Below are positions 1 to 37,784 of a DNA stretch of 37,784 nt, piece after piece. The DNA is from Prevotellaceae bacterium (GTDB taxonomy: Bacteria > Bacteroidota > Bacteroidia > Bacteroidales > Bacteroidaceae), in the NCBI GenBank assembly GCA_029218445.1, contig JAQXRI010000015.1:1-37784 (forward strand). Direction: 5' to 3'. The translations under genes and the position numbers were made by a program. Position 1 is the first letter of the stretch. Every line of letters begins with the position of its first letter. The notes beneath the pieces are model-generated. The model saw nothing but the letters and a program-made list of their open reading frames with translations. It was not told the origin of the DNA and ran no database searches.

Positions 1-62
1 GCAGCGTGAAACTAATGAGAGTTATATAGCTAAGACAGAATTGACATCAACATTATGATTTC

Positions 63-2285
63 ATGAGGAAAGAACTAAATTATACCATTCATACCATCGT
101 GGCAGTTGGCATTATGACAGCCACAGCATTGGTTTCATGCAGCCGTGGGATGAACGCCTTCGACGACAGTGCCTACAACACAACGCAGTCGGAGAAGTAC
201 CAAAAGGGATGGACCGAACAATTCGGGCCTACCGACCCGCAACAGAACTGGAACATGGCAACAAGGACAAAAGCCACGGTTACCATACAGGAAGACGCAT
301 TGGCCGAATATATAATAATGGTATATGAGTCGAACCCTCTGACCAACGTCAACGCAGCCCTACTGAGAAAGGTAGAGGTAAAGACAAACGCAGCGGGATA
401 TGCCGCATCGACATTTGATCTTGACGTGCCAAAAGGCGAAAAGATTCTCTATGTTGCAAGAATGGACAGCCACAACCGACGCGTATTCAAGACAGCGGAA
501 GTTACGGCCGACGGACTGAGCGCAGCCTTCGGATATACCTCGACAGAACAGGCCAAGACAAGAGGCTTGACTTCAGGAGAAATACCAACCATGACTTCGC
601 CCTACTCGCTGACGGAGGTCAACGAAATGCTTTCGTCGGGACGCAACATTAACGACGGAATGGTGCCAAACATGTATTGGATAGAAGGAACCAACAAACT
701 TCAGGATGGAGCGACATTGGGAGGCATCGGCTACTGGTCGGACACATATACGGCGGTGCTGACAAGCGAACTGACTGTAGGCCAGTCGTCGCTGAACATG
801 ACCAACGTGTGGCGAAAAGACACCAACGCGACCGACTACATTGGCAACCTGCTTGGCACGGGCAAAAGGGTAAGGCTCGTAGTGGGCAACGGAGGAATAC
901 TGAAATTTGCAAACAATCCCGACATACTGGGCATCGACATAATAATAGCCGACGGAGGAAAGGTGCAGTTTGACAATCAGGCTACACTGAAGGCAAACAC
1001 GAGAATAGTGATAATGCCAGGCGGCGAGCTCACATCGAACAGCCTCATCGACTTTACGACAGGCGAGCTGATATACAACAACGGCACGCTGACCACTACA
1101 AGGCTCAACATCAACTTCGGGCCGGTATATAACGGAAGCAACGGCGTGATAAACGCCACAGAAAGAATAACGCTGGCCAACACCACTGAAACGACAGTGC
1201 TGACAAACTTCGGCCACATAACTACGAAGCGAATAACCGGCGACAAAGACTATCAGCAGGCCGGCACCGACTGTCAAGGCACGGTGAACAACATGTGCAA
1301 CATTACAGCCACAGAGGAGTTTACCGTAAACTACCTCAATCTTGGAGCCAACTCTGAAATATCAACTGAACTGATGAGCTTCCAAGGCGGCGTAACGCTT
1401 CGTGAAAACTCGATATTGAGAAGCAAGCGACTGAGAATGAACCTTACCGATATAAAATATGTGGGAGCATCGACAGGAGCAGCCTTGATTTCGACCAATA
1501 AAGTGGAATACGTGAATGTGGGTGACGGAGCGCACCACATGTCGGGAAACATTTGGTTTGAGGCCGACGAATACGGCTCGACCGACGAAGAGAAGGCAAA
1601 CTTCGCCAACACCATTCTCGAAACGGCAACGGCAGGCAATCTGTTGGGAGTGTCGAAAGTGGGCGAGGCAAACATAAGCATAGCAGGCGATGCCGACGGA
1701 TGTATAGCCATAGGCAACACTCCATCGACACCCGAACCGCCACAGGACACTCCAGGACTTTGGATAATAGCCTGTGAAGACCTCGGCAGCACCGACGACT
1801 ACGACTTCAACGACATTGTGATAAGCGTAGCCTACGAACCCGGCTCGACAACAGCCACCGTAACGCCATTGGCGGCAGGCGGCACGCTGGAAGCCCACGT
1901 GTATTGGGGTGAGGAAGACCTGGGCGAGATACACGAATGGCTCGGCTACTCAAAGGGCGACAACGGATTGTACCCCATGATAAATACCGGCGGCACCACA
2001 ACAGGCAGCGGCACACCAAGGACGCTGAACGTGGGAAGCAACTTCTCGTTGGCCGACAACATGGGAGGATTTAACATAGTCGTTACCAATCAGCTGCAGA
2101 CGATACGCATCAGCGGACCGCAAGCCGGAAAGGCACCACAGATGTTCCTCGTCAAGGGCAGCTGGAGATGGCCAAAGGAAAAGGTCAAGATACAAGCGGC
2201 ATATCCCGACTTCGGCAAATGGAACGGCGACGCATCAAACATCGACTGGTGCAAGAATCCGGCAAATGGGATAATTTGGAATTAA
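63..2285 (+). CDS. LruC/DUF4842-domain lipoprotein with repetitive beta-helix-like central region
   Basis: 740 aa ORF; signal peptide ending in a lipobox-like ALVSC; C-terminal 'STDDYDFNDIVISVAYEP' acidic motif and 'WRWPKEKVKIQAAYPDFGKW' ending typical of LruC/DUF4842; central Asn/Gly/Thr-rich repetitive segment. Confidence 0.8.
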   Translation: MRKELNYTIHTIVAVGIMTATALVSCSRGMNAFDDSAYNTTQSEKYQKGWTEQFGPTDPQQNWNMATRTKATVTIQEDALAEYIIMVYESNPLTNVNAALLRKVEVKTNAAGYAASTFDLDVPKGEKILYVARMDSHNRRVFKTAEVTADGLSAAFGYTSTEQAKTRGLTSGEIPTMTSPYSLTEVNEMLSSGRNINDGMVPNMYWIEGTNKLQDGATLGGIGYWSDTYTAVLTSELTVGQSSLNMTNVWRKDTNATDYIGNLLGTGKRVRLVVGNGGILKFANNPDILGIDIIIADGGKVQFDNQATLKANTRIVIMPGGELTSNSLIDFTTGELIYNNGTLTTTRLNINFGPVYNGSNGVINATERITLANTTETTVLTNFGHITTKRITGDKDYQQAGTDCQGTVNNMCNITATEEFTVNYLNLGANSEISTELMSFQGGVTLRENSILRSKRLRMNLTDIKYVGASTGAALISTNKVEYVNVGDGAHHMSGNIWFEADEYGSTDEEKANFANTILETATAGNLLGVSKVGEANISIAGDADGCIAIGNTPSTPEPPQDTPGLWIIACEDLGSTDDYDFNDIVISVAYEPGSTTATVTPLAAGGTLEAHVYWGEEDLGEIHEWLGYSKGDNGLYPMINTGGTTTGSGTPRTLNVGSNFSLADNMGGFNIVVTNQLQTIRISGPQAGKAPQMFLVKGSWRWPKEKVKIQAAYPDFGKWNGDASNIDWCKNPANGIIWN

Positions 2286-2321
2286 GACATATCATTTAAG
2301 CATCATTAATAGAATCTATCC

Positions 2322-2362
2322 GCGCAACTTCACCCGTGAGGGCCATAGGTTGCGCTTTTTTT
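2322..2362 (+). terminator. Rho-independent terminator after first LruC gene
   Basis: GCGCAAC (2322-2328) pairs with GTTGCGC (2349-2355), followed by TTTTTTT. Confidence 0.7.
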
Positions 2363-2407
2363 ATAGTTAAAAACCATAAAAACAGAACAACGAAAGAATA
2401 AAATTAT

Positions 2408-2415
2408 TACCTTTG
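2408..2415 (+). promoter_or_regulatory. Bacteroidetes -7 promoter element TACCTTTG
   Basis: Exact match to TAnnTTTG about 50 nt upstream of the likely ATG at 2465. Confidence 0.55.
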
Positions 2416-2464
2416 CAGACGGATTGGAAAAAAATTAATGAACAATAAACTAAGACAAAGCTAT

Positions 2465-4579
2465 ATGAGAAAAATCCACCACCTTAACCATGTTTCATTG
2501 CTTGCCGCAGTAGCTGCCATACTGACGACATCATGCAAGCATGACCAAATTGAGCAGATAGACTTCAACGCTGAACTGAACAAATATGTAGGTACATGGA
2601 ACGACAGTATCAAGAGTTCTATAGACCCTAACCACGACTGGAATACCTCCATAACGACTACAATAACCGTAAATTCGGCTTATGAAGGCACTTTACGCAT
2701 ATTCATGGAGAGAGTCTTCGGCAACACTGCGGCCTCACTCGTGACACAGGACATAGCCAAAGGCTCCACCGTGTTGACCATAGCAAAGCCGCAGAACGCC
2801 GACACGCTCTACGCCGTGATATACGACACAGAGGGATATATTAGGGAAATGCCATTTGAGGCAAAGGAAAGCACGCTGACCGTGGATTTCAGCGAGCAGA
2901 GCGCCAACCTACCCGCCATGGCCAAGACAAGGAGCATCACCAGCGCATTCAACTTTGCCAATGAGCTCAACGACTACAAAAACGGCATTCCCAAAGGCAC
3001 AAAAAACTCAAACGCCTATCAGGGACAAGCCGACAACTACAAAGTAAACAAAGCCGACAGCAACGTCAACCTTTATAACGGCAACTGCAACCTGTACTTC
3101 GGCAGCGGCGACTACGACATTGCCAACTACTTCTATGCAGGCTACAACTCAAACGTCTATCTGCTGCCCGGAGCCAAGGTAAAGCTGCACAACATGAGCG
3201 ACGGTTGTCGTGTGTTTGTGGCCGAAGGCGCAACGCTCGACGTCAGCGAGTTTGACTTCAACTCGTCGAGCCATGTCTATAACCGTGGAACCATAAAGGC
3301 AAAACGATACACCATAAACAATTCGGGAATACTGTTCAACAACGGCACCATTGAGGCCGGCGACCTTTACGTTGCCAACTGGAACTCGCAGTTTGTAAAC
3401 GCCGGCACGGCCAACCTCGAAAGCGTCAACATCAATGGCGGCTCGCACCTGAAGAACATGGGCACGATGGACATCACAGGCACGACAAACATCAACAGCA
3501 ACAACAACAGCTGGGTGAACGACGGACAATACACCACCAACGACTGGATATACACCGATGGCTCGTACGACGTGATAAACAACTGTCGGCTGACAGTGAA
3601 AAACCTCATGAGCATAGCCACGGGCCAAAGCTCAAAGGGATATTGCGACCTGAAGATGGATGGCGGTTCGAGCGTAGTGACCAAGGACTTCTACATCGAC
3701 AAGGGCTATGTCTCGATGGGGTCAAGCAGTTTGCTGAAAGTGACGGGCACCGCCTACATGAACGTCACCAACGCCTACTACGGATTCTATGGCGATGGCA
3801 GCAGTCCCTCAATACTACAGGCTGCCAAGATAGTCAAGGGCGACATGTATGGCGGCAACCAGGGCAACGCCAACTACATAACATATTCGGGCAACATAAT
3901 AGTAGCCACCGACAGCCACTTCGCACAAGGCTTCAACGGAAGCATACCTTTCTACACACTGGCAGGAGGCGCAAAGATGGCAAGCTCGCAGAACGGAGCC
4001 AACGTCAACATTCCGTCGGGCACCTGCACACCGGGCTACACGGGCACGAGCACCCCTCCATCAATACCCACAATGAACTATTTCTACGCCTATGAAGACA
4101 TGGGTGGCGAGGGCGACTTCGACTTCAACGACGTTGTATTGGGAGCATCGGCTCCCGTCAACGGCAAAACCACGATAACGCTGTTTGCCGCAGGCGGAAC
4201 GCTTAGCACCAAGGTGTATCTCGGCACTCAACTGATATGCAGCGAGGTACACGAAAAGTTTGAAGTAAGCAAGGAGACAATGGTCAACACATTCAGCAAG
4301 AACGAGAAGCCTGCGCAAGTGCTTGGCACCTTCAACATTCCCAAAGGCCAAACGGCAGCCACACTCGATCTGGCCATCTCGGTATATAACGGCCACCGCT
4401 CAGTTACGATAGAGCCAAACAAGGAATACGGAAAGGTGCCATTGGCCATAATGGTAAACGGCAACGGCTCAAGCGGACTTTGGAACTGGCCTAAAGAACA
4501 GCAGAGCATTACCATAGCTTATCCGCAGTTCTACGAGTGGGTGTCCGACAAGACCACACGCATCGACTGGTGGCGATGA
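2465..4579 (+). CDS. LruC/DUF4842-domain lipoprotein with repetitive beta-helix-like central region (paralog of previous)
   Basis: ORF track begins at 2438; internal Met MRKIHHLNHVSLLAAVAAILTTSC gives a clean lipoprotein signal; 'GEGDFDFNDVVLGAS' motif; 'WNWPKEQQSITIAYPQFYEW...IDW' C-terminus similar to the first paralog. Confidence 0.8.
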   Translation: MRKIHHLNHVSLLAAVAAILTTSCKHDQIEQIDFNAELNKYVGTWNDSIKSSIDPNHDWNTSITTTITVNSAYEGTLRIFMERVFGNTAASLVTQDIAKGSTVLTIAKPQNADTLYAVIYDTEGYIREMPFEAKESTLTVDFSEQSANLPAMAKTRSITSAFNFANELNDYKNGIPKGTKNSNAYQGQADNYKVNKADSNVNLYNGNCNLYFGSGDYDIANYFYAGYNSNVYLLPGAKVKLHNMSDGCRVFVAEGATLDVSEFDFNSSSHVYNRGTIKAKRYTINNSGILFNNGTIEAGDLYVANWNSQFVNAGTANLESVNINGGSHLKNMGTMDITGTTNINSNNNSWVNDGQYTTNDWIYTDGSYDVINNCRLTVKNLMSIATGQSSKGYCDLKMDGGSSVVTKDFYIDKGYVSMGSSSLLKVTGTAYMNVTNAYYGFYGDGSSPSILQAAKIVKGDMYGGNQGNANYITYSGNIIVATDSHFAQGFNGSIPFYTLAGGAKMASSQNGANVNIPSGTCTPGYTGTSTPPSIPTMNYFYAYEDMGGEGDFDFNDVVLGASAPVNGKTTITLFAAGGTLSTKVYLGTQLICSEVHEKFEVSKETMVNTFSKNEKPAQVLGTFNIPKGQTAATLDLAISVYNGHRSVTIEPNKEYGKVPLAIMVNGNGSSGLWNWPKEQQSITIAYPQFYEWVSDKTTRIDWWR

Positions 4580-4595
4580 GAAGCCGCAGGCGGCG

Positions 4596-5903
4596 TCAGT
4601 TCATCGGATACACCGACTCTCTGTTGGGATAGTGATACCAACCTTGGGCTTCCGTGTTGTTGCGGTTGCGCGCCCATGCTCCAAAGGAGTACTGTCCCTG
4701 CTGATAGGCACCTTCGTAGTAGTTTACGTCCGACGAATACTTTCCTATTGGCGTTCCCTCTATGGGATATTGTATCTTGTCGGGCACCATAAGCGCCCAT
4801 GGAATATAGCCGATGGTGGTGGGATAGTCGTTTATTGCACGCATACCGAAGAACGGATGCCTGTGTATCTCATAGAACGAGGCATTATAGCTCGTAGTGA
4901 TGAAGATGTCGAGGTTGGAGAAATTGAAGTCGTTGAAGGCCTCGTCGTCGTTGAAGGCAAGGCGGTATGTCGAAACCTTTACGTCGGCCTTCTCCCACTC
5001 AGGATCATCCATTTCATCGAGGGTGTTGATGGCATAACGAGGCACCAACGTGCCTGCAACGTCCAGTTTTCCGCCGTTTAGTGCATAGTGCGAGTCGTTG
5101 AACAAGTCTATGCGCACACAGCCGTCTTTGGTAAGCCTCACCTCACCCTTTGGGTCGTCGAAGAAGACATCGCCATACCTGTAGTATTTCCATTCCGCAC
5201 GGGGCATGGTGAAAGTCGGCGAAACCATATTGGGCTTTATGTCGGCAAGACGCATTGAGCACGCCAACGGCCTGTTGCCTCCCGAAGCTCTCAAGCGCAC
5301 GGTAATGTCAATATAGTTGGCCGAATCGTTCATTGCCTTAGCACTCTTGCTGTAGCTTACACCAAGCACGAGGTCGTTGAAGTCGAAATCACCGCTTTCA
5401 GGATAGGTTTCCTCAAAGCAAAAGGTATATTCCACGTCGTTTGGCTGAGTCAACAAAGGCGGTACTTGGTTAAAGCCGGCTTCCGACTGAACATAGACCG
5501 TATTGTTTGTTATGTTGTATAAGCCTCGTGCCACGCACACGTCGCGGTTGTAAACCACGACATATACAGCTGAACTACTGTCGTCCTTGCCCAGGTTGAA
5601 CTTCAGCGATCCATAGCCGCTGACTACGCCCGAAGCCAACCTTGTAGCTTCGCGTGGACCAGTAGGATCGATATCATATATGGCGATGACATATTCACCT
5701 TCAGGCGACGCCGCAAGGTCAAACACGGCCGTAACCGTCTTCGTCAAGTTCCAATCGTGCAAAGTATCAAGTTCCGACACGGGGAAGGAGTTCGACAACA
5801 GCTCTTCATAACGGTGCTGGTCAAAATAGTCGTTTTTGCACGATGGCATGACGAATGCCGCCAAAGCCAACAGTGCTGATAATATAACCGTTGTTCTTTT
5901 CAT
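4596..5903 (-). CDS. LruC/DUF4842-domain lipoprotein, shorter form without the repetitive central region
   Basis: Met at 5903 gives MKRTTVILSALLALAAFVMPSC lipoprotein signal; 'SGDFDFNDLVLGVSYS' motif; shared N-terminal 'LHDWNLTKTVTAV' motif. Confidence 0.8.
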   Translation of the reverse strand: MKRTTVILSALLALAAFVMPSCKNDYFDQHRYEELLSNSFPVSELDTLHDWNLTKTVTAVFDLAASPEGEYVIAIYDIDPTGPREATRLASGVVSGYGSLKFNLGKDDSSSAVYVVVYNRDVCVARGLYNITNNTVYVQSEAGFNQVPPLLTQPNDVEYTFCFEETYPESGDFDFNDLVLGVSYSKSAKAMNDSANYIDITVRLRASGGNRPLACSMRLADIKPNMVSPTFTMPRAEWKYYRYGDVFFDDPKGEVRLTKDGCVRIDLFNDSHYALNGGKLDVAGTLVPRYAINTLDEMDDPEWEKADVKVSTYRLAFNDDEAFNDFNFSNLDIFITTSYNASFYEIHRHPFFGMRAINDYPTTIGYIPWALMVPDKIQYPIEGTPIGKYSSDVNYYEGAYQQGQYSFGAWARNRNNTEAQGWYHYPNRESVYPMN

Positions 5904-5937
5904 AAACATTATTATATATATAAGATGTATTAGAGTG

Positions 5938-5945
5938 CAAAGATA
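5938..5945 (-). promoter_or_regulatory. -7 promoter element TATCTTTG for the third LruC gene
   Basis: CAAAGATA on + strand = TATCTTTG on - strand, ~35 nt upstream of start. Confidence 0.55.
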
Positions 5946-6030
5946 ATGGAAAAATACGACTATTAACATACTTCAGCGTTAAAAAAAGCAAGTTTTGACG
6001 AAAACGCTTGGAAAAATGAAAGGAAACCAC

Positions 6031-6038
6031 TAATTTTG
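6031..6038 (+). promoter_or_regulatory. -7 promoter element TAATTTTG for ung
   Basis: TAnnTTTG match 20 nt upstream of the ATG at 6059. Confidence 0.5.
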
Positions 6039-6058
6039 TAGTCAAATAGATGTAATTT

Positions 6059-6724
6059 ATGAATGTAAAGATAGAAGAATCATGGCGACAGCAACTGGCC
6101 GAAGAGTTCGACAAGCCCTACTTTGCCAGTCTCGTAGGCTTTGTGCGCCAAGAATATCAGCAAACTACATGCTATCCGCCTGGACAGCTAATATTCAACG
6201 CCTTCAATTTGTGTCCTTTCGACAAGGTGAAGGTAGTAATCATCGGGCAGGACCCATACCACGAGCCGGGTCAGGCCCATGGACTCAGTTTCTCGGTAAA
6301 CGACGGCATAGCTTTTCCGCCTTCGCTTGTCAACATATTCAAGGAGATACAGGCCGACCTCGGCACGCCGATGCCTGCCAGCGGAAACCTTACTCGATGG
6401 GCTCAGCAAGGAGTGCTGCTACTCAACGCCACGCTCACCGTCCGCGCCCATCAAGCAGCAAGCCATCAGCGCAAAGGCTGGGAGGAGTTTACCGACGCTG
6501 CCATTAAGGCCCTCAACGCGCGACGCAACCACATCGTGTTTATCCTTTGGGGCGGCTATGCTCGCAGCAAGGCACCACTCATCGACCCCTCGCGCCACCT
6601 GATACTCCAGTCAGTCCATCCCTCGCCATTGTCGGCCAACCGAGGCGGCTGGTTTGGAAACCACCACTTCTCACGGGCAAACGACTATCTGCGAGAGAAT
6701 GGAATGGAAGAAATAAGATGGTAA
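6059..6724 (+). CDS. ung: Uracil-DNA glycosylase (family 1)
   Basis: 'VVIIGQDPYHEPGQAHGLSFSV' and 'HPSPLSANRGGWFGNHHFSRAN' signature motifs. Confidence 0.97.
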   Translation: MNVKIEESWRQQLAEEFDKPYFASLVGFVRQEYQQTTCYPPGQLIFNAFNLCPFDKVKVVIIGQDPYHEPGQAHGLSFSVNDGIAFPPSLVNIFKEIQADLGTPMPASGNLTRWAQQGVLLLNATLTVRAHQAASHQRKGWEEFTDAAIKALNARRNHIVFILWGGYARSKAPLIDPSRHLILQSVHPSPLSANRGGWFGNHHFSRANDYLRENGMEEIRW

Positions 6725-6753
6725 GATAACTTCAAAATACTGAGCAAAAAAAC

Positions 6754-7338
6754 ATGTTTTTCCAAATTGACAACGTTCTTGTAACGACCGACATACTTAC
6801 CGAAAAGTTCTGCTGCGACCTCGACGCCTGCAAGGGGCAATGCTGTGTGGAAGGCGATGCAGGCGCACCCGTAACACTCGACGAGGTGGCTGCGATAGAA
6901 AACTCGCTCGACACCGTGTGGAACGACCTCACGGCCTCGGCCCAAGCCGTGATAGACAAGCAGGGAGTGGCATATACCGACCAGGAAGGCGACCTCGTGA
7001 CCAGCATCGTTGGAGGCAAGGACTGCGTGTTCACATGCCACGAAGACGGCTGCTGCCTCTGCACCCTCGAAAAGGCTTACAGGGCGGGCAAAGCCAAGTT
7101 CTGCAAGCCCATCAGCTGCGCCCTATACCCCATAAGGGAGGTGAGACTGAGCAACGGACTCATAGGCCTGAACTACCACCGCTGGGCAGTGTGCAGCGAC
7201 GCAGTGAAAAAAGGGAAGGAACTTGACCTTCCCATCTACAAATTCCTGAAAGAACCGCTCACGAGGCGGTTTGGCAGCGAATGGTACGAGATGCTCGAAG
7301 AGGCCGCACGCCAGTTTGCCAGCCAAGAAGGCGACTAA
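6754..7338 (+). CDS. DUF3109 family protein (Cys-rich)
   Basis: 'CCDLDACKGQCCVEGDAGAPV' and 'CKPISCALYPIREV' Cys motifs typical of the family. Confidence 0.85.
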   Translation: MFFQIDNVLVTTDILTEKFCCDLDACKGQCCVEGDAGAPVTLDEVAAIENSLDTVWNDLTASAQAVIDKQGVAYTDQEGDLVTSIVGGKDCVFTCHEDGCCLCTLEKAYRAGKAKFCKPISCALYPIREVRLSNGLIGLNYHRWAVCSDAVKKGKELDLPIYKFLKEPLTRRFGSEWYEMLEEAARQFASQEGD

Positions 7339-7369
7339 CAAGAACTTTTGCCAGCCAAGAAGGCGACTA
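7315..7369 (+). repeat. 23-bp direct repeat (two copies, 32-bp period) spanning the DUF3109 stop codon
   Basis: TTTGCCAGCCAAGAAGGCGACTA at 7315-7337 and again at 7347-7369. Confidence 0.95.
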
Positions 7370-7376
7370 CTAAGCA

Positions 7377-8258
7377 CTACGACCTGCGATATACCGTAGG
7401 CGACACGCCCACATGCTCGCGGAAAAACTTCCCAAGGAACGACTGGTTGGGAAAGTTCATTTCTTCGGCAATTTCCTTTATCGACTTTGTCGTAGTCTTC
7501 AGCATCACCCTCAGCTCAAGAGTCACATAGCTGTCAACCCACTCGTTGGGCGTACGTCCGCTCACGACCTTCACCGTTTCGGAAAGGTATTTTGGCGTTA
7601 TGCACAACTGTTCGGCATACCACCCCACCCTTCGCTCATGTCGAAAATGCTGTTCAACAAGGTGGATGAATCGGGTGAAGATTACATCTGCGCGTGACTG
7701 CCTTCGGCTTTCGCCTTGCTGCACTCTTACTATCACGTTGCTAAGGTCGTAGAACATGGCGAGAATCAGAGTCCTTACTATGTCGCGGCGGAAGCGGTTG
7801 TCCACCTCGCCCATCTTTCCTTTCAGCATAAAGAAATATTCGGTAAACAGCCTCACCTCGTCTTCCTTCAGCGTCACCACAGGATGGCTGCGTGCAAAGC
7901 AGAACAGCAGCGACACGTCGCTTACGTTGCTCATCACCTCGTAGAAGAATCCCACCGACATAATCATGAGCAGCCCGTCGGCATCATCGCTGGCCTGAAA
8001 GTTGTCAACAATATGCCTGTCGGAAATAATCACCAAGTCGTTTTGTGTTATTTTCAGCCTCTGCGTATCTACGGTAAACTCACATTCGCCACGTGTGCAT
8101 AGAGCCACGAGAATGAAAGTCATTCTTCGCGGACTTGTGGGCATAGAGCCTTTGTTGAGCTTGTCGCTCAGCAACACCTCGCCGTCGATAAAGTCGGCAT
8201 GGCTGTGGTCCACTTGCGTCAGCCGCAGGCTGAGGTCTATAATGTTTTTGTTTTGCAT
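7377..8258 (-). CDS. AraC family transcriptional regulator
   Basis: C-terminal HTH_18-like sequence 'RRVGWYAEQLCITPKYLSETVKVVSGRTPNEWVDSYVTLELRVMLKTTTKSIKEIAEEMNFPNQSFLGKFFREHVGVSPTVYRR'. Confidence 0.92.
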   Translation of the reverse strand: MQNKNIIDLSLRLTQVDHSHADFIDGEVLLSDKLNKGSMPTSPRRMTFILVALCTRGECEFTVDTQRLKITQNDLVIISDRHIVDNFQASDDADGLLMIMSVGFFYEVMSNVSDVSLLFCFARSHPVVTLKEDEVRLFTEYFFMLKGKMGEVDNRFRRDIVRTLILAMFYDLSNVIVRVQQGESRRQSRADVIFTRFIHLVEQHFRHERRVGWYAEQLCITPKYLSETVKVVSGRTPNEWVDSYVTLELRVMLKTTTKSIKEIAEEMNFPNQSFLGKFFREHVGVSPTVYRRS

Positions 8259-8309
8259 AAAATAATCGTCCTCGTCAGTTTTTTATAGCCACATGTAAAA
8301 ATGGGCAGA

Positions 8310-8317
8310 CAAATTTA
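8310..8317 (-). promoter_or_regulatory. -7 promoter element TAAATTTG for the AraC gene
   Basis: CAAATTTA on + strand, ~50 nt upstream of start. Confidence 0.45.
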
Positions 8318-8384
8318 CTAAAAGTAAAGCAAACGGTAAAAACAATCTCTATTATTTATGCTATATTAACACACATACATATAT

Positions 8385-8590
8385 AAAAAAACACCCGCGT
8401 CATCTCGACGCGGGGCTTTACCTAATAACTAACCTTAAATCACTAACTTTTTTTTAATTTAATGCAATTAACAACTTACCAAATCAATGTAACTGTATGA
8501 AAAACCATTTACTGCAATTCTAAATATATTAGCAGTTAAAGCTAAAAACCAATGTATGAATATTAAAAGTAACGTCTTTGTCTTTTTTCT
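8385..8590 (-). ncRNA. Candidate orphan small RNA or long leader/attenuator
   Basis: Minus-strand TACCTTTG promoter element at 8595-8602 and terminator at 8394-8414 bound ~200 nt with no ORF of note. Confidence 0.4.
8394..8414 (-). terminator. Rho-independent terminator (minus-strand orientation) in the susD-araC intergenic region
   Basis: CCCGCGTC/GACGCGGG 8-bp stem; on - strand followed by TGTTTTTTTATAT. Confidence 0.7.
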
Positions 8591-8594
8591 GGTG

Positions 8595-8602
8595 CAAAGG
8601 TA
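8595..8602 (-). promoter_or_regulatory. -7 promoter element TACCTTTG driving the candidate sRNA/leader
   Basis: CAAAGGTA on + strand; TTGG about 17-18 nt upstream on the minus strand. Confidence 0.5.
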
Positions 8603-8700
8603 GCAATTATTTTTGAGACCAAGGGATAATTATAATGAAAAAAGGACAACAAAATGACATTTTTGGCCATTCCATCGTATTTTCATAGTTTTGAAGGTTT

Positions 8701-8740
8701 TAATATTAACGTGAATTCGACGAAATTCACGTTGGTATTA
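8701..8740. repeat. 17-bp inverted repeat, 6-nt loop
   Basis: TAATATTAACGTGAATT (8701-8717) vs AATTCACGTTGGTATTA (8724-8740); the two non-Watson-Crick positions are T-G. Confidence 0.85.
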
Positions 8741-8774
8741 AAAAAGTGCCCTCGTCGTTTATGGCGGCGAGGGC
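8740..8774 (-). terminator. Rho-independent terminator of the susCD operon
   Basis: GCCCTCGTCG (8748-8757) / CGGCGAGGGC (8765-8774) stem; on - strand followed by ACTTTTTT. Confidence 0.75.
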
Positions 8775-8813
8775 TGAATTATACAGATTGATAATAAGTT
8801 AAATAAACTATTT

Positions 8814-10835
8814 CTATTTCTCTGCGGGCTGGTCGGCTTCCAATGGCCAATAAGGATTCTGATACAGCGGACTGTTTTCCTTTGTGGCATAGTCAGGAGC
8901 GGTCAGCAGGAACTGCTTCAATGGCAGTGGCTGCAGATAGTGGGCCATGTGCCAAGTGAGTCCATTACGATAGTTGTTGCTTGCCGACATGTTCACCTCG
9001 TGTGGACGATAGTACTCGCTAAGGTCGGGTGAAGAAACTGTTGCACTGGTTGAACCATCGGCACGGAGATTGTAGCCACCGTCAACATAGAGTTGGTTTT
9101 GCTCGCTGTTCCACAAGTGGATACCTTCGATGTGTGCAGGGTTGTTCATAAGCTGGTCGTAAGAACGCCAACGCTGGAGATCCATCTGGCGGAGTCCCTC
9201 GGCGATGAGTTCACAACGACGCTCACGACGAATGTTGTAGAGCACCTTGTCGGTAAGGAGCTGGCCGGCAGTGTATGCACCCCAGTCAAGAGCTTCCTTG
9301 TTCATGTCGGTAGCGGCGATGGTTGTCTGTGGGTCAATGGCCTCGCCGGTAAATCCTGCACGCTCACGTACAATCTTCCAATATTCAAGTATTTTGCCTG
9401 AAGAAATGTTCTTGTTAAGCATATATTGGGCTTCCATGTAGTTGAGCAGAGCCTCGGTGGCACGGAAGATGACGGCACCGTTGGCACAGTTGCCGTTGCC
9501 CGTCTGCGACTTGTCGAACGTGCCGCCCTTGCGCAGAGCATAGCCCGTTACATAGTTCAACTCTGAGTTGTTGCCCATGATATCGGCCAATGGCTCTTCC
9601 AGAACGTAGTGGTCTTCAGGAGCACTCATGTTCTTAAACACATTCACCTGCCCCGGCTGCTTGAGGAAAATGGTGAGGCGTGGGTCGCGATCGACGGCTA
9701 CCTTATTCACTGTACCATCGTCATACTTATAGCTTGAAGCGTAGATAGGCTTACCGTCCTTCATCAGATAGCTCTCAATGAGACTTCTGGTAACGCCAAC
9801 ACCATAGTCGCCATGCTGTATGGCAACCTCAACGCAGTTGACGATGCCAAGGCTCTTGCTGTATTCACGCCAAAGTAGAACTTCAGGTGTTCCCGACATG
9901 TCGATAGATCCCCAAATGTTGAAGTATGGGTTTTCAGGGTCGCCCTCCTTCTGAGGAACACTACCAGTGTTGGTAGCAAGCTGATTCTTATATTTCTCGG
10001 CAACAGTCTCGGCAGCCTTTGCGGCAACCTCGAAGAAGAATTTTGCCTCTTGCTCGATGCTTCCGGCCGGATATTGATAGCCTGAATTATAGTCTTTATT
10101 GGCACCTGGCCAGCCCTGTCCCAGAGGAACGAATGGAGTTCCGGCGAAGTTGGTCAGCCAAGAACCCTCATATAGAGCCACGCGCGACTTCAGCAGATTG
10201 GCGACATCGGGAGAGATGCGTGTGTGGCGCTTCTCAAAGTCGCTCTTCAAATAGGTAAGTGCCGTGTCGAGGTTGTTGATGATGAAACGAGCCACCTCGT
10301 TGCAAGGACGACGCTTGTTGGCTGCAACGAGAGTTGCTTCCTCATCAGGCAGAGCCTCTGTCACGATTGGCAGGTCGCCCCACTTCTGAAGCATGTCGAA
10401 ATAGCAGTAGGCGCGCATGAAATAGATTTCGCCGATGTAGTGACGGACATTGGCGTCTGCTCCATTTATTTGCTTGTTCTTGTATGCAGCAACTACATTG
10501 TTGAGCTGATAGTTGATGTTGCGTATGTTGCCCCAGCTCCAGTTGCCGTTATCGTTGCCTGTCTTCCAAAGTCCATTGCCGAACTTGCTGTCGGGCCACC
10601 AGTTCACCTGGTTGTCGGTCTGAACGTCATTGGCATAAATGCCGTAGCTCCAGTTGCCGTGTCCCGGCAATACGTCCTGATAAAATTGGTTGGCGGCAGC
10701 TTCAACCTTACTCTCGTCAGAGAAGAATCCTTCTGGCGTAAGGGACGATGGCGGCTCCTGCTCAAGAAAATCGTTGCATGAAGTGGCAGTTGCCACAAGA
10801 GCCAAAGCCATGAATGATAATTTATATAGTTTCAT
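8814..10835 (-). CDS. RagB/SusD family nutrient-uptake outer membrane lipoprotein
   Basis: MKLYKLSFMALALVATATSCNDFLEQEPPSSLTPEGFFSD N-terminus; 'EIYFMRAYCYFDMLQKWGDLPIV' SusD motif; start chosen at internal Met. Confidence 0.95.
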   Translation of the reverse strand: MKLYKLSFMALALVATATSCNDFLEQEPPSSLTPEGFFSDESKVEAAANQFYQDVLPGHGNWSYGIYANDVQTDNQVNWWPDSKFGNGLWKTGNDNGNWSWGNIRNINYQLNNVVAAYKNKQINGADANVRHYIGEIYFMRAYCYFDMLQKWGDLPIVTEALPDEEATLVAANKRRPCNEVARFIINNLDTALTYLKSDFEKRHTRISPDVANLLKSRVALYEGSWLTNFAGTPFVPLGQGWPGANKDYNSGYQYPAGSIEQEAKFFFEVAAKAAETVAEKYKNQLATNTGSVPQKEGDPENPYFNIWGSIDMSGTPEVLLWREYSKSLGIVNCVEVAIQHGDYGVGVTRSLIESYLMKDGKPIYASSYKYDDGTVNKVAVDRDPRLTIFLKQPGQVNVFKNMSAPEDHYVLEEPLADIMGNNSELNYVTGYALRKGGTFDKSQTGNGNCANGAVIFRATEALLNYMEAQYMLNKNISSGKILEYWKIVRERAGFTGEAIDPQTTIAATDMNKEALDWGAYTAGQLLTDKVLYNIRRERRCELIAEGLRQMDLQRWRSYDQLMNNPAHIEGIHLWNSEQNQLYVDGGYNLRADGSTSATVSSPDLSEYYRPHEVNMSASNNYRNGLTWHMAHYLQPLPLKQFLLTAPDYATKENSPLYQNPYWPLEADQPAEK

Positions 10836-10888
10836 AATGCTTGTCTTTTTATTTTGTAATTGTTCACTTTTCACTATACACTTCTCAC

Positions 10889-13800
10889 TTAGAATGTTAC
10901 GTTAACACCAAACGAATAGGTACGCTGCAGAGGATAACCGTTGCTGTGGTCGGTACCTATGGTTTCCGGGTCGAACTGGTCGGGCAGACTTGTGATGGTG
11001 AAGAGGTTCTCCATCGACACGAAGAAACGTACATTGTTGAGTCCTACGGTTCTCAGCACATTCTTCGGCAGGGTATAGCCAATCTGCAGGTTCTTCAGAC
11101 GTACGTAGGCTGCATTGAGCAGGTAGCGTGTCTGTGCCTGAATGTTCTTGTCGCTGTAGAGTACGCGTGGAAGCCATGCGCCGGTGTTTTCTGAACGGTA
11201 GCCGTTCTGTACTGACCAAGAGTCGCCGTCGCGGAAGTAGTCGTCAACACCGGTAATACCAGCTGCCCACCATACGCCAGAGTTGGTTGTACCGAAGAGG
11301 TATTCAGCGCCACCGCCCCAAGAGCCAGTGAGTGCGAAGTCGCGCTTTAATACACCCTGGAAGAATGCGCTAAAGTCAAAGCCCTTCCAGCTTGCATTGA
11401 GGTTAAGACCAGTGAGGAAGCGAGGAGTAGAATTGCCTATGACCTTGAGGTCGCCATGGTCGTCGAGAGTTTCGGCGCCACGCGAAATCTTACCGTCACC
11501 GTTGAGGTCGGCATACATGATGTCGCCTGAAGCCCAGTTGCTGCCTATTGAGCTTTGGTCAACCTTTGCAAGATGAGCGTCCATCTCTTCCTGAGTCTTT
11601 GCGAGTCCTGCTGTCTCGAAGCCCCATATCTCATTGATGTAGCGTCCGGCTATATAAGTATAGATGTTGTTGGTAGGGTTGTTTGGATAGCGCGTAATCT
11701 TTGTACGGGCGTCAGAGATGTTGAACGTTGCACCGTATGAAAGGCCGTTGGCAAGACGGTCGCGCCATGTCAGCTGGAACTCCCAACCAGAGGTACGGAG
11801 GTCGGTGTTGTTGGTAACGGGCACACCAGTACCAAGTATTGAAGGCAGTTCAGGAGCGTTGCCCACCATGTCCTTGGTGTTGCGGATGTAGTAGTCGAAC
11901 GAACCGGTCAAACGGTTGTTGAACAATCCGAAGTCAAGACCGATGTCCCAGCTCTCGATGCGTTCCCATGTGAGAAGTGCCGAAACGAGGCTTGGAGCTG
12001 ATGTGACGTTAGGCTTCTTGCCGTTCTGCAGCCATGAGCCTGATGCGGGATAGTAGCCTACGGTCTGATAGGTCTGATACCAGTTGTTGGTGTTCTGGTT
12101 GCCGAGCGAACCGTAAGAGGCACGAATCTTCAAGGTGTTGACAGTGTTGACGAGTGGTTCCCAGAACTTCTCGCGTGCCACGTTCCAACCGAGTGATACT
12201 GAAGGGAATGTCTTCCACATGTGGTCGGTACGGAAACGTGATGTACCGTCGTGACGAATGTTGAACTCGAAGAGGTAACGCTCGTCGTAGTTGTAGTTCA
12301 AGCGGCCGAAGAAACCTGCCGTCTGCCACTGGTTGCGTGCGCCGTTGACAGAAGGAACAATCTCCTTGCCGTCGTAGCCAAGACCTGAGGTGAGGTCGAT
12401 TTCAGGACGTGTGGGATCGAGTATGCCGTTGCGCTGAACGCCAAACACGAGCTGCTTAAGTTGCTCTGCCTGGAAACCACCGAGTACGTGGAAATTGTGG
12501 CGCTTGGCAAGCTGGAATGTATATTCGGTGTAGGCCTGGAAGTTGAAGTAGTTCTCCTTCTTCAAGTCCTCATGAACGTTTGAGCTCTTGTCATAAACCC
12601 ATGGGTCTCCGTTCTCGTCGTAGTTGTATGTCATCTGCTTCTCCCAATGGCGAGTACTGTTGTCTGTACGATAGGTAAGGTCGAAGTGTGTCAGCCAGTT
12701 CTTTATTGGCTCAAGCACGAAACTCAACTGGTGAGTAAGAATGTCACGCTGTGTAAGGTCCTGACCCGCTGTGGCAAGACCAAGGGCAGGTGACGGAGAG
12801 TCAACATAATGGCCGTTGCGGTCGTAGAGAGGCAGTATAGGCCATCCCTGACGGGTCATGTCGTTGTAGAGGCTCTCGGTCAGCTTAGAGGGACGCTCAA
12901 AGTCGGTGCGTGCCCAACGCATGTTGTAGTTCATCTTCAGCCAGTCGGTAATCTTGATGCCCAATTTGGCTGTTCCAGTGTAACGATTGAACTTATCGTC
13001 GGCGAGCTTCATGAAACCGTTGTTGTTCAGATAGTTGAACGAAGCATAGTAGTCAACGTCTTCTGTACCGCCACTTACGCTGGCATTATGTTCCATAGAG
13101 AATGTCGAGGTCTTGAACACGGCATCGTACCAGTCAACGTCGTCAACACCATTGCCGTAGCCATCGGCATATACGCCATTGACGGCTTCAATGCCATAAA
13201 GTATGTTGCCATTGGCATCCTTTCGAGTGCCGGGACCTATAGGTGTGGCCTCGTGGTAAGCCTTGATTTTTGCCATGCGCTCGGCATCGAAGAATGTACC
13301 CCAACCAGAGTTGGCGTAAGCATCGTTGACCCAAGAAGCATAATCAACGGAGTTCATCATGTGCTTTTGGCTGATGAGGTTGCTGAAACGGAAACTGTTG
13401 TTGTAGTTAACAGTTGGCTTTCCGCTCTTACCTTTCTTGGTAGTTATGAGAATAACGCCGAAAGGCGCACGCGAACCGTAGATTGAAGACGCTGCGGCAT
13501 CCTTCAATACTGAGATGTTCTCAATGTCCTGAGGGTTCACTGTGTTGATGTCACCCTCGGCACCGTCAATAAGTATAAGTGGCGAACCACTTGAGCCTTG
13601 TCCTATAGTACCAGTACCACGCACGTTGATGCTCGTCGTAGCGTCCATAGAACCACTTGACGATGAAATCTGCAGACCAGGCATCATACCTTGCAATGCT
13701 TGAGCAGCACTTGTTACAGGGCGTTCGGCCAAATCGTCACCATTCACCATAGCGACGGCACCGGTCAGATTAACCTTCTTTTGAGTGCCGAAACCTACTA

Positions 13801-14182
13801 CGACAACTTCATTGAGTGAATGGGTGTCATCTTTCATTACAATTTTCATCGGAGCAGCTGTAGCCTTTACAACAATTGGCTTCATGCCGACATACGAAAT
13901 CTCAAGTTCTGCTCCTGGAGTTGCGTTGAGTGTAAAGTTTCCGTCGAGGTCAGAAATTGCCCCCCCCGAATTAGCTCCTTTAACCTTAATGGTAGCACCT
14001 ATTACGGCCTCACCACTTTCGTCAACCACTGTACCGGTAATCTTACCGACAGACTGCTGTACGCCTTGTGTAGCTTGAACTGCATACATCTCTTGTGGTG
14101 TCAGCGTAAGTCCTGCTGCCAGCGCCATCAAAAAGACGGTCGTCTTCGATGGTAATGAAAATGAATGTTGTTCCATAAACAT
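10889..14182 (-). CDS. SusC/RagA family TonB-linked outer membrane protein
   Basis: CarboxypepD_reg-like 'KITGTVVDESGEAVIGATIKVKG', TonB box/plug 'NEVVVVGFGTQKKVNLTGAVAMV', C-terminal 'RTYSFGVNVTF' beta strand; alternative Met at 14176. Confidence 0.96.
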   Translation of the reverse strand: MFMEQHSFSLPSKTTVFLMALAAGLTLTPQEMYAVQATQGVQQSVGKITGTVVDESGEAVIGATIKVKGANSGGAISDLDGNFTLNATPGAELEISYVGMKPIVVKATAAPMKIVMKDDTHSLNEVVVVGFGTQKKVNLTGAVAMVNGDDLAERPVTSAAQALQGMMPGLQISSSSGSMDATTSINVRGTGTIGQGSSGSPLILIDGAEGDINTVNPQDIENISVLKDAAASSIYGSRAPFGVILITTKKGKSGKPTVNYNNSFRFSNLISQKHMMNSVDYASWVNDAYANSGWGTFFDAERMAKIKAYHEATPIGPGTRKDANGNILYGIEAVNGVYADGYGNGVDDVDWYDAVFKTSTFSMEHNASVSGGTEDVDYYASFNYLNNNGFMKLADDKFNRYTGTAKLGIKITDWLKMNYNMRWARTDFERPSKLTESLYNDMTRQGWPILPLYDRNGHYVDSPSPALGLATAGQDLTQRDILTHQLSFVLEPIKNWLTHFDLTYRTDNSTRHWEKQMTYNYDENGDPWVYDKSSNVHEDLKKENYFNFQAYTEYTFQLAKRHNFHVLGGFQAEQLKQLVFGVQRNGILDPTRPEIDLTSGLGYDGKEIVPSVNGARNQWQTAGFFGRLNYNYDERYLFEFNIRHDGTSRFRTDHMWKTFPSVSLGWNVAREKFWEPLVNTVNTLKIRASYGSLGNQNTNNWYQTYQTVGYYPASGSWLQNGKKPNVTSAPSLVSALLTWERIESWDIGLDFGLFNNRLTGSFDYYIRNTKDMVGNAPELPSILGTGVPVTNNTDLRTSGWEFQLTWRDRLANGLSYGATFNISDARTKITRYPNNPTNNIYTYIAGRYINEIWGFETAGLAKTQEEMDAHLAKVDQSSIGSNWASGDIMYADLNGDGKISRGAETLDDHGDLKVIGNSTPRFLTGLNLNASWKGFDFSAFFQGVLKRDFALTGSWGGGAEYLFGTTNSGVWWAAGITGVDDYFRDGDSWSVQNGYRSENTGAWLPRVLYSDKNIQAQTRYLLNAAYVRLKNLQIGYTLPKNVLRTVGLNNVRFFVSMENLFTITSLPDQFDPETIGTDHSNGYPLQRTYSFGVNVTF

Positions 14183-14284
14183 TTAGTTTAATTGTTTGCT
14201 TAAGTTTATTTAGTGTCTTTATTAGTATTTAATTTTATGTCATTTACAGTTAGCACATGCGTATTTACACAATGTAAAACGTGG

Positions 14285-14297
14285 ACAACAATGTTGT
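14285..14297. promoter_or_regulatory. Palindrome ACAACAATGTTGT upstream of susC, possible regulator site
   Basis: 6-bp perfect arms around one base, ~105 bp upstream of the susC start. Confidence 0.25.
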
Positions 14298-14384
14298 TTT
14301 GGGTGCAAATTTCGCTCTTTTTTCGCAACTTTGCGTCCCCAATAAATCATTTTAGGTACATAAATAGTTATTTACGGGTATTTT

Positions 14385-15524
14385 TTAATAAATTTCCCAT
14401 TCTTCCTGCCAATTTATTACAGGCACGTCGTTTTCAAAGTCAATGGGCAGCCAAATGTAACGTGCATCGCTTGGATGTTTGGGGCGCCAAATGTCGGCCA
14501 TGAAGATATATTGGTCGCCACGCTGAAGTATATATGTTGACTGACCACCAAACGTAATGTCGGCCTTTGGCCCACGGCATGGGTTGGGGTGTTGTTTCCA
14601 AGGTCCCCAGATGCTTGGAGCCGAGAACATGCGGGCCATGTTCGGATCCCAGCCAGTGCATCCGCTGGTTATCATCCAATAAGTGTTGCCGCGTCGGAAA
14701 ATGGCAGGAGCTTCGTTTTGGCCACCGGGAGCCACGCGAGTGTAACGACCGGTATGCGCCGTATAGTCGGCGGTCAATTCAGCAATATGCAGCGTCAGAT
14801 TGTCTTCAGATGAAAAAATATGATAGGCACGTCCGTCGGTATCTACATAAAGGGTCATGTCGCGAGCCATCTGTCCCGCAGGCAGCTTATGTCCTTCGGT
14901 TTCGTGAGCCACAAGGTCGCGTTTCAGGAATAGGCCCTTCTTGATGGCATTACGCCAAACGGGAGTCCACCATTCCTTATAGTTTTCGGCATTCAGTGTA
15001 TCGAGCATGGCGATGTCGTCGGCAGTGAACTCTACGGGATATAGTCCGGCATTGGCACGGTCGGAACGCAAGAACTTGAAAGGACCCTTAGGAGAGTCGC
15101 TCGTGGCCACGCCATAGCGAGCCTGCCAATAGCCCTCGCCCTTCATTTCGAGGTGGAACCACATTACAAACTTCTTTGTAGCCTCATTGTAAATCACCTT
15201 TGGTCGTTCAAGCACGCATCCACGCTCAATGTCATGCCCTTTCTCGTCAACCACGCTCAAGGCCACGCCTTCGTAACGCCAGTCGGCAAGGTTTTTCGAC
15301 GAATAGCAGGTGACTCCCACCAGGGCGGAACTTGTGTCGTCAGCCTTATGTTCACCATACCAATAGTAAGTGTCGCCATGCTTCAGCACACCGCCACCAT
15401 GGGCATTGATGTGGATTCCCCGGTTGTCTTTCCATATTTCTCCCGGCTTGATGGTTCCCTTAGCCATAGCAAGGCATGGGAACAGTAACAGTATTAGTAC
15501 AGATAAGAATACTTTGTTGTTCAT
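14385..15524 (-). CDS. Glycoside hydrolase family 43-like secreted enzyme
   Basis: Signal peptide; 'INAHGGGVLKHGDTYYWYGEHKAD', 'ERPKVIYNEATKKFVMWFHLE', 'NEAPAIFRRGNTYWMITSGCTGWDPN' five-bladed propeller GH43 motifs. Confidence 0.85.
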   Translation of the reverse strand: MNNKVFLSVLILLLFPCLAMAKGTIKPGEIWKDNRGIHINAHGGGVLKHGDTYYWYGEHKADDTSSALVGVTCYSSKNLADWRYEGVALSVVDEKGHDIERGCVLERPKVIYNEATKKFVMWFHLEMKGEGYWQARYGVATSDSPKGPFKFLRSDRANAGLYPVEFTADDIAMLDTLNAENYKEWWTPVWRNAIKKGLFLKRDLVAHETEGHKLPAGQMARDMTLYVDTDGRAYHIFSSEDNLTLHIAELTADYTAHTGRYTRVAPGGQNEAPAIFRRGNTYWMITSGCTGWDPNMARMFSAPSIWGPWKQHPNPCRGPKADITFGGQSTYILQRGDQYIFMADIWRPKHPSDARYIWLPIDFENDVPVINWQEEWEIY

Positions 15525-15556
15525 AAGTTTTTTATTATAGAGTTAGATTTTCGTTG

Positions 15557-15564
15557 CAAAATTA
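15557..15564 (-). promoter_or_regulatory. -7 promoter element TAATTTTG for the GH43 gene
   Basis: CAAAATTA on + strand, 33 nt upstream of start. Confidence 0.5.
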
Positions 15565-15701
15565 GTGGATTATTGGATTAAATGTGGCTACATAAAATGA
15601 TTTTAGGGACAGAAAACGTTATTTCAAGCATCAAAAGCATCTTTTTTGGGCAGAAAGCAATAATATTTGTCTTTTAATGACGGTCTATTGATTTTTTTTT
15701 G

Positions 15702-15709
15702 TAACTTTG
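15702..15709 (+). promoter_or_regulatory. -7 promoter element TAACTTTG for the HTCS gene, preceded by a T9 tract
   Basis: TAnnTTTG match 41 nt upstream of ATG 15751. Confidence 0.5.
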
Positions 15710-15750
15710 CCACAACTAACAACTATTAAGGAAAGTCCATAAAACTGACG

Positions 15751-18700
15751 ATGAAAACAGCAACGACAATTATCCTATACTTATGCACAGCATTGTTTGC
15801 CCACGCATACGACTTGCCAAACAACGACGAGCATATTATAAACAACGCCGCACAAATAAGCATCCACGCCTTTGACAGCGACGAGTCAGGACGCTTGATG
15901 ATTGACCATAACGGCATGTTGTGGATGGGTTCAAGCAATGGACTCATATCGTTTGACGGCTATCTGTTCAAATCGTACAGGTCGGATGCCTTCACCACAG
16001 GCATTCTGCCAAACAACGTCGTAATATCGCTGACCGAAGACCTTGACGACAATATATGGATTGGTACGCGCGACGGACTGGTGAAAATGGACAGAAGAAA
16101 GGGCCTGTTCAAAACCTATAGGCTGCCGGGAAAGAACCAAAGAATTATATATTGCCTATACACAACCAAAGACGGAACGGTGTGGATAGGCACCGACGGA
16201 GGCCTGACGAGATACGACAAGAAGACCGACTCGTTCTACACTTACAACATCGACACTTACTATAGTGTAAAGTCGATAAAGGAAGACCAAAAGGGCAACC
16301 TCTACATCGGAACATGGGACTCGGGATTGATGCGCCTCCGTTCTGACCGCACTACCATTGACCAGTATCCACCGCTCAACTCCCTCAACTCGGCCTATTC
16401 GCTGTTCATCGACAGCCGCCAGCGACTTTGGATAGGCACGTGGGAATACGGAATGGCCATGATAGAGAATCCCGACAACTACACGAATCCCATAATCAAA
16501 CGCTACTACGCCCCTGGAAGCACGCTGAAGATAGTGAACAACATCATTGAGGACCCGCTGACCCACAAGATTTGGGTTTGCGGCAGAGAGGGCATCGGCA
16601 TATATGATGAAGGGGAAGACAAGTTCAGACTGTTTGAGAAATACAAGTATTGCGGCGACATAGTGACCGACAATCACGGACACATATTCGTGGCAACCGT
16701 GGAAAACGGAATACTCAAGCTGGACACCAACCCACGTGAATATAAAGTATTCCCTCTTAACGCTACTGCCGAAAGCCGTCCGGCAGGCAACATTGAAAGC
16801 ATGTACACAGCCGACGGACGATGGTTCTGGCTCGGACTTAAGCCATGCGGATTGGCACTTTACGATTTGCAAACTGGCAACACCTTATACAATATGGACA
16901 TCCCGCTGCTGAAACGCCACCCCGAGGCCGCCAATATTACCAAGGCCATCGTACCTTCGATAATAGGCGACAAGGGGAAAATATGGATGGCCAACAGCAG
17001 CTATGGATTATATATGGTCGATGGAGACGACATCAGGCTGATGAACACTGAAAACACCCATTTCATCGTTGACGATTACGTCAACTGTCTTTTCCGCGAC
17101 CGCGACGGCAACATCTGGGTAGGACAACGAGGCGGTCTGAGCGTGGTGTTCCCCGACCTTACAGGCAAACAAGTCATACTTAAGGACACAAAGAGAAACT
17201 ACTCTGTGTGTGATGTGAGAAACATCAGCCAAGACAAGAAAGGCAACATCTGGATAGCAACCGACAATGAAGGAATAATAAGACTTACGGGCAACCCACG
17301 ACAGCCCAAGGGCATAAGGACAAAACAATACAGTCCACGACACAACAACTTTGTGTCGAGCGAGGCCATGCAGTGCCTTGAAGACTCGCGCGGAAGGATG
17401 TGGGCGGTATCCAACGGCGGAGGACTGTTTGAATACAACGCCGCCACCGACTGTTTCGAGCCGCGCAACATGGAGTATCATATCACAGCTTCACGCATGT
17501 GCGCCATAACAGAAGACAACTTCGGCTGCATTTGGGTAAGTACCGACAAGGCGTTTCTCAAGCTCAACTTCAGCAATGGCAAGACTCCTTCCATAAAAAC
17601 ATTCCCCAACGAGGACGGGCGTGGAAAACGGCTTGCCTCAATGAACAACATCTACAAATGGGGCAACGAACTGTATTTAGGCGGCAACAGGGCTCTGCTC
17701 TCTATTACCCCCAAAAAGCCAAGAACTCAGGCAAAGCCCATTTCGAAACTCATTGTCACCGACATATACATCGACGACCAGCCTATAAAGTCAATTGACT
17801 CTCTTTTGCATCGGACAATCATCGATGACACGCCGATATATGCACAAAAAATCACCATTCCACCGACAATAAACAAGTTCTCCATAGAATTTGCACTGCT
17901 CAACTATTTCAACCAAGACCAAACGAGCTATGCCTATTTCCTCGAAGGATATGACAAAGATTGGCACTACATTGATGCCACTTCAAGAAAAGCCACTTTT
18001 GAAAATCTTCCTTGGGGAGAATACAAACTGTACATAAAAGCAACAGACAACTCGGGCAATACGCAAGAGCTGCCTTATGGCATCAGCATACACATACTTC
18101 CACCATGGTACGCCACATGGTGGGCTTTCGGTGGCTATATTATCATGCTTGTGGTTGTCATTTTGGTTTGCGTCATGTGGTACAGAAACTACATGTGGAC
18201 TAAAAACCGACTTCAGATGGCCGTCGTATTTACAAACATCACACATGAGCTGCTGACTCCACTCACGGTAATAAAGGCTGTGGTTGACGAGGTGAAGGCG
18301 GCATATCCGTCACTCGGCAACGAGCATGAGCTCATCAACAGCAACATCAACAAGATAACACGACTGCTCCGACAAATACTTGAAGTAAGAAAGTCGCAGG
18401 CAGGACAGCTGAAGATAAAAGTGAGCCAAAACGACCTTGCCGGCTTCATTTCGAACATCTGCCACAACCTGCGGCCTATGGCTACGGCCAAAAACATCGA
18501 CCTTACACTAAGGTGCGACAAGCCTGAAAGACTGGGCAAGGCATGGTTTGACACCGACAAAGTAGAAACAATACTAAGCAACCTCATCTCAAATTCCATA
18601 AAATACGGGAAAGAGAAGGGTGTGGTAGAAATCACCTTGACGCAAGAAAAAGGACAGGCCACAATCACCATAGAAGACAATGGAATAGGCATGAACCGAC

Positions 18701-19788
18701 AACAAATGAAGAACCTCTACACCCGTTTTCTTGACGGCAACTACAGAAAGATGAAAACCACCGGAACGGGCATAGGACTCTCGCTCACACACAATCTCGT
18801 GCAACTGCATCACGGCACGATAGACTGCAGAAGCAAGGAGAACGAAGGTACACTGTTCACCATAAGCCTGCCAATAGAGAAAAAAGCATACGCTGACAAC
18901 GAAATAGAACAGACAACGACAGAATACCTTGCCACAAAGGCCCTGGAAGAAAACCGCATTTCGGGCTACTCGCTGACAAGTCGTTCATCAACAGAAGATG
19001 GCGGCGACCGCGAATATACGGCATTGGTTGTGGAAGACAACGAAGAACTGCTCAACCTCATGAAGCACCTGCTTAAGAAAAGGTACAACGTGCTTACCGC
19101 CAAAAACGGCAAGCAGGCATTGAGGATAATACAAAGGGAAGAGCTCGACATCGTAATATCGGACGTTATGATGCCAGTAATGGACGGCATCGAACTGACA
19201 AGGCTGATAAAGAACGACAAGAACTATGCCCAACTGCCCGTGATACTGCTGACGGCGAAAACGCAGGAAGAAGACAAGAACAAAGGCTACGAGATGGGGG
19301 CCGACGACTACATCACCAAGCCCTTCAACCTCAACGACCTGATGCTGCGCGTGGAAAACATTATAAAAAACCGCTACCGCATAAGGGAAAAGTTTAAGTC
19401 GCAAACCGAATACAAGGTAGAGGAGCAGCACTACAGCAACCCTGACGAGGCTTTTGTAGAGAAGGCCATCGAGTGCATAAAGAACCATTTGGAGGATGCC
19501 GACTACGACCGCGAGTCGTTTGCCAACGACATGTGCATATCGTCGTCAACACTATACAACAAGCTGCGCGCCATTACGGGACAAAGCGTCACGGGATTCA
19601 TCACCTCGGTAAGACTGAAGGAGGCCTGCCGAATAGCACGCAGCACGCCGGGGATATCGGTAACGGAACTGTCGGTGAAAGTGGGGTTCAATACTCCAAA
19701 ATATTTCACCAAATGCTTCAAGAAAGAATTTGGCATGTTGCTGAAAGAGTATCTTGAGAACGAAAGCAAACAAGAGAAAAAGGAATAA
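15751..19788 (+). CDS. Hybrid two-component system regulator (HTCS): two-component-regulator propellers, Y_Y_Y, histidine kinase, receiver and AraC HTH
   Basis: Repeated 'IWIGTRDGLVKMD'-type blades; TM 'YIIMLVVVILVCVMWY'; 'NITHELLTPLTVI' H-box; 'DNGIGM', 'GTGIGLSL' ATPase; 'ISDVMMPVMDGIELTRLIK' receiver; AraC C-terminus. Confidence 0.97.
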   Translation: MKTATTIILYLCTALFAHAYDLPNNDEHIINNAAQISIHAFDSDESGRLMIDHNGMLWMGSSNGLISFDGYLFKSYRSDAFTTGILPNNVVISLTEDLDDNIWIGTRDGLVKMDRRKGLFKTYRLPGKNQRIIYCLYTTKDGTVWIGTDGGLTRYDKKTDSFYTYNIDTYYSVKSIKEDQKGNLYIGTWDSGLMRLRSDRTTIDQYPPLNSLNSAYSLFIDSRQRLWIGTWEYGMAMIENPDNYTNPIIKRYYAPGSTLKIVNNIIEDPLTHKIWVCGREGIGIYDEGEDKFRLFEKYKYCGDIVTDNHGHIFVATVENGILKLDTNPREYKVFPLNATAESRPAGNIESMYTADGRWFWLGLKPCGLALYDLQTGNTLYNMDIPLLKRHPEAANITKAIVPSIIGDKGKIWMANSSYGLYMVDGDDIRLMNTENTHFIVDDYVNCLFRDRDGNIWVGQRGGLSVVFPDLTGKQVILKDTKRNYSVCDVRNISQDKKGNIWIATDNEGIIRLTGNPRQPKGIRTKQYSPRHNNFVSSEAMQCLEDSRGRMWAVSNGGGLFEYNAATDCFEPRNMEYHITASRMCAITEDNFGCIWVSTDKAFLKLNFSNGKTPSIKTFPNEDGRGKRLASMNNIYKWGNELYLGGNRALLSITPKKPRTQAKPISKLIVTDIYIDDQPIKSIDSLLHRTIIDDTPIYAQKITIPPTINKFSIEFALLNYFNQDQTSYAYFLEGYDKDWHYIDATSRKATFENLPWGEYKLYIKATDNSGNTQELPYGISIHILPPWYATWWAFGGYIIMLVVVILVCVMWYRNYMWTKNRLQMAVVFTNITHELLTPLTVIKAVVDEVKAAYPSLGNEHELINSNINKITRLLRQILEVRKSQAGQLKIKVSQNDLAGFISNICHNLRPMATAKNIDLTLRCDKPERLGKAWFDTDKVETILSNLISNSIKYGKEKGVVEITLTQEKGQATITIEDNGIGMNRQQMKNLYTRFLDGNYRKMKTTGTGIGLSLTHNLVQLHHGTIDCRSKENEGTLFTISLPIEKKAYADNEIEQTTTEYLATKALEENRISGYSLTSRSSTEDGGDREYTALVVEDNEELLNLMKHLLKKRYNVLTAKNGKQALRIIQREELDIVISDVMMPVMDGIELTRLIKNDKNYAQLPVILLTAKTQEEDKNKGYEMGADDYITKPFNLNDLMLRVENIIKNRYRIREKFKSQTEYKVEEQHYSNPDEAFVEKAIECIKNHLEDADYDRESFANDMCISSSTLYNKLRAITGQSVTGFITSVRLKEACRIARSTPGISVTELSVKVGFNTPKYFTKCFKKEFGMLLKEYLENESKQEKKE

Positions 19789-19801
19789 AAATCAAGCAAT
19801 T

Positions 19802-20329
19802 ATGAAAATAGGCATTTTCTGTTCAGCCAACGACGACATCGACGCTGAATATTTCAAAAAGACGGAAGAACTGGGACGCTGGGCTGCCGAAAACGGACAT
19901 ACCATAGTGTTCGGAGGCTGCAACATGGGACTAATGGAATGTGTAGCCAAAGCCGCCAAACAGGCCGGCGGCACTACTATAGGCGTTGTGCCGACACTCG
20001 TGGAGGAAAGAGGGCGCATCAGTGACTGGCTCGACGTACACATCCCTTGTGCCGACCTCAGCGACCGCAAGCAACTGCTGATGCTGCAGAGCGACGTCTT
20101 CGTGGCACTGCCAGGTGGCATAGGCACACTCGACGAGGTGTTCACTGTTATGGCCTCGGCCACAATTGGCTATCATTCAAAACGTGTGATACTCTACAAC
20201 ATCAACGGCTTTTGGAACAGCCTTATAGCAATGCTCAACGATTTGGAAAGAAAAGGTGTCGTACGCGGACAGTGGCAAAAACATCTCACGGTTGCTGCTA
20301 CACTGGAAGAAATTAAAAATATATGTTAA
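19802..20329 (+). CDS. LOG/TIGR00730 family Rossmann-fold protein (putative nucleoside 5'-monophosphate phosphoribohydrolase)
   Basis: 'VFGGCNMGLMECVAKAA' and 'LPGGIGTLDEVF' (PGGxGTxxE) motifs; start at MKIGIFCSAND. Confidence 0.92.
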   Translation: MKIGIFCSANDDIDAEYFKKTEELGRWAAENGHTIVFGGCNMGLMECVAKAAKQAGGTTIGVVPTLVEERGRISDWLDVHIPCADLSDRKQLLMLQSDVFVALPGGIGTLDEVFTVMASATIGYHSKRVILYNINGFWNSLIAMLNDLERKGVVRGQWQKHLTVAATLEEIKNIC

Positions 20330-20389
20330 ATAATTGTCGCGTCAATAATTTTTAAACCATAAACAAATGGTCGCTATATAAAAAATGCG

Positions 20390-20397
20390 TAATTTTG
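20390..20397 (+). promoter_or_regulatory. -7 promoter element TAATTTTG for the PfkB gene
   Basis: TAnnTTTG match 30 nt upstream of ATG 20427. Confidence 0.5.
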
Positions 20398-20426
20398 CAG
20401 CCTGAAAGATTTTATATATACATGAT

Positions 20427-21371
20427 ATGCGTAAAGTAATAGGTATAGGAGAGACTGTGCTCGACATCATTTTCAAAAACGACCAACCCATCAGCGCCGT
20501 TCCAGGAGGCTCGGTGTTCAATGGTCTCATCTCTTTGGGACGTGCAGGCGTTCAAACTTCATTGATAAGCGAAACCGGCAACGACCGCGTTGGCCGCCGT
20601 ATAGTCAGTTTCCTTGAGGAGAACGGCGTCGATGCGTCAAACGTCAACATCCATAAAGACAGCAAGTCGCCACTGTCATTGGCATTTCTCAACGACAACA
20701 ACGATGCCGAATACGTGTTCTACAAAGACCATCCCCACGACCGCCTCGACTTTGACTATCCTGAGGTGAACGCCGACGACATTGTGATGTTCGGCTCGTT
20801 CTATGCGGTCAATCCCGTCATTCGCCCGCAAGTGGCAGGATTCCTTGAATATGCCAAGAGCCACGGAGCGATAATATACTACGACGTCAACTTCCGCTCG
20901 TCGCACAAGAGCGAGGTGATGAAGATAACGCCCAACATGCTTGAGAATTTCGAATTATGCGACATTCTGCGAGGCAGCCGCGAAGACTTCGACGTGCTGT
21001 TTGCGAAAACCGATGCCGACTCCATCTACCGCAACAACATATCATTCTACACCCGTAACTTCATAATGACCCAAGGCGCCGAGCCGATAGAGCTAAGGGC
21101 CAACGGCGGCATAAGCAAAAGCTACGCCGTGGAGCCGACGGAAACAGTAAGCACCATAGGCGCAGGCGACAACTTCAATGCAGGATTCGTGTATGGACTA
21201 ATGAAATACGGCATCACCCGCCAACAAATAATGCATGGTCTTGCCACTGAGCAATGGGACAAGCTCATAGCCTCAGCGCAGAGGTTTTCGGCAGAGTGCT
21301 GCAAGAGCATAAACAACTACATTTCGGCCGACTTCGGAGCGACGCTGAAAGCGGAAGACAAGATACAATGA
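20427..21371 (+). CDS. PfkB family carbohydrate kinase
   Basis: 'IGETVLDIIFKND...AVPGGSVFNGLISLGRAG' N-terminus and 'TVSTIGAGDNFNAGFVYGL' C-terminal signature. Confidence 0.93.
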   Translation: MRKVIGIGETVLDIIFKNDQPISAVPGGSVFNGLISLGRAGVQTSLISETGNDRVGRRIVSFLEENGVDASNVNIHKDSKSPLSLAFLNDNNDAEYVFYKDHPHDRLDFDYPEVNADDIVMFGSFYAVNPVIRPQVAGFLEYAKSHGAIIYYDVNFRSSHKSEVMKITPNMLENFELCDILRGSREDFDVLFAKTDADSIYRNNISFYTRNFIMTQGAEPIELRANGGISKSYAVEPTETVSTIGAGDNFNAGFVYGLMKYGITRQQIMHGLATEQWDKLIASAQRFSAECCKSINNYISADFGATLKAEDKIQ

Positions 21372-21405
21372 AAAAAATACAATACACAACCAATTATATT
21401 ACATT

Positions 21406-22593
21406 ATGCAGACAATTACAAGCGAGATTCATTACGTAGGCGTCAACGACCGCAATAAAAATCTTTTTGAGGGACTGTGGCCACTGCCAAATGGCGTGTC
21501 ATACAACTCATACATCATAGACGATGAAAAAGTATGCCTCATCGACACCGTTGAGGTTGACTTCTTTATACCTTATATTAAAAACATACAGCAAGTCATT
21601 GGCAACCGCCCTATCGACTATCTTGTAATCAACCACATGGAGCCTGACCACAGCGGAGCCATCGAACTGATAAGAAAGTACTATCCTGACGTGAAAATCG
21701 TTGGCAACAAGAAAACCTTTGGCATGATGAAGGGATTCTACGGCATCAGCGACAACACGCTGGAGGTGAAAAACGGCGACACGCTGTCGCTGGGCAAGCA
21801 CACGCTGCAGTTTGTGCTTACGCCAATGGTGCATTGGCCCGAGACGATGGTGACGCTCGACACCACCGCCAACGTGCTTTTCTCAGGCGACGCCTTCGGC
21901 TGCTTCGGTGCGCTCAATGGCGGCATAATCGACTCGCAAATCAACTGCGACACATTCTGGCTCGAAATGGTGCGCTACTACTCAAACATAGTAGGAAAAT
22001 ACGGTACTCCCGTTCAGAGCGCGTTGAAGAAACTGGCAGGTGTGAAGCTCGACTACATCTGCTCAACCCATGGTCCCGTGTGGCATGAGAACATCGAGAA
22101 GGTCATGGCCATGTACGACAAGATGTCGAAATACGAAACCGAACCTGGACTCGTAATCTGCTATGGCACGATGTACGGCAACACCGAACGTGCTGCAGAA
22201 GTAATAGCTCGTGCAGCTTCAGAGGCAGGAGTGAAAAACATAGTGATGTACAACGTGTCGAAGACCCACCACTCCTACATCATACGCGACGTATTCCGCT
22301 ACAACGGACTCGTAGTAGGCGCACCAACCTACAACACAGGACTGTATCACGAAATGGACGTCCTACTTGCCGAACTCTCAAACAAAGACATCAAGAACCA
22401 CCACCTGGGCTGGTTTGGCAGCTACGGATGGGCAAGCAAGGCGGTAGGCAAGATAAAGGAAAGGAACGACACCAGACTGCACTTCAACCCTGTGGGCGAA
22501 CCTGTCGATATCTGCCAAAGCCTCAACGACGACACATTCAAACAGTGTGAAGAACTGGGACGCAAAATGGCTGAGGCGATATTGAAAAATTAA
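21406..22593 (+). CDS. FprA-type (A-type) flavoprotein, metallo-beta-lactamase fold plus flavodoxin domain
   Basis: 'VINHMEPDHSGAIELI' diiron motif, 'LFSGDAFGCFG', 'ICYGTMYGNTERAAEVIARAA' flavodoxin P-loop. Confidence 0.95.
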   Translation: MQTITSEIHYVGVNDRNKNLFEGLWPLPNGVSYNSYIIDDEKVCLIDTVEVDFFIPYIKNIQQVIGNRPIDYLVINHMEPDHSGAIELIRKYYPDVKIVGNKKTFGMMKGFYGISDNTLEVKNGDTLSLGKHTLQFVLTPMVHWPETMVTLDTTANVLFSGDAFGCFGALNGGIIDSQINCDTFWLEMVRYYSNIVGKYGTPVQSALKKLAGVKLDYICSTHGPVWHENIEKVMAMYDKMSKYETEPGLVICYGTMYGNTERAAEVIARAASEAGVKNIVMYNVSKTHHSYIIRDVFRYNGLVVGAPTYNTGLYHEMDVLLAELSNKDIKNHHLGWFGSYGWASKAVGKIKERNDTRLHFNPVGEPVDICQSLNDDTFKQCEELGRKMAEAILKN

Positions 22594-22669
22594 AAAATTA
22601 AAAAATTAAAGGATTAAAGTTCGTTGGCTCAACAGAACTTTAATTCTTTAATACTTTAATTATTTAATG
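22588..22669. repeat. Large intergenic hairpin built of four 8-bp repeats per arm
   Basis: Left arm (AATTAAAA/AATTAAAA/AATTAAAG/GATTAAAG)TTC 22588-22622; right arm GAA(CTTTAATT/CTTTAATA/CTTTAATT/ATTTAATG) 22635-22669; loop has further GTTG/CAAC pairing. Confidence 0.85.
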
Positions 22670-22671
22670 AA

Positions 22672-23904
22672 ATGAAATACAACACCGCTACATTACCCAA
22701 CGGACTAAGAATAATACATCTGCCTTCAACATCACAGGTAGTTTACTGCGGCTACGGCATCAATGCAGGCACACGCAATGAACTGCCTGGTGAAGAAGGC
22801 GTAGCCCACTTCTGCGAGCATACCACATTCAAGGGGACGGAACATAGGCGAGCATGGCACATCATCAACTGCCTTGAAAACGTTGGCGGCGACCTCAATG
22901 CCTTCACCAACAAGGAAGACACCGTATATTACTCAGCCATACTGAAAGAACATACGGCAAAGGCGGTTGACTTGCTGTCGGACATCGTGTTTCACAGCCG
23001 CTATCCACAAGCCGAGCTTGACAAGGAGATAGAAGTTATATGCGACGAGATAGAAAGCTACAACGACTCGCCTGCCGAACTGATATACGACCTGTTTGAA
23101 AACATCATTTTCGAAGGCCATCCACTTGGCCACAACATCTTGGGTAACTCACAGCAGCTGCGCACCTATACCACCGCTACGGCACTTGGTTTTACGAGCA
23201 GATACTACAAGCCCCACAATGCCATATTCTTTGCATACGGCGACATCGACTTCAAGCGTCTCGTGAACATTCTGAAACGTTCGACAAAGGGATTTCCCGC
23301 CGCCCAACCCACCGTTGGCGATGCCGACGTGGCAACTCCACTGCCGCCTTACGTGCCGCAAGAGAAGACGATAGACAAGGGAACCCACCAAGCCCACGTG
23401 ATGATTGGCAACCGTGCCTACAGCGTACACGACGAACGCCGCATGGCCCTCTATCTGCTCAACAACATACTTGGCGGCCCTGGCATGAACGCCCGTCTTA
23501 ACCTTTCGTTGCGCGAGCGTCACGGACTTGTATATACCGTAGAGAGCTCGATGGTGAGCTACAGCGACACTGGCGTATGGTGTGTGTATTTTGGCTGCGA
23601 CCCTCACGACGTGTCTCGTTGCCGTCGTCTTGTGGGCAAGGAGCTGCAGCGTGTCATAGAGAAGCCTCTAAGCACAGCACAGCTCAATGCCGCCAAGCGT
23701 CAGATAAAAGGTCAGTTGGGAGTGGCCTGCGACAACCGCGAGAGCTTTGCCCTCGACTTCGGCAAGAGCTTCCTGCACTATGGCTGGGAAAAGGACATCC
23801 ACAACCTCTTCCAACGCATCGACGCACTCACGGCCGAGCAGATACAACAAGTCGCCCAAGAAACATTTGCTCCTGAGCGACTTACTACGTTGATTATAAA
23901 GTGA
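22672..23904 (+). CDS. M16 family metallopeptidase (insulinase-like)
   Basis: 'GVAHFCEHTTFKGTEHR' (HxxEH) motif and 'NNILGGPGMNARLNLSLRERHGLVYTVESS'. Confidence 0.95.
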   Translation: MKYNTATLPNGLRIIHLPSTSQVVYCGYGINAGTRNELPGEEGVAHFCEHTTFKGTEHRRAWHIINCLENVGGDLNAFTNKEDTVYYSAILKEHTAKAVDLLSDIVFHSRYPQAELDKEIEVICDEIESYNDSPAELIYDLFENIIFEGHPLGHNILGNSQQLRTYTTATALGFTSRYYKPHNAIFFAYGDIDFKRLVNILKRSTKGFPAAQPTVGDADVATPLPPYVPQEKTIDKGTHQAHVMIGNRAYSVHDERRMALYLLNNILGGPGMNARLNLSLRERHGLVYTVESSMVSYSDTGVWCVYFGCDPHDVSRCRRLVGKELQRVIEKPLSTAQLNAAKRQIKGQLGVACDNRESFALDFGKSFLHYGWEKDIHNLFQRIDALTAEQIQQVAQETFAPERLTTLIIK

Positions 23905-23917
23905 TGAGTTGTGAAAA

Positions 23918-25078
23918 CTAAAGTAGTCCTGCCACGGCAGCATCCAAATCCTTTATCTGCGCAGCACGGTTTACGAGCGTGTTCGACTTGTCGATGAGGA
24001 AGAAGTCAGGTACCGACTGGACATTGTAGAGGACGAGGTTATGCGAGTTGACGCTGGCGGGGTCGTGGACGCTAATCCATGGCAGAGCCGAAGTCTGCTG
24101 CTTCCAGAAATGCTCGTCGGCGTCGAGCGACACCTGATAGATTTCAAAACCCTGGGCGTGGTATTTGTTGTACACTTCACGAAGCATGAGGATGCGCTTT
24201 GGCGAGTCTTCCATGGCAAACACATGGAAGTCGAGCAGCACCACCTTGCCCTTCAGTTGACTCAACGAACACTCCTGCCCCTTGTTGTCGCGAAGCTTTA
24301 TGTCGATGATGCCTGCTGTTGAGACCTTGCTGGCGTCGATTTCCTTAGTTTGCTGTTCGGCAGCCACTATGCGCTCAGTCTTCATTCCCTCAATGGCAAT
24401 GTTGTGGAGGTTTTCACCGCGCTCGGAGTTGGGATAGAAAGTGTCCCAGCTTGTAGCCACTGCGGCAAACACCCTTATGTCGTCTTTGCTTGTGCGTGGA
24501 CTGAAAATAAGGTATGGCCCTATGGCCTGGAACAGTGCGAAATAAGACGAGGCGGCCTTTGGTTCCTGGAAAATGAAGTCTCGCTTCACTTCCTCCTTAT
24601 ATGCCGCAAGCAGCACGTTTATGCTGTCGTTGACAGCCTTTGAGCTTAGTTCCGGGCTGCGCTCAATGGCAATGGCCTTGTTCTGCAGCTCAATCTGCTT
24701 GAGAGCCAAAGTCTTGATTTTGGCACACTCTTCCGAGCCGCTCACCTCGTAGTCGCGAGCCATGTTTGGCATCTGTGCCTTCACGCTGACAGTTTCAGTA
24801 GAGTCGATTGAGATATTGATTATTTGTCCTGCAATGCGGAGCCGATAAAATTCAGGAGCTTCGGGACTCTTTCCGCTGAAGCTGAACTTTCCGTCAGCAT
24901 CAAGTATTACGGAGTCAACCGCCACTGGCCCCTGCAGACTCATGTTTTCAAAATAGAGAGTCGAGTCCTTTGCATTGGCCACCGACCCTTCTACATGGAA
25001 TTTCTTCTCTTGGCACGCCGTAAAGACGGATGCAGCCGCCATAACGACAGCCACTGGTAATAATTTTCTGATGTCCAT
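23918..25078 (-). CDS. Thioredoxin-like/TlpA-type lipoprotein with N-terminal DUF4369-like domain
   Basis: MDIRKLLPVAVVMAAASVFTACQ lipoprotein signal at internal Met; 'FHVEGSVANAKDSTLYFENM' DUF4369-like; 'LSQLKGKVVLLDFHVFAMEDSPKRILMLREVYNKY' thioredoxin-like fold without CxxC. Confidence 0.82.
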   Translation of the reverse strand: MDIRKLLPVAVVMAAASVFTACQEKKFHVEGSVANAKDSTLYFENMSLQGPVAVDSVILDADGKFSFSGKSPEAPEFYRLRIAGQIINISIDSTETVSVKAQMPNMARDYEVSGSEECAKIKTLALKQIELQNKAIAIERSPELSSKAVNDSINVLLAAYKEEVKRDFIFQEPKAASSYFALFQAIGPYLIFSPRTSKDDIRVFAAVATSWDTFYPNSERGENLHNIAIEGMKTERIVAAEQQTKEIDASKVSTAGIIDIKLRDNKGQECSLSQLKGKVVLLDFHVFAMEDSPKRILMLREVYNKYHAQGFEIYQVSLDADEHFWKQQTSALPWISVHDPASVNSHNLVLYNVQSVPDFFLIDKSNTLVNRAAQIKDLDAAVAGLL

Positions 25079-25103
25079 ATTATAAAATTGCAATTTCTGC
25101 GTG

Positions 25104-25134
25104 CAAAGGTACAACAAAAGAAACATAAAACAAA
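25104..25134 (-). promoter_or_regulatory. Promoter TTTG-N19-TACCTTTG for the thioredoxin-like gene
   Basis: CAAAGGTA 25104-25111 and CAAA 25131-25134 on + strand, 19-nt spacer. Confidence 0.65.
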
Positions 25135-25150
25135 AGAAATTGAAAAATAT

Positions 25151-25181
25151 TTTGTTTTGTCTGCATTTTATATTATCTTTG
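25151..25181 (+). promoter_or_regulatory. Promoter TTTG-N19-TATCTTTG for the GH8 gene
   Basis: TTTG 25151-25154 and TATCTTTG 25174-25181, 19-nt spacer. Confidence 0.7.
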
Positions 25182-25209
25182 TACCCCAAACCAAATTATT
25201 ACCCAAGAC

Positions 25210-26409
25210 ATGAGAAAAACATTACTGACATTAGTCACTATTGCGGCTGTCAACATCAATGCCACAGCCGAAAACTTGTTTAAGACACTGCTCGGCAAAA
25301 GCGATGCGGAAGTGGAACAACGCCTTGAACAAGTGTGGAAACATTTCTTCACGCCTGGCGACCTCAGCCTCTATGAAGCCGACGGGCAGAAGACAGTTTA
25401 TTATGAAACGCCTGACGGACTGGCTTTCGTCATGGACACAGGCAGCAACGACGTGCGCACCGAGGGAATGTCGTATGGCATGATGATAAGCGTGCAGATG
25501 GACCGCCGCGAGGAGTTCGACAAACTGTGGCAATGGTCAAAACGCCACATGGCTTATCCTGAAGGTTCTGCCTGGGACGGTTTCTTCTGCTGGCAGTGCA
25601 AGACCGACGGCACAAAGTTTGGAGGCAGCAACGCCTCCGACGGCGAGATATACTATGCCACGGCACTATTCCTTGCCGCAGAACGATGGAACGAACCGAA
25701 ATATGCCGAAGAGGCTAACAACATACTTCAAAAAACGATGGACAACGACGGCGAGGCGACGGGAGTTTACAATCTCTTCGACCGAAGCAACCACCTGGTG
25801 ACCTTCGTGCCCGACCGTGCCGGCCACGGATTTACCGACCCTTCCTACCAGCTGCCCGCCTTCCTCGACTATTGGGCAAAGGTGGCCGCAAAGGACCGCA
25901 AGTTCTGGAAGGAGGCCGCAAAGGCGGCACGCCAGCACCTCATCGTTTCGGCCGACCCCACGACAGGACTGTATCCTGACTATAGCAACTACGACGGGAC
26001 GGCCTATCGTTGGCCACATGCCAGCTACGACACGTCAATATACATGTACGATGCCATTCGCTGTGCAATGAACGTAGGCATGGACTACTACCTCTGCGGC
26101 AAAGACAAAAAACGCCAAACGGCGGTGATGGCTCGACTGCTCGGCACGTTCAAGGCCGACGGCTACAGCCACGGCCATTTCCCACTGAACGGTCAGTCGC
26201 CCTTCGGCGACTATTCGCGCGGCATGGCCGGCGCCAACGCTGTTGGAGCCTTTGCCCTCGCCCACTCCACCAAGGAACACCGCGCACTGGCCCGCGAGCT
26301 TGTGCAGCGCCTATGGGACGCTGAGCCGCCTACAGGCAAATACCGATACTACGAGGGAATGGTGTATTTCCTTTCGATGCTGCATGTAAGCGGACGGTTT
26401 GAATTATAA
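25210..26409 (+). CDS. Glycoside hydrolase family 8 (exo-oligoxylanase/endoglucanase type)
   Basis: Signal peptide; 'RTEGMSYGMMISVQMDRREEFDKLWQW', 'GSAWDGFFCWQCKTDG', 'SDGEIYYATALFLAAERW' GH8 motifs. Confidence 0.9.
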   Translation: MRKTLLTLVTIAAVNINATAENLFKTLLGKSDAEVEQRLEQVWKHFFTPGDLSLYEADGQKTVYYETPDGLAFVMDTGSNDVRTEGMSYGMMISVQMDRREEFDKLWQWSKRHMAYPEGSAWDGFFCWQCKTDGTKFGGSNASDGEIYYATALFLAAERWNEPKYAEEANNILQKTMDNDGEATGVYNLFDRSNHLVTFVPDRAGHGFTDPSYQLPAFLDYWAKVAAKDRKFWKEAAKAARQHLIVSADPTTGLYPDYSNYDGTAYRWPHASYDTSIYMYDAIRCAMNVGMDYYLCGKDKKRQTAVMARLLGTFKADGYSHGHFPLNGQSPFGDYSRGMAGANAVGAFALAHSTKEHRALARELVQRLWDAEPPTGKYRYYEGMVYFLSMLHVSGRFEL

Positions 26410-26425
26410 AATAAAAAAAAATAAT

Positions 26426-28123
26426 ATGGCAACAGTTGACGACAAGAAAATCATTTTTTCAATGGTGGGAGTGTCGAAAATCATCCCACAAAACCAGAAG
26501 CAAATTCTGAAGAACATTTACCTCTCGTTCTTCTATGGTGCGAAAATTGGCATCATCGGCCTTAACGGTGCCGGCAAATCGACATTGATGAAAATCATTG
26601 CCGGACTTGAACAGCCCACACAGGGCGAGGTGGTGTGGAGCCCTGGCTACACGGTAGGCTATCTGCCGCAGGACCCTCCACTCAACGAGGCAAAGACCGT
26701 GAAGGAAAACGTGATGGAAGGCGTGCAGCACATCTACGACGCTTTGGCTGAATATGAAGACATCAACCAGAAGTTTGGCCTGGAGGAATATTATGGCGAC
26801 CCCGACAAGATGGACAAGCTGATGCAGCGTCAAGCCGAAGTACAGGACATCATCGACTCAACCGACGCATGGAACATCGACTCGAAGCTCGACCGCGCCA
26901 TGGACGCCTTGCGCTGCCCTCCCGGCGACTGGGCCGTGACAAACCTCTCGGGTGGCGAGCGCCGCCGCGTGGCCCTCTGCCGACTGCTGCTGCAAAAGCC
27001 CGACGTGCTGCTGCTCGACGAGCCTACCAACCACCTCGACGCCGAGAGCATCGACTGGCTCGAACAGCATCTGCAGCAATACGAAGGCACCGTGATAGCC
27101 GTAACACACGACCGTTACTTCCTCGACGATGTGAGCGAATGGATACTCGAACTCGACCGCGGCGAAGGCATTCCTTGGAAGGGCAACTACTCGTCGTGGC
27201 TCGACCAAAAGACGAAGCGCATGGAGCAGGAAGAGAAGTCGGCTTCAAAACGCCGCAAGACTCTTGAGCGGGAGCTGGAATGGGTGCGCATGGCGCCAAA
27301 GGCACGCCAAGCCAAAGGCAAGGCACGTCTTAACAGCTACGAGCAAATGCTTAACCAAGAACAGAAAGAGCGTGAAGAAAAGCTGGAGATATTCATACCA
27401 AACGGCCCACGACTCGGCAACAAGGTAATCGAGGCACAGCACGTGAAGAAGGCCTTTGGCGAGAAGGTTCTGTTCAACGACCTCAACTTCATGCTGCCAC
27501 CCAACGGCATCGTAGGCGTAATAGGTCCAAACGGTGCCGGCAAGACAACACTCTTCCGCCTAATCATGGGACTTGAGCAGGCCGACGGCGGCTCGTTTGA
27601 AGTGGGCGAGACAGTAAAGTTGGCGTACGTTGACCAGCAGCACAAGGACATCGACCCCACGAAGACCGTTTATGAGGTTATATCGCAGGGCAACGAAACG
27701 ATACGCATGGGAGGCCGCGACGTAAACGCCCGCGCCTACATCTCACGCTTCAATTTCTCGGGCACCGACCAAAGCAAGCTATGCAGCGTGTTGTCGGGTG
27801 GCGAGCGCAACCGTCTGCAGCTGGCTCTTGCCCTGAAGCAGGAAGGCAACGTACTGCTTCTCGACGAGCCTACCAACGACATCGACGTCAACACTCTGCG
27901 CGCCCTGGAAGAAGGCCTTGAGGCTTTTGCCGGTTGCGCCGTAGTGATAAGCCACGACCGTTGGTTCCTCGACCGCATCTGTACCCACATCCTTGCCTTT
28001 GAAGGCAACGGCGAGGTATTCTATTTCGAAGGCAGCTATTCTGACTACGAAATAAACAAAGCCCGCCGCCTCGGCAACGAGGAGATAAAGAAAGGACGTT
28101 ACCGCAAATTGATGGAAGAATAA
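26426..28123 (+). CDS. ettA: ABC-F ATPase, energy-dependent translational throttle protein EttA
   Basis: Two ABC cassettes ('GLNGAGKSTLMK', 'GPNGAGKTTLFR'), LSGGE signatures, 'DEPTNHLD' and 'DEPTNDID'; start at MATVDDKK. Confidence 0.92.
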   Translation: MATVDDKKIIFSMVGVSKIIPQNQKQILKNIYLSFFYGAKIGIIGLNGAGKSTLMKIIAGLEQPTQGEVVWSPGYTVGYLPQDPPLNEAKTVKENVMEGVQHIYDALAEYEDINQKFGLEEYYGDPDKMDKLMQRQAEVQDIIDSTDAWNIDSKLDRAMDALRCPPGDWAVTNLSGGERRRVALCRLLLQKPDVLLLDEPTNHLDAESIDWLEQHLQQYEGTVIAVTHDRYFLDDVSEWILELDRGEGIPWKGNYSSWLDQKTKRMEQEEKSASKRRKTLERELEWVRMAPKARQAKGKARLNSYEQMLNQEQKEREEKLEIFIPNGPRLGNKVIEAQHVKKAFGEKVLFNDLNFMLPPNGIVGVIGPNGAGKTTLFRLIMGLEQADGGSFEVGETVKLAYVDQQHKDIDPTKTVYEVISQGNETIRMGGRDVNARAYISRFNFSGTDQSKLCSVLSGGERNRLQLALALKQEGNVLLLDEPTNDIDVNTLRALEEGLEAFAGCAVVISHDRWFLDRICTHILAFEGNGEVFYFEGSYSDYEINKARRLGNEEIKKGRYRKLMEE

Positions 28124-28130
28124 AAAACAA

Positions 28131-28158
28131 AGAGTGCGGGTTTCGCGACCCGCACTCT
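28131..28158. terminator. Bidirectional terminator between convergent ettA and M13 peptidase genes
   Basis: AGAGTGCGGGT/ACCCGCACTCT 11-bp stem, 6-nt loop; T-rich tail strongest on - strand. Confidence 0.8.
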
Positions 28159-28172
28159 CTAAATATTCATAA

Positions 28173-30188
28173 TTACCAAACCCTTGCCCTTTTGTTCTTT
28201 GGTACAAACAATGGGTCGGACTTCTTTACGTTGAAGGCAGTGTACCACTCGTCGATGTGCGGCAGAGCGCCGTTTACACGGGCTGCGTTGGGCGAATGGA
28301 CATCCATCTTCAACAGCATGTCGGCATATTCCGGACGCACGTTGCTTGCCCATATTCTTGCCCAGCTGAGGAAGAAGCGCTGGTCGGCCGTCAAGCCGTC
28401 GAGTTCCTTTGCCACAGTAGCGTCGTTGTGCATGGCAAGCAGGGCAACGTTAAGGCCACCATTGTCGCCGATGTTTTCGCCAAGTGTCATTTTGCCATTC
28501 ACCTTCTTTCCCTCTGCCACCTCGAAGTTGGAGAAATAGTCTTCCAAAACCTTAGTGCGCTTCTCGTAGGCTTTCTTATCGGCTTCGGTCCACCAGTTGC
28601 GCTGCTGTCCCGTCTTGTCGAACTGGCACCCCTGATCGTCGAAGCCATGGGTCATCTCGTGGCCAATGACTGCACCAATGCCACCATAGTTGAGAGCATC
28701 GTCCGCCTGCGGGTCGAAGAACGGCGGCTGCAGTATGCCTGCGGGGAAGCAAATCTCGTTGGTCGGTGGATTGTAGTAGGCGTTGATGGTTTGTGGCGAC
28801 ATCTGCCATTCGGCCTTGTCAACAGGCTTGCCCACCTTGCGGTCCAACATGTCCATGAGGAAATATTCGCTGATGTTTCCAAGATTTTCATACAGCGACA
28901 ACGAGTCGTTTACGACCAGCTTAGAGTAGTCCTTCCACTTGTCGGGATAGCCAATCTTTACGATGAAGTTGTCGAGTTTGTCCTTGGCTTGCGCCTTTGT
29001 CTCTTCGCTCATCCATGTAGCATTCTGTATGCGCTGTCCCAGTGCCTTCTGAAGGTTGCGGACAATTTCCGTCATGCGCTTCTTGCTTGATTCAGGAAAG
29101 TATTTCTCGCAATACATCTGTCCTATGGCGTCGCTCAGCACACTGTTGACAAGTCCGTTGGCCCTTTTCCATCGAGGCACGTCCTGCTGCTGTCCAGTAA
29201 GTATGCTTGAAAACTCGAAGGATGCCTTGCGGAAATCGTCGGACAAAGCACTCGTCGCTCCTCCTAAGATACGTGACTCGGCATACGACTTGAGGTCGTC
29301 GAGCGAAGTCTCAGCCAATATCTTCTCCACCTCATGTATGGGTTCCGGCTGTTCCACGACCACTTCGCCAAAGGCGGGCGCACCGGTCACCCAGAACATC
29401 ATTGTCCAGTCGATGCCCGGAAACTGTTTGAGCAGTTCGGCATAGGTCATCTTGTGGTAGTTGGCGTCGAGGTCGCGCAGCTTCACTTGGTCGTAGCTCA
29501 CCTTGGCAATTCTGTTTTCTATGGCCATCACGGCCTCAACCTTTTTGGTGGCCTCTTCGTCAGAATATCCCACGAGCTTGAACAGCTTTCGTCCATATTC
29601 CTTGTATGCCTCGCGCACGGCCTTCGTCTGCTCGTCGTCGTTCAGATAGTAGTCGGTGGTGCCAAGTCCGAGTCCGCCCTGCTGTATCTTCACCACGTTG
29701 TGTCCCGCATTGCGTATGTCGGCACCCACGCCCCATCCGAACATCATGGTGTTCTCACCTCTGCGGTCGAATTCGGCCGTCAATCTGAAGTATTCGCTGC
29801 GATCCTCCACCTTGCGCAGTTTCTCAAGCAGTGGCTTTATTGGTGCATACCCTTCGCGGTTAAGCCTCACGCTGTCCATCACGAGGTTGTAGAGAGTGCC
29901 TATTTTATAGCCTAAGGTTCCGGGCTTCTGAGGCTGGTTGGCAAACTGCAGCACCAGTTCGTTTATCTGCAGCTGGTTCTTTTCATACAGGTCAACGAAA
30001 GCACCGTTAGTCGGATGTTCGGCATCGAGCGGATGGCTTTTCAGCCAAGAGCCTGTTGAATACTGCACAAAGTCTGTGCCGGGCTTCACGCCAAGGTCCA
30101 TGTTGGCCTTGTCGTAGCCTTTGTTTTGTGCGCTTGCCGCCGTTACTCCTGCAACAATTGCAAGCATAATCATCTTTGCTTTTCTCAT
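28173..30188 (-). CDS. M13 family (neprilysin/PepO-like) metallopeptidase
   Basis: 'GGIGAVIGHEMTHGFDDQGCQFD' (HExxH), 'LGENIGDNGGLNVALLA', 'NAYYNPPTNEICFPAGILQPPFF', C-terminal RVW. Confidence 0.97.
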   Translation of the reverse strand: MRKAKMIMLAIVAGVTAASAQNKGYDKANMDLGVKPGTDFVQYSTGSWLKSHPLDAEHPTNGAFVDLYEKNQLQINELVLQFANQPQKPGTLGYKIGTLYNLVMDSVRLNREGYAPIKPLLEKLRKVEDRSEYFRLTAEFDRRGENTMMFGWGVGADIRNAGHNVVKIQQGGLGLGTTDYYLNDDEQTKAVREAYKEYGRKLFKLVGYSDEEATKKVEAVMAIENRIAKVSYDQVKLRDLDANYHKMTYAELLKQFPGIDWTMMFWVTGAPAFGEVVVEQPEPIHEVEKILAETSLDDLKSYAESRILGGATSALSDDFRKASFEFSSILTGQQQDVPRWKRANGLVNSVLSDAIGQMYCEKYFPESSKKRMTEIVRNLQKALGQRIQNATWMSEETKAQAKDKLDNFIVKIGYPDKWKDYSKLVVNDSLSLYENLGNISEYFLMDMLDRKVGKPVDKAEWQMSPQTINAYYNPPTNEICFPAGILQPPFFDPQADDALNYGGIGAVIGHEMTHGFDDQGCQFDKTGQQRNWWTEADKKAYEKRTKVLEDYFSNFEVAEGKKVNGKMTLGENIGDNGGLNVALLAMHNDATVAKELDGLTADQRFFLSWARIWASNVRPEYADMLLKMDVHSPNAARVNGALPHIDEWYTAFNVKKSDPLFVPKNKRARVW

Positions 30189-30218
30189 CTTTTTATTTTT
30201 TATATGGATTGTTGTTTT

Positions 30219-31544
30219 TTATCCATTAGACTTCGCTTCCCCTTCAAAAACTACAAATAATTTTCGAAATATTACGGTTTGTACCACTCCACGTGCCACA
30301 AGATACAGCATCAACGCCAACCACAGCGCATGATTGGCCCACACCGGGAACAGCAAAAAATAGACGGCAAAAAACACCACGGCAGCGGTCAGCGTCGAGG
30401 CCATCATGCCTCGTGTGGCCGTCATGCCGATGTATAGCCCGTCCCAATAAAAAGCTCCCATGCCGGCTATTGGTATGGCCATTGCCCACGGCAGATAGTC
30501 GCGCGAGGCCTCAACCACCTGCGGCTCGTTGGTTAGCAGAGCCAAAAACGGCTCGCCGCCCACGCCGTACAGCACGGTATAAGCCAACGTCAGCCAAAGT
30601 GTCCATTTCAGCAGTCTTTTCACCGTGTCGTCAAAAGCTTCACGGTTGCGTGCCCCATAGTATTTTCCGCCTATGGCTTCACCGGCATAAGCAAAGCCGT
30701 CCATTACAAACGAGTAGAGCGTAAAAAGCTGGAACAGCAGCGTATTGACCGACAGCACCACCGCTCCCTGCTTGGCTCCCGCCGCCGTAAACCAAAGGTT
30801 GACGGCCACCAGGAACAGCGTTCGCAGGAAGATGTCGCGGTTGACGCTGAAAAACCTCATCATCGCCGCTCCGTCGTTCAGTGCCTTCACCGTCATCAGC
30901 CTCAGCAGATTGCCGTATCGGCTGCGCAGCATCGCGAGGGCCAAGGCAAAGCCGGCATATTGTGCCGTGAGCGTGCCAAAGGCAACTCCCTCAACCTTCA
31001 TTCCTGCAAGATAGACGAAGGCGAGGCTTGCCGCAATGTTCACTACATTTTGGAATATCGACACCATCATTGTCACCCTTGTGTTCTGCATGCCAATAAA
31101 CCATCCCGTGAGGCTGTAGAGGCCAAGCATGGCGGGTGCGCCCCAGATGCAGATGTCGAAGTAGGTGGCCACGTGCTGCTTAAGGTCGTCGGTAGGTTGC
31201 ATGGCGGCCATGGCTCCGGCCTTAAGCAATACCTGCAACAATATGAACGCCACCCCCACACCCACGGCCACCGTCATCGACCTTGCCAGCAAATCGGCCA
31301 TTTCCTGTCGGTCACTTCGTCCGTAGGCCTGCGAGGTCATCCCGCTGGTGCCCATTCTCAAAAATCCGAATATCCAATAAATCACATTAAACACCATGCT
31401 ACCCACGGCAATGGCTCCAATGTAAGCCGCATCGCCCATGTGACCCACGATGGCCACATCCACGAGTCCTAACAGCGGCACCGTGATGTTGGTCACTATT
31501 GCCGGCAATGCTATGTTCAAAATGTCTTTGTCTCTCTTGTTCAT
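30219..31544 (-). CDS. MATE family efflux transporter (DinF-like)
   Basis: 'NKRDKDILNIALPAIVTNITVPLLGLVDVAIVGHMG' and multiple TM segments; ORF track start at 31553 is TTG, ATG is 31544. Confidence 0.92.
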   Translation of the reverse strand: MNKRDKDILNIALPAIVTNITVPLLGLVDVAIVGHMGDAAYIGAIAVGSMVFNVIYWIFGFLRMGTSGMTSQAYGRSDRQEMADLLARSMTVAVGVGVAFILLQVLLKAGAMAAMQPTDDLKQHVATYFDICIWGAPAMLGLYSLTGWFIGMQNTRVTMMVSIFQNVVNIAASLAFVYLAGMKVEGVAFGTLTAQYAGFALALAMLRSRYGNLLRLMTVKALNDGAAMMRFFSVNRDIFLRTLFLVAVNLWFTAAGAKQGAVVLSVNTLLFQLFTLYSFVMDGFAYAGEAIGGKYYGARNREAFDDTVKRLLKWTLWLTLAYTVLYGVGGEPFLALLTNEPQVVEASRDYLPWAMAIPIAGMGAFYWDGLYIGMTATRGMMASTLTAAVVFFAVYFLLFPVWANHALWLALMLYLVARGVVQTVIFRKLFVVFEGEAKSNG

Positions 31545-33436
31545 TTTCTGCAATCACTTTCCCCCTTCACATACTCCCAAAACTTCTTGTAGAATGGATG
31601 GCGCGTCAGGGTGGCGGCATCGCCAAGCACTATCAGTTTCATGCGGGCACGGGTGATGGCCACGTTCATGCGGCGCAGGTCGCGCAGAAAGCCTATTTGG
31701 CCCTCATCGTTTGAGCGAACAAGCGAAACGAGAATGATGTCGCGCTCCTGACCTTGAAATCCGTCAACCGTGTTTACTGTTATTATTTTGCGGTAAGGCT
31801 TGAAGAAGTCGAGCCGCTTCACCAGGTGGCGCAGATACTGCACCTGAGCGCGATATGGCGAAATGATGCCCACGTCGATGCGCTCGTCGGCAATGCGCTG
31901 TCTTCCTATCTTCACAAAGTATTCGGCAAGGGCCAACAGTGTCTGCTGGGCTTCTCCCTTGTTTATCCTGCCAAAGTTGTCGCCCACGTATTCCTCTTTC
32001 GACTCGTTGAGGTTTATCCACTCTATCGGATTGTCGAGGTCGAGAATGCCGCGGAACTTCACTTCGGGTGCGGCCACCACCCTGCCGTGGTAGAACCAGT
32101 CGGACGAAAACCGCATTATGGCTTCGTTCATGCGGTACTGCACGGTAAGCAGCGTGACGGCCTCCGGCTTGTTTTTCACGATGCGCTGCATCAGCGTCGT
32201 GTCGAGGCCACCCCTCATGGCTTCAATGCACTTTATGGTGGGAGGCAACTGGCAGTGGTCGCCGGCAAGCACCACTCGTGTGGCGCGCCGTATGGCTATC
32301 CAGCAGGCGGCTTCGAGTGCCTGTGCGGCCTCGTCGATGAACAGTGTGCCGAACTTCATTCCGTCGAGCAGCCTGTTGGCGCTACCCACGAGTGTCGAGG
32401 CCACCACGCGCGCCTCGCCGAATATCTGCGCCCCTATGCGCAGTTCAAGCTCGATGTCGCGCTCCTTCAGGCGTTCTATCTTCTGGTGGAATGTACGGTC
32501 GCCTCGCTTGCGAGTGGCTCGCAGCTGGCGTATGGCCTTGCGTATGGCCCACAGTTGGGGATAGTCGGGATGAGCCTCAAAGCGTCGCTCGTAGGTGAAC
32601 GACAGCATCTTGTCGTTTACTCTCGTAGGGTTGCCGATGCGCAACACGTTTATGCCACGGTCAACAAGCTTTTCCGAAATCCAATCGACGGCCATATTGC
32701 TTTGTGCGCACACCAGCACTTGGTTTTCGCGCTTCAGGGTTTCAAATATTGCCTCTACCAAAGTCGTCGTCTTTCCTGTTCCAGGAGGGCCGTGAACCAC
32801 GGCCACGTCCTTCGCCCTCAGCACCTCGTTGACGGCTTTCGACTGCGACTCGTTGAGAAAAGGAAATGGCATGGCTGCAAACGAAAACGTCTCAGGCGCA
32901 TGGTTGTTGTAGAAAAGGTCGCGCAGATAGCCCAACCGTCCCTTTGCACTTATGGTGCGGTCGAGGGCCTCGAACATAAGCCTGTATGAGGTTTCGTCGA
33001 ACGACAACTGCACGTCAATTCTTCCTGCCGTCTGCAGGCCTATCGTGTCGCTGCCTTCAGGCACCGTCACCACCATTCGGTCGCCATCGACATAGCTCAC
33101 CGTTCCTCGTATCTCAACCCCCTTCTCACCTCTCACAGCACTTCTCTCACCTCTCACCTCTCCCCTCTCACCTCTCACCACCACAGGCTTTCCAAATTCA
33201 AAGTTGTGCTCGATGTCTGAGTCCTGAGTGCGGTACAGTTCCACCGAAAGCTGGTTGAGCGAGTTGTAGTAGCTGCGTCCGGCGCGCACGTTAAGCCACG
33301 CGTCGCCCCTTTTGGCGCGGCGTTCAATGTCCTTTGCGTCGGTTCGTTTGGCATATTCTTCCTTTTCGGCATCATATTCCATCATAAGCAGCAGACGCTG
33401 TCGCTGCAGTGCAAGTATTGGCGATTCTGTATTCAT
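31541..33436 (-). CDS. SF1 helicase, IGHMBP2/UPF1-like AAA ATPase
   Basis: 'VVHGPPGTGKTTTLVEAI', 'TLFIDEAAQALEAACWIA', 'VLAGDHCQLPPTI', 'TVDGFQGQERDIILVSLVRSN', 'VAITRARMKLIVLGD'. Confidence 0.95.
   Translation of the reverse strand: MNTESPILALQRQRLLLMMEYDAEKEEYAKRTDAKDIERRAKRGDAWLNVRAGRSYYNSLNQLSVELYRTQDSDIEHNFEFGKPVVVRGERGEVRGERSAVRGEKGVEIRGTVSYVDGDRMVVTVPEGSDTIGLQTAGRIDVQLSFDETSYRLMFEALDRTISAKGRLGYLRDLFYNNHAPETFSFAAMPFPFLNESQSKAVNEVLRAKDVAVVHGPPGTGKTTTLVEAIFETLKRENQVLVCAQSNMAVDWISEKLVDRGINVLRIGNPTRVNDKMLSFTYERRFEAHPDYPQLWAIRKAIRQLRATRKRGDRTFHQKIERLKERDIELELRIGAQIFGEARVVASTLVGSANRLLDGMKFGTLFIDEAAQALEAACWIAIRRATRVVLAGDHCQLPPTIKCIEAMRGGLDTTLMQRIVKNKPEAVTLLTVQYRMNEAIMRFSSDWFYHGRVVAAPEVKFRGILDLDNPIEWINLNESKEEYVGDNFGRINKGEAQQTLLALAEYFVKIGRQRIADERIDVGIISPYRAQVQYLRHLVKRLDFFKPYRKIITVNTVDGFQGQERDIILVSLVRSNDEGQIGFLRDLRRMNVAITRARMKLIVLGDAATLTRHPFYKKFWEYVKGESDCRK
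33123..33178. repeat. Heptanucleotide tandem repeat (CTCTCAC / GTGAGAG, 8 units incl. degenerate) inside helicase CDS
   Basis: TTCTCAC CTCTCAC AGCACTT CTCTCAC CTCTCAC CTCTCCC CTCTCAC CTCTCAC. Confidence 0.95.
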
Positions 33437-35097
33437 TCGTTGTTGTTCAAAAAAGGTGCAGGCACATTGAAGCGCATGCGCTCGCCTGTCATGGGGTGCT
33501 GAAACTCAAGGTATTCGGCATGCAGATACATCCGCTCGGCACGATGGCCATACAGCGTGTCGCCCTTTATTGGCGACGCGAGGCCTTCGGTGCTGGCACA
33601 GTGCATGCGCAGCTGGTGTGTGCGGCCGGTGTGCGGTATGAGCGACAGGCACACCTCGTGGTCGCCAAGGCCTTGCGGCTGCGGCGACACCACACGCCAC
33701 TCGGTTATCGAGCGTTTGCCGTAGTCATAGTCAATCATCTGTCGCGGACGGTCGTAAGGGTCGGGTATCAGCGGAAGGTCGATTATTCCGTGGTCGCCCT
33801 CCTGCAGCGATATACCCACCATTGGCTCCACTATGGCCACATAGCGCTTCTTCACCGTGCGGCTGAAAAACTGCCGCTGAAGGCCGTGGTGTGCGCTCAC
33901 GGTGAGCGGCACCACGAGAATGCCCGACGTGTCCATGTCGAGCCGGTGAACTATTTTTGGAGTGAAGCCACGGTCGAGCAGCAGCGAAAACACCGAGCGC
34001 CGCTCATATTTGCCTGGCACCGAGAGCAGGCCCTCGGGCTTGTAAACCACCACAAGGCTCAGGTCCTGGTATAGTATTGTTATGTCGTTGGAAGTGTCGC
34101 GCAGCTGAGGGTCGGGGTCAACGTCCATTCCTTCGAGCATAAAGGTAAGTATGGGCAGGCATTTGCCTCGGCACGACGGATAGTAGTCGAGATGCTGGCG
34201 GACAACGTTCTTTGGCGACTCGCCCCACCAGAATTCGGCCATGCACAGCGGTTTCATGCCGTTTTTAAAGGCATACTGCAGCAGCTTGGGGGCACAGCAT
34301 TCGCCCGACCCTGAGGGCGGCATGCCAACAGGCGTAAACTTGAATATCTCCATAAGGTCGCGCTGTTCGCCCTTGGCGTTGAGCATCACGAAATGGCGGA
34401 ACAGCCATGTCTGCAGGCTTTCCGACAGCTGGTGGCGCTGCTGCTTCAGCATGTCTATCTGCTGGTCGAAAACGGCCATTTTCTCGTCCAGTGCATCCTC
34501 TATGTTGCGCCATTTGCGCTTCAGCCTTACCAGTTCGGCCTTCATAAATTGGCTTTCCCTCGTCAGGGCCTCATCCAGTTCGGCATCGTCGGCGTTGGCC
34601 TCGCTTCGCCTTGCGTCACGCTGCCTTTTTGCCTCGGTCATCACTTGCTTGTAGGCGTCAATCTCCAGCAGGCCGTCGTGGTGCGCCTTCTGCATTTCCT
34701 CAAACAGTCGGCATCTCACTGGGTTGTACTCCAGTTGCATTATGCGGTTGCTCAGCCTGCTTATCTCCTCCTCGTGCCGCTTGAAGTAGCCGTCGGGCTG
34801 CAGGTAGTCGAACACTGGCGGTACAAAATATTCAATGTCGTCGTATCCTCGTATTTGTCCTGAATATGCAGCCAAGAATCCCACTTCCCCCTCATGCTCC
34901 ACAACAAGCACTCCGAACATTTTGCCCTGCTTGAGCTCTTCGTGCCATTCGCTGTGTTCTCCCACCATCTCCACCACTTCCCTTGCGGCGAGCTGGCACA
35001 GCGGATGCGGCTCGTAGCCAAACGGATTGTTGAATCGGCCAGGAGCACTACCTGCTTCAAGCATCTCTTGTGTATGTGTGAATTTATGGAATCTCAT
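33433..35097 (-). CDS. RluA family pseudouridine synthase with long N-terminal extension
   Basis: 'PEGLLSVPGKYERRSVFSLLLDRGFTPKIVHRLDMDTSGILVVP' and 'HTGRTHQLRMHCAS'; ~330 aa coiled-coil-containing extension. Confidence 0.9.
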   Translation of the reverse strand: MRFHKFTHTQEMLEAGSAPGRFNNPFGYEPHPLCQLAAREVVEMVGEHSEWHEELKQGKMFGVLVVEHEGEVGFLAAYSGQIRGYDDIEYFVPPVFDYLQPDGYFKRHEEEISRLSNRIMQLEYNPVRCRLFEEMQKAHHDGLLEIDAYKQVMTEAKRQRDARRSEANADDAELDEALTRESQFMKAELVRLKRKWRNIEDALDEKMAVFDQQIDMLKQQRHQLSESLQTWLFRHFVMLNAKGEQRDLMEIFKFTPVGMPPSGSGECCAPKLLQYAFKNGMKPLCMAEFWWGESPKNVVRQHLDYYPSCRGKCLPILTFMLEGMDVDPDPQLRDTSNDITILYQDLSLVVVYKPEGLLSVPGKYERRSVFSLLLDRGFTPKIVHRLDMDTSGILVVPLTVSAHHGLQRQFFSRTVKKRYVAIVEPMVGISLQEGDHGIIDLPLIPDPYDRPRQMIDYDYGKRSITEWRVVSPQPQGLGDHEVCLSLIPHTGRTHQLRMHCASTEGLASPIKGDTLYGHRAERMYLHAEYLEFQHPMTGERMRFNVPAPFLNNNE

Positions 35098-35153
35098 GCT
35101 AAAAACGAAATGAAGAATGAAACAGCGTTATTTTCACTTTCCATTCTTCATTT
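35098..35153 (-). terminator. Terminator-like hairpin abutting the RluA start codon
   Basis: AAATGAAGAATG (35108-35119) / CATTCTTCATTT (35142-35153); on - strand followed by CGTTTTTAGC. Confidence 0.55.
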
Positions 35154-35229
35154 TCATTATCTACATTATTGAAGTTTATGTTTTTCTAAACTATTGCGGT
35201 TCAAAGCGTGCCAGTAATGTTCACCTTCC

Positions 35230-36735
35230 TCACTTCACGTATTCGGCAAAGTCGGTCAGGTGCATGTCGCCCTTTCTCATCAGCGTGTCGTGGAAAGCGA
35301 AGGCAGCGGGGAGGTTGTGGTGTGTATGTCCGCCCTTTGCTATCTTCAGATAGTCCCACAGCAACTGCTTGTAGTCGGGGTGTGCACAGTTTTCTATTAT
35401 GCACTGCGCGCGCTGCATCGGGCTCTTGCCGCGAAGGTCGGCCACGCCCTGCTCGGTAACTATCACGTTCACGTCGTGCTCGGTGTGGTCGTGGTGGCTC
35501 ACCATCGGCACTATTGACGAGATGGCGCCGTTCTTGGCCACTGAAGGACAGGTGAAGATGCTGATGTAGGCGTTGCGCTCGAAGTCGCCCGAACCGCCAA
35601 TGCCGTTCATCATCTTTGTTCCCGAAATGTGGGTTGAGTTGGCGTTGCCGTAGATGTCGCATTCCAGTGCCGTGTTGATGGCAATCACGCCCAGTCGGCG
35701 TATCAGCTCCGGCGAGTTGGATATTTCGCTCTGTCGCAGCGTGAGGTGCGACTTGAAGTAGTCGATGTTGTCATACACCTTCATGAGGCTTGGGTTGGTC
35801 ACTGTCAGCGAGCAAGCCGAAGCCACCTTCACTCTTCCGTTGAGCATCATGTCAACCACAGCGTCCTGGAGCACTTCGGTAAAGATGTTGAAGTCAGGAA
35901 TGTTCTTGTCCATGCTCAGTGCGGCAAGAATGGCGTTGGCCGTTGTGCCCACACCGCTCTGCAGCGGAAGGAACGTAGGCGGAATGATGCCGCGCTTCAT
36001 GTCGGCTGCAAGGAATTCGGCCACGTTGTTGCCTATTTGTGTAGTGACAGGGTCGAGGTCCTTGAAAGCGCGCGCCTCGTCGGGTATGTTGCACTCCACC
36101 ACGCCAACTATTTTCTTTGCGTCGATTTCAACGTATGGTGTGCCGATGCGGTCGTCCACCTTTGTAATTGGAATGGCCTGACGGTAAGGAGGGTCCTGCA
36201 GCTCATACACGTCGTGCAGGTACTTTGCGTCGGGGCTGTGGAAGTGGTTGTGCTCCAGAATGACGTGCTTGGCCAGTCGTGCGGCCGTAGGGCTGATGCC
36301 GCCTGCCGACGTGAGGTAAGCCTTGCACGAGGTCTCGCCCTCTTCAAGGTCGCACACTTCGAGGATGGCCCAATCCACCTGTCCCATAAATCCGTAGCGC
36401 AGCTCCTGCGCCATCTGCGAGAGGTGAATGTCGTTGTAGGCTATCTCGCCCATATTCACGTGCTTGCGGAAGTCGCCATTGGTGGTGTAGGGAGCACGGT
36501 AGCGGATGGCCTTGGCGTTGGCCAGGTCGCCGTCGGTGCTCTGTCCTGTAGAGGCACCGGTGAAGATGCCTACCTGAAACTCGCGGCCTGCCTCGTGTTC
36601 GGCGAGGGCAATCTTGGCCAGCTCTTTAGTCACGGCCTTGGCGGCGCCTGAAGGTGTAAATCCGCTAAGGGCAATGTTCTCTCCGTTCTTGATCAGCGCT
36701 GCAGCTTCAGCAGCGGTCATACGTGTATATGCCAT
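35230..36735 (-). CDS. Acetyl-CoA hydrolase/transferase family; likely succinate CoA-transferase
   Basis: 'MTAAEAAALIKNGENIALSGFTPSGAAKAV', 'GVGTTANAILAAL', 'VTEQGVADLRGKSPMQRAQCIIENCAHPDYK'. Confidence 0.92.
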   Translation of the reverse strand: MAYTRMTAAEAAALIKNGENIALSGFTPSGAAKAVTKELAKIALAEHEAGREFQVGIFTGASTGQSTDGDLANAKAIRYRAPYTTNGDFRKHVNMGEIAYNDIHLSQMAQELRYGFMGQVDWAILEVCDLEEGETSCKAYLTSAGGISPTAARLAKHVILEHNHFHSPDAKYLHDVYELQDPPYRQAIPITKVDDRIGTPYVEIDAKKIVGVVECNIPDEARAFKDLDPVTTQIGNNVAEFLAADMKRGIIPPTFLPLQSGVGTTANAILAALSMDKNIPDFNIFTEVLQDAVVDMMLNGRVKVASACSLTVTNPSLMKVYDNIDYFKSHLTLRQSEISNSPELIRRLGVIAINTALECDIYGNANSTHISGTKMMNGIGGSGDFERNAYISIFTCPSVAKNGAISSIVPMVSHHDHTEHDVNVIVTEQGVADLRGKSPMQRAQCIIENCAHPDYKQLLWDYLKIAKGGHTHHNLPAAFAFHDTLMRKGDMHLTDFAEYVK

Positions 36736-36769
36736 AATCGTTTATATTGAGTTTATATGTTTCGACTTG

Positions 36770-36777
36770 CAAAATTA
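36770..36777 (-). promoter_or_regulatory. -7 promoter element TAATTTTG for the CoA-transferase gene
   Basis: CAAAATTA on + strand, ~35 nt upstream of start. Confidence 0.5.
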
Positions 36778-36820
36778 CTCAAAATCAACCAACCCACAAA
36801 ATATTTTCAGCCTTTTTTGC

Positions 36821-37342
36821 TTAAAACACGAAGCTATACATTATTATACCAGCCGTTACGCTCACATTCATCGAGTGTTTTGTGCCCATCTGCACTATTT
36901 CAAGGCATCCGTCGCAGGCATCCACCACCTCCTGGTGTACACCCTTCACCTCGTTGCCCAGCACCACGGCATACTTCTTTGCCTTGTCGGGCTTAAACTC
37001 GTGCAGCTTGGTGCTTCCCTCACACTGCTCCACGGCCAGCACCTCGTAGCCATCGTCGTGCAGCTGCCTGACGGCATCGAGTGCCGAGCCGAAGTAACGC
37101 CACTCAACGCTGTCCTCGGCACCGAGTGCCGTCTTGTGGATTTCGGTGGCGGGAGGCGTCGCGCTGATGCCGCACAGGTAAAGGGCATCTATGCGGAAGG
37201 CGTCGCCGGTGCGGAACACGCTGCCGACGTTATACATCGACCTGACGTCGTCGAGCACTACCACAAGGCCGCTCTTCCGTGCCGCCTTAAACTGCTCCAC
37301 CGTCAGTCGTTCCATTTCTATTGTCCTGAGTTTTCTGTTCAT
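36821..37342 (-). CDS. TrmH/SpoU family RNA methyltransferase
   Basis: 'LVVVLDDVRSMYNVGSVFRTGDAF', 'YAVVLGNEVKGVHQEVVDACDGCLEIVQMGTKHSMNVSVTAGIIMY' SpoU motifs. Confidence 0.95.
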   Translation of the reverse strand: MNRKLRTIEMERLTVEQFKAARKSGLVVVLDDVRSMYNVGSVFRTGDAFRIDALYLCGISATPPATEIHKTALGAEDSVEWRYFGSALDAVRQLHDDGYEVLAVEQCEGSTKLHEFKPDKAKKYAVVLGNEVKGVHQEVVDACDGCLEIVQMGTKHSMNVSVTAGIIMYSFVF

Positions 37343-37429
37343 TTCTTAAGTATGTTATTCTTTTTGTGGCGGTCATTTTTTCCTTGTCCATTCCGCCACG
37401 CTTTTCTGCGTCACTCTCTTTGCGTGATG

Positions 37430-37437
37430 CAAATATA
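37430..37437 (-). promoter_or_regulatory. -7 promoter element TATATTTG for the TrmH gene
   Basis: CAAATATA on + strand, ~90 nt upstream of start. Confidence 0.45.
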
Positions 37438-37486
37438 CTCCTTTTTAGTGATTATTATGCATGGCATAGGCAACATTTAACTTTAG

Positions 37487-37756
37487 TTATAACAAATAGT
37501 ATCTTAAATTATGGTTAACAAGCATTCCCATCTCAGTGTTGGGCATTGAGTGTCCGCAACGAGGGGCATACTGCAGGCGCACCATGCGCTGGTGGTTATT
37601 GGATGCCGAGTCTATCAGATGTCCCACGAGCATCTTCACCGTACGGTTTTGGCTGTTCCTTTTCAGGCTCACTTGCTCTTCTGAGAGGGAGAGCAACATT
37701 GGAATCTCCCTATTCATAACCGTTTTAATATTGTCAATTACTTCTTGGTATTTCAT
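37487..37756 (-). pseudogene. Truncated DinB-like protein
   Basis: 'MKYQEVIDNIKTVMNREIPMLLSLSEEQVSLKRNSQNRTVKMLVGHLIDSASNNHQRMVRLQYAP' resembles the N-terminal half of DinB-like four-helix proteins; only 89 aa, with an unrelated-looking C-terminus. Confidence 0.55.
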
Positions 37757-37784
37757 ATTTCTCTTTTATTTAATAAACGACGAT

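Follow-up and report, generated by a model that had tools for sequence, protein, structure and literature searches.

The window analysed here is the whole stretch of 37,784 nucleotides from a Prevotellaceae bacterium (contig JAQXRI010000015.1). It carries a PUL, a LOG-family gene and a sugar kinase. Between susD and an AraC-family gene, it also carries a predicted small RNA (sRNA) on the - strand. The genes on the susD side of the sRNA are the following.

8814-19788, mixed strands: PUL between the sRNA and the LOG-family gene (Pfam)
8814-10874, - strand: susD (Pfam)
10889-14182, - strand: susC (Pfam)
14385-15524, - strand: GH43 (Pfam)
15751-19788, + strand: HTCS, hybrid two-component regulator (Pfam)
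19802-20329, + strand: LOG-family gene (TIGR00730, NCBIfam), 79% identical to the sRNA-adjoining LOG gene of genome G348
20427-21371, + strand: PfkB-type sugar kinase (NCBIfam, fructokinase-like), 79% identical to the sRNA-divergent kinase of genome G119

The predicted unit itself, together with the elements that delimit it, reads as follows.

8774-8739, - strand: terminator of the susCD unit, GCCCTCG..CGAGGGC and then a T-run, separating susD from the sRNA (seen in the sequence)
8602-8595, - strand: -7 promoter element TACCTTTG of the sigma-ABfr type (seen in the sequence; TAnnTTTGCA stands at the matching place in all orthologs and in a paralog)
8590-8384, - strand: predicted sRNA transcript of ~200 nt (orthologs roughly 100-200 nt; the unit is kept in 5 genomes)
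8414-8384, - strand: intrinsic terminator, an 8-bp GC-rich hairpin and a T-run (sequence, strict scan and ortholog conservation)
8317-8310, - strand: -7 element TAAATTTG of the AraC gene itself, downstream of the sRNA terminator (seen in the sequence)

The transcription start site is expected at about 8590-8588 on the - strand. The terminator hairpin consists of CCCGCGTC-GAGAT-GACGCGGG at 8414-8394 on the same strand, and is followed by the tail TGTTTTTTTA. The original prediction had described a -7 element at 8602-8595, about 200 nt devoid of a significant ORF and a GC-rich hairpin with a T tail at 8414-8394, all of them downstream of the susCD terminator and upstream of an element at 8317-8310 belonging to the AraC gene. 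Each of these was found in its place. The - strand of the sRNA body holds no ORF of at least 80 aa, the longest small ORF having 10 aa, and the hairpin is conserved in the orthologs.

At loose settings, terminator-like sites showed no excess (5 found vs. 5.6 expected from shuffles). Genome-wide site counts covered 1.57 Mb of this genome, window included. When terminators were defined strictly (a perfect 8-bp stem, at least 5 G/C and at least 6 T), only 5 occurred on both strands of these 1.57 Mb. A TAnnTTTGC[ACG] site was followed by a strict terminator within 30-230 nt in 1 of 559 cases, the sRNA site, with 0.3 expected by chance. Judging from sequence comparison, this arrangement of promoter and terminator is not a product of chance, because it is conserved in four other genomes.

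Conservation of the unit and of its neighbours

The first lead to orthologs came from weak matches to the Rfam family RF04319 (FopS) in genomes G119 and G120, which brought up a G120 sequence that has TTAGTGATTTAAGGTTAGTTATT..AGGTAA and the terminator in common with the window. The genus sample comprised 398 genomes, with this genome, G119, G120 and G348 included, while G438 (the genome of Prevotella sp. SUG549) lies outside the sample; many of the compared genomes are metagenome-assembled or incomplete. Two segments of the predicted transcript recur among the orthologs.

8493-8475, - strand: block A-like segment GTTACATTGATTTGGTAAG, the counterpart of which is GGTTACATTGGTTTAGATTTTTTGGTAAG in the LOG-locus orthologs
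8447-8419, - strand: block B, the conserved core GTTAGTGATTTAAGGTTAGTTATTAGGTA (21-mer search and orthologs)

Block B is G/U-rich and C-poor, and stands directly before the intrinsic terminator. Its 21-mer TTAGTGATTTAAGGTTAGTTA was found without mismatches in G120, G348 and G438 and with a single one in G119. The other matches in the 398 genomes had 2-3 mismatches and were about as frequent as, or less frequent than, those of a reversed-pattern control. A longer motif gave no match elsewhere at up to 3 mismatches, because the orthologs carry a 2-nt insertion. The pre-terminator sequence (8447-8417), which the original prediction had called motif-like, thus proved near-identical in four other Prevotella-group genomes. 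The 5′ body of the sRNA is poorly conserved across the orthologs.

A covariance model, R1, was built from the four sequences of the window, G119, G120 and G348. It scored 85-87 bits in these members, and the next best score in the 398 genomes was 43 bits. The fifth ortholog, that of G438, was not used for the model and scored 85.6 bits (E 9.6e-14). BLASTN searches of 1.57 Mb of this genome with the G438 and G119 members returned the sRNA locus as the only strong match (E values of 8e-14 and 1.5e-13, respectively). Whole-region BLASTN against the relatives gave only a generic promoter segment and chance matches. In all members, the core is preceded by TAnnTTTGCA and followed by a GC hairpin and a T-run. 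Lack of conservation had been named beforehand as a point that would speak against the unit; the segment is conserved, though narrowly, with carriers in 4 of the 398 genus genomes (this one included) and in G438. Matches of the R1 model at 35-43 bits were a mix of other promoter-proximal short RNAs and susD 3′-UTR terminators, and were not counted as family members because of this mixed nature.

Besides its LOG-locus copy, G120 holds a paralog (G120:C111:17038-17238) in an intergenic region unrelated to the LOG-kinase pair. This paralog has block A, a TTATCCC promoter and a terminator, and no block B.

Block A is present as an exact 23-mer in G120 (twice), G348 and G438; it is diverged in the window and degenerate in G119. 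The G120 paralog carries the first 23 nt of block A GGTTACATTGGTTTAGATTTTTTGGTAAG without block B. Positions 8489-8481 of block A are able to pair with 8449-8441, the partners being CAUUG(G/A)UUU in block A and (A/G)A(A/G)UUAGUG at the start of block B, and 36 of 36 cells are paired in four sequences. This pairing is kept in all four block A members, with three one-sided compatible changes. In the terminator hairpin, one pair is altered on both sides yet kept (G-C to U-G; U-A in G438). Covariance across related Prevotella had been proposed as a check on the prediction; the kept pairing between the blocks and the two-sided change in the terminator go in that direction and, coming from four sequences, are no more than a suggestion.

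Block A also bears on the reading of the transcript as a dual-function RNA that encodes a small peptide. In one frame, it would be translated as GYIGLDF within ORFs of 26 aa in G120 and 43 aa in G438. However, G120 and G348/G438 are no longer in the same frame past block A, stop codons lie immediately before this block in G348 and in the paralog, and the window ORF is limited to 10 aa. No conserved ORF was found in the sRNA among the members, and a coding function is scarcely credible.

The gene content around the sRNA provided insights into its history. In each of G120, G348 and G438, a LOG-family gene and, behind it, a PfkB-type kinase lead away divergently from the sRNA; the divergent gene in G119 is the kinase. 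In the window, LOG and kinase still point away from the sRNA, with susCD, GH43 and HTCS in between and a distance of 13 nt from the HTCS stop codon to the start of LOG. G119, G120, G348 and G438 have no PUL between the sRNA and LOG or kinase; of the genomes compared, this one alone has it there. These arrangements suggest that LOG and kinase are the ancestral divergent neighbours of the sRNA, and the simplest history is that insertion of the PUL probably parted LOG from the sRNA. The original prediction had presented the RNA as PUL-adjacent. Because the conserved neighbours are LOG and the kinase, and the PUL lies in between here only, the adjacency of the sRNA to the PUL, to susD and to AraC is probably incidental or secondary. 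The case cautions that PUL adjacency is not to be taken as PUL function.

Two readings of the stretch had been put forward, namely a free sRNA and a long 5′ leader of the AraC-family gene, the terminator of which would act as a regulated attenuator. In the window, the AraC gene is indeed the next one on the sRNA strand, 126 nt past the terminator. Yet this gene has its own TAAATTTG promoter, and its close orthologs (73-78% identical) sit behind unrelated genes without such a leader. No conserved alternative antiterminator hairpin was found. Meanwhile, the unit of promoter, core and terminator is kept in G119, G120, G348 and G438, in none of which an AraC gene comes after the sRNA: downstream, G120 and G348 have a convergent MATE gene, G119 has a convergent ORF without an assigned identity, and G438 has a gene other than MATE. 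The attenuator leader was rejected on synteny, the link between terminator and AraC not being conserved, and we regard it as very improbable. The free sRNA is the part of the original alternative that stood. Because the promoter-core-terminator unit recurs in genomes where no AraC follows, we interpret the stretch as a free-standing sRNA gene on the - strand, with a probability of about 0.85.

The promoter upstream region

Two further elements are found upstream of the -7 element of the predicted sRNA gene.

8654-8644, - strand: upstream element TTTTGTTGTCC, TTTTGTTnCCC-like (aligned in G120, G348, G438 and the G120 paralog, gapless or with a 1-nt shift)
8629-8623, - strand: TTATCCC box at -33, with 20 nt between it and the -7 element

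The -33 box reads TTATCCC in the window, in G119 and in the G120 paralog, TTACCCC in G438, and TTTGC or TTTCC in G120 and G348. The spacing between the box and the -7 element is 20-21 nt in the members with TTATCCC or TTACCCC. In five of the six members, the TTTTGTTnCCC-like element follows another ~15-20 nt upstream; it is possibly an activator site. These features set the sRNA promoter apart within its own genome: in 1.57 Mb, TATCC takes the -33 position at 1 of 436 TAnnTTTGC[AG] sites, the sRNA promoter alone. In the 54 nt that precede the -7 box, the window is identical to G438 at 35 and to the paralog at 30, more than at any of the 427 other promoter-like sites of the genome (maximum 26). 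For G119, G120 and G348, a few background sites equal the upstream identity. The shared TTATCCC box and upstream element suggest that the promoters of these sRNAs are co-regulated through a shared regulator.

The gap that separates the susD terminator from the sRNA promoter contains a near-perfect palindrome of 24 nt, ACGTGAATT-TCGTCG-AATTCACGT (window 8732-8709). It is the sole copy in the 1.57 Mb of genome and is a possible operator.

Relation to known sRNA families

An Rfam scan had been proposed for the locus, with 6S and Bacteroidales-1 among the families of interest. No family, these two included, matched at gathering score anywhere in the window. In a permissive scan, RF04319 (FopS) matched the motif and terminator at 8441-8382 with 26.1 bits (571-nt scan). 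The match reached 30.1 bits in a shorter, 111-nt scan and 26.1 bits genome-wide (E 0.114), against a gathering cut-off of 56 bits for this family. It covers model positions 19-71 only, which correspond to GAUUUAAGGUUA and the terminator. GibS (RF04182) gave no match to the window at E values up to 5.

The FopS family consists of ~70-nt sRNAs, which in B. thetaiotaomicron act as repressors of SusC translation; its conservation was reported in Bacteroidaceae, and Prevotella was not mentioned (PMC11697453). We found canonical FopS copies in most Prevotella genomes, with 1-6 matches each (e.g. L028-L057) and hardly any variation in promoter, seed and terminator. They exceeded the cut-off in 137 of 150 genus genomes and displayed the seed GTGTTTTTCATAGTATTAGAT directly after the promoter.

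The sRNA resembles FopS in being an intergenic Bacteroidales sRNA with an AU-rich single-stranded region and an intrinsic terminator (PMC11697453), a layout generic to terminated sRNAs. Both have a TAnnTTTG promoter and, directly before the terminator, UUAG..AUUUAAGGUUA; the inner 12-mer GATTTAAGGTTA of block B is also part of the FopS consensus. The R1 model in turn picks up a FopS at 35.8 bits, and the window displays a GGUUUUUCAU stretch upstream of the core that resembles the R1 seed. These likenesses, along with the sub-threshold match, would be consistent with a diverged member of the FopS/GibS family (RF04319/RF04182) that regulates SusC-type genes. However, 26-30 bits fall below the gathering score, the FopS 5′ R1 seed GUGUUUUUCAU(A/G)GUAUUAGAU is absent from the window sRNA, and the orthologs do not share the GGUUUUUCAU stretch. 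The orthologs also lack UUUUUCAU, unlike the Prevotella FopS copies. The -33 box is TTGC in FopS promoters vs. mostly TTATCCC in the sRNA family. Moreover, FopS is multicopy and ~70 nt long, whereas the sRNA was found in one copy in this genome, measures ~100-200 nt, has blocks A and B and lacks an R1/R1′ seed. FopS membership was rejected, the score being sub-threshold and the seed missing, and a diverged FopS/GibS member is an unlikely description of this RNA. On the tests made, the sRNA appears to represent a new, narrow family of an already known kind rather than a member of FopS.

Other Bacteroides sRNAs share the general layout. GibS (RF04182, PMC7366714) is likewise a stand-alone intergenic sRNA of ~140 nt, with a non-canonical -30 promoter box and an end terminator; unlike GibS, our sRNA has no R1 or R2. 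MasB and BatR of B. thetaiotaomicron (~100-154 nt) are also intergenic, with their own promoter and terminator (PMC10994844, PMC10861873). Their loci differ from that of the sRNA, which has no Rfam match at gathering score. MasB is narrowly conserved, and both MasB and BatR pair at or near the 5′ region of their target mRNAs (PMC10994844, PMC10861873). In the literature searched, there is little work on sRNAs of Prevotella, and the described families FopS, GibS, MasB and BatR all come from Bacteroides. With its promoter, core and terminator defined, this conserved single-locus sRNA lends itself readily to experiments.

This genome also encodes a GibS/FopS-like sRNA at G000:C8:7732-7804 (L022 1501-1573, - strand), with 52.8 bits and a full R1 seed; it scores 38 bits against GibS RF04182. 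This GibS/FopS-like kind (50-54 bits) is also the only one in G119 and G120, neither of which has a FopS above the cut-off, in contrast to the 137 of 150 genus genomes. Between two + strand genes of the window, positions 22604-22685 form an AT-rich imperfect inverted repeat (AATTAAAGGATTAAAGTTC..GAACTTTAATTCTTTAAT), with a weak RF04319 match at chance level (18.3 bits).

Proposed mechanism and other short RNAs

Translation-initiation regions are the pairing sites of the Bacteroides sRNAs GibS and FopS (PMC7366714, PMC11697453). We compared segments of the sRNA with 1011 predicted start regions, counting sites below -10 kcal/mol against 60 dinucleotide shuffles. The FopS consensus, used as positive control, yielded 382 sites vs. 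247 +/- 43, with 0 of 60 shuffles as high and no enrichment at control CDS positions. The sRNA segments gave a weak signal at most: before correction for multiple testing, shuffles with at least as many sites numbered 4/60 for the R1-like segment, 10/60 for block B and 12/60 for block A1, and block A2, with 37/60, showed none. The complementarity of the sRNA to its neighbours susC, LOG, kinase, HTCS and AraC was unremarkable.

We propose that the sRNA would be transcribed from its own sigma-ABfr-type promoter, with an upstream region specific to the family, and released at the intrinsic terminator near 8384. Its G/U-rich segments could then pair in trans with A/C-rich translation-initiation regions, and, by analogy with GibS and FopS, this pairing would repress translation. 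A free sRNA gene that also has a generic trans-acting role is likely. Of the modes of action considered, base pairing, drawn from the analogy, is the most likely one, at somewhat less than even odds.

Instead of pairing with mRNAs, the repeated GUUAG/UUAGG core might serve as a sponge or decoy that titrates an RNA-binding protein. The core carries UUAG three times and is conserved as primary sequence, and RbpB, an RRM-1 protein, binds FopS via a region that contains a similar pre-terminator sequence (PMC11697453). However, the search of this genome, a MAG that is 87% complete, revealed no RRM_1 protein, and we consider a decoy quite unlikely.

Returning to the trans-acting sRNA, a broader scenario can be outlined tentatively. 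The LOG-locus copy and paralogs such as G120:C111 could form a small co-regulated sRNA family, distant kin of FopS via the pre-terminator element, with a dedicated promoter class defined by TTATCCC at -33 and the upstream TTTTGTTnCCC site. Such a family might link the LOG/sugar-kinase operon to post-transcriptional control, the PUL having moved in between here. Taken as a whole, this scenario is possible, if on the doubtful side.

Further promoter-proximal short RNAs were observed in other Prevotella genomes (L206-L209, L214/L226, L215/L219/L227, L225/L228, L220 and L222). In order, they display TAnnTTTGCA, 25-100 nt with little C and much GTTAGTT/GGTTAAGG, and a terminator of the GTCGTGATGAC type. 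Several of them recur between genomes, and they may constitute other sRNA families. Similar C-poor GTTAGT stretches also precede the terminator in susD 3′ UTRs of several genomes (L211, L213, L216 and L231).
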